Origin: Corallium rubrum
Taxonomy: Eukaryota; Cnidaria; Anthozoa; Scleralcyonacea; Coralliidae
Assembly (NCBI GenBank): GCA_964035015.1
Contig: OZ036006.1
Span: 10,680,316 to 10,744,315 of the forward strand
Length of the DNA: 64,000 nucleotides
Direction: 5' to 3'
Shown here one piece after another: positions 1-64,000 of the stretch. Under the pieces are notes generated by a model that saw nothing but the letters and a program-made list of their open reading frames with translations, made no database searches and had not been told where the DNA came from. How positions within the stretch are numbered: the stretch's first letter is position 1; the number at the start of each line of letters is the position of its first letter. The position numbers were made by a program, and so were the translations under genes.

Positions 1-271
1 CTTCGACTGTAGATACGACTTAGTAACTCTGAACTAGAACTAAGTGTCACTTACTTGAAGTTACATCACACTATTGCTCTTAAATCTTAATAAACTTGTT
101 ATTTTAACTCCGCCGTTGTTATATATGTTCTTGAATAAATATCGTACGCAGCATTAAGCATGAGTTAAAACAGTTAAACCCCTATTAAGCAGATGCTTTG
201 GGACCTCGTCTAAGTGTCCTCAGTCCTTAAGCGAGGTGTCCACTTCAAAGGGGTTGACACAGTATTACAAT

Positions 272-1024
272 TCACTGAGGACGCACTGTGATAAAAAGTG
301 AAAATGTTTGTCCTATATCGAAAGAACGAGGATAATTACTTTTCAAAGTGACGTTGCTTTGAAAATAAGCTGAACTTGTGGAGAATTGATGACTGGGAGT
401 AATATTTCCTTCCTTAAAGAAACAGCTACCTTTTAATGTCCAAGTCAAAGGAACATAGTTATTCGGTGTTAACTCCAAAATACAGAAAGTAATTATTGCA
501 GGGTACTCGTTAACTTCTGGATAAGGGACATTTTGCCTGCTAAATGTTAACTGCCCCTTGTATCCACAGAACAAGAAAACATCTGACTTAACGTTGTAGG
601 GCGGTCCATTATATGTATAACTGTATGATGCCGATGGAAATTGACTTGTTGCTATATTCCAGCTATATTGGGTGATCTCGGTTGCATGTGGCTTCCGCCT
701 TACTGGGGTTACTTGGCTCAAGCGTTGTTTCAGTTCAGGTGGTAGGGCATGGTAGGTCATTCCTTTCATGAGCTGCTCTTGGAAGTGAGGCATTTTGCTT
801 GCTGTGGCGTGAACTCTGATGACGTTGTACAGATAATCAATAGTCGTCAGGTCGAATCGAACTGCGTCGAGCAGAGTAGAAGTGGCCTCAATACTCGATG
901 GGTCGAAACGTTCGGAGCGAATTACATAGCCAACATAAGCGAAGGTGCGCCGATGTTTTCCGATGTAGCTATGTGTAATGTGATTTAGTGAGTCTTTAAG
1001 ACTGTCTACGACCGATTGAGTCAT
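272..1024 (-). pseudogene. 5'-truncated BTB-BACK family copy (C-terminal half only)
   Basis: The 250-residue open frame matches only the second half of the BTB-BACK proteins found elsewhere in this window. Residues about 45-80 (VRFDLTTIDYLYNVIR, then HATASKMPHF) align with the end of the BACK region. Residues about 80-125 match the linker (GMTYHALPP, then TPVRRKP and ITQYSWNI). The rest matches the C-terminal module (SDVFLFCGYKGQLTF). No BTB domain is visible in the 2 kb upstream on the minus strand, so the copy looks 5'-truncated. The open frame over 750 bases argues that it is young or still constrained. It is more diverged than the 13.7, 43.3 and 60-62 kb copies. It could alternatively be the last exon of a gene whose other exons I cannot recognise. 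Confidence 0.6.
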
Positions 1025-2000
1025 TGAAAACGAGTTGTTTCTTTTGATTTCGGGGGGATTTTATCAAGGTAAGGAAGTAATTATAACTTATATTGTGTCA
1101 CATCATTGATCAACGTTAATCTCTATGGAACTTGTGGAAACATGATGTAAATTGCCTGTTGTACCAGGCTATCTTTTAGGTTGTATATATCAATATCATC
1201 AGACTCATGAAATAGTTGTTTAAAAGGAAATATCTTTTTGCAGTTGTTTTACTTTTAACTCAAGGCATTTTGTCCTGTATTGAAGGTTACTGTATTGAAG
1301 CCCGACGGTTACTGTGAAGGTTACTGTATTGAAGCCCGACAGTTACAGACAAAACAGTTTATAGTTTCAAAAATAAATATAGAAATGATACCCTGATTCA
1401 TTTTATGGGATTTTAATATTCTAAAAGCCATTGTCGCATTAATATGCGTCAAAATAGTATACACTGTACACTGTATGTAAATGTAAACTTATATTTTATT
1501 AAATGTACAACTATATGCTATAAAGCAGTCCAACCAAGCAATCCATTTCTTCAAAGATGGAATCAAATATTAAACTCTTAGTAAATGCTCCTACCACGAT
1601 TATTATTAATAACACTTTTTTGCTTCATAGATACTTCTATATACAGTATTCTTCCCTAAATAACTGATTTTTTTGTTTTCTGTTTTAGAAATATTGACTG
1701 ACATGTGTTCATAGCTTGTGACAGTTGTTGCACAGGGACCAATGTGTTAGTGGTGACATTCTGATCAGACATTATCTGTGTAGTGAATTATCGCATAACT
1801 CAAACTAAACAGACTTAAATTATTAAGTGAAGTGTGTGTAGTATACACATGCAGTACGTTTAAGCTCGTAAATGTACCACATGCACTACATGTATATGTA
1901 CATGTACAACTCATCAGATCACTTTAACTACATCTCATATGCAAACGCTACCAGTTAGGAATGCTATGACTATGAATTTGAATTTGCAACCTTACTGTAG
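1025..2000. other. AT-rich stretch without a recognisable gene
   Basis: No open frame of note. A short direct repeat built on TACTGTATTGAAGCCCGAC occurs twice near 1,285-1,345. I see no RNA gene or splice structure. Confidence 0.5.
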
Positions 2001-2009
2001 CTCTCCATC

Positions 2010-2090
2010 TGACACTCTGAATGGTTAGAGCACCTAACCAGTCATTAGAAGGTTGCAGGTTCAAGCCCTGTCTGGGACTCGGAAACGTTT
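2010..2090 (+). repeat. tRNA-derived SINE head
   Basis: A box A-like segment (TGGTTAGAGCA, about 2,020) is followed about 35 bases later by a box B-like segment (GGTTCAAGCCC, about 2,056). This is the internal RNA polymerase III promoter layout. The flanks do not pair into an acceptor stem, so this is a SINE head rather than a working tRNA gene. Confidence 0.5.
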
Positions 2091-2639
2091 TCTTAGTAAC
2101 TGAGCTTGACAAATGTTCAAATGTCTGTTATATATCGTGTACGTATGTTGCATTATTACTGAGGAATGTAACTAACATTGAGGAAAATCCTGGATCCATT
2201 GTTTATGTAATTGACCAAGGTCAAAAATCTGCCAGTTTCAGTGAGGGCAAACAATCTGTCTCTGTTGTTGACTGCAATGATATGCAGACAGGATGTAACC
2301 AGTATGTAACTTATTATGACAGTATTATTTCTGCATGTGTATACACATAGTAGAAAATTCTCATGCTAAACTAGTCAAATATCAACAAACATTCTGAAAA
2401 GTTCTTAATATGTATTTTAGCAAATTAAATTGGCTATTTCCTGATTTGGTATATTGCTATGTCCTCTGTTATATTAATTACACATTTACACTGCCTGTCA
2501 GTGTCTTTGAGGATTATTGCAACCAAAGGCCCATTCACATGATCTGATTAACTGGACTCAATTCTCCTGGTGCATGTATTGTAGCCCTAAACGTAGACGA
2601 ATGTACGCATTGCGTGCCTATTTTTTATGATTGCATTAC

Positions 2640-3065
2640 TGTGATTGCATTCGAAAGAACACTTAAAATGACAACGTAACATCTTTCGTTTCCTTGCTTC
2701 ATTCTTGAGATATTCAGATTTGTTTGATATGCAAATGTCATACTTATGACATCACACTGCATAGACTTGGGAAACTTGAAAGAGCATCAATTTTAGGATT
2801 GCCCAAATATTTTACACCCAGCTACACACGTTTAGTGACCAGTCATGGCTACATACATACATGCAAGTGCAAATTTTTATTAAGTACTTTCGATAAGCAC
2901 TCTCAAAGAAAATCATACTTTTCTAAAAAGTCATTACGCAGTGTGACGTCATAAGTAGGTCATTTGCATATCAAACAAACCTGAATATCTCAAGAATGAA
3001 GCAAGGAAACGAAATTCTACGAAAGATGTTGCGTTGTCATTTTAAGTGTTCTTTCAAATGCAATC
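2640..3065. repeat. MITE-like element with about 130-bp inverted arms
   Basis: The left arm (about 2,640-2,765: GAAAGAACACTTAAAATGAC, the TCCTTGCTTCATTCTTGAG segment, then TTTGATATGCAAATG) is repeated in inverted orientation at about 2,935-3,065 with few differences. It encodes no transposase. A diverged single arm of the same family lies at about 48,605-48,715. A clear target duplication was not identified. Confidence 0.65.
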
Positions 3066-3149
3066 ATAAAAAACTGGGGTGAAATTTCACTGCAATGGCA
3101 CTTTAAAAAATAAGACATGCACAAGTAGGTATAGAATTTAAAAATATTA

Positions 3150-3490
3150 TACATATATAGGGTAGGTATTAAAAATTAGTGTTTCAAAGTTATCAATATG
3201 TTCATATTTTGCTAAAAAGTAAGAATGTATTGCTTCATTAAAACTATTAAAAGTCTCATACTTCTTGACTGAATTTGGCAAGCTGTTCCACAGCTGTGTC
3301 CACAGTTTAATACTTGACACAGTAAAAGACCTACCACCTTCAGTCTCTCGTTTGTACCGCGGACAAACAAGATTTGTGTTACTGTGTCTAGTTTGACATA
3401 CGTGAATGTCAGAATTTCATGTCAATAACTGTTCGATATATGATGGAGTGAAATCATTTAGTCTTTTATAAATTAATTTACATTTATTAA
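3150..3490 (-). pseudogene. LINE (non-LTR retrotransposon) 3' end fragment
   Basis: The minus-strand translation contains segments typical of the extreme C-terminus of LINE ORF2 proteins: LIYKRLNDFTPSYIEQLL, then CQTRHSNTNLVCPRY, then SFTVSSIKLW, and WNSLPNSVKKYETFNSF. The W-NSLP-x(n)-SF pattern is a familiar ending of animal LINE reverse transcriptase proteins. At least one in-frame stop lies between the first two segments, and the reverse transcriptase core is absent. This is a dead 5'-truncated insertion. The clade cannot be assigned from this tail. Confidence 0.55.
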
Positions 3491-3591
3491 TTTTTATCTC
3501 ATCAAAAAATGGGAAGAATGAGGAATTGAGGAAGCTTATCGATGTCTAATAACAACAATAACCCTTTTGATAATAAATCATGCATTACATA

Positions 3592-3733
3592 ATATATCAT
3601 ACACGAGGAGTGTTTCATCAGGATATCCAAACACCAAGACATTTGTTGAAAACCGAGGCAAAGCCGAGGTTTTTGAACAAACTTCAAAGTGTTTGGATAT
3701 CCTGATGAAACACTCCTCCGAGTGTATGATATA
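3592..3733. repeat. Hairpin of about 50-bp arms
   Basis: The run containing GTGTTTCATCAGGATATCC is mirrored by GGATATCCTGATGAAACAC, giving a near-perfect stem around a loop that contains GAGGCAAAGCCGAGG. A related motif pair (TTTTATCAGAT and ATCTGATAAAACA) occurs near 53,230-53,290, so this looks like a dispersed foldback family. Confidence 0.6.
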
Positions 3734-3966
3734 GCATCTCAAACAAATCCGTATATTTTAAGAGAAAATCAAGGTAAAAGTTCACTTAATTTATGTAATT
3801 TCTTCCTCCGATATCCAAACCACCAACATGGTACTGATTTCCTTTGTGTTTTCCTCATGAATTATTGAGTTTGAGAAGATTTCATCACCAACCTCAAGTT
3901 CGTATACCATTGTTTCATAGGCATTGAAGCCAATTCAAGAAGAGTCAATAACAAGCATTTTAACTT

Positions 3967-5646
3967 TTACAAAAGTTGAATCACTAAACCAAGCTTATAT
4001 GAATGTCTGTCCGTAGCGCTCTTCCGAACTGCATAGACCTCATAAGGACACTCACGACACTTGGATGAAAAACTATAAGCATTATCTGGAGTGTGTTCAC
4101 CCAAACCTTCACACCCCGCAATGCTTTCACATCGAATTTTCCACTTCAAGGCAACAAAGCTTTCCTCACGTAACTCCAAAAGCTGAAAATTTATTCCTAT
4201 GATGTATCCAAATTGGCTTGAATCATCTAACTTTTTTAAAGACATTTGCATTTTGTAGCCACAGGACCAGAATTCATCTGAAGTCAGTTTGGCTTCGCTT
4301 GGGAGGCTATCAACTTGAGTTTTGGGCAAAGTCCACCAATATTGAACGATAGTACCCAGCTGGACAGTGGGTCGTGGAATGGGTTTGACTTGTAGGCATT
4401 TCCTCGCGTTACATTTCAAGGCATGATAGGTTACACCTCTGGTGTAGTACTGCATGAATCCAGTCATCTTGGAAGCTATTGGGTGGTGTTGTACGACATT
4501 ATGCAGGTAATCGACTGTTAGGTACTCAAATCGAACCATGAAGCCAACTAGACTTGCACAACTAAACAGATCTTTTATATCACGAGTGTTGCAACATTCG
4601 ATCCAGTGCATCAATGCGTGAAATACCGTGTTTTCCGACTGGACAGTAACCCAACTCCCTTTGCCCAACAGACAAACCATCGTCGTTACTGATAACTTAG
4701 TGAAGGCCTCTGTCTGCCATGTTTCGTCTAGAGGGCTAAAAGTTTTGACAATGAATCTTCTTAAAGTAATCTTCAAGTCCTCCAAGGCTCTTTCATTGTG
4801 ATTCATTTTAACAACGTATACATTAATCTTCTCGCAATTCTCAATTGTCGTTGCGTTCGTTTTCAAAACATACTTGCATTTCGTAAACACAAACTTTACT
4901 TGATACTTGTCAGCCAATTCGAGGACAACCAGAAGATCGTCAACACTGGCTCCGTTTAAAATATCTGGCCTGTACATCGCCCCGAGTAGCAACAAATGAC
5001 CTTTCTCTTCACATTCAGTGATCTTGAGATGAACTTCTTTCAAATGGGATTCACTCAATCCAGAGTAAAATAAAGAGCGGAAGTAACTACTGTGTACGGC
5101 GAGCCATGAAGAATGTACGAAGATCTTGCGTTGTCTCAGGATTTCTCTATCACCAAAACTATCACAAAAATAATTTTGGAAAGAGGACGATGCGTCTGGA
5201 TTCGTTATTAGGCTGTTCTCTGACTCGGTATTCGTGTCGAAATTTTCTTCATTCTTGTCTTCAGAGTGTGAAACTTCGTCTTGGGTTTCGTATTTCGTAG
5301 GCAATACCTTGAGCCTTTTGTTGTCAACAGGCAAGATGGCGTCTTCTTCTTGGCTTCTTTTTCCTAACAACTGTACGGTCGGTGTTGATGTCGCTCCCCT
5401 TTCTTCTGTCGGCCCTTCCTCGAGGTCTTGTTCAAGAGATTTCGGCGGCTTGGCCTCGGTGGCTTCGTTGATGGCTGTTGTCGATTTGGAGACAGCGTCT
5501 TGCTGTGTGTCATCGTTGTGGATATCAAGGACCAACACTCGGTCGTGTAGAGCGGGTTGGTTGAATTCTGAGGCATAAATATCCGAGAGAGCTTTCAATT
5601 CGGAATATGTGAAGCTCTGGTTGCCTGAAGTTGACTCTACCGACAT
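3967..5646 (-). CDS. BTB-BACK protein, intronless, divergent family member
   Basis: A 559-residue open frame. Residues about 1-45 form the family's conserved N-terminus (LSDIYASEFNQPALHDRVLVL). Residues 45-160 are acidic and low in complexity with a basic, NLS-like cluster (GKRSQEEDAILPVDNKRLKV). The BTB domain spans about 170-270 (IFVHSSWLAVHSSYFRSLF, then LADKYQVKFVF). BACK spans about 285-400 (ENTVFHALMHWIECCN, then RFEYLTVDYLHNVVQHHPIA). The C-terminal 130 residues (SDEFWSCGYKMQMSL) resemble a MATH-like beta module, which is my inference. BTB-BACK proteins of known function usually recruit substrates to Cullin-3 ubiquitin ligases. The start is chosen because MSVESTSG directly precedes the conserved N-terminus. 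It is the most diverged of the full-length copies here. No introns are visible. Confidence 0.85.
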   Translation of the reverse strand: MSVESTSGNQSFTYSELKALSDIYASEFNQPALHDRVLVLDIHNDDTQQDAVSKSTTAINEATEAKPPKSLEQDLEEGPTEERGATSTPTVQLLGKRSQEEDAILPVDNKRLKVLPTKYETQDEVSHSEDKNEENFDTNTESENSLITNPDASSSFQNYFCDSFGDREILRQRKIFVHSSWLAVHSSYFRSLFYSGLSESHLKEVHLKITECEEKGHLLLLGAMYRPDILNGASVDDLLVVLELADKYQVKFVFTKCKYVLKTNATTIENCEKINVYVVKMNHNERALEDLKITLRRFIVKTFSPLDETWQTEAFTKLSVTTMVCLLGKGSWVTVQSENTVFHALMHWIECCNTRDIKDLFSCASLVGFMVRFEYLTVDYLHNVVQHHPIASKMTGFMQYYTRGVTYHALKCNARKCLQVKPIPRPTVQLGTIVQYWWTLPKTQVDSLPSEAKLTSDEFWSCGYKMQMSLKKLDDSSQFGYIIGINFQLLELREESFVALKWKIRCESIAGCEGLGEHTPDNAYSFSSKCRECPYEVYAVRKSATDRHSYKLGLVIQLL

Positions 5647-5739
5647 GACGCCGAAGCAAGTCTGTCTTCTGTCCCTGTCTCCCGCGATCCAAAGTTATCA
5701 TGTCCGCCCAGATCAGTGGTTTCTGCGTCTTGTATGTCC

Positions 5740-6060
5740 CTAAGTGTCCTCAACATCCCTAGTAATCCCTAGTAATCTTTGTAATCCCTGGTAACCTAGT
5801 AACCCCTGGTAACCTAGTAATCTCTAGTAATCCCTAGTAATCTAGTAATCCCTGGTAATCTAGTAATCCCTGGTAACCTAGTAATCCCTAGTAACCCCTG
5901 GTAACCTAGTAATCCCTGGTAATCTAATAATCCCTAGTAATCTAGTAACCCCTAGTAATCTAGTAATTCCTGGTAATCTAGTAACCCCTAGTAATCTAGT
6001 AACCCCTAGTAATCTAGTAACCCCTAGTAATCTAGTAATTCCTGGTAATCTAGTAACCCA
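5740..6060. repeat. Minisatellite of CCTRGTAATC-type units
   Basis: Tandem degenerate units of about 10-25 bases built from CCCTAGTAATCTAGTAA and CCCTGGTAACCTAGTAA. It begins roughly 80 bases upstream of the 3967-5646 gene's start codon, so it may fall in that gene's promoter. Confidence 0.8.

Positions 6061-6063
<3 letters not shown>

Positions 6064-6125
<62 letters not shown>
6064..6125. repeat. (CA)n microsatellite
   Basis: About 30 uninterrupted CA dinucleotides directly follow the minisatellite. Confidence 0.95.
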
Positions 6126-6127
<2 letters not shown>

Positions 6128-7012
6128 ACACTTTAAAAGCCGCTCCGCTGGTTCAGTCCTAGATTTCTCGTATTCAACCATCTACCCACCTTTGCAATAT
6201 TGCAAAGTAGCATGCAAGAGAACATTCGGTTTGACTGTGGCTGCGTTCACACGAATCCGGCGTAGCCCGGTTTTTCCGGGGAGGTTTGGCTAGGCTTTTT
6301 ATTGCCGCCCCTTTTATAAGTTTATTCAGACAGCCAATTAGGTGAGAGATGAAATTGAACAACTGATCTGATTGATCACATGGAATGAGTGTTGAGCTAG
6401 ATCAGTGGTTGAGCTGGTCAGGAAAGCTTTTGTTCATTACACTTTCCGCGCTACAATATATGAATTGTGGTCAGAGATTTCGAAATTTCAGCTTTCGTTT
6501 CCTTTGAAATTAAAGGTCCATTTCAGAGCAGTTAACGGATACTATTTATATAAATACTTTCAAGAGGTGACACAACAACGCTGCTTCGACTACTGCATTC
6601 GCCTTGTCGTCTCACTATAAAGTATCAAGACTGCCAAAACAGCAGCTTTTCCTTGGAGCAACTCTTTGATAGCTATCTCTTGCTTTTTTAATAGAAATTC
6701 TCGCGAGAAATTTTGGGCGCGTTTAATAAACAATAGAGTTGATGTTTGCGGGCATCTTGAACGGTGCCAACCCAGACATCCCGTAAAATGTATTATCCCG
6801 CTAGAAAAATTTCGCCGACACTTAATTGTAGCTTTTTTAAGATTTTTCGCACAGATTTACTTACACAACCAGCAAGAACATATTCATAATACCATTCTTC
6901 GTAAATTTTGTAAAGCTCTGACCTATAGTAAGCGAAATATTAGCTTTAAAGTAAACTAATTTGGACAGTTGCTTCAGACACAACGCATTTGGATGTTAAA
7001 CTATGGATGTTA

Positions 7013-7349
7013 TAGACCAGGCGGAGAAGGGGGGAATGGTCCCTCGACGGGGAAATTTATGAGACCAAGTGGACTTGGTCAACTTTGGGGTGCTGAGTTC
7101 GAAAATCGTTGGTATACAGGCTGTGGGCGGGGCCTTCCGCCTCGTTTTCGCGTTTAAACCTCGATTTGGTGCAAAAACGATATCTGCTCGATTGAAGCGA
7201 ACAACAATGGAGAATTTGTTTAATCTGGGCACCTTTAGCAATTTTTGGGTGCTGAGTGCAAAATTCGATTGTATTCAGACGATAAACTGGGCCTTCCGCC
7301 TCGTTTTCACGCATTACAGCATCGTTTTTACGCATTAAAGCCTCGTTTT
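7013..7349 (+). repeat. Left TIR of the 4.4-kb transposon
   Basis: Contains internal subrepeats of the form CCTCGTTTTCACGCATTA and CATCGTTTTTACGCATTAA, which could be transposase binding sites. It matches 11099-11435 in inverted orientation. Confidence 0.85.
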
Positions 7350-7496
7350 GGTGAAAAATAACGATCTGCGCGTGATCGAAATAAAAAACAAGGACAACTT
7401 TGACGAATAAGAACAACTTTAGTAAATTTGAGGTCTAAATTCAAACTTCAATATATATATATAAGTATAATAAAATTTCGAAAAAATATAAAGTTG

Positions 7497-10400
7497 TTAA
7501 TCCTCATCATCTTCCATAACGTCATCAAAGTCGTCTTCAAGATCACTGTTTTGCACGAAATCAAACTCATCTTCATCTTCTACTTCTTCCTGGCCAATCA
7601 ACAATTCACTAACATCGTCAGGGTAACAAACACTGCTCCAGATAACTTCTCCTCTTTCGTCCCAACCATGATTTGTGGGCTCATCTAGATCAAGGATCAA
7701 GTGATTAGCTTTCCTGAAAATCGATGCAACATAATTTGCACGGATTATATGAAGCTTCAGATTGGTTTCACAAGGTGGCAAGAGGCTTAAGTCGATTACT
7801 TTCTTCTCTTTGTCAAACTTCTGCAAGAAGATCTTATGTCGTAGCTTGTTCGCTGATGACATCGTTTGGTTTCCATATAACGCACAAACGAACTTTTCTA
7901 AGCCTTGTGAAATGTGATCAGGAACCTGAGGACTACTGCCTAGCTCAGCAAACAGACGAATATATTCTTGACGTTTCAGCATCGCTTTCCAGAAAGCTTT
8001 CTTCCCTTTCCTGAAGAAACTGGAAACGTAGTCATTACCAGAAAAAGCGTGTAAACCGATGAGAGCTTTCCTTTTCTCCAGATCCAGTGTTGAGGACGTC
8101 ACATCTATAATCTTCCTAGCTTTGCCTGTTCCGTTGTCGATTAGAACTTTAACAGCAAAACCATGCGCCACAAACAGAGCAAGGATATCGATGTCTCCTG
8201 AATGAGATCGAATCATGATAGTATCTCCAGGAGGTACGTTCGCAGCGTGGGCCAAGGCAACTAGCTTTGTGTCTGCTTCTTCGTGGTCACTAGCTAAATA
8301 TTCGATAACTGATACTTCATCCCTTGTTATTTTCGTACACTGAGACTTGTTGGAAAAGAAGATGGTTTTACTTGACAGATCATTACGCCCTTCTTCAATT
8401 GCTTTCTGAATAAGATTGATAAGCATTTCCTTGTTTTCCCCATTACGAAGAAAACTTGTGAAATCGTGAGGTACCTTCATGTCAGGACTGGTTAGGACAT
8501 ACCTCTCGCTTACACCTCTTGCCTGACGTTCTCCACCTTTGATGCTATTGTCCTTGTACGCATCACAAACTATGAAGATAATGGTGTACTGAGAAGGAAC
8601 AGTGGCCATTATTCCAGATGCCATTTCTCTTATGGTTGATCCAGTGCCAACCAAACTACGTATTGCAGCGACAAGATCTATCAAGTATGTTCTCATTGTT
8701 GAAGCGGGTGGTAGTGCGTCATGGTTTACAATGCTTAGGTCGCTCATGGAGGCGTCATACAATTTGCTTTTGACTGTCTTTCTTATTGCACCATCTTGTG
8801 TACTTAGCGGGATTGAAACAGGTGCAAGGGGGAAAGCACAGCACTTTCTCAAGATCAACCCCTGTCTTGTGCTTGTTAGAATAAGCAACTAACATTCCCA
8901 AGATATCTCTCTGAAATGTAAGTTCTTTTGTCTTTCCCTTGCTCTTTAACTTGGTTTTAACGGCCAAATTCTTGAAGGTCTTGAGCGTCTCTCTCTTGAT
9001 TGGGCTAAAAAAATCTGTTTTGGACGATTCTGTTGATTCCGTTGTAATTCTGCCCTGAAATTCATCCATTAGCTCCTTTCCTCTTGATTCAAGTGTGAGT
9101 AAGCAGTTGCGTACATTCTCTGGAGCTGGATACCCCGATACCAAATTGAACAACTCGTCTTTGTCAATATCAGGTTGGAAGGGATTGATGAATTGTGTCC
9201 GCAATACGACCATGATTTTTTCCACCATCTTATTCGACTTTAGAATTTCACTGCTTCGCATACATTTTCGTGGATTTGACATTGTAGTGGACATTCCTGA
9301 TAGCTCCATTAACGATTCGACAAACTTGGTTTGATATGGTTATTCATGACCCATTTTGCGACAGTATTTTCTTTTGCAGCAAACTGCGTGACTCCACCTG
9401 AAAAACAAAGAGAATGGTAATATACATATGAGGTATATACGTAGGGCGTTCGTCACATGTAAGGAAAGATTGTTGAAGAAGATGCCTGGCATTAATACAA
9501 CAGGATTTTAAATTCATAAATATGAAATTACCTGCAGTCTTTGCGTTTCTCATGTAACTTTGTTCGCCTGCCATGTCGATTGACTGTCCTATGCCAAGTT
9601 GATTTCTCCGTACGGATCGACAAACCAAGATCTTCGATCTCCTGTCTTGCTCCTGGGTAAGTGCTGTCAATACATTCTAAGCCACTGACATAATATGTGC
9701 CATAGCGAGCATAATGAACCCGATTGGTAGCAAAGCACAAAGGCAAAGATTCTTTCCACATGAGCATTCTCAGATCATAATCATTGGTATTGATGGAAAA
9801 GTGTAATTTCTGCTGACGATCAATAAGCCCCATATACTTTGCCCAATACTGGGGTGTTTTTCCAAATTCTCCGTTCATACATTTGGCTTTCTGTATTTGG
9901 CATTGCTTAACATATTCTTTAACAGAGTCGTCGTTAAGAATGTTCGTTAAACTCGTTGCTTGTGCGGGGTTACTTTGGGCGAACTCCTCAACTTTCACTG
10001 GCATAGTCGGTAAATATTGTTCTGTAAAGAGCCTTTCCAATGCTTCGGAAAAAGCCTCGTGAACAAGCCAACATCGATTGTAGTGCTTTCCACTCATCAC
10101 TCCCGTGATGCTTCCAGAGCTGCACAGACCCGCTTGAAATATGACATCTTCGAATCCACTGCCCTCCACGAAACGCCCAATAACTGCAAAAAAGGTCACC
10201 ATTGCATGAAAATCGCCTAGATGAATTATTATGTCGGACCATGCATCTGGATTGTTCCAAACCACATGAAAAGCCTTGATTGCAGCTCCCACGTCAAGGG
10301 TGATGTGAGCGTGGGACATGTTGGATTGCCTCGCTAGCTGTCTAGATTGATGGAACATTTCTATGATGGTGGAGTATTCGGTTATTGGGGAAGAAATAGG

Positions 10401-10909
10401 AGGCAAGTATGTCATCAGGGTTGCTTTGCTATGAGCCTGTTGAAAACGACGCACGATCCAGCCAACGAATCTGGGCTTTGTCTGATTGGCTGAGTTTAGA
10501 TACCGCACTGATTTCCATAACAGCAACAGCTTTGAACAAAACATCTCCGCGTCAGAAGAAGCTGGTCTGGTCTGTACTTCGGCAAATGATGGTGGTTCTG
10601 CTTTTGGGTTGATTGCCACTCGCTTATCAGCATTATCTCTGGAGAGTTGGATCGATCGATCGATCGTCGCAAATATGAGATATTTGAACCTTGTTGACCA
10701 ATGTTGCACATCTGCAACCGATCTTTTCAGTTATCGATATTTCAACCCAGAGATCAGTTATCTTGCTATATTTCGATGCCTAAGTAGGCTATAGGCATGC
10801 TATTTTACAACTAATAGCAAATAAACTATATATCTATATCGTAAAGGCTTAGAAAATGCAAAAGGAATTACCTAATTTCCACGGTCGGAACCAAAGCGTC
10901 GGCGGCCAT
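7497..10909 (-). pseudogene. Transposon-encoded protein with nuclease-like C-terminal domain (frameshifted)
   Basis: A likely first exon starts at 10909 (MAADALVPTVEIR, donor GTAATT after 10872). A long frame, 10709-9528, holds the segments WNNPDAWSDIIIHLGDFHAM and FVEGSGFEDVIFQAG. These are shared with a widespread uncharacterised protein of invertebrate mobile elements, as I recall it. An intron (9531-9398) joins in phase to GGVTQFAAKEN. The C-terminal half (8888-7497) carries [36 protein letters not shown], then [10 protein letters not shown] and [16 protein letters not shown]. That acidic-residue pattern resembles FEN1/PIN-type nucleases. Three one-base frame changes interrupt it: about 9,590-9,640, about 9,330, and a five-C run at 8828-8832 (coding strand). 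It ends with an acidic tail. I call it a pseudogene unless the indels are assembly errors. Confidence 0.6.
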
Positions 10910-11098
10910 CTTTGTTTTCGTCGCCTGATTATATGGTATTACATGAAGTATGAATTAATCAAACAGAATTAATTAAGACATGTTGCAGATGCGCTACAAT
11001 GGTGAACGAAGTTCAAATTATTATTATTATTTTTTTTACTATTTTTTTAAAAAGTGGTAGCAGATCTGCTACAGGGGTCAATATAGGGTTAAAGCGTG

Positions 11099-11435
11099 AA
11101 AACGAGGCTTTAATGCGTAAAAACGATGCTGTAATGCGTGAAAACGAGGCGGAAGGCCCAGTTTATCGTCTGAATACAATCGAATTTTGCACTCAGCACC
11201 CAAAAATTGCTAAAGGTGCCCAGATTAAACAAATTCTCCATTGTTGTTCGCTTCAATCGAGCAGATATCGTTTTTGCACCAAATCGAGGGTTAAACGTGA
11301 AAACGAGGCGGAAGGCCCCGCCCACAGCCTGTATACCAACGATTTTCGAACTCAGCACCCCAAAGTTGACCAAGTCCACTTGGTCTCATAAATTTCCCCG
11401 TCGGGGGACCATTCCCCCCTTCTCCGCCTGGTCTA
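11099..11435 (-). repeat. Right TIR of the 4.4-kb transposon
   Basis: Inverted copy of 7013-7349, same length, with only isolated differences. Confidence 0.85.
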
Positions 11436-11439
11436 TTAA

Positions 11440-12960
11440 ACATTAACGGCTTAATTTAATTTGATTGACACCAATTCATCTTGCGCAGCCAATCATCATT
11501 TCCTGCGTCCGCCAGCGGATGGACATATGAAAAGCCCAGCCAAACCTAGCCTGCGAGCAGACGTTCTTTCGGGGGGAGCCGAGCCGCGAAGCGCGAGGCG
11601 AAAACACGAGGAGAAAGAACGTCTGCCGTCAAACCCTATAATTAGCCTTCCGCCCCTTGACACCTGGCATGTAAACAAACTGCAAGGTGACTCGCCTTCA
11701 ATTCGACGTATCTACACTGGCGAAATAAATGTCTACTTACAATACTCACTATATCTTTAATTGACTGCCATTGCTCTGCAATAAAAGGAAACCTCACGAT
11801 TTCCTTCTAATCCTATTTTAAGTATCCAAGGCAGTTGATTTGCCAATTCTTTCACAGGCCGCCTTTTTCAGAAGCTCACGTTGATTTCACTGGGGATTTT
11901 TCTGCTAAACTGAACCCGTTGAAAGTTGAGCAAAACGTCTCGGCCAAGTCGGCTTCACAGCAAATGACCTTCATTATTTAAAAGTTAACTGAACGATTTT
12001 GTCGCAACACAAGCGAAAATATTAAACGATCCCAACCACATGAAAGTGAAAGTTAGAAACCGTTGGCCAATCATAATAGAGGGTGTATAGTGCATTCTAG
12101 GTTTACAATTTTAGTCTTTCCGTTAGGAACTCACCTTTTTGACTTCATCTTCTCCTATTTACACTGCCTAGTCATTGTTGTAATAATGTTATAATTGTTC
12201 AAACAGCAGCACAAGTTCTTAGCAGAAGCTTTCCGAAGTCGAGAAGACAAATAAAATTTCGACGCCAACCGTTTGGTTAGGAGACGAAAATTTAGGAACT
12301 GCGTACTAAAGCGGAGCGAAAAAGTGCCGGATCTTGTGTTCACACAGCACCGCCAAGTTGTGTTTTCATTTCGCTCCGTCTAGAAACGGTTTTCAAAACG
12401 CTCCGGTTAGAGCGCCGTTTTCACACAATTTCGATCCGGTGCCGTGTGAACGCAACGGCGTTTTATGCTTTTTAGCGCCGTTTTCAAATCGCTCCGGACT
12501 CGTGTGAACGGGATCTGTAAGGTTGTGTGTGTGTGTGTGGGGGTGGTGGTAGGGGTGGGTGGTGGGGGTGGGTGGGTGTTAGGTTATCATGATTTTTTGA
12601 AATGAATTAATTCCCGAAGAAGGTAGTATTTATTTATTTATTAACTTTACAACCATGCAAGAATGCAAGTATACAGTAAATAAAGAGTGCAATACTTGAA
12701 CATGATTGAAGGAATGATCAACAGGACACGAGTCCCATGTGAAGACCAAAACAAAAACAACAACAATCGTTTTACGGCCGTTTTCCCGCTTACGCGGGGG
12801 TTGGTCGGCTGCTCCCCACAGCAGTTTCCTCCACTTCTCTCTCTCCGGAGCATCCTCCCTTTTCAACATGTGAAGACCAACCCAACAAAAAAAGTACATA
12901 ATAAACGTTAAGTAAACACACGATAAAAAACCCAAAACAAACTAATATACAAATTACATA
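11440..12960. other. Gene-free stretch with repetitive fragments
   Basis: No credible coding region. 12,330-12,520 holds several copies of a GC-rich motif around CGCTCCGG and GCGCCGTTTTCA that look like subterminal repeats of a non-autonomous transposon. A GT/GGTGG simple repeat lies at 12,525-12,585. Confidence 0.5.
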
Positions 12961-12965
12961 AAGAT

Positions 12966-13232
12966 TTAATTTAGAACAGAAACTTTTCCAGGTGCGCAGT
13001 CTAACTTAGAAGAGTAGTGAATATAAAGTTCATGTTTAAAAATGGAAACAGAAGTACTATCACGAACTATCGGAGAGAGATTGTTCCAGAGAAAGACAAT
13101 TATGTTGAAAAAAGAATTTCTAAAGAGAAGTCCTACAAGGATTAATTGGCTTGAAGAAAGTTGTTTTGACTTGAACGAGTGCGAGACGAGCGGGTAGAAG
13201 AAAAAGTAACAAAACGGGAGATATCTAGTCAT
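12966..13232 (-). pseudogene. LINE 3' end fragment
   Basis: The minus-strand frame contains FFNIIVFLWNNLSPIVR followed by DSTSVSIFKHELYIHY. This matches the W-N-x-L-P/S-x(n)-SFK-x(n)-L ending of animal LINE ORF2 proteins. Only this tail remains; there is no reverse transcriptase core. It is a separate insertion from the one at 3.2-3.5 kb and its sequence differs. Confidence 0.45.
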
Positions 13233-13241
13233 CTAGATCGT

Positions 13242-13400
13242 AGAGAATTGGGTATATTACAAGTAATATTGGGCATTTCACTCACTTTAGTCTTAAAATG
13301 TATATATTCTACACTCGAATTTTCCTTCACCCAAAATCCTTAGAACATACTATGTAATCGAGTGAAATGCCCAATATTACTTATAATATACCAAATTCTC
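13242..13400. repeat. Inverted repeat with about 42-bp arms
   Basis: AGAGAATTGGGTATATTAC and the following AATATTGGGCATTTCACTC are mirrored at 13,359-13,400 (GAGTGAAATGCCCAATATTA). This is a small foldback element next to a SINE. Confidence 0.65.
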
Positions 13401-13434
13401 TCCTGGCATTACCACCTTATTATATACAAAACTC

Positions 13435-13565
13435 GCGATCTGGCTCAGTGGTCAGAGCATTGCACTAGAATCGCAAGGTCGTGGGTTCAATTCCTGCCGG
13501 AAGGCCTGTGTAGTTGCATTTTTCGCAACTGGTCCCGGTTTGGTCTTAAAATGTATATATTCAAT
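13435..13565 (+). repeat. tRNA-derived SINE
   Basis: Box A-like TGGCTCAGTGGTCAGAGCA and box B-like GGGTTCAATTCC are spaced as in a tRNA, followed by a non-tRNA body and the tail GTCTTAAAATGTATATATTC. The same tail sequence occurs at about 13,290-13,310 without a head. The ends do not form an acceptor stem. Confidence 0.6.
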
Positions 13566-13738
13566 TATTCTAACATAACATTAACTTTTCTAAAATTCAC
13601 CATGGACTTCTGGGATTCTGAGCAGACGTGTCGATATATGAGCCGCTGGAATGCAATAGTGAGGTAATGCAATACCAGTACTACCAAAATTAATCTACTT
13701 CGATGTCGAATGCTACTGACAGTGCTGTTCACAAAAAA

Positions 13739-15382
13739 ATGTCTTTCAAGTCAATACCGAGTTTCAACACAGCTGAGTTTGAAGAACTTTCCAATATCTT
13801 CGCTTTGGAATACAATAAACCTGACCTTCACGATCGGGTTTTGGTTCTCGATGTCGTAAAAGATGAGCGCGAGCCAATTCAGATCGCTGCATCGTTGATT
13901 GGCGACGGGGAAGAAGCCAACACAAGGTCGCCAGACTCTCCTAATTCTGAAAGTACAGATAAGGAAAGTAAGCAGAGTCCTCCAAGTCAAGCCAAATCGA
14001 CTAAAAGGAAAAATAGTCAAGAAGGCGATGATGCGCCGTCCGTCGACAAGAAGAAACCAAGAGTACTGCTTTCGTCTGAAATGGAAATCGAAACCGAAGA
14101 TGGACACGAAGCCGGAAAGTTGACGAGTGAGGGTGAAGCAGACGTATCCAGCGTAGGAGCTTTAACAGACGAAGAGAAAGGTCCAGCGGGGGAACTATGT
14201 TCATCGACTACACCTAGTGATTTCAGTAATAGTGATCTCCCAAGACAACACAAGATCTTCGTACATAGTACATGGCTGGCCGTACACAGCAGTTACTTCC
14301 GCTCATTATTTTACTCTGGACTAAGTGAATCACATTTGAAAGAAGTTCATCTCAAGGTCTCCGAGTGTGAAGAGAAAGGTCATTTGTTGCTACTCGAAGC
14401 GATGTACAAACCAGATATTTTAAACGAAGCCAGTGTTGATGATCTTCTGGTTGTCCTTGAACTGGCTGACAAGTATCAAGTAAAGTTTGTGTTCTGGAAA
14501 TGCAAATATGTTCTGAAAGTGAACGCAACGTCCATAGAGGACTGCGAGAAGATGGCGCTGGTTGTAAGAGTGAAGCAGAATATGACAGACGTGGAAGACC
14601 TGCTTGACACGATCACTGCTTTCTTGGTCGAAACATTCAGCCCTAATTTGGACGAAACGTGGCAGAGGGAAAGCTTCGTGATTTTATCGGAAGTGTTGGT
14701 GTTGTGTTTATTAAGCAGTGATGACCTTATAACTCAGTCAGAAAACACTGTGTTTCACGCCCTAATGCATTGGATTAAATTCAACGGGTTGGACAAGTCT
14801 AGTGAACATTTAACTGCGTCGCCTCTGCTTTCCGTTGTTAGGTTTGAATTTTTGACCATGGATTACTTATTCTGTGTTGTCCAACATCACCCCATCGCCA
14901 CCAATATGCTCCATTTTAATGATGGCTATTTGAAAGGAGTGACTTATCATGGATTTCAAGAAGATGCAAAGAAGCGTTTGAAAGTCAAACCTATAAAGCG
15001 GAAAACGCCAGTGGGTGATATCGTTCAGTATCGATGGACTATATCACGTAGTGAGATTGCCAGCCTTACACCAACTACAGGAGAACTAACGTCTGATGTA
15101 TTTTGGTCGTGTGGTTATCAAATGAAGATGACTGTAGGAAATTTATACACTGCTTGGCACACATATGATTTATCCATAAACTTACATGTTTTAGATTTAG
15201 TCCAAGAAAGTTTTGTACCAATAAATTATAGTTTCAAGTACAAAATCTATAATCAAACTATTAAGAAACTTGACCATAATTTCTCACTGGACTCTCAGAT
15301 TTCCTGTAACACTGATAGAAATTTAGAACTTAGGAAACTAGACGAATTCTTGAACATTGCTTTGATAATAAAGCTACAGTAA
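13739..15382 (+). CDS. BTB-BACK protein, intronless
   Basis: The reading frame is open from 13703. I place the start at 13739 because MSFKSIPSFNTAEFEELSN aligns with the N-termini of the 43.3-kb copy (MLSSHSIPSF) and the 62.8-kb copy (MSSSQSIPSF). Order of parts, in residues from that start: conserved head (YNKPDLHDRVLVLDVVKDER), acidic/serine-rich region with a bipartite NLS-like cluster (KRKNSQ, then DKKKPRVL), BTB about 178-280 (HKIFVHSTWLAVHSSYFRSL), BACK about 290-410, and a C-terminal MATH-like module (SDVFWSCGYQMKMTV). Likely role: a Cullin-3 adaptor or a nuclear BTB protein, by family inference. About 70-190 bases of 5' region and about 200 bases of 3' flank are shared with other copies, so whole gene units were duplicated. 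Confidence 0.88.
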   Translation: MSFKSIPSFNTAEFEELSNIFALEYNKPDLHDRVLVLDVVKDEREPIQIAASLIGDGEEANTRSPDSPNSESTDKESKQSPPSQAKSTKRKNSQEGDDAPSVDKKKPRVLLSSEMEIETEDGHEAGKLTSEGEADVSSVGALTDEEKGPAGELCSSTTPSDFSNSDLPRQHKIFVHSTWLAVHSSYFRSLFYSGLSESHLKEVHLKVSECEEKGHLLLLEAMYKPDILNEASVDDLLVVLELADKYQVKFVFWKCKYVLKVNATSIEDCEKMALVVRVKQNMTDVEDLLDTITAFLVETFSPNLDETWQRESFVILSEVLVLCLLSSDDLITQSENTVFHALMHWIKFNGLDKSSEHLTASPLLSVVRFEFLTMDYLFCVVQHHPIATNMLHFNDGYLKGVTYHGFQEDAKKRLKVKPIKRKTPVGDIVQYRWTISRSEIASLTPTTGELTSDVFWSCGYQMKMTVGNLYTAWHTYDLSINLHVLDLVQESFVPINYSFKYKIYNQTIKKLDHNFSLDSQISCNTDRNLELRKLDEFLNIALIIKLQ

Positions 15383-15440
15383 AACGCATTTGACCATTGA
15401 ACATTTTAATTATCGTGATTTTTCCTCAGTGTTCTAGGAT

Positions 15441-15478
<38 letters not shown>

Positions 15479-15654
15479 TACTGTGTAATCAATTCACTGT
15501 ATATATAGCTAGTTACTTGTGATTTAGTTATCTTCTCCAATGTAATAACTATGATATTTTACTTGCAAGTTTATTGATTTATTTTCTAGATAACATAATT
15601 CTAAGGGCACGTGTGTGTTCAGTGTTAATTAAAAATAAATAAATAAATAATTAA

Positions 15655-15840
15655 ACAAAACAAAACAAAACAAAACAAAACAAAACAAAACAAAACAAAC
15701 AAACAAACAAACAAACAAACAAACAAACAAACAAACAAACAAACAAACAAACAAACAAACAAACAAACAAACAAACAAACAAACAAACAAACAAACAAAC
15801 AAACAAACAAACAAACAAATAAACAAACAAACAAATAAAT
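15655..15840. repeat. (AAAAC)n then (AAAC)n microsatellite
   Basis: An AAAAC pentamer run turns into a long AAAC tetramer run at about 15,700. Long open frames on the minus strand here are artefacts of the repeat. Confidence 0.95.
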
Positions 15841-15985
15841 AGATGTGCACAAGGCAAGGAGACATTTGTGTTGCAAGAAAATATTGGTGCTCCATGAGTT
15901 CATTGAGATATCATGACAAGCAAATAATAAATTTTCTACAAGTTTTTGCTAGTATATATTACTTCACGAATAAGAAATACCCACG

Positions 15986-16327
15986 TAACGCAACGCAACG
16001 CAACGCAACGCAGCGCAACGCAATACAAAACAAAGCAACGCAACGCAACGCAACGCAATACAAAACAATGCAATGCAACGCAACGCAACGCAATACAAAA
16101 CAATGCAATGCAATGCAACGCAACGCAATACAAAACAATGCAATGCAACGCAACGCAACGCAATACAAAACAATGCAATGCAACGCAACGCAACGCAACG
16201 CAACGCAACGCAACGCAACGCAACGCAACGCAATACAATACAAAACAATGCAATGCAATGCAACGCAACGCAACCCAACGCAATACAAAACAATGCAATG
16301 CAACGCAACGCAACGCAACGCAATGCA
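15986..16327. repeat. CAACG-type pentamer array
   Basis: About 68 pentamers of CAACG, CAATG, CAATA and CAAAA in changing blocks. All frames are open on both strands because no unit combination makes a stop. It is not coding. Confidence 0.95.
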
Positions 16328-16519
16328 ATATTGTTAAATAAATATTACAAATAACTAATACACTTACTTTACTATTTACATCTACATCATCGATGTCAAC
16401 TCCTCCTTCATGGTGAAAAATAATGGTGTCACACTCCCTTTGTGCATAAATACAAGCATAAAATTCCTCCTTCTGTGCTCACAGAGAAAAAAAAGACTAG
16501 TAATAAAAATATTAAAGTG

Positions 16520-17030
16520 CATATACGAGAATTTTCATTTTTTTTCTAAAAATCGGCCGTATCGAGACGATTCTAACGATATATAACATACCTTAAACGG
16601 TTAAAAACGTCTCGAGATATCTTGCATCAAACATAGCCAAAGAATGGTTTTTCCAAAACATGGCCGGGAGAAAAGAGTCTGAACCTGAGTAATGGTGATG
16701 AGGTCAAATCGGGACAAGCTTGTCGGACGACTACAGTTGTTTACCTATAGTTTGGAGAGACAGGCTGCAGAAAATAATCGATTGCTCTGTGTTTTGTGAC
16801 CATGTCTACATCTGGATCTTAAAACAACTAAACAACTGTACTCGTCGATTACAGCTTGTCCCGATTTGACGTCATCAGCGTTATTCGGACTCAGACTCTT
16901 TTCTCCCGGCCATGTTTTGAAAAACTTCCCGAGAAGTTTTTATCCGTTTAAGGTATGTTATATACCGTTAGCATCGTCTCGATACGAACGATTTTTAGAA
17001 AAAAATGAAAATTCTCGTAAGTTCCTTCAT
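16520..17030. repeat. Foldback MITE of about 510 bp
   Basis: The outer arms match in inverted orientation: ATACGAGAATTTTCATTTTT with a following GATCGAGACGAT-like segment against TCGTCTCGATACGAACGATT with AAATGAAAATTCTCGT. Inner arms also pair (ACATGGCCGGGAGAAAAGAG against CTCTTTTCTCCCGGCCATGT, and GGTCAAATCGGGACAAGCT against AGCTTGTCCCGATTTGACG). No protein is encoded. Confidence 0.75.
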
Positions 17031-17230
17031 AAAAATTGTATGTACAGTATATATACAAAACTACAATACGCCCACCACCACCAGTCCACCACCACCACCC
17101 ACCCACCCACCCACCCACCTTCTCATTACTTATTAACAGATCATTAGAAGAACATATAAAGTATATGTCTCGTGTGATTAGTATGGTTACGGTTAATAAT
17201 AGCTTTATTCGCATGACCTTGTGTTTAAAA

Positions 17231-17569
17231 CAGTGGCGTAGCCAAGGGGGGCCTAGGGGGGCCTGGGCCCCCCCAACTTCACATTTGCCCCCCCCCCCCC
17301 CCTCCCAGTCTCCTGAATGTCTGACGCTAAATTCAAGTAAGAACTTTTGCTGCTTTGAAATTTGAAATTTGAAGTTTGTTTCTGTTGCTAATGATAATCG
17401 TGATGCTGATACACTGTCACATGAAGTTTCATTGGTTAAACTGCGCAGAATTACGCTCCCAAGAGCCCTCGGTCCTTTTGACCAGCGTCAGCTCCTAAAT
17501 TCTCATCTAAAACTGCACCCCCAAATTTTCCGCTGCTCCCCAAAAATTTTGATCCTGGCTACGCCACTG
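17231..17569. mobile_element. hAT-type MITE, 339 bp
   Basis: Ends CAGTGGCGTAGCCA and TGGCTACGCCACTG are inverted. They are flanked by a perfect 8-bp duplication GTTTAAAA (17223-17230 and 17570-17577). An 8-bp target duplication with CAGTGGCG-type ends is diagnostic of hAT elements. The interior contains C- and G-rich runs and no transposase. Confidence 0.88.
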
Positions 17570-17779
17570 GTTTAAAAAGTATTGATAAAGCTTACAGCAC
17601 ATACAAATACATAGATTACATATAAGGTCTAAATGTCCGACTAATTATGCTAGTATTTACGTTAATAATTATGCCAGATTACATTGGGTTGTAAGTAACT
17701 TTATTGTTTCCCTGGAGAGATTCAACAAGAAAAGCTCCAAAATCACATGCAATGTTGAAACTCCTCATGCAGAACCTGA

Positions 17780-18465
17780 TCTGCAGGGTTACACACAGGG
17801 AGCCCATCTTGGCAGAGGGTGGGCACCCTGTGGCATACTCGATCGTGGTGTGCTTGGGAAAATAATAAAGGGATGAAACACGAATTCTTCCTTGTTTTGA
17901 ACATCGTTTTAAGCGCCTATAGGTATTAAAATTGTAAGACAATTGAGCGAAGTAGTTGTGATAATGATTCATTTATCAAAATATAAATCAAAATGATGCA
18001 AAATCTCAACTTTTAGCCGTGATTTTGCAGCTAAATTACATATCGTATTTTCGGGAGATGTGTTCCGCAAGTAGCTAGGACACTACATCATCGTTGACAC
18101 TTCGGATAGCTACGAAATCCTACGATAAGCTTTTCGGATAAAGTGGGAAGTCTCAGGATTATTGATTTATTGCACATTCATCTGACTCTGAGTTTCAGTC
18201 GGTTTCAGTATTCCAACGGTGGCTCCCAACGATACGAGATGTCCTGGCTACTTGCGGAACGCATTCCACGTTGAACGTTTGGTGTTTCATCCCTTATATT
18301 TTTCCTCTCCCTCCCCCTTTCTCCCCGTTTTTTCCTCGTTTCCGGTAACCGTTTTTTCGTTGTTTTTTTTAAATCCCCTGCCACAGTCCCCCGCGCGTCT
18401 TTCGAGTCCGCCACAGATGCCCACGCGCTGCCAAGATGGGATCCCTGTGGGTTACATTACAAAGA
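17780..18465. repeat. Imperfect inverted-repeat element
   Basis: CACAGGGAGCCCATCTTGGC near 17,794 is mirrored by CTGCCAAGATGGGATCCCTG near 18,430. An inner pair (TGTTCCGCAAGTAGC near 18,060 and GGCTACTTGCGGAAC near 18,248) forms a second stem. It looks like a MITE with subterminal hairpins; the borders are uncertain. Confidence 0.55.
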
Positions 18466-20639
18466 TAGCGAAAAAAAAAGAGAAAGAAAAACAGTGTATT
18501 ACAGATAAGTAATACATTTGGATGTTTTGTACTATATACACTAGAAATACATGAACGCAACAACCCCTCGCCCGCTTTATATGCATTTTTAAGCCCGCCC
18601 CCCCCCCCCCCCCCTCCCCTCCCCCCCTCCCCTAATTTCTGTTTTTTGTTGTATTAATGAACACAGATCAGAAAACATCCCAGAGAATTAGTTAGCAAAG
18701 TTCATCTGTAGTCGTGTATTGACACACCGAAAGAACATGCAATGTCAATATTAAAAAAACAAAACAAAAAAACAACAACGAGATGAACCAAATAATAAAT
18801 TTTCATTCAAAAATATATATAAACAGTGGCCAAGAAAAGACACAAATCACACAATGTCAACGTCCTAGCGTTCAAACACAATTCTAGACAATATATTATT
18901 TATATTAATTTTCATTTTCAAGATTTCGGCTTCCGTTTTAACTCAGCTAAACTGTTAAATACGAATCTCCTACCGTTAAACTTTCTTCTACTTTTGTGAC
19001 CACAAACACTGCCAATTCAGTATTTCAGTCTAGTCTTTTCGGATTGTTTTTCTCGTTCGCGGTTTCTTACTTTTTTCGTTGTTGACACATAAATATGACA
19101 AGGCATCATTGAGTTATCTTCATGATCTAAAAAGCCGTTTGTTTCAAAATTTCTTCATCGTTCCCTCTCGAGTATGTAGAATACACCAGAGCAAAGTTCT
19201 CAGTTTACCGGCTTTGAACAGTTTCAGGACACATCCTTCTTCTTTCAGTTACATTTCGGTCGGCATCGGTCTTTATCGTATTAATTTTTAGGCTCTTTCC
19301 AGTGGTTTTAAGTCGTATTTATTGTTGTATTTTTCTCGCTGCCACATCTCTTGTTAGCCTTCTTTCTATGGTCTTTTTTCATAGTAATATTAATGTACAT
19401 TTTAGCTGAAACTCTTTTTTCTGGCAAAGATTTCTTTCGTCATGATCGTTGAAAAACTATTTCGTAATCCAACCGAACTTATAAATTATAATTTGCTGAC
19501 GTAAATTTAAATAATTTAACAGGTTAGTTACCAGTACCCTGTTATTCGAACTGCGCAAGTTGTGGATTTGATAACATATATATAGATATATATATAAACA
19601 TCTCGCAGAATTTCTTTCCCACTTGCGTGTAATTTCGCGTGTACTCCACGCGTGTCGAGATTAGCACCCTCACCGGGGCTCCGGGCCTTCGGCCCTACGC
19701 CCGGGCTCGGGGATTAACTATTCGTGGTATTCCTAGTTTCAAGGCAGTCGAATCTTTCTGCAGAGCATAGTGAGATGAACTTTGCAAAGAGGAAAACTAA
19801 AGTTGTATCAGTTGATAACATAATATTGTGTAATACCTCTTCGTTTGTGTTGTGTCAATGGAGTAGATATTAGCTAAAGTATTGAGAAAGTAAGCCCTGG
19901 AATTGCTGTAATATTTGCATTTTATAGCAAAGTGGTATTCATCTTCTATTTCATTTGAGTTACATAGTTGACATAGTCGTAGTTCGCGTGGAACTATTTG
20001 TGCTTACCTGTTTATGTCCAACAAAAGGTTCAACGATAAACCTTTTTAAGATACCTTTTGTTTGACCAACCTGAAAAACATAGTACATTAACGCAATCAT
20101 AATCTAATAGGAAAATTATCAAAGTAAATGGTGACCAGTTCTAATAAAACTCTTTGGCTAGAAACCTCACGATTTCGTTATTTTAAATCGTGTCAGTTCA
20201 GCACCTCTGCACTAAATACACGCATGCAACCTCTGAGTTAGCTAGCCACACAGACGGTAGTCTAGTTATATATAATCTATATAATATATATGGATGCAGT
20301 TGTGTTTTATAAAAAACATTCTGCCGCAACAACTACACTATAGCTGCCAAAATGTTATTACTTGGGCTACTTGTGCAGGGGCGGATACAGGGGGGGGGGG
20401 TGTGACTTGGGTGACTAGTCACCCCCCTTCCCTGTCCCAACCAATACAGGATTATACAGCGATACACTAGCAGCTGTTTATACAAATCACAACAGTCACT
20501 CGTGTGTAAAACGTTAAATTATATTGTATAAGTAATGTTTACAACACGAGCGGCCGTGTTGTATTGAATACAATCACGAGCCGAAATAAACAACTTGTGA
20601 AATGAATGAATAGTAAAAATCCCTTTGGGATATTGAGAT

Positions 20640-20712
20640 GCTAATTAGTTACAAGCACTAGTGGTTGTATCAGAAGAGTATACATCCACTAGTGGTTGTA
20701 ACTAATTAGCAT
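20640..20712. repeat. Short palindrome
   Basis: GCTAATTAGTTACAAGCACT with AGTGGTTGTA is mirrored by TACATCCACTAGTGGTTGTA with ACTAATTAGC, giving arms of about 30 bases with a short centre. Confidence 0.7.
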
Positions 20713-23073
20713 CATTGGTTTTAGTTTGTATGGGGTTTACAGGGGTATACATGTGACGTAATTTCTGAAATTGGATTGGCTGCAAAACTCATGAATTAGT
20801 AATGAATTTCACAACAATGCTTATAATTATTGGTACAGGCCGTAGCTATGGCCTCTCCTTTGCAATAAGATTGGACATCATGATACGCTAATATCTTGTA
20901 AATTTGAAACCCAAATTTTAAAACAGTAAGAATCACGATTATATAGACGTATTGTATACAATCTCAATGTGAAATCTGAATATACATAGCAATTTTGGAA
21001 CATAAACTTATAAAACATATCGTCCTACATGATATATGCCTTGTATGGTATGGTGTATTCATATATTTGGATATTTTGTTTGGTAATTTATATCCTTCAA
21101 AACTCTTTCAAATCCCCCTCAAAATGCAGGAAATGCTATTTCAGAGACTCTAAAATTCAAAATGTTTCCGGGAGAGCATGTCCCCGGGCCCCACCTCCCA
21201 CATAGTAAGTATTGCCTGTTTTACCCACAACCCCCCATGCACCCACCCGCGCCCTTGTTAAATATTCTGAAAGAAACAACTGAGCACCTTATAGTCACCC
21301 CCCTTGCAAAAATCCTGGTTTCGGTGGCTGTGGTCGACAAATTGCAATTATTGCATCATCCCGACAGCTTTGCGAAACCACGCGGTGTGATCATCTTTCT
21401 CTGGTCGCCATCTTCTCTGGTCGCTATTGCTCGAATGTTCGTTGACCTGCTTTGACGAAGTGCTCTCGAATTTAGATCACAAGTGACTTACTGGACACAG
21501 TTATTGATCAGTCACGTGGCTGACAACTGTGTTAATGTTAAATATGCTCACTATACGCTACAACTGCTGAACTGCAGACATTGATGGCGGGAAATCACTA
21601 AATTTACATTAAAAGATGGTGAGCTATAACTGCTAGTTACTCTTATGGCTGCCAGTTCGCTGCTGCATCAATGTTTGCCGGTCTTGTAGCTCATTCCAGG
21701 GACCGCGGAAGGATTTTTGTATTGGGGGGGGGGGGGGTCTGTTCACAAAAGGAATTCTTCTAGGGGGGTCCGGCGGCATGCCCCCCCCGGAAATTTTTGA
21801 AATCTAGAATCTCGGAAATGCCGTTTCCTGCATTTTGGGGGAAGAATTTACAGAATTCTGAAAGTCAGAAAACCCTCAAAACACTTTGTTTGTTTGTTTC
21901 CATTAATAAATTAAGATTTATATATAAGAGCAAACCGGAACAAACGCCCAACACAACATTGCTCCCTTGCTTTGTATTGTTGATATAATGTTCAAATGCA
22001 GACCGCTGCGTGTACTAGAGTGACAGATTGAACAATTTTTCTGTCTATTGCAATAAAATACGTTTTGGATGCACAATATTAATTTACTTAGAACCCTTAG
22101 GTCCCTGCATTCAATCCATCTTTTTTCACTATAACGGCTGGCGAACTGGCAGTGGCAGCCGTAACTTAACGGGATTGTCTAATGATCGCTTGAATCTACC
22201 GAATGTCAATCTAGCACTGTAGGTTATTCTGTACTTTTTGACAAACGCTTATAGGCTATGCATGCCAAGCTGCATTGCTATGAGCACCCCGAGTGAACGC
22301 CAAAGCAGGCGTATTGTTGGGCACCTATCAATGTAAACCCAGCGGGGTGGGGGTTCGGGCAAAGCGAAATACATCCCCGCAGTCGCGCATTTGACCATAA
22401 ATTGTTCCCCGCGGGTCGAGACATTTGACCATGCATGGTAGATTGCAAAATACCTTGAGACGAGTGTTTAAGAACCCGGATCTTTTTGTGGTCAGTTACG
22501 TCTTTGCTTCCAACTATCCATCTGGTCAAAAACGTTCAGCCTTTGCAAAGGAAAATGTTTCAATTGCTTATTGAATGATCGATGCACAGGAATACTTAAT
22601 GTAGATGACTAGACTGTTGTTCTCATCATTAATAATTCACGAGCTAATCAACGCTCATTTGAACGTATGAGTGCAAGGATACTTTGCCAATGTACTTTCA
22701 AATCATTATTAAGAAAGAATAGTCAGCACGGCAGTTTAAATGTTAATATTGAGTTTATTCATATAATTACTTTGAACATGTTGCTGCGCTTTGGTTTTGG
22801 GCTAGCTTTTGTACAAGCATGTGCTTTAAACTTGTTCAAATTTGGTCATTAAAATGTTACAATCTCTTGTTTGATGTCCCCAGGTGCATTCGTTTGGAAA
22901 CATTTGATTGATATACAATCCGGCACCCTGGGGCATTTTACTCAAATTTTCAATTTTTTGTCAAATCCCCACCCTTTGCCCGCACCCCCAATGTTAAAAA
23001 CTAGCAAATCGAATTTAACATTAGCCAGTGGTCATTGAGCATAATTAACATGGGTTTTGACATTCACTGGTCG

Positions 23074-23185
23074 GTAGTGTAATCTATATTCTTGCTTCAT
23101 GCAATAGATCACAACATATTATCGTGTATGCATGATTAAATATGTTGTGATCTATTGCATGAAGCAAGAATATAGATTACACTAC
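23074..23185. repeat. Perfect hairpin, 47-bp arms, 18-base loop
   Basis: Arms 23074-23120 and 23139-23185 are exact inverted copies. They begin GTAGTGTAATCTATATTC and include TGCTTCATGCAATAGATCAC. No mismatch was seen in either arm. Confidence 0.88.
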
Positions 23186-23961
23186 GGACCAGTTAGATTC
23201 GTAATACAGTGTAGGTCTAGTTATACTGTGGAGTGTCAAAACTCAATATAGAAAAAAAACTAAATTTTAGGTCGGGATTTTGCGACAGCATCAACGTCAT
23301 TGTTCTAACGCCCATTTTCTACAGGGCAGTAGCGGAAATTCCTCTTGGCTTTCGAGCTCTGGTGAGAGAATAATTTGATAAAACAAAGAAAATTCCACGT
23401 AGAAAATTCCGCCAGTGGATTACATGAGTTATATTACTTTTAGTAAATAGGGCATTAATATATACAATCATCCACAAAATACATTGAGACTTTTGACATT
23501 CACGCCCCCTTTTCCCCCTATTTCAATGTTGTGAAGCTAGTCTATTTATCACAAATTGTGAAGTTAGTCTGAAATTGTAGCAGGCTCATTGGCAGTGAAA
23601 ATTCAGCATAAGAAATTAAGATAAAAGATAGTTATCCCTAAATACAACATTGAAAAACGGGGGAAGGGGGTTTGTCTCAAATATTTTGTGGACGATTGTA
23701 GGTGGTTTTCACTGTGACGTCACAAAATTCTAAAATGTTTATTATTAAATCTAAAAGGTTGGTTGTCTTATATATTTTGTAGATCATTATCACGAGTCTT
23801 CCTGGAAAATTTTAAGTCGATACAAGTTTTCCTTCTCGAGGAGTTTTAAATTACATTATTGCTGACGTCAGCATAATTTTCAAATGTCGTTAAAAGCCGC
23901 ATTGTGTACACAATTCAACATATAAAGCTTTGTTAAGCTTTAGAAGTGATATCTAATTACA

Positions 23962-24075
23962 TCTGATGTACAACCTGAAAACTCTGGCAAGAACTACACT
24001 TTATACGGGCATTTGTTTTTAATATAAAGTGTAGTTTCAACTAGAATCTTTAGATTGTACAGTACATCAGATCAC
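23962..24075. repeat. Imperfect hairpin
   Basis: ATCTGATGTACAA pairs with the GTACATCAGAT end, and AACTACACTTTATA pairs with TATAAAGTGTAGTT, around a loop near 24,010. Confidence 0.65.
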
Positions 24076-25870
24076 CTATCATTTTTATTTCATCATTGTA
24101 AAGTATACCCATCTACAACCTACTGTACGAAGTCTTAACTCGAAATTCAAAAAGCAGGCGCTGTTATTGCGATTAGAAATCTTAAATTTGACGGCCGCCA
24201 TTAAAATTTCCAAAGTGCACTCTAGTGTAACTCGAGAAGGCCTTTGACGTCATTTTCTCATGCTGTAGAATTACTGTGGAATACAAGAGGTTGTCAGTGA
24301 ATGAAAAATAAAATATCCCAGCATTCCGTCAACGCACACAGTTATACAGGATTGTAGTAATGAATATGATTATATATTCTGCAGGGATTGCGCAGCATAT
24401 AAACCCAATTGACAAATCGTACGAGCAAATTGGGTTAGGTTTGTTCAGAACATAACGCGCGAACACGCGATGATGATTCCTAGTTTGTTCCAATCAATTT
24501 TCCATGAAGATTTTTAGGGCGACCTTACTACAAACAAGTGTTTTTCAGTGTAGTAATGTACCTACTATTTGAAAGATTAACAAAACTTTGGAGGCAGAGC
24601 AGTCTCGAGGTCCAAGTGAACCGTCGGAAAATATTAAAGCGAATATTTCTTGTCCCCTCACACCATACCATGCCACCATGGCACATAGTAAGTTCCATTT
24701 TACTTTTATTTAAGATTATAAAATATATCATGTAAGTAAAGCAAACGACAATGAAGGTTGAATTTGATGTATAATTGTATATATAAAATACATGTATGTA
24801 CTGACAATTCATTTAGTATTTCAATTACATGTAATACTTAAAAGAAATGCTATTAGATGTTACGAAATAGATAGCATATAAACAAGCTCAATAAATATAC
24901 AGTCTGATTTGCAAAGCAACAAAGCGTAAATACTAATCTAAATATTTAGCGGTAGAAAACATAAGAAATTTAACCAAAACAATTTACAAGCTGAAACAGT
25001 TCAGCACATTATTGCGGATGCGCCAGCTTTGTGAGCCACTGAGGCCAACTAGTTTTCTAACGTTTTCTGTCACTGTATAATTTCCAACATGAGTAAAATG
25101 CTCTCAAACTTTGAATTTCTATCTGCCAGCAGCATCTACAACGACATTCTTCGAACTTCACCATCTGGCATCAAATACAAGCTCGTCAGCTAGAGGCCTA
25201 GAGCCACATTCATACCACATAAAGATACAAACGAGCGCATCGTGAAAAACTTCTTCCTGTCTCTAGCAGACTAATGCTGTCTTTCTCAAGAAGAAACCAC
25301 GACGTCAGAATTGAAATGTTGCAGCTATATAGAAAATTCATTGTACTTTTCTTCGGCAATATCTTGTTAGTATTGGGCGATTATCGATCTCGTCAGCCGA
25401 AGCAATACAGTCATCGTTCTGGCAAATTCGGAAACCAGATTTGTCAAAATTGGCTACCAATATTCCAAACATACATTGGATGATTCCGTTTCAATCCATA
25501 GTCAGAACAACAACTAAATGATGATGAATTCGACATTTTTGTTGTCAAATTATATGCGCTCTCGTTGTTTCTTCCTTAGTCACGCAAGTCTGGGTTAAGA
25601 AAATGACGTCACAACCCTTCTCAGGTATCAGTATTCACAGTGAAGAAAATTTTAATGGCGGACGCAATTTTGAGCATTTCAAACGTTTATAACTTTAAAC
25701 CTATTGGTTTATATCGGTTCAAATTTTGTACACGGGGTATTTATATCCCAATAAAGTTCGTCGAAGTTAAATTTTGGCAGAATTTTATGGTCGATTTTTC
25801 GTCTTAGTGACACTTTAATTAACCAAGCATTTATTTATATCCTCATGCATTTATATGCATGAGATTTTCC

Positions 25871-25960
25871 AGACGTGATATATGAGCCGCTGGAATGCAA
25901 TAGTGCGGTAATGCAATTAATACCGGTACTGCCAAAATCCATCACTTTGGCGTCAAACGA
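25871..25960 (+). repeat. Block shared with the 5' flank of the 13.7-kb BTB gene
   Basis: About 85 bases, including ATATATGAGCCGCTGGAATG and CAATAGTGCGGTAATGCAAT, match 13,627-13,715 just upstream of the BTB start, with small indels. Here the block precedes the SAP/YqaJ gene instead. Confidence 0.8.
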
Positions 25961-26628
25961 TGCTGGGGGCAACACGTGCGCGCTAATTGGAAAACTCGGA
26001 CAAACAACATTGCAGCGACATAGCGAAGTGCGCGGTTTATAATCGGTATATAAATATGTGACAAAATTCGGCTGCCGTGTTATCGTTTGTGTTAAATCTT
26101 TCGTAGAATATGGAGAAAAGCGCCATAGAGAAGAAATTCAATGCTATGAAGCTCGCGGATTTAAAAAAGTATTTATTAGACCGAGGAGTGAGTGTTAATA
26201 GCTATCTTAAACCAGGGCTGGTAGCCATTGCTTGTGCCGTGGAGCAAATGAATCTTCCACTACTAACCCGAGTTAGCAAGGACGAGGAGTAGGTAAATGT
26301 AAGACAACGACTACATATACATGGTTGTCAGTTGCCAGATCCTTTCTCTATGAAAGTAGAGAACGACTTCAAGAATTCCCCTCCATTTGGCCTCTTCGAC
26401 ATCTTCAATCATCTAATATACCACTCGTCTGGGTATGATAAACAAGGTCTGGCAGCCTACAAGTCTTACGACGATTACCGCTTGTTCGACGATGGATATG
26501 TGGAATCGCTGCTTACCCTTTATCTTGAGCATGTTGGTGTTCATGTTTACGTAGGTAAGGTCAAGCCGGCGATGAGGGATAAAACAAAAGATGGCAAACA
26601 GTTTTACGACTTGTGGTTTGTTCTGGAA

Positions 26629-26635
26629 GGAAAAG
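26629..26635 (+). repeat. Target site duplication, left copy (GGAAAAG)
   Basis: GGAAAAG abuts the left TIR. The same 7 bases lie directly after the right TIR at 40157-40163. Joining the flanks through one copy keeps the YqaJ gene in frame (LEGK followed by GASRGS). Confidence 0.9.
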
Positions 26636-27572
26636 CATAGGTAGCCCAAACACAGTTTGTGAGTAATAAATACTCCTTTATTTACATTTCCAATGTTATA
26701 TTTCGTGCTTTTAGACTGTAAAAATGCATACTATAAACATGTGATTGTCCACAACATAAATATTATGTATATCACTCATTTGTAGACTACAGAGCTGTAT
26801 TTCAAAGGCTGTACTTCAAAATCTTCGTCTGGTATTTATATATTTACTTGACGTACCCCCTGTGGTGTTCAGCTCTTTAAACCGTCGCCTAAGTATTGAC
26901 TGTTGTTATATCAGTATTTTTTTACTCTAAATATACACAAAAGTCTAGTATACTGTTCAGATAAACTCCCTAGATAATGTAGCATCTAACAGGCACAATA
27001 AACAAATTTACTTACGACATGAGCGGTCTGAAAGCGCGCTTGAATACCAACGGTCGCTGCGGCCAACGCGGCGGAGGAGCAGAAGAGGGAAGAGAAAGAA
27101 AAGGTTGGCAAGCGTCATGCCAGTCTCGCGTTACATGATCGCCAATAATGCCGTCTAACTCCGCTCCACGGAAATTTCCACCGACAAGATTATGGCCATT
27201 TATCAAATGATCACTGTGCTTCTAAGCCAAGCAGTTCTTTTGAAAAAAAATTATTTCGTTAACCAGAAATTTCGCTTCAAATCACAGCGACATGCCTCCA
27301 ATTTGCGATGTGACTAGGCGTGGGGTGAACAAGGTTCACAACGGAAGATTTTCAAATTCAAATCTCGCGCGTTATTGGTTTATCGTAATTAGATTAAAAC
27401 GCGCTTTGAGCATTTCCAGGGGGTGGACTTATCGGGTAACAAAACTGGTTGTAGTAACTGTGGCAGTTTCGGAGTTCGATGGCGCGTTCACGTTCTCGTG
27501 GCGCGCTTTGACGACACAGTGAAAGTATGGAGGATGATCGGATCGAAGCGCACTCCTCTAGCCAGGAACCTT
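26636..27572 (+). repeat. Left 937-bp TIR with promoter and start codon
   Basis: Equal in length to the right TIR, and the reading frames inside are identical in both. I noted four substitutions by eye (near 26,655, 26,740, 26,790 and 26,878). The innermost 46 bases are coding: ATG at 27527 and the first 15 codons of the helicase. The promoter must lie upstream of 27527 and therefore within the TIR or beyond it. Confidence 0.9.
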
Positions 27573-30500
27573 TACGGTAAGTTTTAAACTTTTCATTTAC
27601 TATTTACTGTCGGTTTTATATAACAAACATTCAACAATATATTGGTCGATAGCCAATACCATGTGTTCAATGCCGTTTAGACATGAATATGTATGAAGCT
27701 TTTCTATACAAAATGATTGCCTTTAATCTTTATCCAGTGCACGCACTGGTTTTATCGCGTAAACTGTAAAGAAGTAATAAACTTGTTAACTGACGCCCAA
27801 ACGTTAAAAAGAACGACCAATTTGTGTCCGATCGCTTGAAAGTGTTCATGCTGCTGTTTGTGTATTGTGTATTGGAATGCTGTTTGTGTATTGGCGTGGT
27901 CTTCAATAGTGTCAAATTGCCCAAACATTTACCTAATAGATTTACTGGTTCTTATACACAGGTTTTTACTGAATTCACACATGTTGAATATCTAATCTCT
28001 TCTATCCCTAGCAAGTCACTGATTTACCGGGCGGAAATCGTAATCGCAAAATGAATATAAGAGCCCAGCTCAAAATTTTAAAATGCAATACCATAACGAA
28101 AGGAAACCATTTAAAACAAAATATATGTATTGACGTTTCGTTACTTAACCAGTAACATCTTCAGAATGAATTAAAGATTACATAGAGAAAATAACATTTT
28201 AAAATGCAAATTTATTCCATGTATTATTGTTAATAATTAATATACATGAAAAAATTTCTCAATTCTGATTGGCTGAGGGCAGTGCAATTTCATTGAAACA
28301 CAGTGCCAAAAAATGAAATTCATGCAATGTTTGGAAATTTTTTTAAATTTGTGCAAAAATCATTCTTGACTAGAAGAAAACCTCTTCCTGTTAAATTTTT
28401 TTTCATGCATGTTATTTGCACAAAGCATTTTGATTTTGAAAGATTTTCTTCATGCTAAATTTTTTCATGTACATTATTAATAAGTAATAGCATGTTCTCT
28501 CGTGGAATTTGAAAAACACACACTCGTGAGTTTTTCAAAGACCTCAAATAGCACTTGTTCTTCGGACTCATGCAATTTTGATAGTCTTTGAAAAACTCAC
28601 TCGTGCATGTTTTTTCCAAATTGCACTCAAAGCCATGCTATTACCTATACAAATCTAATTGTAATTACAGTTTACAGTACACTATTTTTTATATATTTTA
28701 GATTAACAGAAGATCAAGAAAGATTGTGTGCCCTTGCACTTAAAGGCCACAACATTTGTATAACTGGGAAGGCAGGGACAGGAAAGTCAGTGCTTGTGGC
28801 CCATTTGCAAAGGTATTTAGCAAGACTTGGCAAAAATGTTGTCATCATATGTTCAAGTGGTTTATCATGTAAGGTTTACCAAGAGGGGTATGTGAGAACA
28901 GTTCATTCACATTATGGTCTTCAAACTGCAGAACTTCCTTTTGAAAGACTTATTGACAGATCCCTTAGAAGAAACAATGTGGACAATCAGGTGAAGTCTG
29001 CAGATGTAGTCATTTGGGATGAGGTTTCAATGTCCAGTCAAAGGATACTTGAAATTGTTAACAGAATCCAGCATTTGGTGTTACAGGCCAGCAAACCTTT
29101 TGGCGGAACACAATTTGTCCTTATTGGTGATTTCTGGCAGTTGAGTCCTATTACAAGTGCAATCGATGGTGGAAATTTTGCATTTATGTCAGAAATCTTC
29201 AACATTGCCTTTCCTCATCGGTTTGAGTTGACAAGCATCATTCGACAAGATCATTCCCAACAGGCATTAATAAATGCATTAGAAGATCTGAGGCATGCCA
29301 GGTGCACTGATGAATCAGAGGTGTACATCCGTACTTTGTCAAGAGAAATGTCAAGAGAAATACAAGCTGAAGGAACTTTGCACATTTTCTTCAAGAGATT
29401 GCCAGTAGAAATCCACAATTTCAATGTTTTACTTAGCATGCCTGGTAGAATGTTCACATTACATGCTGAAGATAAGGGGAACATTGCTAAATTGGATGTC
29501 ACCATTGCAAAGACCATACATTTGAAAGAGGGTTGTAAAGTCATGCTGCTGTACAACATAAATAAAGACCTGAGGAATGGTTCAACTGGTGTTATCTGCA
29601 GAATTGAAGAGGATAGTCTTCTAGTTAACTTTCTAAAAGTTGGCCTGCAGCAGATTACCCGCCAAACATGGTTTGCCACTGGAAGGTCAGGAAAAGTTTT
29701 GGGTAGCCGTGTGCAGTTTCCAATTGTGCCATGCTATGCAGTCACAGTACACAAGTCACAAGGCATGACACTGGACAGTGCTGTGGTCCACTGTTCCAAG
29801 GAATTTGTTCATGGACAAACCTATGTGGCAATGTCAAGAGTAAAGAAGGAAGAGCAGTTACAAGTTGTTGGCTTTAGGAAATCGTTTCTTTTGCCATTGC
29901 CTCAGGAACTCTTGATGTTTGATCCAACACACAACACAATGTTTTTGGAAGACCAAACATGCTGCAACAATCGTGTTGTTGAAGAGAACTTATTTCTTGT
30001 GCACGACCGGGAAGATGAAGTGACAACTCCAGAAGCTGAAGATCCTATTGCTGATGAGATTCAAGAATCAGCGGCAAGGGAGTATTATGAACAGATAGAA
30101 GATGCTGTGCCTGTAAACCTGGAAGATGTTCTCATTTCACTGGATGAAATGACCAACAAGCTGTCATCACCCCCAGAATCATTTGATCATCAAGGCTTTC
30201 TGCAAAATTTCTTATTCAATCATGATGATCCTCTCTCCACTGGGATCAATGAGGCAGTTCATTTTGGTGTATCAAACCTCGACAATTTCAAGTTGCTGAT
30301 CAACATCATCTGGTGTAGGATTTTTCTTCTTTTTAAAGAGTTCTTGTTTGAGAATGTGGACACTGTTCAAATGACAAACAAGAACTTTTTCGAGGCCACT
30401 GCTAAGATTAATGGAATGTTCCTGTCAAGTGAATACAGAAGAGATATCACAACAGCTTTTGGTGAATCCTGCTGGCAAAATATCACCCCTGGCCAACAAG

Positions 30501-31969
30501 CTATTGGTGCTCAGATGGTCCATGGTTTGTTTCAGCTTTTCATACATGAAATTGCTGAATGTATCCGACAGGTTGAGGTGTCTGAACCTGTTCAATTCTC
30601 TGTTGAACAGATGAATGATACTGGAAAGGGGAAGGTGCGCTACATTGGTGGATGGGCTGTGCGAAAAGTTCTCCAGTCAAACCGAAGATACATTGTGGAC
30701 AACAAATTTTCCACTAATGCTGATGTTAGAATGAGACTGGCCAGAGAATGGCGCAAAGCAGAGCTGTTGGAAAATGATGTGATAGTGCAATTTGAAGCTC
30801 TTTCACGTACCACAGAGGCTGTTGAAACCCTTAATGTCACTGAGGCAAAGCAATTTCGTGGCAGAGGTCTTCTTCATATCAGTGATGAAGCATATAGATT
30901 CTTTCTTCTGCTAGAACAGCGAAGAGTTGACCAGATCAATGACTACAGACTTCTTCATGAACAGATTAACATGGTGGAAGCTGGATTGGTCAATATCCGT
31001 AACAATGAAGAGCTGCAGGCTAAATTTCAAGAGCTGTTTAAAACTAGCACAAAAGAAGATGAGGTGTGTAGAACAGTAAATGTATATGTACAAAAAATAA
31101 TAGTACAAAAATATACATATCAACACAGTATGTTACTATACATTTTCTAAAAGCTAGGTTTCAGCACATTCCCAACAAATATTTTATCTGTGTACATGTT
31201 TTGTATAAGTAAATATAGTAAGTTTCTTATTAACATCAAAATCTGGTATGTGGGTTTACCAGAACAGTTCTACCTTCTTTTAATTATCAGGCCTAAATTC
31301 ATTTAATTCTTATAGAATATCATAATACAAAGACCACTCTGTACAACCAATATCCGAACTTGCTGAAGAAAATTTTGGAACATTTCTAAAAGCAATTTCG
31401 ACCAATTCAGGTAGTCTACTACCTTAACATATAAATTAAGCTTATGTTAATGTTCAATTTTTATGTACATGTAGGTGTTGATTCGAGACATCTTTGAAGC
31501 AGTTGTAACAAGATACATTCGGATGGGTGTTGGGCAATATCTCAAAGATTTCAGAAGAGATTACAAGTTGAAAAAGGTTGCTGCTCACAGGCATGCAGTT
31601 ATGCAACGAAAAGAGAAGTCACGTGAGAAAAGCCAGAAGGTGCTGATACCACACATCGAGCAAGACATGAGTCCAGGAAAGAGAACATCACATGCTCGCC
31701 TGGTTTCCTTCCTTTCAGAATTCAGGGAAGCAGGCTTGGTAAACGCATACACCAAGGCAGAGCTCGTAAAATTATGCAAGGCTTACAACATTCAGGTTCG
31801 TACCAACTGGGTCAAAAAGAAAATGTGTAGTGAACTTGCCAAGTCAATTATGACAAACAACAATATCCCAGTATATCAATTGCTGAACAGCTACTGTGTT
31901 GTTCCAGCATCCAATAACAGTCAAGTTGCTCCTAACACTGTACCTGGGATAAGACTGCGAAGAATTTGA
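27527..31969 (+). CDS. Pif1-type SF1B DNA helicase with SAP-like C-terminus
   Basis: Exon 1 (27527-27576) encodes MEDDRIEAHSSSQEPL and ends in phase 2 at a GTAAGT donor. Exon 2 (28702-31063) restores the frame (LTEDQERLCALAL). Helicase motifs: Walker A GKAGTGKS, Walker B VVIWDEVSM, GDFWQLSPI, and the C-terminal motif AVTVHKSQGMTLDSAVV with YVAMSR. These are characteristic of Pif1/RecD-type 5'-3' helicases. A 400-residue extension follows (including KVRYIGGWAVRKVLQ). Exon 3 (31475-31969) is basic and ends with a SAP-like segment (YTKAELVKLCKAYNIQ). A possible extra exon at 31316-31410 has good splice sites but contains a TAA. The intron at 27577-28701 holds MITE-like sequence. It likely acts on DNA during transposition or repair, by inference. 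Confidence 0.85.
28115..28620. repeat. Repeat insertions in the helicase first intron
   Basis: GACGTTTCGTTACTTAACC with CATCTTCAGAATG near 28,130-28,175 resembles a motif dispersed in invertebrate retroelements. 28,255-28,615 contains hairpin halves (CTCGTGAGTTTTTCAAAGAC against GTCTTTGAAAAACTCACTCG) typical of a MITE. Confidence 0.45.
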
Positions 31970-32879
31970 AAACATTTATTGTAACTTACAGTACAAACTA
32001 AACTTACTTATATTGCAGTATTAAAAGTAAGGTTATGAAGAGAAAATTATTTATGATAATCTGACAATGCCAAAGTCAACCAAAAAATGTTGACTCCAGT
32101 GGGATTCGAACCTGCACCTTCGGGAAATTTCAATTGACTTTGGCAGTGTCTCTGAGGATAATTGTGAAAAAGAAGTAAGGTTATATTATGTACATGTATA
32201 TCGATGTACACTGTTTAATCCATTCCTGCCTAGATGGCCTCCCCTTGACCAAAAAACTCTCTGGTGTTAGCCAGAGTAAAAGGAATAGGTTAATTTTGAT
32301 ACGGTATAGTTTCTTAAGAAATGTGTTTACTGACTGAGATAAAGTGCTGTACAGTAGATTCTTAAGCTATTCTTGCCCAGATCAGTAGTCAGAGTAAAAT
32401 TATTACAGGCCAGCTAGACAGGAATGGGTTAACTGAGATGTTAATGCTATTATTTTGTAAAATAATTCCTTTGATTATTTGTAATATTACTGTACCGGTA
32501 CAAGTTTTGGTATTTAGAACTGTTATGCTAATGATTAAGGTACATGTAATTGTTACACTTAATGATAATTATTGTAAATATTGGTACATTTAAAAAAATA
32601 TTGACCCTAATAATGTATGTATTAATACAGATACATCAGATTACTGTATCTGGTACTCAGGGATGACATATTTGTTCTTACAAAAATATTCCAGTAATTG
32701 TGTTTGTTATCCCTACATGTAAAAGAATCCATTTTAAGAACCCTTAATTTTTTTATTCCACAAAATACATTTAATTATTCATATTCATCCCATAAAATTG
32801 AAAACACAATTACCGAATAATTTTGTTGACCAAGTAAGAATAATAAAGCTTTCCCCTCAGTTTGGTGTTATACATGTAT
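31970..32879. other. Space between convergent helicase and transposase genes
   Basis: Holds a truncated tRNA-derived SINE on the minus strand at about 32,085-32,160 (box B GGTTCGAATCCC; no box A found) and AT-rich sequence. Both genes should terminate here. I see no further coding sequence. Confidence 0.55.
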
Positions 32880-35776
32880 TTATTGAGTATTATTTTTCTT
32901 CCTGGAGATATGGCCCATGGGAAGCTGAGCTTCAGTATCATTCTTTTCAATGCCTGTGTTGCTTTTCCTACTAATTATTGACTGCCCAAAGATAACTGCA
33001 TTCTGTGTGCTCTGTGTGAGTAAGTAGGTTGGGTTTTCATTTTGGGCATTAGCTCCTCTCAATTGAGAAAAATGATTTTCACATGCATCCTGGTTGACAA
33101 TGGCTGGTCGTACAATTGCTTCAGGGAACTTGGACAATTTATAGCTCACCATGGCAATAAATCCTTGAATCAATGATTGCAAGTCAAACCATAGTTTGTG
33201 TGAAATGAATTCCTTACCGTCCTGACACTGAGAGTTCCATTTCTTGAAAAAGTCAAGACACTTCTTCATATTTACAAGACGTCTGTCCTGAACACTATAT
33301 ATGAAGTGCTTGTCATTAAAAAGTTCCACCAGATGGCTTGTGTGCATGAGGAACTCTAATGTGAAGTCCAATCTACTGGAATTTTGTCCTGTTTTGTCCA
33401 CATGCTCCTTGTATGACTACAGAAAAAAGCAATATCTTACTAAAATATTATACTGTTTTCTCCTTTCTTCCCAGTGGCTGGGGAGGGGGTTGTCAATGTT
33501 GCTGCTGCTTTACAAACTGTATGCACATGTTACATCATGTACATACAGAAATTATATATCCAGTACAGTACTGCAGTACAGCCACAGTGTAACCATGAAA
33601 ACAAGACAGAACCAATTCATAGGCATAACTTGGCACAAAATTGCTTTAAACATACTGCAGTGTAATGCATTGTCTTGCAGAGTGCAACTGTTCTTATACG
33701 TATTATTAACTTCAACGGCAGAGTGCCTCGAATGGATCTTTGAGTCCCATTTGTGCTCTTCTTGCTTGGGTAATAGCATCCAATAAAGTTGTTAAAAAAA
33801 CAGCAAAGATGGTTCGGAGGTACAGTAGTTTAATCTGCAGATAGTCAATGTGCAGTCTGTGACACTCTACTGTACCCATCTGTGTTTGCTTCAGACTTCT
33901 GCAGATTGCCAGCAGGTAACTGAGTCTGGCTAAAGCATGGGTATTCATATAAACTACGAATTTCCATTATCTGGGTCACATAACCCAAACAAAAACCCTA
34001 ATCGGTAATCTGTAACAGGGTTTACATGCTACAGTGTAGCTTATATACTACCTGACCCACCAAATTAGACTGAGTGTATAAATAAGCTTATCTGCTTTTG
34101 GGCACTGACATAGAATGCCTGTGATTTAGTAAAACTCTAACTGCACAGTTACTTGTTGGCAATACTGTATTCCCACACATCGTATGTTTGGGAGGAGGGC
34201 AAATGCCATGCATCTGGCACTCTGACATCCCAAAAACACTAAAGCACATACTGGGTACAAGAACAGTAGACAAAATAAAAAAATTAATTTCTGTGACCTA
34301 CAGTAACATGTACACAACCCCATACATAAATATTTATGGCTGGCATACATTACCTGCATAAGAAACAACATTTTCTTATCCAAAACATCTTCTGCCAGAT
34401 GGTTTCTCATTCTAGAGCTTGGTGTAAGGCTAAAGTGCTCTTCAGTGAGTTTTTCATGGATGTGCAATGATGTTGTACTTTGATCCCAATTGTATGCCTC
34501 TTTCCAGTGAGACCAAAGCATCTGTTTCCCATTGAATATCAAACACCTTGGACTGGCAGTTCTGCAACTCTTCTCCACATTATTTCTCAACTTTTTAAAG
34601 TTGTGCTATAAAAATTTGATCAAGCAGATAATTAACCACAAACCAGTATTAATTTCTAACAAAAACACCTGTACTAATGGCTAGTAGTCATACTGTACAT
34701 GTAATATTGTTTTGGTGGGGGATTACATGTACCTTGCCAGCTACTGGTACATGTACCCGTCAAAAGTAAAACTGTCTGGAATCAGAGTAAAATTATAAGT
34801 TTGTCAAATGGCATTATGGCAACAACAGAACTACAGAAGGTAAAAGGTTAATTGGGCAAAAAAACATTAGAGACACCTGTACACATAATTATTACTCTCC
34901 ACAATCTAAAACAAGGTTATAAAACCCAATTTATATGGTAAGGATAATTATAAATAATTGTAAACCCCCACAATTTGTGATTTTATAAGAATAATACGGT
35001 ATAATACCCCTTACTATTTTTACCTTACAATCCATAATAAAGAACATAGGATCTCCATTATATACATTGTAGCCTTGAAAATTAATATCCCAGGGATTAA
35101 TGCATCCAGGAAAATGCATTTTAATAAGTTGGCGATTAGATTCTCCACCATCACTAATAAGGTAGTAAACACTATAAAACACAAAAAAAATCATTAAATT
35201 ACATTTGTTACCACTGTATTCTACTGCATCACAAAACATTCAAAGACAAACATTTTAGTGAAGTGTGCCGAAAAGAACACAGAGAAATTAAGAATGCATG
35301 TTCACTTGTATGAATGGATATATATATATATATATATAGTTTTCAAAAACAAATCAAGGTTTTAAAAATATTTAATTTTTTCACATGACGTGTGCAAAAC
35401 CTCTATACCATGTTTTTATTATTGTATAAAATTGTTTTCTATTTCTTTTATAACTTCTGACTCATGTATGTATATATATACATATACATATACATATACA
35501 ATATGAGTAGCCGTGTTGTATACGATTTACAACCACGAGCCGTAGACGAGTGGTTTTAAATCGTATACAACACGGACACGAATATTGTATATCACTTATC
35601 CAACGTCTAGGCTAGTTATTTCGTGTTTTACTAAAATTTTCAAGATAAAAGTGAATCTGGCTGAGAAAATCTAACTTAAAGTTTATGCAAACTAGGACGA
35701 TGTTGTATCAGATATACAACCTCCTTCACGGTCATGATTTCTTTTGTGTTTTCTTCATGAATTATTAATGAGTTGG

Positions 35777-35842
<66 letters not shown>

Positions 35843-38800
35843 GTCTGAATAAATTATGCAAATACGTAATCAATTAGACTTATTTGTATAGGTTATAATT
35901 CTCTTTGATTTTGATATTAAATTATGGTAACAATGAACAATGGTCCTTTTCTGTGTTTTCTTTTTTGAGTTTTGTTAGCTAAGACTAATAAAATAGAATA
36001 TTCTATATTTGTTTTAGATATTAATTATGGTGAGCATCTTGGATCCCGTTGCAAGCCATCCAAGATGGCCAGCATAATTAGAATCTAATAAACCTATGCA
36101 ATGTTTTATTGTATTAGCCTCTTTAGTAACCAAACTAATAGAAGAAAGATTCATTTTTCACTTTTATCACAATTTAATATCAAAATCAAACAGAATGATA
36201 AAATATGCAAATAATTCTAATTACATGTAATTAATTATTCACATTTATCATAATTTATTCAGATACTAAAATACAAAATTGAAAAATTAACAAAATTGTA
36301 TATTTTGCTATGTTTTTCAAGGAACTATGGTGTTCAAGAAGCGAATCAAGGTTTTATAAAAGTTTACATTTGTCACGTGACCCATGCAAAGCCTCTTTAT
36401 TGCTTAACTTGCCTGAATCCAAAACGTTTCATTAAAAGAACTCCTTCCCAGAATTTAAAATACAAAATACTTGGGTGACATGTGTTGGTTGCAAAGTGTG
36501 CCACAGGAAACCTAAAGCCACCATCACCTAAAAATATGAACTGCAGCAATTGTGTTGCAATGTTGATTTCAGGCTTTCCTAGAAATTGAACAGACTTGGA
36601 ATGTAGTGGCTAAATAGTAGCAAAGAAAAATATTGAGCAAATACATGTACACTGTAGGTGTCCAGGTATTCACAGCGGCATTTATACCTTTCACAATGGT
36701 ATCCATGTCGTGAAAGAACTGCCCAGTTGAAACAACTCCAACCAAGCGGTGAACCCCATCTCGTAATGTCATTTGTAAATCTTCCTATGGGAAAATACAA
36801 TACAAATAATAATGTAAAGAGAATGAAAGAAATGTACATGTACTGCAAGAGACGTCTTAACCCATTCCCTCCTACAGTATAGGCTGCCTAAACTGCCCTG
36901 GCCTCTTTCCTCTGCTGAATAAAATTGTCTGGCATTAGCCAGAATACGACTATAAACACTTGGCTCAGGAGGGAAAGGGTTAACAAGACAGATTAATGTA
37001 AGTGATTTATGAATGACCTTTTAAATCAGCTTTGAATCAATTTTACTTTATAACTCATAAAACACCATGTACAGGTACCACTGTCAATGCTCATACCTGT
37101 ATCTTCATTTCATCTATAATGAAACAACCCCACCGATCCCCCTCTTGCAACTTTTGTCTATCCGCCTCTGATTTGCACCATTCTGCCACATCAGATTTCC
37201 ATCCTGACTCTTGAGGAATAACATTTTTGTAGTACCTGAAGTAATATGACAGGAAGTCACAACTGTATAGTCTGAGCTTTATTATCAAGTAAAGCTACAA
37301 GTAGCTGCAGTGTTACCTGTATCTCTTTTAATTAAAAAAGTATTTGTATAGGTACATGTACAACATGATGTTGTACTGGCGAAAACAAGTATTTGTCATA
37401 CAGTACACTGTACCTGATCAGCCTGTTGCTTGGTAACACTATAAAGTTCCTCAATTGATCCAATACTCTGGGATTTTGGCAATATAAATGCAGGCATAAT
37501 CTGATGATGCTAAATAGTAATAAAATAACAAGATAGACAAAATAATACAATAAATTAGATAGAATTAATGAAATATGATCTACAGTATAAAACTGTATTA
37601 AAATTGCTATATAAGAATTAGAAATAAAGAAAATTAAGACAGTATGTATACACCATGGCAATTTTTCTGAAATGTCATCAGATATCCAAATGATAATCAC
37701 CACCATTAATTTCATACATATGCTGTACGAGTGACAGTATTTACAATATGTACAGTAGATACCCATACACACATATGTACATGTACGTACTGTCACTAGT
37801 AATTTTTGACTCTAAAAGGGGACCGGTTTGATTTAATTTGCCATCAAAGTTCTTGATGTCTCAGATTGCCACCAAGAGCCCTGAGTTGCACCAGAATTTA
37901 AAACAAGTTCACTCTATAAACTTACCCAGAATTCCACCTGTTACCCTTCTTGGACTTTGCTGACAATTGTTTGATTTGCTCCTGCCACAACACTTTCATT
38001 CCATCAGGGACATCCTGCTCTCTACATCCTTCAAAAATCTTGCACATGTCATCATCATCTTCTTTGCATAACACTACAACTTCTGCCAACTTCTCTCGCA
38101 CTCTTTCTTCCCGGGTTTTTGCCCTCTTCAATTCCTTCTGCTTAGTGGAGGCCTTTTCTTTTAAAGCACTAAAATCCAAATACCTATTATTGCAAAATGG
38201 ATTTGGGGTTTCAACCATCCTATTCACTTTTTTATGGTATAACTTATTTACATAGGAACAATTACTACATGTCCCATCCAATGATCTGGCCAAGATCAAG
38301 CATTTGGTTGATATCATTTGGGTTGTGTTGACACCACATTTACTGGTCGCTGTTACTTTCGTCTGATGGTCACCTTTTGCATCGTATAGTGGAACGTTGT
38401 GTTCAACAGGAAAACCTACACATACAGGACTAACTTCCAGTACCCTTAAAACTGTGTCTAGATGGATACACTCAGGCTGCCAAAAATCTAGCTCATTGAT
38501 TGGAACACAATTTCCATGGGCTCTTATCGTAATGTTAGCAGGAAAGGCAGACAGTTCAAGTTCAAGTTCAAATCTTTGCTCTTCAAGTAATACTTCGTGA
38601 AACTTTTTGGTTATGAGTAACTTGCTCTCACTTACTACCACACTCCAAGCAGGAAAGTTCTTGTCAATGAATTTTTGCAGATGCCCCCCTAATTTTACCA
38701 CGTCAATTTTGTCTTGGTCTTTGCGGACTGTCAGATCGTCGTTGAATGTTTTGAGGGAAAGATTTGTGTAGCTTGAACTGTTTGCCACCTTGACCACTTT

Positions 38801-39265
38801 CTTTCCCCACACATCACAAATAATTCTGCCAACGGATGTTTTGCTTAATTTGACCCCGTCTATTCTCGCAGTATCAATAATGGTTTCGCTGGAACACGAA
38901 TGCCCTTCTTTTCTCTCATAATGATCTATCAACCTACAGTACAAAAAATAGTTACAAGCCAAGATCAGCTTCAGAGTACACGAATCAACAATATTACGTG
39001 TTTAAACTGCAACTTACAATCTTGTAAACATGTGCCATACAAGATATGCTCTTAAAGAATCATCCTCAGAGATACATGAAGAGAAAATTATTCATGATAT
39101 TAAATCTGATGATATAGTATGCTATTCGGGTACTAACCATGAAAGACTTTGGATAGTATAACCAGTTCCTTTACGAAGTACCACAGACCGATTACTCTCA
39201 GTTTCCTGGCTTTGGAAAGAAGGTTCCTGGCTAGAGGAGTGCGCTTCGATCCGATCATCCTCCAT
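32880..39265 (-). CDS. P-element/THAP9-like transposase
   Basis: Exons recognised 5' to 3': 39265-39138 (in the TIR; MEDDRIEAHSSSQEPS), 38933-37926, 37509-37414, 37235-37097, 36784-36688, 36578-36471, one or more near 35,235-35,020, 34605-34354, and 33416-32880. The phases agree across the first six exons and across the last junction; the 35-kb exon borders are unresolved. Family signatures: CLHLYCQNPRVLDQLRNF, FIIDEMKIQ (first catalytic Asp), QFIFLGDGGFRFPVAHFAT, SDGGESNRQLIKMHF (second Asp), KLRNNVEKSC, HIHEKLTEEHFSLTPSSRMR, and VNQDACENHFSQLRG with NENPTYL (acidic cluster). These match the RNase H-like and insertion domains of P/THAP9 transposases. No THAP zinc finger is seen; a CSNCSY pair lies at the end of the N-terminal domain. 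Its role is TIR binding, excision and integration in the nucleus. Confidence 0.85.
35480..35840. repeat. Hairpin and (AT)n tract in a transposase intron
   Basis: GTGTTGTATACGATTTA and TAAATCGTATACAACAC form inverted arms at about 35,511-35,575. A relative of this hairpin (CGTGTTGTATTGAATACAAT) occurs near 20,555. A pure AT run spans about 35,780-35,838. Confidence 0.75.
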
Positions 39266-40156
39266 ACTTTCACTGTGTCGTCAAAGCGCGCCACGAGAAC
39301 GTGAACGCGCCATCGAACTCCGAAACTGCCACAGTTACTACAACCAGTTTTGTTACCCGATAAGTCCACCCCCTGGAAATGCTCAAAGCGCGTTTTAATC
39401 TAATTACGATAAACCAATAACGCGCGAGATTTGAATTTGAAAATCTTCCGTTGTGAACCTTGTTCACCCCACGCCTAGTCACATCGCAAATTGGAGGCAT
39501 GTCGCTGTGATTTGAAGCGAAATTTCTGGTTAACGAAATAATTTTTTTTCAAAAGAACTGCTTGGCTTAGAAGCACAGTGATCATTTGATAAATGGCCAT
39601 AATCTTGTCGGTGGAAATTTCCGTGGAGCGGAGTTAGACGGCATTATTGGCGATCATGTAACGCGAGACTGGCATGACGCTTGCCAACCTTTTCTTTCTC
39701 TTCCCTCTTCTGCTCCTCCGCCGCGTTGGCCGCAGCGACCGTTGGTATTCAAGCGCGCTTTCAGACCGCTCATGTCGTAAGTAAATTTGTTTATTGTGCC
39801 TGTTAGATGCTACATTATCTAGGGAGTTTATCTGAACAGTATACTAGACTTTTGTGTATATTTAGAGTAAAAAAATACTGATATAACAACAGTCAATACT
39901 TAGGCGACGGTTTAAAGGGCTGAACACCACAGGGGGTACGTCAAGTAAATATATAAATACCAGACGAAGATTTTGAAGTACAGCCTTTGAAATACAGCTC
40001 TATAGTCTACAAATGAGTGATATACATAATATTTATGTTGTGGACAATCATATGTTTATAGTATGCATTTTTACAGTCTAAAAGCACGAAATATAACATT
40101 GGAAATGTAAATAAAGGAGTATTTATTACTCACAAACAGTGTTTGGGCTACCTATG
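39220..40156 (-). repeat. Right 937-bp TIR with promoter and start codon
   Basis: Inverted copy of 26636-27572. The minus-strand ATG at 39265-39263 and its next 14 codons are identical to the helicase start. Identity between the arms stops at 39220, right after codon 15. Confidence 0.9.
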
Positions 40157-40163
40157 GGAAAAG
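40157..40163 (+). repeat. Target site duplication, right copy (GGAAAAG)
   Basis: Matches 26629-26635. It lies between the right TIR and the resumed YqaJ reading frame. Confidence 0.9.
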
Positions 40164-42939
40164 GTGCCAGCAGAGGAAGTGTCGTTGATGCGTATTGTGA
40201 ATGTCTAGGAGGACGAGACGGTGGATGTAAACACATTGCTGCTGCTTTGTACTCCTTAGAGAATCTATTGAATAGCCGTGGAGAAGAAAGCGTAACAAGT
40301 GGGCCTTGTTTATGGGCACGAAAAGCCCGACCGGATACGACTGCATGCGAGTTAAAAGATTTAACCGTCGCTAAGAAGAAAGTCGATTTCGCATTGGGTG
40401 AGAAACGGACTTACACGTTTTCCCAATACATCGACCATGACCCTCGCATTGGATGGGACAGACTGCCCTGCGGACCAGATGAACTTGAACCTGTGGTGCA
40501 ACGCATGAAGGTAGCTCATCTTGAAGGAAATGACCAAACTGCACCAGCTCAACCAACAGACCAACCAGATTCAGTAAAGCCAAATGATGGTGAAAATGAT
40601 CAGTATGGAATAATGGAAAAGAAGGTCCTTGCTTTTTTACAAGCGAATCAAGAAGCAGATGCACAACAGTTCTCCGAGCAACTGCACTTCACACAAGATG
40701 AAGTAAATAAAGTGGAATCAGCTACCAAGAAACAATGGCAATGTAAGCAGTGGTTCATGCACAAGACTGGCTTTGTTACAGCGTCAAAGACCAAAAGTGT
40801 CTACACAAGGCAAAAGTCAGTAGAGAAGCATGATACAGATGTTTCTCTTTTGGTCAATTCACTTATCAACAACAAAGTGTACATGCCCATAAAGAAACCT
40901 CAGGAAGACCCCAAAAATCCACTGGACTGGGGTCTGAAACATGAAAATAGTGCTCGTAAAGCTTATTACCAGACTGAGGGACGGAAGCACCATCAACTTA
41001 GTCTGGTTTCTAAAGGCTTTATTATTTCAAGTCAAAAGCCTTTTCTTGGGGCAAGCCCAGACAATGTTACCACATGCAGATGTAACCCTCCTTGCAGTAG
41101 TGTGGTTGTTGAGTATAAATGCCCATGGGTGCATAGAGACTCAGACCCCAAAGAAGCCTTTTTGACTCCTGAGATTGGTGGTTTATGGGAGAATGATACC
41201 TTTTCACTGAAGAAAACTTCCAGGTACTACTACCAGGTCCAAATCCAAATGTTGGTGACAGGACTGAAGGAATGTCACTTCGTTGTATGGACCTCTAAGG
41301 GAATTTTTTGTCACCGATTGTACCATGTTCCCACATTCACCGATGAAGTGTGTGGCAAGGTTGAAAATTTCTGGGTTGCAAATGTTGTTCCCAAGATGAT
41401 GGAGAAATTGCAATGCTTTATTTCTATATCTTCAGCTGGTGAGTATGCATTTTTATACAATGTATCATACATAAAAAGATATTGCCAATTTTGCCTATTA
41501 CATGTACATGATAGCTGTGATTTTATAATTATTTTATCTTTATAGCAAGACAGAGTTTCGGTGAAACCCAGAGCAATCCTGTGGTGGCAGATAATAACAG
41601 TCCTGTGTTTCAACCAGGTATAGCTTACTTTTTGTTCACCTGCAGTCTTTTTACTTTCATGTGGCTGTCTCAACTGTTACTACATGTGCACAGTGTTCTG
41701 CTATGTATACTTATTATGCACCCTAACTTTGCTGTATTTGATAACAGTGACCCAAACAGACACTGAAGTTGTCAACATTGAGCAGCAACCATCACAGAGT
41801 GCAAGTGGCTCCAAATCAATGCCGATGTTTGGTGTAGACATCTACCAAGAAGACTTGGATACACTACACCCTGGCGAACGCATCAATGACACAATGCTAA
41901 CCATAATGTTAAGGTATCAACCTACCAAACACTGCATGAAAATAAAAAAATAATTTATAATCGTAATTTGTACTATCATTGTATACTTGTCTAATAGTGA
42001 ATTAATGTATGTTTTTAATTTTCAGTGAGCACTGCTGTGAATTCCCAATTGTGGACAGTTTGTTTTACTCCATACTAGTTGGGGAACAAGAGTTAAGTGT
42101 CAGGACATCAACAAGGTTAGTTAACACATATTACATGTACAGTATTAAATTGTTCAAATGTTGGTTTTTTGAGTGATTTGTGTGTTTGTATTATTTAGAT
42201 CATTAAATGTAAAATATATTTAATAATTAAAGTTTACAATTATGATTCATAATTTACTGTATATTTTGCATCTTTCAGGTTGGAGAGAATGAAAGTAGCA
42301 GTGAAGTACTTCAAACCTGACCTTTTGAAAGAAGATTATGTGTTCATCCCTATCAACAGAGGGTAAAATTTTGCAATATTACCACCATTTCTACTAAATA
42401 TTTTTGCATAAATTCCAAAAGGCAATTTTCTTATGGCTTTAAATCCTATGTTACTGCTTTTTCTCTCTAGTCTCCACTGGTTTCTTGGTGTTATTTCTCC
42501 TTGGTAAGTATTATTAAAATCAATGTTCCATACATGTATAACATCTATGCAGTAATAAAAATGTTACAGGAATAAAATTTGCATTATATTTCTGTTATTT
42601 TTAATTAAGGCACATTCTGATCTTGGACTCATTAACCTGGGATATTGAGACACGAGAAACAGAATTGGACAACATTGCTAGGTACTGTATGTAACTGGTT
42701 TACAAAGTGTAATGTGTATCCAATAATGCATTCAATTCTGACATGAAAACATAAAAATTATTAATTATAATGTGCTTTTGTATAGATATGTTAATTATTT
42801 AACAGAAGTCGATGTTACATCGCCAAGAAAAGAACGACTGCACCATGTCCTTAAGGTGAATTAACTTCCAAAGTATATACAATTATATTTTTATCTAGTA
42901 TTTTACAGTGCAAGATTTTGCTTTAAAGGGATATGGCAA

Positions 42940-43310
42940 TAAAAATTATTTTTGTCTAATTTGTAAGAACATCAAGAATAGTTATGAAGTGCGTTTACAA
43001 ATTTTCATTAGATCTTTTATTTTTTAAGAAATTCGGCATTATTTGCGTACGAATACGCTCGCCATCCGCCATTTTGGATATGCATATCTATCGTCAGATA
43101 TGCATGACGTCACAAGCAGGGTAAAATTTGTCTAAACATTTCTTAATTTCCTAGGTATTTTAATGCAAAATCTTAAGTATTTTGATCTGATATATTTCAA
43201 ATTGAAACTCTAACAATGTAAAAGAATTTTAGCTGACATTTCGCTACTGACTGCAATTTTTACAATGTTTACCCTGCTTGTGACGTCACTTAATTAGATC
43301 TACTTTGATG
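42940..43310. repeat. Inverted-repeat fragment between the Ulp1 exons and the BTB gene
   Basis: GACGTCACAAGCAGGGTAAA near 43,108 is mirrored by TTTACCCTGCTTGTGACGTC near 43,268. It occupies the place where the protease's last exon would be expected. Confidence 0.55.
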
Positions 43311-43339
43311 CATGCTACTGACAGTGCTGTTCACAAAAA

Positions 43340-44971
43340 ATGTTGTCTTCCCATTCAATACCGAGTTTCACCACGTCTGATCTTGAAGAACTTTCCAATA
43401 TCTACGCTTTGGAATACAATAAACCTGACCTTCACGATCGGGTTTTGGTCCTCGATGTTGTAAAAGATGAGCGCGAGCCAATTCAGATCGCTGTATCGTT
43501 GATTGGCGACGAGGAAGAAGCCAACACAAGGTCGCCAGCCTCTCCCGACTCTGAAAGTACAGATAAGGAAAGTAAGCAGAGTCCTCCAAGTCAAGCCAAA
43601 TCGACTAAAAGGAAAAATAGTCAAGAAGGCGATGATGCGCCGTCCGTCGACAAGAAGAAACCAAGAGTACTGCTTTCGTCTGAAATGGAAATCGAAACCG
43701 AAGATGGACACGAAGCCGGAAAGTTGACGAGTGAGGGTGAAGCAGACGTATCCAGCGTAGGAGCTTTAACAGAGGAAGAGAAAGGTCCAGCGGGGGAACT
43801 ATGTTCATCGACTACACCTAGTGATTTCAGTAATAGTGATCTCCCAAGACAACACAAGATCTTCGTACATAGTACATGGCTGGCCGTACACAGCAGTTAC
43901 TTCCGCTCATTATTTTACTCTGGACTGAGTGAATCACATTTGAAAGAAGTTCATCTCAAGATCTCCGAGTGTGAAGAGAAAGGTCATTTGTTGCTACTCG
44001 AGGCGATGTACAAGCCAGATATCTTAAACGAAGCCAGTGTTGACGATCTTCTGGTTGTCCTTGAACTGGCTGACAAGTATCAAGTAAAGTTTGTGTTCCG
44101 GAAATGCAAATATGTTCTGAAAGCGAACGCAACGTCCGTAGAGGACTGCGAGAAGTTGGTACAGGTTGCAAGAGTGAATCAGAATATGACAGACGTGGAA
44201 GACCTGATTAACACGATCACTGCTTTCTTGGTCGAAACCTTCAGCGCTTTGGACGAAACGTGGCAGAGGGAGAGCTTCGTGAATTTATCCGAAGTGTTGG
44301 TGTCGTATTTATTAAGCAGTGATGATCTTACGACTCAGTCAGAAAACACTGTGTTTCACGCCCTAATGCATTGGATTAAATTCAACGAGTTGGACAAGTC
44401 CAGTGAACATTTAACTGCGTCGCCTCTGCTTTCCGTGGTTCGGTTCGAACTCCTGACCATGGATTACTTAAACTGTGTTGTCCAACATCACCCCATCGCC
44501 ACCAAGATGCTCCATTTTAATGAAGTTTTTTTGAAAGGAGTGATTTATCATGGATTACAAGAAGATGCAAAGAAGTGTTCGAAAGTCAAACCTGTAGAGC
44601 GGAAAACGCCAGTGGGTGATATCGTTCAGTATCGGTGGACTGTATCACGTAGTGAGATCATTAAGGTGTCTGATGTATTTTGGTCGTGTGGTTATAAAAT
44701 GAGGATGATGGTGTCTGGAGCGAGTAGTAATTGGGGTTATTCATATTATAATTTATCAATGAAATTACATGTTTTAGGTTTAGTCCCAGAAAGTTTTGTA
44801 CCAATACGTTGTACTGTGAAGCATGAAGACACGCGGCTACAAGTCTGTCAACATAACTTTTCAGCAGACTCCAAGATATTCCCGCTTGACAATAGTAGAA
44901 ACCTAAGAGTTAAGTCAGAGAATGCAGAGGAAGAATCCTGGGACATTGATATCATAATAGCGCTACTGTAA
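43340..44971 (+). CDS. BTB-BACK protein, intronless
   Basis: A 543-residue open frame, closely similar to the 13.7-kb gene through the acidic region, NLS-like cluster and BTB domain (about 170-270, HKIFVHSTWLAVHSSYFRSL). It is nearly identical there at the protein level. BACK follows (RFELLTMDYLNCVVQHHPIA). The C-terminal module has diverged: a 12-residue segment seen in the other copies before SDVFWSCGY is missing, and the last 100 residues differ widely. The start MLSSHSIPSF aligns with the other copies. The 30 bases before the ATG match the 13.7-kb gene, and the match stops further upstream, where the SAP/YqaJ region begins. The proposed role is as for the paralogues: a substrate adaptor for Cullin-3, inferred. 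Confidence 0.88.
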   Translation: MLSSHSIPSFTTSDLEELSNIYALEYNKPDLHDRVLVLDVVKDEREPIQIAVSLIGDEEEANTRSPASPDSESTDKESKQSPPSQAKSTKRKNSQEGDDAPSVDKKKPRVLLSSEMEIETEDGHEAGKLTSEGEADVSSVGALTEEEKGPAGELCSSTTPSDFSNSDLPRQHKIFVHSTWLAVHSSYFRSLFYSGLSESHLKEVHLKISECEEKGHLLLLEAMYKPDILNEASVDDLLVVLELADKYQVKFVFRKCKYVLKANATSVEDCEKLVQVARVNQNMTDVEDLINTITAFLVETFSALDETWQRESFVNLSEVLVSYLLSSDDLTTQSENTVFHALMHWIKFNELDKSSEHLTASPLLSVVRFELLTMDYLNCVVQHHPIATKMLHFNEVFLKGVIYHGLQEDAKKCSKVKPVERKTPVGDIVQYRWTVSRSEIIKVSDVFWSCGYKMRMMVSGASSNWGYSYYNLSMKLHVLGLVPESFVPIRCTVKHEDTRLQVCQHNFSADSKIFPLDNSRNLRVKSENAEEESWDIDIIIALL

Positions 44972-45426
44972 AACGTAATTTACTATCGTTGATTTTATCG
45001 TGTTTTTTATTCTCAGTGTTCTAGGATACCATACGTGTATGACGATATAACTATAGTAGGCACAGTGACCCAACCGCACACTAAGGTTTACAGTTGTTAC
45101 TTGCTATATATATAAACTTGGAAAATGTTGCCGTATTTTAACTTATAGTTCCGTAAATCATTGAAATAAACTTACTTTTGACAGTTCATCTCTCATGTTG
45201 TCTACCTTCAGTGAGTTGAAACTTGTGGCGGCAATAGATCGTTTTCATCTGACGTCACGGCGGCCATATTGGTGTACCAAAACAATGAAATGGCGGCCAT
45301 ATTGGTGTACGGTATGGGAATTAGTTCTTTCTTATTCAAATATTTCGTATTGTTTCACCACCCCAATGGGGCCACTGATCACGTGAGTGAAAACGATCTA
45401 TAGTTTCGAACGGCGTTCGACCCGTT

Positions 45427-46138
45427 AAATAATCAAACAAGGCTGGAAACTACACTTCGCTCGGACATCGAACGAGATTTTCTCCACCAAAAATCCGTCC
45501 GATCGCCGTTTTGACCTTTCACACATAAAGACCGATACTTCTTCCTCAGAAACGTCCAACTTTTCAAAATGCTTATCCGCAACCTTCGATTTTCACGGCT
45601 AATCCATCGACTTCTTCGACCGGAATATGCGTTAGGAATTAGCATCCGGTACCATATCTCGGGTACCATATCCCTGGTACAGTTACAATTATTTCATATT
45701 ATTGGACGAGATTAAGCATGATATCGAGAATTATGGAGCCAAGGTTTGTATTATGTGCCAAAGCAGATAATACAAACCTTGCCTTTGATAATTCTTGATA
45801 TCATGCTTAATCTCGTCCAATAATATGAAATAATTGTAACTGTACCCGGGATATGGTACCCGAGATATGGTACCGGAGGCTCATTTTTCAAACCGTTGTG
45901 GACAAGGCTAACTCATAACGCATGTTCCGGTCGAAGAAGTCGATGGCTTAGCCGTGAAAATCGAAGGTTGTGGATAAGTATTTTGAAAAGTTGGAAGTTT
46001 CTGAGGAAGAAGAAATATCGATCTTTATGTGTGAAAGGTCAAAACGGCGATCGGACGGATTTTTGGTGGAGAAAATCTCGTTCGATGTCAGAGCGATGGA
46101 GGCGGGAGGGAGTGTAGTTTCCAACCTTGTTTGATTAT
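45427..46138. repeat. 0.7-kb palindrome, arms of about 340 bp
   Basis: AATAATCAAACAAGGCTGG at the left is mirrored by CAACCTTGTTTGATTATT at the right. The arms pair along their length (for example CGATCGCCGTTTTGACCTTT with its complement near 46,035) with scattered differences. The centre is near 45,765. Confidence 0.85.
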
Positions 46139-46447
46139 TACTCGGGCTACTGTGGTAGCCGAGTCTAGGTTTCGCGATTCTTTTTTTTTTTATTTTTTTG
46201 CGACGCGTTATTAGTCTTCCGCGCGGCCGCTGGCGATATTGACCAATAAACTTTGCGAAACTGAGGCATGTGACTAACTGCATGTGACCACTGCCTTCTT
46301 TCTTTTTGACTGAGTGAGTGAATGAGCTTTCTCGTCTCGGATGTGTTTTGTTTGTTCACAGACATAGTTATTGGGCAGTAATGTCGCTGGCAAGTATCTT
46401 GATATTATTATATACACTTACAATCGCACACGCCGTTCATTAAGGTA

Positions 46448-47291
46448 GTACTGGAGGCTGAAATCGAAATTTTTTAAATTCGCTTTTAAACATGTTTTTG
46501 ACAACATTTAGTGGTGTAGAACTCGAAAAAAATACTTAAAAATTTTTTTGAGTTCAGGGGGGGTGGGGAAATGAAATTTGATCTCCATATTAACGCTTTT
46601 TAATGGTCGATTGTGGCTTCTGCTTTGAAATTTATGAACTGAAACAAAGAGGACTTGCTTTTCATACCAATACGAAGATTTAATCTTGGAGTCCGCAATC
46701 AGTCGATTAAATGTCGCTGACCTACACGCATTACGTTATTTGGCAAGATAACAGATATTCAAACACTTCACAACCAAAATCTTTGAAGCGGACTCCGGCG
46801 GACTCCGAGATTATTTTTTTATTATAGGCTTGTGCACAATCACGCCAAATTTTGATCAAATCGATTGAAAAGAGAAAGAGATATGGAGGTTTAGGTCATT
46901 ACACTGATGAAAATTCATCAAATTTTGGCCATATTACCTCAAATTACCGCTTTTTTAACCTAAATGTCTCCCCAAATATGGACAAAAAAGCTCTGTAACC
47001 CCTATTTTTAGTGTGGGGAAATAGCGCGGGAACGGGATTAACCAGTTCGCTTAGCAACGACGCATAAGGTGTCAAATCGCGGCATGTCAAATCACAACAC
47101 CCATCTCAAGGTGTAAATTCTGTCAAAACTTGGCGCGAACATTCATCCTTAGTTACCAAAGTTTGATCGCTCAAATCTCGAAAAGTATAAAAGGTAGAGA
47201 TCTAAAAATTGGCATACAAACTTATCATTACTATATCTTCCAACTGACCAAAAACTGTTAAGATCGGAGAAGTTGACTTCAGCCTCCAGTA
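46448..47291. repeat. MITE inserted in the composite element
   Basis: Short inverted ends TACTGGAGGCTGAA and TTCAGCCTCCAGTA enclose 844 bases with no gene. It separates an about 130-bp repeat unit from its continuation at about 47,294. Confidence 0.65.
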
Positions 47292-48063
47292 CCAGGTAAA
47301 CAAAGAGACTTGACATATTGAACGCTGTTGGAAATAATACTTTCTTTCTTTGCTTTCCTGATGTCTAATCACTCGTCTCGGATGTGTTCTCTGTGTTCAC
47401 AGACATAGTTATTGGTCAGTAATGTCGGTGGCAAGTATCTTGATATTATATACACTTACAATCGCACACGCCGTTGATAGTTGTGTTGATATTTAATGCC
47501 TGAAGAGACTCGACATATGAACGCTGCAGTGTACATGTGTGGAAATATGTTAATAAATACAGGCAATCATGTTTTGTTATTGCAAATTGTGTTTTCTAGC
47601 GGAGAATTGGATTGCGTTTTGACTTTTGTCTGTGACCTTGAATGTGTTTAATAGACTTTAGACCTTAGCACTGCATAGCACTGATTTTGCAGTAGCCCGA
47701 GTGAACGCCTGACCAGGCGTCTTGTTTAACGGGGTCGAACGCCGTTCGAAACTATTGCCGCTACAAGTTTCAACTCACTGAAGGTAGACAACATGAGAGA
47801 TGAACTGTCAAAAGTAAGTTTATTTTAATGATTTACGGAACTATAAGTTAAAATACGGCAACATTTTCCAAGTTTATATATATAACAAGTACAACGACTG
47901 TAAACTTTAGTGTGCGGTTGGGTCACTGTGTAGTAGGTTGCTATTTTCTCCATTGTAATGACTTTCTATTCTATCTGCAAGCTTATTGATTTCTTTTCTA
48001 AATGTTGTAACTAAGTACTAAATAAAGACCAGTGTGCGAGGTTGCTGACCAGATTGTTTTACA

Positions 48064-48158
48064 TTCTACTCGCTCGCTCGCTCGCTCGCTCGCTCGCTCG
48101 CTCGTTCGCTCGTTCGCTCGTTCGCTCGTTCGCTCGCTCGTTCGCTCGTTCGTTCGTT

Positions 48159-48189
<31 letters not shown>

Positions 48190-48503
48190 TCGTTCGTTCG
48201 TTCGTTCGTTCGTTCGTTCGTTCGTTCGTTCGTTCGTTCGTTCGTTCGTTCGTTCGTTCGTTCGTTCGTTCGTTCGTTCGTTCGTTCGTTCGTTCGTTCG
48301 TTCGTTCGTTCGTTCGTTCGTTCGTTCGTTCGTTCGTTCGTTCGTTCGTTCGTTCGTTCGTTCGTTCGTTCGTTCGTTCGTTCGTTCGTTCGTTCGTTCG
48401 TTCGTTCGTTCGTTCGTTCGTTCGTTCGTTCGTTCGTTCGTTCGTTCGTTCGTTCGTTCGTTCGTTCGTTCGTTCGTTCGTTCGTTCGTTCGTTCGTTCG
48501 TTC
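48064..48503. repeat. (TTCG)n tetranucleotide array with CTCG border
   Basis: About 110 units, beginning with CTCG and becoming pure TTCG. Long open frames (FVRS or NERT repeats) on both strands are artefacts. Confidence 0.97.
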
Positions 48504-48599
48504 GGAATCAATAGCAAGCGACGTTTTTGACACCAAATAGGGCAACCGCTCTTTAACGCTGTGTCTGGTTTAAACTGCATATGACACAAAAATTAAGTT

Positions 48600-48720
48600 T
48601 GTCTTATTTGAAAGAACACTTAAAATAATAAAGTAACATCTTTTACAGTTTTTGGTTTCCTTGCTTCGTTCTTGAGATATTTCAGTTTGTTTGATATGTA
48701 AATGTCAAATGTTGACAGCT
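48600..48720. repeat. Single arm of the 2.6-kb MITE family
   Basis: GAAAGAACACTTAAAATAAT, TTTCCTTGCTTCGTTCTTGA and TTTGTTTGATATGTAAATG match the left arm at 2,640-2,730. No opposing arm is present. Confidence 0.6.
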
Positions 48721-48806
48721 ATATAATATATTCCTCTTCCCATCATTCCCCGCGCGTCCTCTCTGGCCCGCGCGCAGGCTCCTACAACGCCTGCTGCCCG
48801 ACGTTC

Positions 48807-49494
48807 AGGGACGCAACTAGGGGGGGGGGGGGGGTCGTTGCAACCCCTGCCCTTTTTAACCCCTGCCCTTTTTGTGACACCTCTAATACTAGGTTAGACA
48901 TTAGATAAACAAATAATTAATCGTCTGTTGTAGTACACAATACAATTCTCCGCAAATCTGGCGAGACTCAGAGGCTTCTAGTTCGGCTTCAATCTCGTAC
49001 CCAGTTTGTAATATGCTACACCAAGTTTTTCCTAAAAACAACCGCTTTTCTGAATTTGTGGGCTCAGCTTTCGAATCTCATGGCGAAAATGAACCAATCA
49101 TAGCGATAGAGCTGGATTTTGGCACCCAGTAGGGTATGGTGGTGTGATAGTTTCTTCGCTTTTACAGTAAAATTTGAACTATACTTGCTCTAAAATTAGA
49201 TGAAAAAGTTCGCTCAAATTGCTGCGAATGGTGTTTCCGAGGTTCTAGATTTCAAAAATTTCCGGGGGAGGACCCACGGACCCCCCTACAAATGCGGTCA
49301 CTATTTGTTACTACTGTCCCTTCCCCCCATTTTTTGACACCTTGCTACGGCACTGATTGTTGTTGTGCTTGTTGAGTGTTCTCGAAGAAACATAACGAGG
49401 ATATCTAGTATCCCAAATTGTTTAGAATACTGAACGACTTTGTCCTTTTTTTGCGTTCAACCCCTGCCCTCGAAATTTTGTAGTTGCGCCCCTG
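48807..49494. mobile_element. MITE with CAGGGACGCAACTA ends
   Basis: The inverted ends CAGGGACGCAACTA and TAGTTGCGCCCCTG differ by one base. A 5-bp direct repeat ACGTT flanks both sides (48802-48806, 49495-49499). There is no transposase. The superfamily is not assigned. Confidence 0.7.
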
Positions 49495-49499
49495 ACGTT

Positions 49500-52400
49500 T
49501 GAGGTTAAACTCTTGGGGTTTTAGATACACATGTTCGACGGCAAAAGGTCGGTTTACTCGCGTATGAATGCTTTTGGTATACAATTTAAGTGTTTTACTT
49601 TGATTTGCTATAAAATTTTAAGAGCAAGAAGCGAAACTGTATATATAACCATGCATATAGGAGTAGACTTTCCCAAATCCGTTTTTTTTTGTCAAAGCCC
49701 GCTCTGTTAAGGCTTCGTCGTTCATTCTCGCCTTCTCGCTACGGTTTGTTGGCTGTGTCTTGAATAAAACAACAAAGCAATCGACTTGAGGCAAGTCTAA
49801 TATTGGACTGTTTCGATTGTGGTCCCATTTTTGAACTCCAAAATGGCGGCCCAAGCGGGCAAATTCAAGAATTCAAGATGGCGGCTGAAGTGACCAAATT
49901 AGCGAAAACCAAGAGAGCCACTACTGGAAAACCACTGCTTCAAATTAACAGAAGAAGAGAATATATTCAAGACAGAAGTGTTTTTGATAGTTTTGGTTGC
50001 CAGTTATAGCTTAACCATGTTAAATATTGGCTGTAGGTCAGTGTTTTGTTTACTTTCGCAATCTACGACAACAATAAACAAAAGTATATCCTAAGAAACG
50101 TATATATTTCTACAAAACGTTTACGTTACCTTAAGGGAATTAAAGCCAAAACAACGAGTAAAACAAGCAAAAAAAAAGAAGCTATATCACTATAAAATAT
50201 ATCAAATACCCAATTTAACAGATCCAAAATTTCGACATTGCAAATAGAAACTCGTATTTTCCCCGAACAAACTGACGTTGTTAAGCTTCCCAACAGCTTA
50301 AAATTAAACAATCCTTTGCAGCTAGTTTTTCTTGAGAGTCACTCAAAGTGAGTCACTTGGGCTTTTCCCCGCCATCTTTAACCACTCATAAGTAGGCCCG
50401 CTCTCGTTACACCAAGTAAGTGCTTATGCATTAATTCGGGCTACTGATTGCTGCAGCGACGCAAAAAGGAGGGGGGAATGTTTAGGGGGATCCGGGGGCA
50501 TGCTCCCCCGGGAAATTTTGAAATCTAGAGTCTCTGAAATGCCACATTTCCTGCATTTTAAGACAAGGATTTACAGAATTCTATAGGTCCAAAAACGTCG
50601 TAAAATACTCAAAAGACAACACTTTTCCGGACATTGAATATCTGCATTCAAATTTCTTTAGTATATCTTTACTCAACGTCGTGGGTTAGCTAGGGTTAGT
50701 GATTTTGTTAATCATAACTTTATTACTGGCTTTGTTAAAAAGTGTGTGTATGTGTGTATGTGTGTGCGTGTGTGTGGGGGGGGGGGGGGGGGGGGGACAT
50801 ATTCTACCCCACCAAAAAATGTGGGGGCCCCCCGCGGCCTCCCCGTTTCCGACGCCCCTGCGCCTATGCACGGAACAGCGCAACAGCGTGCACATAACTG
50901 TTTGTTAAAAAGTACAAAATGTTCAGAGGCAAGCGTTTGTTGAGTACATGTAAACAAGTCCGTTTTTCCAAATAACAACGGAGATTTTAATACTTTCAGT
51001 AGACAAAACGTACAGTGCTGAATTCGTCAGATTCAAGCGATCATTTCGATATAGAATTTATTTATATCGAAGAAACAGAAAATATTTAAACATGTTTTGA
51101 AACACACGTTTCCATATGTAATACCGCACCGTTTGGCGGTTCCGAAATCGCTTGCAAGTAGGCTGTTGGGCTTTCGTGCTCGATTTTGCAAATTCTTGCT
51201 TTTAAACCAACTTTGCCTTTGGTCAAAGTGTTGGTAGGTTTTCCAAGTAAGTTGCTTAGTATGGTTGATCAGCGCCAGTGTCCTAGACTCGGTCTACCAC
51301 AATAGCCCAAGTAAAATCATCTGGCATCATCAGATAGTCATTTTTGGCCGGATCAGGCAAGAATAGGTTAATAACATGCAAACTATAAACCAGTAATACA
51401 ACTCGAAATATAGTAAGATTTGAGTACAGTAAAAACCCGACTAATCCGCGTCCATGATGTCATTCATTATTCTACTAATGTCCAACGCTAGTCCGTGGCC
51501 TGTCCACGTGTTTTCCAGGCGTGATCAGTTGTGTACTCGTGACTAAAGAATCTATACCGCACGCTATTTTCACTAACATACTTGTATGCACAATAAATAC
51601 ATAATCAAACTGACTAAAATGTTTGCCGCAATCCTCCAAAAAAATAATGTAAATATTTAATTTTCGTATTTTATAATCTTTAGAATTCTACAAATTCTTT
51701 CCCTAAAAAGCAGGAAATGGCATTTCAAAACCACTACATTTCAAAAAAATTCCGGGGCATGCTACCCCCTTCTTTAGAAATGTCATTTCGTGCTCGCCCA
51801 ATTGGTAGTTTTACGACATCCCTTTTTACGACCACCTGCTGTTTACGACCATTTTTTCTGGCACGGACGATTTGCAAGAGAAATGTACTTGCAATGAGCG
51901 ACCACCTGCCTAACGCGACCATCGACTACTTTTTAGTGTCCCAAACAAGATATTTACCTGTTATGAGCGATCTCAACATAAAACTGCCGAAATACGTTAA
52001 AGAAATACCCGTTTTTTCGGTAGTAAACAAACGCGAATGTGACCACATGCGAAAACAAGAAACTGGAAGTGTTGCGCAATTGCCGTGTTACCGCATTTTA
52101 GTCTTGTTTCGCTTCTCTTTTGAGCATTATTTGATGAAAAACTGTGAGAGTTTTTGTTGTCAGAGTTAACTACTTTTTTAGTTGATGTTTGAGAGTTAAT
52201 ACAATGACTGAACAATCCAAAACCATGAGTAATATTTGTTAACTTTAGACAAGTTGATCTTGAAGATCGTTTCCGTGACAAGTTTCTATATTTTACAACG
52301 GTTTTTTAACTCGGAAAGGAAAGTGACAAAACTGAATGCTCACATCTAAAAAATACTACTGGAAGATCGTAAATAAAGCCAAGAGCTTTTAACAAGACCA

Positions 52401-52905
52401 AACCAGCGCAAAACTTGAATCAAACGTAACAAAAACACAGTGCAAAAACTGAAGTGAACGACAGTCCGAGACCATTTTGACGTGGAGAACATCGCTCTAA
52501 GGCCATGATATTAAACACACAAATGTCAAATTTCTTTTATATTAATAACCAAAAAACATATTAACATTAATAAATCAAGACTGCACTTCTCTTGGAAGTG
52601 TTCGTGCTTTTCCATTTCCCTTGTAAATCTTTATAATTCTACTGTATTTAGGTTCTTAAATACGTTCTTATTCAGTTTTCGAGGAAAGGGTGTTTACTGC
52701 TAGTCCAACAACAAGCTCAAAATGGGTGTGGCCGCTTGCTTTTATACAATAAACACTTTAACTGCTGGCCAGGGAGGCAGCACAATATTCTTGACATCTC
52801 TCTTGGGTTACTATGCGTTACTCATGCTCACTCTAGTCTGTCAACTGCAGGACCACCCCCCCGACCACACCCCCCCCCCAGTTACCCCCCAGTAACGCAT
52901 ATAGG
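49500..52905. other. No convincing gene
   Basis: A possible short first exon starts at 49879 (MAAEVTKLAKTKRATTGK), but nothing downstream extends it. A TG/G-run simple repeat lies at 50,740-50,800. MITE-end fragments (TTCGGGCTACTG near 50,437) are present. Confidence 0.4.
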
Positions 52906-52909
52906 TAAC

Positions 52910-53020
52910 CCTTTGTTATGCTTAGCTATGCTTTGTTATGCTTTGTTATGGTTAGCTATGCTTTGTTATGTTATGTTTTATGCTTTGTTATGTTATGTTT
53001 TGTTATGTTTAGCTATGCTT
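52910..53020. repeat. TTATGCTTAGCTATGCTTTG repeat bordering the satellite
   Basis: Degenerate pentamers TTATG, CTTTG and CTTAGC. The same sequence reappears at 53,308-53,345, 58,285-58,335 and 59,173-59,210, so it forms the edges of the main array. Confidence 0.75.
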
Positions 53021-53339
53021 CAAAACTCATTAATAATTCATGAGGAAAACACAAAGAAACATATAACCGTATCGTGGTTTCAGTATATGTGATAAAACAT
53101 TCTCCTGATTTACATAAATTTAGTTTTGATTTTCTGGCCTTAGACAACATTATTTTTCAAAATTACAACGCCAACGAACTTACCAAATGGTGATCGTTTT
53201 TAAAGCCATTCAAAACACTCACAGAACGTGTTTTATCAGATCTAAAACACTCGGCTTCGCCTCGTGCATGTTTTATATCTGATAAAACACTCCTGCTCAT
53301 GTTTTAAATGTTATGCTTAGCTATGCTTTATTATGCTTA

Positions 53340-56300
53340 TAGCTATGCTTTATTACGTTTTGTTTTGTTTTGTTACGTTTTGTTTTGTTACGTTTTGTTT
53401 TGTTACGTTTTGTTTTGTTACGTTTTGGTTTGTTACGTTTTGGTTTGTTACGTTTTGGTTTGTTACGTTTTGGTTTGTTACGTTTTGGTTTGTTACGTTT
53501 TGGTTTGTTACGTTTTGGTTTGTTACGTTTTGGTTTGTTACGTTTTGGTTTGTTACGTTTTGGTTTGTTACGTTTTGGTTTGTTACGTTTTGGTTTGTTA
53601 CGTTTTGGTTTGTTACGTTTTGGTTTGTTACGTTTTGGTTTGTTACGTTTTGGTTTGTTACGTTTTGGTTTGTTACGTTTTGGTTTGTTACGTTTTGGTT
53701 TGTTACGTTTTGGTTGTTTACGTTTTGGTTTGTTACGTTTTGGTTTGTTACGTTTTGGTTTGTTACGTTTTGGTTTGTTACGTTTTGGTTTGTTACGTTT
53801 TGGTTTGTTACGTTTTGGTTTGTTACGTTTTGGTTTGTTACGTTTTGGTTTGTTACGTTTTGGTTTGTTACGTTTTGGTTTGTTACGTTTTGGTTTGTTA
53901 CGTTTTGGTTTGTTACGTTTTGGTTTGTTACGTTTTGGTTTGTTACGTTTTGGTTTGTTACGTTTTGGTTTGTTACGTTTTGGTTTGTTACGTTTTGGTT
54001 TGTTACGTTTTGGTTTGTTACGTTTTGGTTTGTTACGTTTTGGTTTGTTACGTTTTGGTTTGTTACGTTTTGGTTTGTTACGTTTTGGTTTGTTACGTTT
54101 TGTTTTGTTACGTTTTGTTTTGTTACGTTTTGTTTTGTTACGTTTTGTTTTGTTACGTTTTGTTTTGTTACGTTTTGTTTTGTTACGTTTTGTTTTGTTA
54201 CGTTTTGTTTTGTTACGTTTTGTTTTGTTACGTTTTGTTTTGTTACGTTTTGTTTTGTTACGTTTTGTTTTGTTACGTTTTGTTTTGTTACGTTTTGTTT
54301 TGTTTTGTTACGTTTTGTTTTGTTTTGTTACGTTTTGTTTTGTTTTGTTACGTTTTGTTTTGTTTTGTTACGTTTTGTTTTGTTTTGTTACGTTTTGTTT
54401 TGTTTTGTTACGTTTTGTTTTGTTTTGTTACGTTTTGTTTTGTTTTGTTTTGTTACGTTTTGTTTTGTTTTGTTTTGTTTTGTTTTGTTTTGTTTTGTTT
54501 TGTTTTGTTACGTTTTGTTTTGTTTTGTTTTGTTACGTTTTGTTTTGTTTTGTTACGTTTTGTTTTGTTTTGTTACGTTTTGTTTTGTTTTGTTACGTTT
54601 TGTTTTGTTTTGTTACGTTTTGTTTTGTTTTGTTACGTTTTGTTTTGTTTTGTTACGTTTTGTTTTGTTTTGTTACGTTTTGTTTTGTTTTGTTACGTTT
54701 TGTTTTGTTTTGTTTTGTTACGTTTTGTTTTGTTTTGTTACGTTTTGTTTTGTTTTGTTTTGTTACGTTTTGTTTTGTTTTGTTACGTTTTGTTTTGTTT
54801 TGTTACGTTTTGTTTTGTTTTGTTACGTTTTGTTTTGTTTTGTTTTGTTACGTTTTGTTTTGTTTTGTTACGTTTTGTTTTGTTTTGTTACGTTTTGTTT
54901 TGTTTTGTTACGTTTTGTTTTGTTTTGTTTTGTTACGTTTTGTTTTGTTTTGTTACGTTTTGTTTTGTTTTGTTACGTTTTGTTTTGTTTTGTTACGTTT
55001 TGTTTTGTTTTGTTACGTTTTGTTTTGTTTTGTTACGTTTTGTTTTGTTTTGTTACGTTTTGTTTTGTTTTGTTACGTTTTGTTTTGTTTTGTTACGTTT
55101 TGTTTTGTTTTGTTACGTTTTGTTTTGTTTTGTTACGTTTTGTTTTGTTTTGTTACGTTTTGTTTTGTTTTGTTACGTTTTGTTTTGTTTTGTTACGTTT
55201 TGTTTTGTTTTGTTACGTTTTGTTTTGTTTTGTTTTGTTTTGTTTTGTTACGTTTTGTTTTGTTTTGTTACGTTTTGTTTTGTTTTGTTACGTTTTGTTT
55301 TGTTTTGTTACGTTTTGTTTTGTTTTGTTACGTTTTGTTTTGTTTTGTTACGTTTTGTTTTGTTTTGTTACGTTTTGTTTTGTTTTGTTACGTTTTGTTT
55401 TGTTTTGTTTTGTTACGTTTTGTTTTGTTTTGTTACGTTTTGTTTTGTTTTGTTTTGTTACGTTTTGTTTTGTTTTGTTTTGTTTTGTTACGTTTTGTTT
55501 TGTTTTGTTACGTTTTGTTTTGTTTTGTTACGTTTTGTTTTGTTTTGTTACGTTTTGTTTTGTTTTGTTACGTTTTGTTTTGTTTTGTTACGTTTTGTTT
55601 TGTTTTGTTTTGTTACGTTTTGTTTTGTTTTGTTACGTTTTGTTTTGTTTTGTTACGTTTTGTTTTGTTTTGTTACGTTTTGTTTTGTTTTGTTACGTTT
55701 TGTTTTGTTTTGTTACGTTTTGTTACGTTTTGTTACGTTTTGTTTTGTTACGTTTTGTTTTGTTACGTTTTGTTTTGTTACGTTTTGTTTTGTTACGTTT
55801 TGTTTTGTTACGTTTTGTTTTGTTACGTTTTGTTTTGTTACGTTTTGTTTTGTTACGTTTTGTTTTGTTACGTTTTGTTTTGTTACGTTTTGTTTTGTTA
55901 CGTTTTGTTTTGTTACGTTTTGGTTTGTTACGTTTTGGTTTGTTACGTTTTGGTTTGTTACGTTTTGTTTTGTTACGTTTTGTTTTGTTACGTTTTGTTT
56001 TGTTACGTTTTGTTTTGTTACGTTTTGTTTTGTTACGTTTTGTTTTGTTACGTTTTGTTTTGTTTTGTTACGTTTTGTTTTGTTTTGTTACGTTTTGTTT
56101 TGTTTTGTTACGTTTTGTTTTGTTTTGTTACGTTTTGTTTTGTTACGTTTTGTTTTGTTACGTTTTGTTTTGTTTTGTTACGTTTTGTTTTGTTACGTTT
56201 TGTTTTGTTACGTTTTGTTACGTTTTGTTTTGTTTTGTTTTGTTTTGTTACGTTTTGTTTTGTTTTGTTTTGTTACGTTTTGTTACGTTTTGTTACGTTT

Positions 56301-58286
56301 TGTTTTGTTACGTTTTGTTTTGTTACGTTTTGTTTTGTTACGTTTTGTTTTGTTACGTTTTGTTTTGTTTTGTTACGTTTTGTTTTGTTTTGTTACGTTT
56401 TGTTTTGTTTTGTTTTGTTACGTTTTGTTTTGTTTTGTTACGTTTTGTTTTGTTTTGTTACGTTTTGTTTTGTTTTGTTACGTTTTGTTTTGTTTTGTTA
56501 CGTTTTGTTTTGTTTTGTTACGTTTTGTTTTGTTTTGTTACGTTTTGTTTTGTTTTGTTACGTTTTGTTTTGTTTTGTTACGTTTTGTTTTGTTTTGTTA
56601 CGTTTTGTTTTGTTTTGTTACGTTTTGTTTTGTTTTGTTACGTTTTGTTTTGTTACGTTTTGTTTTGTTTTGTTTTGTTACGTTTTGTTTTGTTACGTTT
56701 TGTTTTGTTACGTTTTGTTACGTTTTGTTACGTTTTGTTACGTTACGTTTTGTTACGTTACGTTTTGTTACGTTACGTTTTGTTACGTTTTGTTTTGTTA
56801 CGTTTTGTTTTGTTTTGTTACGTTTTGTTTTGTTACGTTTTGTTTTGTTACGTTTTGTTTTGTTACGTTTTGTTTTGTTACGTTTTGTTTTGTTACGTTT
56901 TGTTTTGTTACGTTTTGTTTTGTTACGTTTTGTTTTGTTACGTTTTGTTTTGTTACGTTTTGTTTTGTTACGTTTTGTTTTGTTACGTTTTTGTTTTGTT
57001 ACGTTTTGTTTTGTTACGTTTTGTTTTGTTACGTTTTGTTTTGTTACGTTTTGTTTTGTTACGTTTTGTTTTGTTACGTTTTGTTTTGTTACGTTTTGTT
57101 TTGTTACGTTTTGTTTTGTTACGTTTTGTTTTGTTACGTTTTGTTTTGTTACGTTTTGTTTTGTTACGTTTTGTTTTGTTACGTTTTGTTTTGTTACGTT
57201 TTGTTTTGTTACGTTTTGTTTTGTTACGTTTTGTTTTGTTACGTTTTGTTTTGTTACGTTTTGTTTTGTTACGTTTTGTTTTGTTACGTTTTGTTTTGTT
57301 ACGTTTTGTTTTGTTACGTTTTTTGTTTTGTTACGTTTTTGTTTTGTTACGTTTTGTTTTGTTACGTTTTGTTTTGTTTTGTTACGTTTTGTTTTGTTAC
57401 GTTTTGTTTTGTTACGTTTTGTTTTGTTACGTTTTGTTTTGTTACGTTTTGTTTTGTTACGTTTTGTTTTGTTACGTTTTGTTTTGTTACGTTTTGTTTT
57501 GTTACGTTACGTTACGTTACGTTACGTTACGTTACGTTACGTTACGTTACGTTACGTTACGTTACGTTACGTTACGTTACGTTACGTTACGTTACGTTAC
57601 GTTACGTTACGTTACGTTACGTTACGTTACGTTACGTTTCGTTACGTTTCGTTACGTTTCGTTACGTTTCGTTACGTTTCGTTACGTTTCGTTACGTTTC
57701 GTTACGTTTCGTTACGTTTCGTTACGTTTCGTTACGTTTCGTTACGTTTCGTTACGTTTCGTTACGTTTCGTTACGTTTCGTTACGTTTCGTTACGTTTC
57801 GTTACGTTTCGTTACGTTTCGTTACGTTTCGTTACGTTTCGTTACGTTTCGTTACGTTTCGTTACGTTTCGTTACGTTTCGTTACGTTTCGTTACGTTTC
57901 GTTTCGTTTCGTTTCGTTTCGTTACGTTTCGTTACGTTTCGTTTCGTTTCGTTACGTTTCGTTACGTTTCGTTACGTTTCGTTACGTTTCGTTACGTTTC
58001 GTTACGTTTCGTTACGTTTCGTTACGTTTCGTTACGTTTCGTTACGTTTCGTTACGTTACGTTACGTTACGTTTCGTTTCGTTTCGTTTCGTTTCGTTTC
58101 GTTACGTTACGTTACGTTACGTTACGTTACGTTACGTTACGTTACGTTACGTTACGTTTCGTTTCGTTTCGTTTCGTTTCGTTTCGTTTCGTTTCGTTTC
58201 GTTTCGTTTCGTTTCGTTTCGTTTCGTTTCGTTTCGTTTCGTTTCGTTTCGTTTCGTTTTGTTTTGTTTTGTTTTGTTTTGTTTTG
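53340..58286. repeat. 5-kb pentamer-based satellite (TTACG/TTTTG/GTTTG/TTTCG)
   Basis: Domains in order: about 53,420-54,090, 15-mers TTACGTTTTGGTTTG; 54,090-54,300, TTACGTTTTGTTTTG; 54,300-55,725, mostly 20-mers with an extra TTTTG; 55,725-56,050, 15-mers with three G variants; 56,050-56,820, mixed; 56,820-57,500, 15-mers with a few T insertions; 57,503-57,636, pure TTACG; 57,637-58,155, mostly TTACGTTTCG; 58,155-58,256, TTTCG; then TTTTG. All three plus-strand frames are open for about 1,650 codons because no unit combination makes a stop. The translations (LLRF, FVTF) are not proteins. Confidence 0.97.
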
Positions 58287-58336
58287 TTATGCCTAGCTAT
58301 TTACTTTTTTATGCTTTGTTATGCTTAACTATATAT

Positions 58337-59172
58337 TTAACAATTAGTCACCGAAGTCGAGGTGACTATCGGTGAATATTTACCGAGCCGCGAAGCGGCG
58401 AGGTAAATACACCGATAGTCACCGAGACTGAGGTGACTAATTGTTTTAGTATAATTTCACAGGTTGATAAAAAACCAATAACGTTGAAACAAAAACTTTT
58501 AAACAACTACTTTCATTTTAAGTGGCGATTCTGTTTATTCACAGACGATGTTAGCAAGCCACAGTCTTTGTCAGTAAATAATTTCAAAAAAAGAGTAAAC
58601 AACATCCTACTTTGGAATTGAACTTGTACATACATTCAAGTATATGCTAAAGACTTTTATTCTGGTGTTTTGGATCCTGTGTTACGGCTTTTTTGCACTT
58701 AATTCATGTTCTTCACTCATGACGAGTTTTTCGAAAACATCGCTACGACCAAAACCTAGCCAAAACATACAAAAAAATACGAAGAAATATAGAAAATATA
58801 CTTCCTTACCTTTATAAAGTTTTGTTTTTACGATATCTGATATGTACAACATCTCAGTGATAAGTGTTTTCAGTATTATGCTCTTTTGTTTGTCTCAAAA
58901 ACTACAGACCCCATTCTGAAAAAAAAAATCAACACTTCAATGAATCGACAAATTCTAAAATGTCATACTTCAAAATGACAACTCCGAGGGGGAGACTGAA
59001 ACGAGTAAAGTCAGTGCAGTGTTGAATAAGTACCAGTCTCTTTTCCAAAACTACTTTTGAAGAACAATTTCTTGTGATGTAATAGTCACCGCGCTAGGCG
59101 GTGACTATCACCTCAGATTCACCGCTGAGCGGACCAATCAGATGGCTGGAAAGCCTCTTTTCCACTATGAAA
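58337..59172. repeat. Hairpin-bearing insertion in the satellite edge
   Basis: A hairpin at about 58,337-58,442 (CAATTAGTCACCGAAGTCGA against its mirrored end GAGGTGACTAATTG) has the loop GAGCCGCGAAGCGGCGAGG. TTAGTATAATTTCA near 58,446 and TGAAATTATACTAA near 59,166 are inverted. The satellite-edge repeat continues after it. No gene is seen in it. Confidence 0.5.
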
Positions 59173-60255
59173 TTATACTAAGCTTTGTTATCCTTAGCTA
59201 AGCATAGCTAAGGCATTGTGGCTCAGTGCAAACATAGTCCCTAGAATTATATTGTCTGGAGACGCGGCTATCATCAAAGCGGTTAACAATGAGCTACAAT
59301 TTAGGTTGAGGGTGGCAAATAAGGTGCACAGTCTTTTGTTTTACGTTCATTAATATTTATAAAGCAACGCTGCTATTGGTTGATTGCTTCATTATACCAA
59401 AAATACAATGTGTTCAACAAGCGTTAAGGTGAAATAAGGTGCACAAACGTGAACAAAAACCTAGAACAAAGACTTTGGCCGCGTTTCCAGACAATTTATT
59501 TCTAGGGACTATGGTGCAAACGTTGGCCACGGACCGCAGAGTTGCATGCAGAGTATACGCAAAATATTTTGTCCCATTCGAGGCAGCACTTCACTTGCGA
59601 TAGTAACTTCTAGTTATCTAAGAAATATGTGTATGTAAAAGCTAGTGGCAAAGCCTAATAAATAAATAAATAAATAAATTTCAAACCAGAAATAGGACAG
59701 TTATATTTAGATAAAGAAAATATTACCTAGTTACAAGATTTGAAAAAGAAACCAAAGGTACAATATCAAGTGATTACATTGGAGAAACTAACTCACAAGT
59801 AACTAGCTAAATACAGTAAATTAACTCCCACATTTGATATTATATCATATAGTATCCTAGGACACTATGGAAAAAATCCCGAAAACTGAAATCCTTCAAT
59901 AGTAAAATGTATTTTACAGTAGTGCTAATGTTAAATCAATGTTCGAGTATTGGTCATCTCCTCTCCGACGTTCTAAGGCTCTCTCAGTGTTAGAGGACAT
60001 CTGAGAATCCAGAGAGAAATTATGTGAATAGGATTGTTTCTTAATCTTTTGATTATAGTTTACATGCCTGAAACTAAAATTTATTGGCACAAAATGTTCT
60101 TGAACTAAATCTAAAACATGTAAGTTTATGGACAAACAATGTATATTAAAAGTGCTTATAAAATTTCCTATAGTCATCTCCATTCTATTACCACACGACC
60201 AGAATACATCAGAGGATAATTCAGTGTCTGTAGTTTGTGTCTGTAGAAAATCGTC

Positions 60256-60292
60256 AACCCTAACCCTAACCCTAACCCTAACCCTAACCCTA
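60256..60292. repeat. Interstitial telomeric repeat (CCCTAA)6
   Basis: Six CCCTAA units on the plus strand (TTAGGG on the coding strand), in frame, encode alternating Arg and Val at the junction between the two copies of the C-terminal module. Confidence 0.95.
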
Positions 60293-61181
60293 TTCCAGGA
60301 TTCGGTTGCTGTTTCCAGTATTAAATCTCTATCAGTGTTAGAGGACTGACATCTGAGATCCCAGTGATTTTGATTATATTTTTTGAACTTGAAACTAAAA
60401 TCAGTTATTGGTACAAAACTTTCTTGGACTAAATCTAAAACATGTAAGTTTATGCATGCCATAAAATACAACTCTGTTTGTGCATGTATATTTCCTACAG
60501 TCATCTTCATTTGATGACCACAGGACCAAAATACATCAGACGTTAATTCTCCTGTAGTTGGTGCAAGGCTGTCGATCTCACTTGATAATACAGTCCACCG
60601 ATACTGAATGATATCATCCACTGGCGTTTTTCGCTGTACAGGTTTGACTTTCAAACGCTTCTTTACATCTTTTTGCAAGGCATGAAAAGTCACTCCTTTC
60701 AAATATGCATCATTAAAATGGAGCATCTTGGTGGCGATGGGGTGATGTTGGACAACACAGAATAAGTAGTCCATGGTCAGGAGTTCGAACCGAACCACGG
60801 AAAGCAGAGGCGACGCAGTTAAATGTTCACTGGACTTGTCCAACTCGTTGAATTCAATCCAATGCATTAGAGCGTGAAACACAGTGTTTTCTGACTGAGT
60901 CGTAAGATCATCACTGCTTAATAAACACGACACCAACACTTCAGATAAATTCAGGAAGCTCTCCCTCTGCCACGTTTTGTCCAATGGGCTGAAGGTTCGG
61001 ACCAAGAATGCGGCGATCGTGTCAAGCAGGTCTTCCACGTCTGTCATATTCTGCTTCACTCTTACAACCTGTACCATCTTCTCGCAGTTCTCTATGCGTT
61101 CTAACGTTGCGTTCGCTTTCAGAACTCGCTTGCATTTCCTGAACACAAACTTAACTTGGTACTTGTCAGCCAGTTCAATGG

Positions 61182-62154
61182 CAACCTCGTACCCAGGGCC
61201 TTCTGAAAATGGCGGGGCGGAGAGAAGACCCTGGCAAAGGCTGGTCACGTGACACTAATAATTTTGGAATATTTTGATGAGTGACTCACTGTACCGGGGG
61301 GCGCGGTACAGTCACTGATGAACAGAGTATAGTTGGCCTATTCAGCGAACTATTTCATGGGAACTCAAGAATAACCAAACCGTACAAATAACAAGACATT
61401 ATCTTAACAAATTTATCAAATCAGTTAGTAAGGAGCGTCTACACTACAACATATTTGCTTTATTATGCAAGCAAGAAGTGTTTAATATTTCGGTTTCTGG
61501 ACTTTCCGAATCTAATTTAAAAAGTTTAGAAATATACAAAGTCAAAATCTTCAGTGCTGATCTATAATATGTTCGTCGATCGTAGTATGGACCTCAAAGT
61601 CAAAGTCAACGAGGACAGCAGATTCGAATATACCATTTGAATACCAAATCGACAGACACAACAATTAAATTTCCACAAATCCCAAACGTGTGGACAAGAA
61701 ACATAAATGTGCTATACTGGACGGTAAATAAACTTCCAACAATCAACAGCATTCGAATATTTTAAGTGTATGTAAATGTAGCAGTACCTGTACCGCAGTA
61801 GTTCTATTGAAAGCAGGTTTCTGTTTAACTGTTTATAATCGTTCGTCGCCTTCGCCTTTCTTTCTGAGTTTCTGACGATTGACGGCAACAAATATGAAAT
61901 ATCCAGCAAATGTCGTAAATTTTGAAATAGATCTAATTTACCACTCGAATTTAACATTACAGGACTTGCAGCAACCTTCTAACAATTATAAAAGAATCGC
62001 ATCAACCGCTCCCCCGGACGGGCGAAGCTCAAATTATCCACGTGACCAAATACTCCAAGAATCTTGGAGTATTTTGGAATCACGTGACCAGCCTTTGCCA
62101 GGGTCTTTTCATCTCGCCATTTTGAAAGCAGATAAGACCCTGGGTACGAGGTTG
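61182..62154. mobile_element. 973-bp MITE in a BTB exon
   Basis: Ends CAACCTCGTACCCAGGG and CCCTGGGTACGAGGTTG are inverted with about 75 bases of similarity. A 9-bp duplication GTTCAATGG flanks it (61173-61181, 62155-62163). An internal hairpin (AGTGACTCACTGTACCG against CGCGGTACAGTCACT) lies at about 61,280-61,315. There is no transposase. The 9-bp duplication would suit a Mutator-like origin; an 8-bp hAT-like reading is also possible. Confidence 0.82.
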
Positions 62155-62799
62155 GTTCAATGGTCGTCAGGAGGTCGTCAATACTGGCGTCGTTTAAGAT
62201 ATCTGGTTTGTACATCGCCTCGAATAGCAATAAATGACCTTTCTCTTCACACTCAGAGACCTTGAGATGAACTTCCTTCAAATGTGATTCACTCAGTCCT
62301 GAGTAAAACAATGAGCGGAAGTAACTGCTGTGTACGGCCAGCCATGTACTATGTACGAAGATCTTGTGTTGTCTTGGGAGATCACTGGGTACGTCTGCTT
62401 CACCTTTACTCGTCAACTTTGCGCCTTCGTGTCCATCTTCGGTTTCGATTTCCATTTCAGACGAAAGCAGTACTCTTGCTTTTTTCCCGTCGACGGACGG
62501 CGCATCATCACCTTCTTGACTATTTTTCCTTTTATTAGTCGATTTGGCTTGACTTGGAAGACTTTCCTTATCTGTACTTTCAGAGTCAGGAGAGTCTGGC
62601 GGCCACGTGTTGGCTTCTTCTTCGTCGCCAGTCAACGGTGCAGCGATCTGAATTGGCTCGCGCTCATCTTTTACGACATCGAGAACCAAAACCCGATCGT
62701 GAAGGTCAGGTTTATTGTATTCCGAAGCGAAGATATTGGAAAGTTCTTCAAAATCATCAGCCGTTGTGAAACTCGGTATTGATTGAGATGACGACATAT

Positions 62800-63220
62800 T
62801 TTGAACAGCACTGTGTGTCTGTATATCGGAGTGAATGAGTGAATTGTTATAATTATACTGCATTATTATATGGCTGGGTTTGATTTCCGGTCCGTACGCA
62901 AAACGACGCACGCTGATTGGTCCCCGAGAGGTCGGGATTTTACGATATTGACCATTGACCATTGACCTGTAGGTTTTGGCGGGAAAACGTCTGAGTTGAT
63001 TTGTCTGTCAACTAAAGGAGCAAATAGCAATATGTTCTATGCAGTTCTACACAAACTGTGCAGTTCTAAATCAATTTGTGCAACTCTAAAAAAAATTTTG
63101 TGCAGTTGAAAAAAATACGAACTTTCAGGATATGGATATTTATTGTAGAAAACTAAAGTAATCGAAGGTATAAATGGAATACATATAGCTTCAATAACAA
63201 AAGCAGTATACCAGAATATT
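62800..63220. other. 5' flank of the 62.8-kb BTB copy, no gene
   Basis: The open frame extends upstream of the conserved BTB start as far as 62,962 but is not shared by the paralogues, so it is treated as untranslated. Short GTGCAGTTCTA repeats lie at about 63,035-63,110. Confidence 0.5.
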
Positions 63221-63229
63221 TATTTTCTC

Positions 63230-63440
63230 ATAGCAAACACTTGTCACTTTTCACCAAAATGTTCCGAAGTTTCGTTTGGATGTTGAAAGTTCGTTTTGAA
63301 CTAGGCAATTGATTGCCGGCTACTAGGAACCAAGAAGGCAATCAAATGCGTAGTTTAAAACGAGATTTGAACTTCCCAACGAACTCGCGAACTTCGGAAC
63401 GAACTTCCAAACATTTTGGTGAAAGTGAGTAGCAAGTGAC
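63230..63440. repeat. Inverted repeat with about 80-bp arms
   Basis: CACTTGTCACTTTTCACCAA with TGTTCCGAAGTTCG-like sequence is mirrored by CGAACTTCGGAACGAAC and TTTTGGTGAAAGTGAG. The loop contains GATTGCCGGCTACTAGG. Confidence 0.7.
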
Positions 63441-63537
63441 TGTAAAATAATAGTTACTCTAATGGGATAAAGCGCGAACACAACGCGAAAATTCATTGAC
63501 AGAATTATGATATTAATTAAACGACTACACCTTTTTC

Positions 63538-63705
63538 AGGTCAAATTCAGAAACTTCCAAACGAATTTCAGATAATTCAGATCAATTTCAGAACTTTCCA
63601 AGTGAATTTCAAATAATTCAAGTGAATTTCAGAAATTTCCAAATGATATTCAGACATTTCCAAATGAATTTCAGACATTTCCAAATGAATTTCAGACATT
63701 TCGAA
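63538..63705. repeat. Minisatellite of about 21-bp units
   Basis: Degenerate tandem copies of TTTCCAAATGAATTTCAGACA become more uniform toward the right end. Confidence 0.85.
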
Positions 63706-63756
63706 AATGAAGCGAGAGGCTAAAGTTCGCTTGAACAGTAAATATTTCAGTCAGCT

Positions 63757-63988
63757 GAGAGAACACACACGCGCCTTTTGTCCTGCATTACTCAATAAAA
63801 AACATTCAATTGAACTCGTTGAAATAGCAATAGCTCTTTATTCATATTACCGCGAAAGGACATTCAATAACGTTTCTGTAAAATCAATAGCATTTATTAC
63901 ATAAAGTGCTATTTTTATTTCAATGAGTGCAATTGAATGTTTTTTTATTGAGTAATGCAGAATAAAAAGTGTATGTGTTCCCTCAGCC
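63757..63988. repeat. Inverted repeat at the window end
   Basis: CAGCTGAGAGAACACACACG with GCATTACTCAATAAAAAACA is mirrored by TTTTTTATTGAGTAATGCAG and TGTGTTCCCTCAGC. It may extend beyond the window. Confidence 0.7.
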
Positions 63989-64000
63989 GATCCGAACTAT

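Follow-up and report, generated by a model that had tools for sequence, protein, structure and literature searches.

Two genes that appear to share a start in the terminal inverted repeats of a P-like transposon of Corallium rubrum

Can the repeats that bound a transposon also supply the first codons of both of its genes? This question is raised by a 64,000-nucleotide stretch of the Corallium rubrum genome (contig OZ036006.1; hereafter the window), in which two ATGs, at 27527 on the plus strand and 39265 on the minus strand, lie at mirror positions and each open with the same 15 codons (MEDDRIEAHSSSQEP). The original prediction placed both ATGs inside 937-bp terminal inverted repeats (TIRs), and aligning the two arms confirmed this to the base. 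We consider it likely that the locus holds a two-gene, cut-and-paste transposon in which a P-like transposase and a Pif1-type helicase are read inward from a start shared through the TIRs.

Element boundaries and the two predicted genes

The transposon is bounded by CATAGG ends at 26636-40156 and is 13.5 kb long. It is flanked by a 7-bp target site duplication (TSD), GGAAAAG, at 26629-26635 and 40157-40163, and its empty site is perfect, the interrupted host gene then reading through in frame. The element ends had been given correctly in the original prediction, which gave neither the TSD nor the empty site; a "TA" duplication, read from the window flanks, was dropped because other copies show 7-bp duplications. 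The left TIR arm (26636-27572, plus strand) begins CATAGGTAGCCC, and the right arm (39220-40156, minus strand), also 937 bp, differs from it by four mismatches, found only at offsets 18, 105, 154, and 238 (26636-27572 read against 40156-39220). Arm identity stops after ...CAGGAACCTT, one base beyond codon 15, exactly as had been claimed.

On the plus strand, predicted helicase exon 1 (27527-27576; MEDDRIEAHSSSQEPLR) has its first 46 nt within the TIR and ends at the donor ...TTACG/GTAAGT (slash, splice site). Predicted splicing joins it in phase 2 to 28702, with the acceptor ATTTTAG/ATTAACAG; this in-frame junction and its counterpart in the transposase gene both hold for the predicted splice sites. 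Exon 2 (28702-31080, plus strand; 3' end approximate, frame open to 31147) matches Pfam PIF1 (PF05970; E 3.4e-25) and Pif1 structures in the PDB (E 7.6e-45, residues 1-393), matches that identify its product, at the level of sequence, as a Pif1-type helicase core. A possible third exon (31475-31966, plus strand; limits approximate) contains no confident domain. Comparison of exon 2 with that of a sister element described below gave a dN of 0.131 and a dS of 0.656, substitution rates which show the predicted helicase to be under purifying selection. The window frame ahead of exon 2 stays open and contains a Met.

The transposase gene lies on the minus strand. Its predicted exon 1 (39138-39265), for which a homologous exon is present in two other elements, also has its first 46 nt within the TIR and is predicted to splice from the donor ...TCATG/GTTAGT to 38933 in phase 2. 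Together with predicted exons 2-9 (32880-38933, minus strand: 38933-37926, 37509-37414, 37235-37097, 36784-36688, 36578-36413, 35171-35024, 34605-34354, and 33416-32880), it forms an 856-aa open frame with a predicted GC donor at exon 6. A match to Pfam TNP-like_RNaseH_N (PF21787; E 2e-8, 35.1 bits against a cut-off of 24.6) places the predicted protein among the TNP/THAP9-type RNase H transposases of the P element superfamily, while a PF21789 match fell under its cut-off (18.4 versus 24). Up to an E value of 1, the 856-aa predicted protein has only TNP-like matches in Pfam and none to a THAP domain, and the region between its two RNase H halves, where a GTP-binding insertion domain was sought, has no Pfam match. 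When the transposase core was searched by sequence against the PDB, nothing significant was returned. Candidate acidic residues, which we take to be catalytic, lie in DEMKIQ, ISDGGESN, and NQDACENHFS. We rejected the idea that the TIR open frame MPPICDVT... is THAP-like, as this frame has no Pfam match and its second cysteine is present in 1 of 12 aligned arms.

Both genes need an upstream start, because the first Met comes late in exon 2 of each: at residue 110 of the helicase, beyond Walker A, and at residue 206 of the transposase.

Further copies, sister elements, and distant families

A second full copy, C298, has the TSD gttctcc and not the GGAAAAG of the window, and is thus an independent insertion. 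Nine TIR sites vary across the window element and C298. Three of these (196, 399, and 819) differ between the copies and agree between the arms of each, while the remaining six mark single arms. These data show that the arms change in concert, supporting the TIR homogenisation that the original prediction had proposed. Some short copies are palindromes of two left or two right arms, which suggests that one end can be copied onto the other.

The sister element (C1:76380807-76393438; 12,632 bp, TSD ttatcag) has arms whose inner 839 bp are 97% alike, and the inner ~740 bp of its TIR is about 72% alike to that of the window element. Its TIR ends inward, on both sides, at the nucleotide homologous to that of the window element, and its first exons read MDEGDQADNSSQEQLR/GTAAGT (helicase) and MDEGDQADNSSQEQSFQSDKFDSNQRGGFRKGTGYTIQGISW/GTAAGT (transposase). 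The inward orientation of the two genes is also supported, and sister lineages have the same layout. The layout is more than chance, since it recurs both in C298 and in the sister element, whose inner ~740 bp of TIR is only ~72% alike. Long inverted repeats are generally prone to mis-assembly, and mirror ends might for this reason be an artefact of the assembly. We consider this very improbable, given that the arms continue into different code, the TSD and empty site are perfect, the second copy has the same structure within another TSD, and the sister element repeats the layout.

The sister copies are not intact: the C1 and C280 helicases carry one TGA each, and their matches are split into separate pieces. 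Their arrangement therefore reflects a past functional state. The sister TIR also holds an upstream in-frame ATG, which makes the exact start in this element uncertain. In C12, a decayed third element, the arm on the transposase side matches up to the same inner base as in the window element, and exon 1 there is open; its helicase has three stops, and its copy of helicase exon 1 has a 1-nt deletion. The N-terminal peptide itself diverges fast, from MEDDRIEAHSSSQEP in the window to MDEGDQADNSSQEQ in the sister, with an exon 1 pN of 0.36 and pS of 0.75 (14 hand-aligned codons, saturated). Of the shared N-terminal "tag" that had been proposed, the predicted common start exon thus stands, but the peptide looks weakly constrained.

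In three distant families (C8, D, and E), the TIR falls short of the predicted helicase ATG by 30, about 109, and 494 nt. The shared start is therefore not needed for such elements and, to judge from these sequences, looks like a derived, clade-specific variant and not a general design. On the transposase side, C8 has a candidate start-exon ATG within its TIR. In family D, the TIR edge lies 26 nt into transposase exon 2, placing the acceptor within the TIR, and a pattern search found no fitting transposase donor; the search for a transposase start exon in family E gave no convincing candidate, and for two further families the matches found upstream were all to other repeats or to partial copies. 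TIRs that end before the ATGs, which were to count against the original prediction, do not occur in any of the four clade elements with both arms examined (window, C298, C1, and C12). They do occur in short copies L052-L057, which are non-autonomous and retain outer TIR only, and, for the helicase, in the three distant families. Two further copies, known from short arm matches (C56:2421402-2437560 and, for one arm, C1:46481280-46486671), show no helicase or transposase match. Of 25 transposase loci, 18 have a helicase match within about 31 kb, convergent in every case (18/18; tables compared by eye).

The position of the predicted helicase ATG outside the TIR in C8, D, and E could mean that the TIR ATG serves one gene only, most likely the transposase, and that the helicase starts elsewhere, for example at an in-frame ATG before exon 2; the open, Met-containing frame of the window would allow this. 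In C280 and C1, however, an in-frame stop lies four codons ahead of helicase exon 2, and TTACGGTAAGTTTTA, which spans the donor, is identical in the window and sister helicase arms and so conserved beyond the TIR edge. Intron bases 27596-27635 are alike at 12 of 40 positions between window and sister. As the splice phases also fit, we regard a start used by one gene only as unlikely. Somewhat less doubtful is the idea that arm copying lengthened the TIRs until their edge came to lie in exon 1 by chance, with no regulatory meaning. It overlaps with the shared-start reading in what happened to the DNA and differs from it in promoter use. The wide variation in TIR edges (those before the predicted helicase ATG in the distant families, and that within transposase exon 2 in D) and the commonness of arm-copy derivatives are consistent with a chance edge, but lineages about 28% diverged have a homologous edge nucleotide, and the upstream start is needed by both genes.

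A proposed model for the shared start

We propose that the shared start arises from TIRs that extend inward past the start codon, each arm carrying the first 15 codons together with a 5' region; the exons that follow this common start exon differ between the genes. Transcription would begin in each TIR, giving both genes one promoter sequence, and the short TIR-coded N-terminus of both proteins is probably a by-product with little function of its own. The original prediction added that transposase bound to the TIRs could repress the two genes together. Copying of one arm from the other in repair after excision would keep the arms alike and push their boundary inward to gene-specific code, and the helicase may aid the long repair synthesis that follows excision of a 13.5-kb element. 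The window element is young and probably autonomous. More tentatively, and as a possibility rather than a probability, a P-like lineage with its own Pif1 repair helicase may have had one gene's promoter and first exon fused onto the other by arm copying, leaving one self-homogenising sequence to control both genes and begin both proteins.

With a shared start, one genome would hold the states before and after, indicating that growth of terminal repeats can capture a gene's start and offering a natural case of two genes put under one sequence in this way. The data also suggest that a Pif1 helicase is conserved in a family of P-like transposons, in which it can be tested whether a transposon brings its own gap-repair helicase. 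This test is made concrete by Drosophila PIF1, which published excerpts report to aid P-element gap repair.

Comparison with known transposons and inverted repeats

Like the P elements and the THAP9 family (Drosophila P, zebrafish Pdre2), the window element has a TNP-like_RNaseH_N transposase core and a TSD. The duplication differs from the 8 bp of the P element superfamily, being 7 bp in the window, in C298, in the C1 sister, and in 15 of the 18 short copies with both ends (read by eye). Pdre2 ends, as excerpted in PMC10983969 (CATACCTGTCAAC), start with CATA, as do those of the window element. Excerpts of PMC7776569, PMC1562414, and PMC10983969 give P-type TIRs of 31 bp in Drosophila, 27-31 bp in Anopheles, and 13 bp in Pdre2, and lengths of 4.2-7.5 kb for Anopheles P elements. 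In contrast, the window element has 937-bp TIRs, spans 13.5 kb, encodes a Pif1 helicase as its second gene, and has no THAP domain found in its predicted transposase.

Pif1-type helicases are also carried by Helitrons, and residues 272-386 of the predicted helicase match a PDB chain of Helraiser (E 7.8e-19). Helitrons, however, join a Rep/HUH nuclease to the helicase and have no TIR or TSD, whereas TIRs, a TSD, and a transposase of the RNase H type are all present in the window element; of the 34 Pfam matches to helicase exon 2, the best 25 include no Rep family. Two genes also begin in inverted-repeat arms and diverge past the edge in herpesvirus US1/US12 and chloroplast ycf1, but these are not transposons, and the analogy is one of layout only. 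Among the papers listed by our searches of the open literature, none described a shared start exon or a Pif1 helicase in a P-like element.

MuDR, the maize Mutator element, has near-identical TIRs and convergent genes, and transcription of both genes starts in the TIRs. It encodes a MULE transposase and makes a 9-bp TSD, unlike the window element, whose 7-bp TSD and exclusively TNP-like Pfam matches point to a different transposase superfamily; we know of no shared coding exon in MuDR, and of no helicase. According to PMC8224964, mudrA and mudrB each have their own TIR (TIRA and TIRB), with the 3' portion of TIRA matching the mudrA transcript. The window element resembles MuDR in having two genes, each with its own TIR, and by this analogy MuDR is a precedent for the TIR-derived transcripts that we propose.

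Two genes predicted to start inside the TIRs

The left gene of the window element (26636-40156) is a Pif1-type helicase, matched both in Pfam (PIF1, E 3.4e-25) and among solved Pif1 structures (E 7.6e-45). The right gene matches the Pfam entry TNP-like_RNaseH_N (E 2e-8), the family to which P and THAP9 transposases belong. A Pfam search of the predicted transposase found no THAP domain. Given this, a TSD of 7 bp and TIRs of 937 bp, we describe the element as P-like and stop short of assigning it to the P elements. The TSD, GGAAAAG, is present on either flank. The element lies inside an exon of a host gene, and its flanks (26293-26635 and 40164-41542), with one GGAAAAG copy retained, read in frame through that gene, which encodes a YqaJ domain and scores weakly for SWIM (18.2 bits, cut-off 19.6).

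The left arm (26636-27572) and the right arm (40156-39220), each 937 bp, differ at four sites. Comparison of the arms bore out the original prediction that mirror ATGs, at 27527 (+) and 39265 (-), lie inside the TIRs, with identity ending one base past codon 15. Its claim that exon 1 of both genes fits the next exon in phase 2 also held under predicted splicing: the helicase exon ends ...TTACG before GTAAGT and would join to 28702, and the transposase exon ends ...TCATG before GTTAGT and would join to 38933. Nine predicted transposase exons, one with a GC donor, make an 856-aa open frame.

The first Met of helicase exon 2 is residue 110, beyond the Walker A motif, that of transposase exon 2 is residue 206, and in two relatives (C280 and C1, below) an in-frame stop lies just 5' of helicase exon 2; a start exon is therefore needed.

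A 92-codon open frame also lies in the TIR (27244-27522, mirror 39548-39270), ending just upstream of the shared ATG. Within it, ATGCCTCCAATTTGCGATGTGAC is identical in 12 of 12 aligned arms, and 27259-27519 has no match in Pfam. It is possibly an upstream frame or a regulatory block.

Copies and arm homogenisation

The 474-Mb genome holds at least 49 arm matches (40 of 98 candidates scored). Among these copies is a second full element on C298 (13,497 bp); its TSD differs from the window's, so it is an independent insertion. Between the window element and C298, nine sites vary across the four arms. Sites 19, 106, 155 and 239 are private to one window arm, and 503 and 626 to one C298 arm, while sites 196, 399 and 819 differ between the copies and agree between both arms of each, as expected from the earlier claim that homogenisation keeps the TIRs alike. 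Both full copies lack a 17-bp stretch in each arm; L039 and L043, the two short copies aligned, have it in each of theirs. These comparisons demonstrate arm homogenisation.

We fetched 20 short-copy loci. Both ends are visible in 18, and a perfect 7-bp TSD was found by eye in 15 of these (the exceptions are L049, L052 and L054). Five (L039-L042, L050) have two left-type arms that extend beyond 937 into the helicase intron, as do L046, L048 and L049 in part; four (L043-L045, L047) have two right-type arms, and six (L052-L057) are outer-TIR palindromes. These non-autonomous copies (L039-L050, L052-L057) look like products of copying one end over its opposite. The arm matches also include two longer copies, matched over a short part of the arm, that lie outside the set inspected (C56:2421402-2437560 and C1:46481280-46486671).

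Sister lineages and the moving TIR edge

A helicase search returned at least 62 matches (55 of 590 candidates scored), and a transposase search returned 30 (41 of 41 scored), which make up 25 loci when the tables are compared by eye. At least 18 of the 25 have a helicase match within ~31 kb, convergent in 18 of 18 (also by eye); the remaining seven have no partner among the helicase matches listed. These loci make up a diverse family of helicase-bearing P-like elements.

The nearest relative with both arms is C1:76380807-76393438 (7-bp TSD ttatcag), whose arms agree to 97% in the inner 839 bp, with simple repeats further outward. Its TIR is ~72% like the window's over the inner ~740 bp, with poor alignment beyond. 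The arms end at the first base past MDEGDQADNSSQEQ, homologous to the window edge, beyond which the helicase side reads LR before GTAAGT and the transposase side SFQSDKFDSNQRGGFRKGTGYTIQGISW before GTAAGT. C280 has the same helicase arm and no second arm among the matches listed (40 of 174 candidates scored). In C12, examined in its inner part, the transposase-side arm match stops at the same base and transposase exon 1 is open; on the helicase side, exon 1 carries a deletion of 1 nt. The helicase is intact in none of the sister copies (TGA and frame breaks in C1 and C280, three stops in C12). The helicase has been under purifying selection: dN and dS are 0.131 and 0.656 against C1, and 0.132 and 0.671 against C280. 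The 15 bases spanning the helicase donor, TTACGGTAAGTTTTA, are identical between window and sister, unlike intron bases 27596-27635, of which 12 of 40 are alike. The comparisons demonstrate two independent insertions, a conserved edge and conserved predicted splice signals.

Three distant families were compared. The C8 family has a helicase ~45% identical and arms that match for 1,386 bp or more, with eight arms ending at query base 1386 and two at 1383; the TIR, which would be 1,778 bp if the helicase arm alone is measured from its CATAGG end, stops 494 nt upstream of the predicted helicase ATG and may hold a transposase ATG. Family D was seen at C1:80.3 Mb, C185 and C8:27.6 Mb. Here three arms on the transposase side share an end base, and the TIR ends 30 nt upstream of the predicted helicase ATG. 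It reaches 26 nt into transposase exon 2, and a fragment copy is left before the helicase ATG (L032 1-1021; L069; L070). Family E was seen at C1:61.2 Mb and C1:69.8 Mb; the match to an arm taken from another element of this family ends ~109 nt before predicted helicase exon 1 (MN|R, phase-2 intron). Since the edges differ among these families, the TIR edge moves. The shared ATG of the original prediction recurs at the same edge in the window clade; among families compared, a shared start of both genes was seen only in that clade. The distant families argue against such a start as a general rule, and we infer that in the window clade the TIR grew inward past the ATG.

Proposed mechanism and known systems

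A promoter would lie in each TIR, and both proteins would share a short N-terminus, which is fast-changing and perhaps a mere by-product. The TIR edge would be set and shifted when one arm is copied in post-excision repair, with the helicase perhaps assisting long repair synthesis. The transposase might also repress both genes together. Among the open-licence papers listed in literature searches (titles and abstract starts), none described a coding start exon shared by two genes or a P-like element with a Pif1 helicase. P elements carry a THAP domain, and their TIRs and TSDs measure 31 bp and 8 bp (PMC7776569), in contrast to the 937 bp, 7 bp and no THAP domain found here. Zebrafish Pdre2 has TIRs of 13 bp, with CATACC as first bases (PMC10983969). 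The precedent for two genes with a TIR each, and for a transcript within the TIR, is MuDR (PMC8224964).
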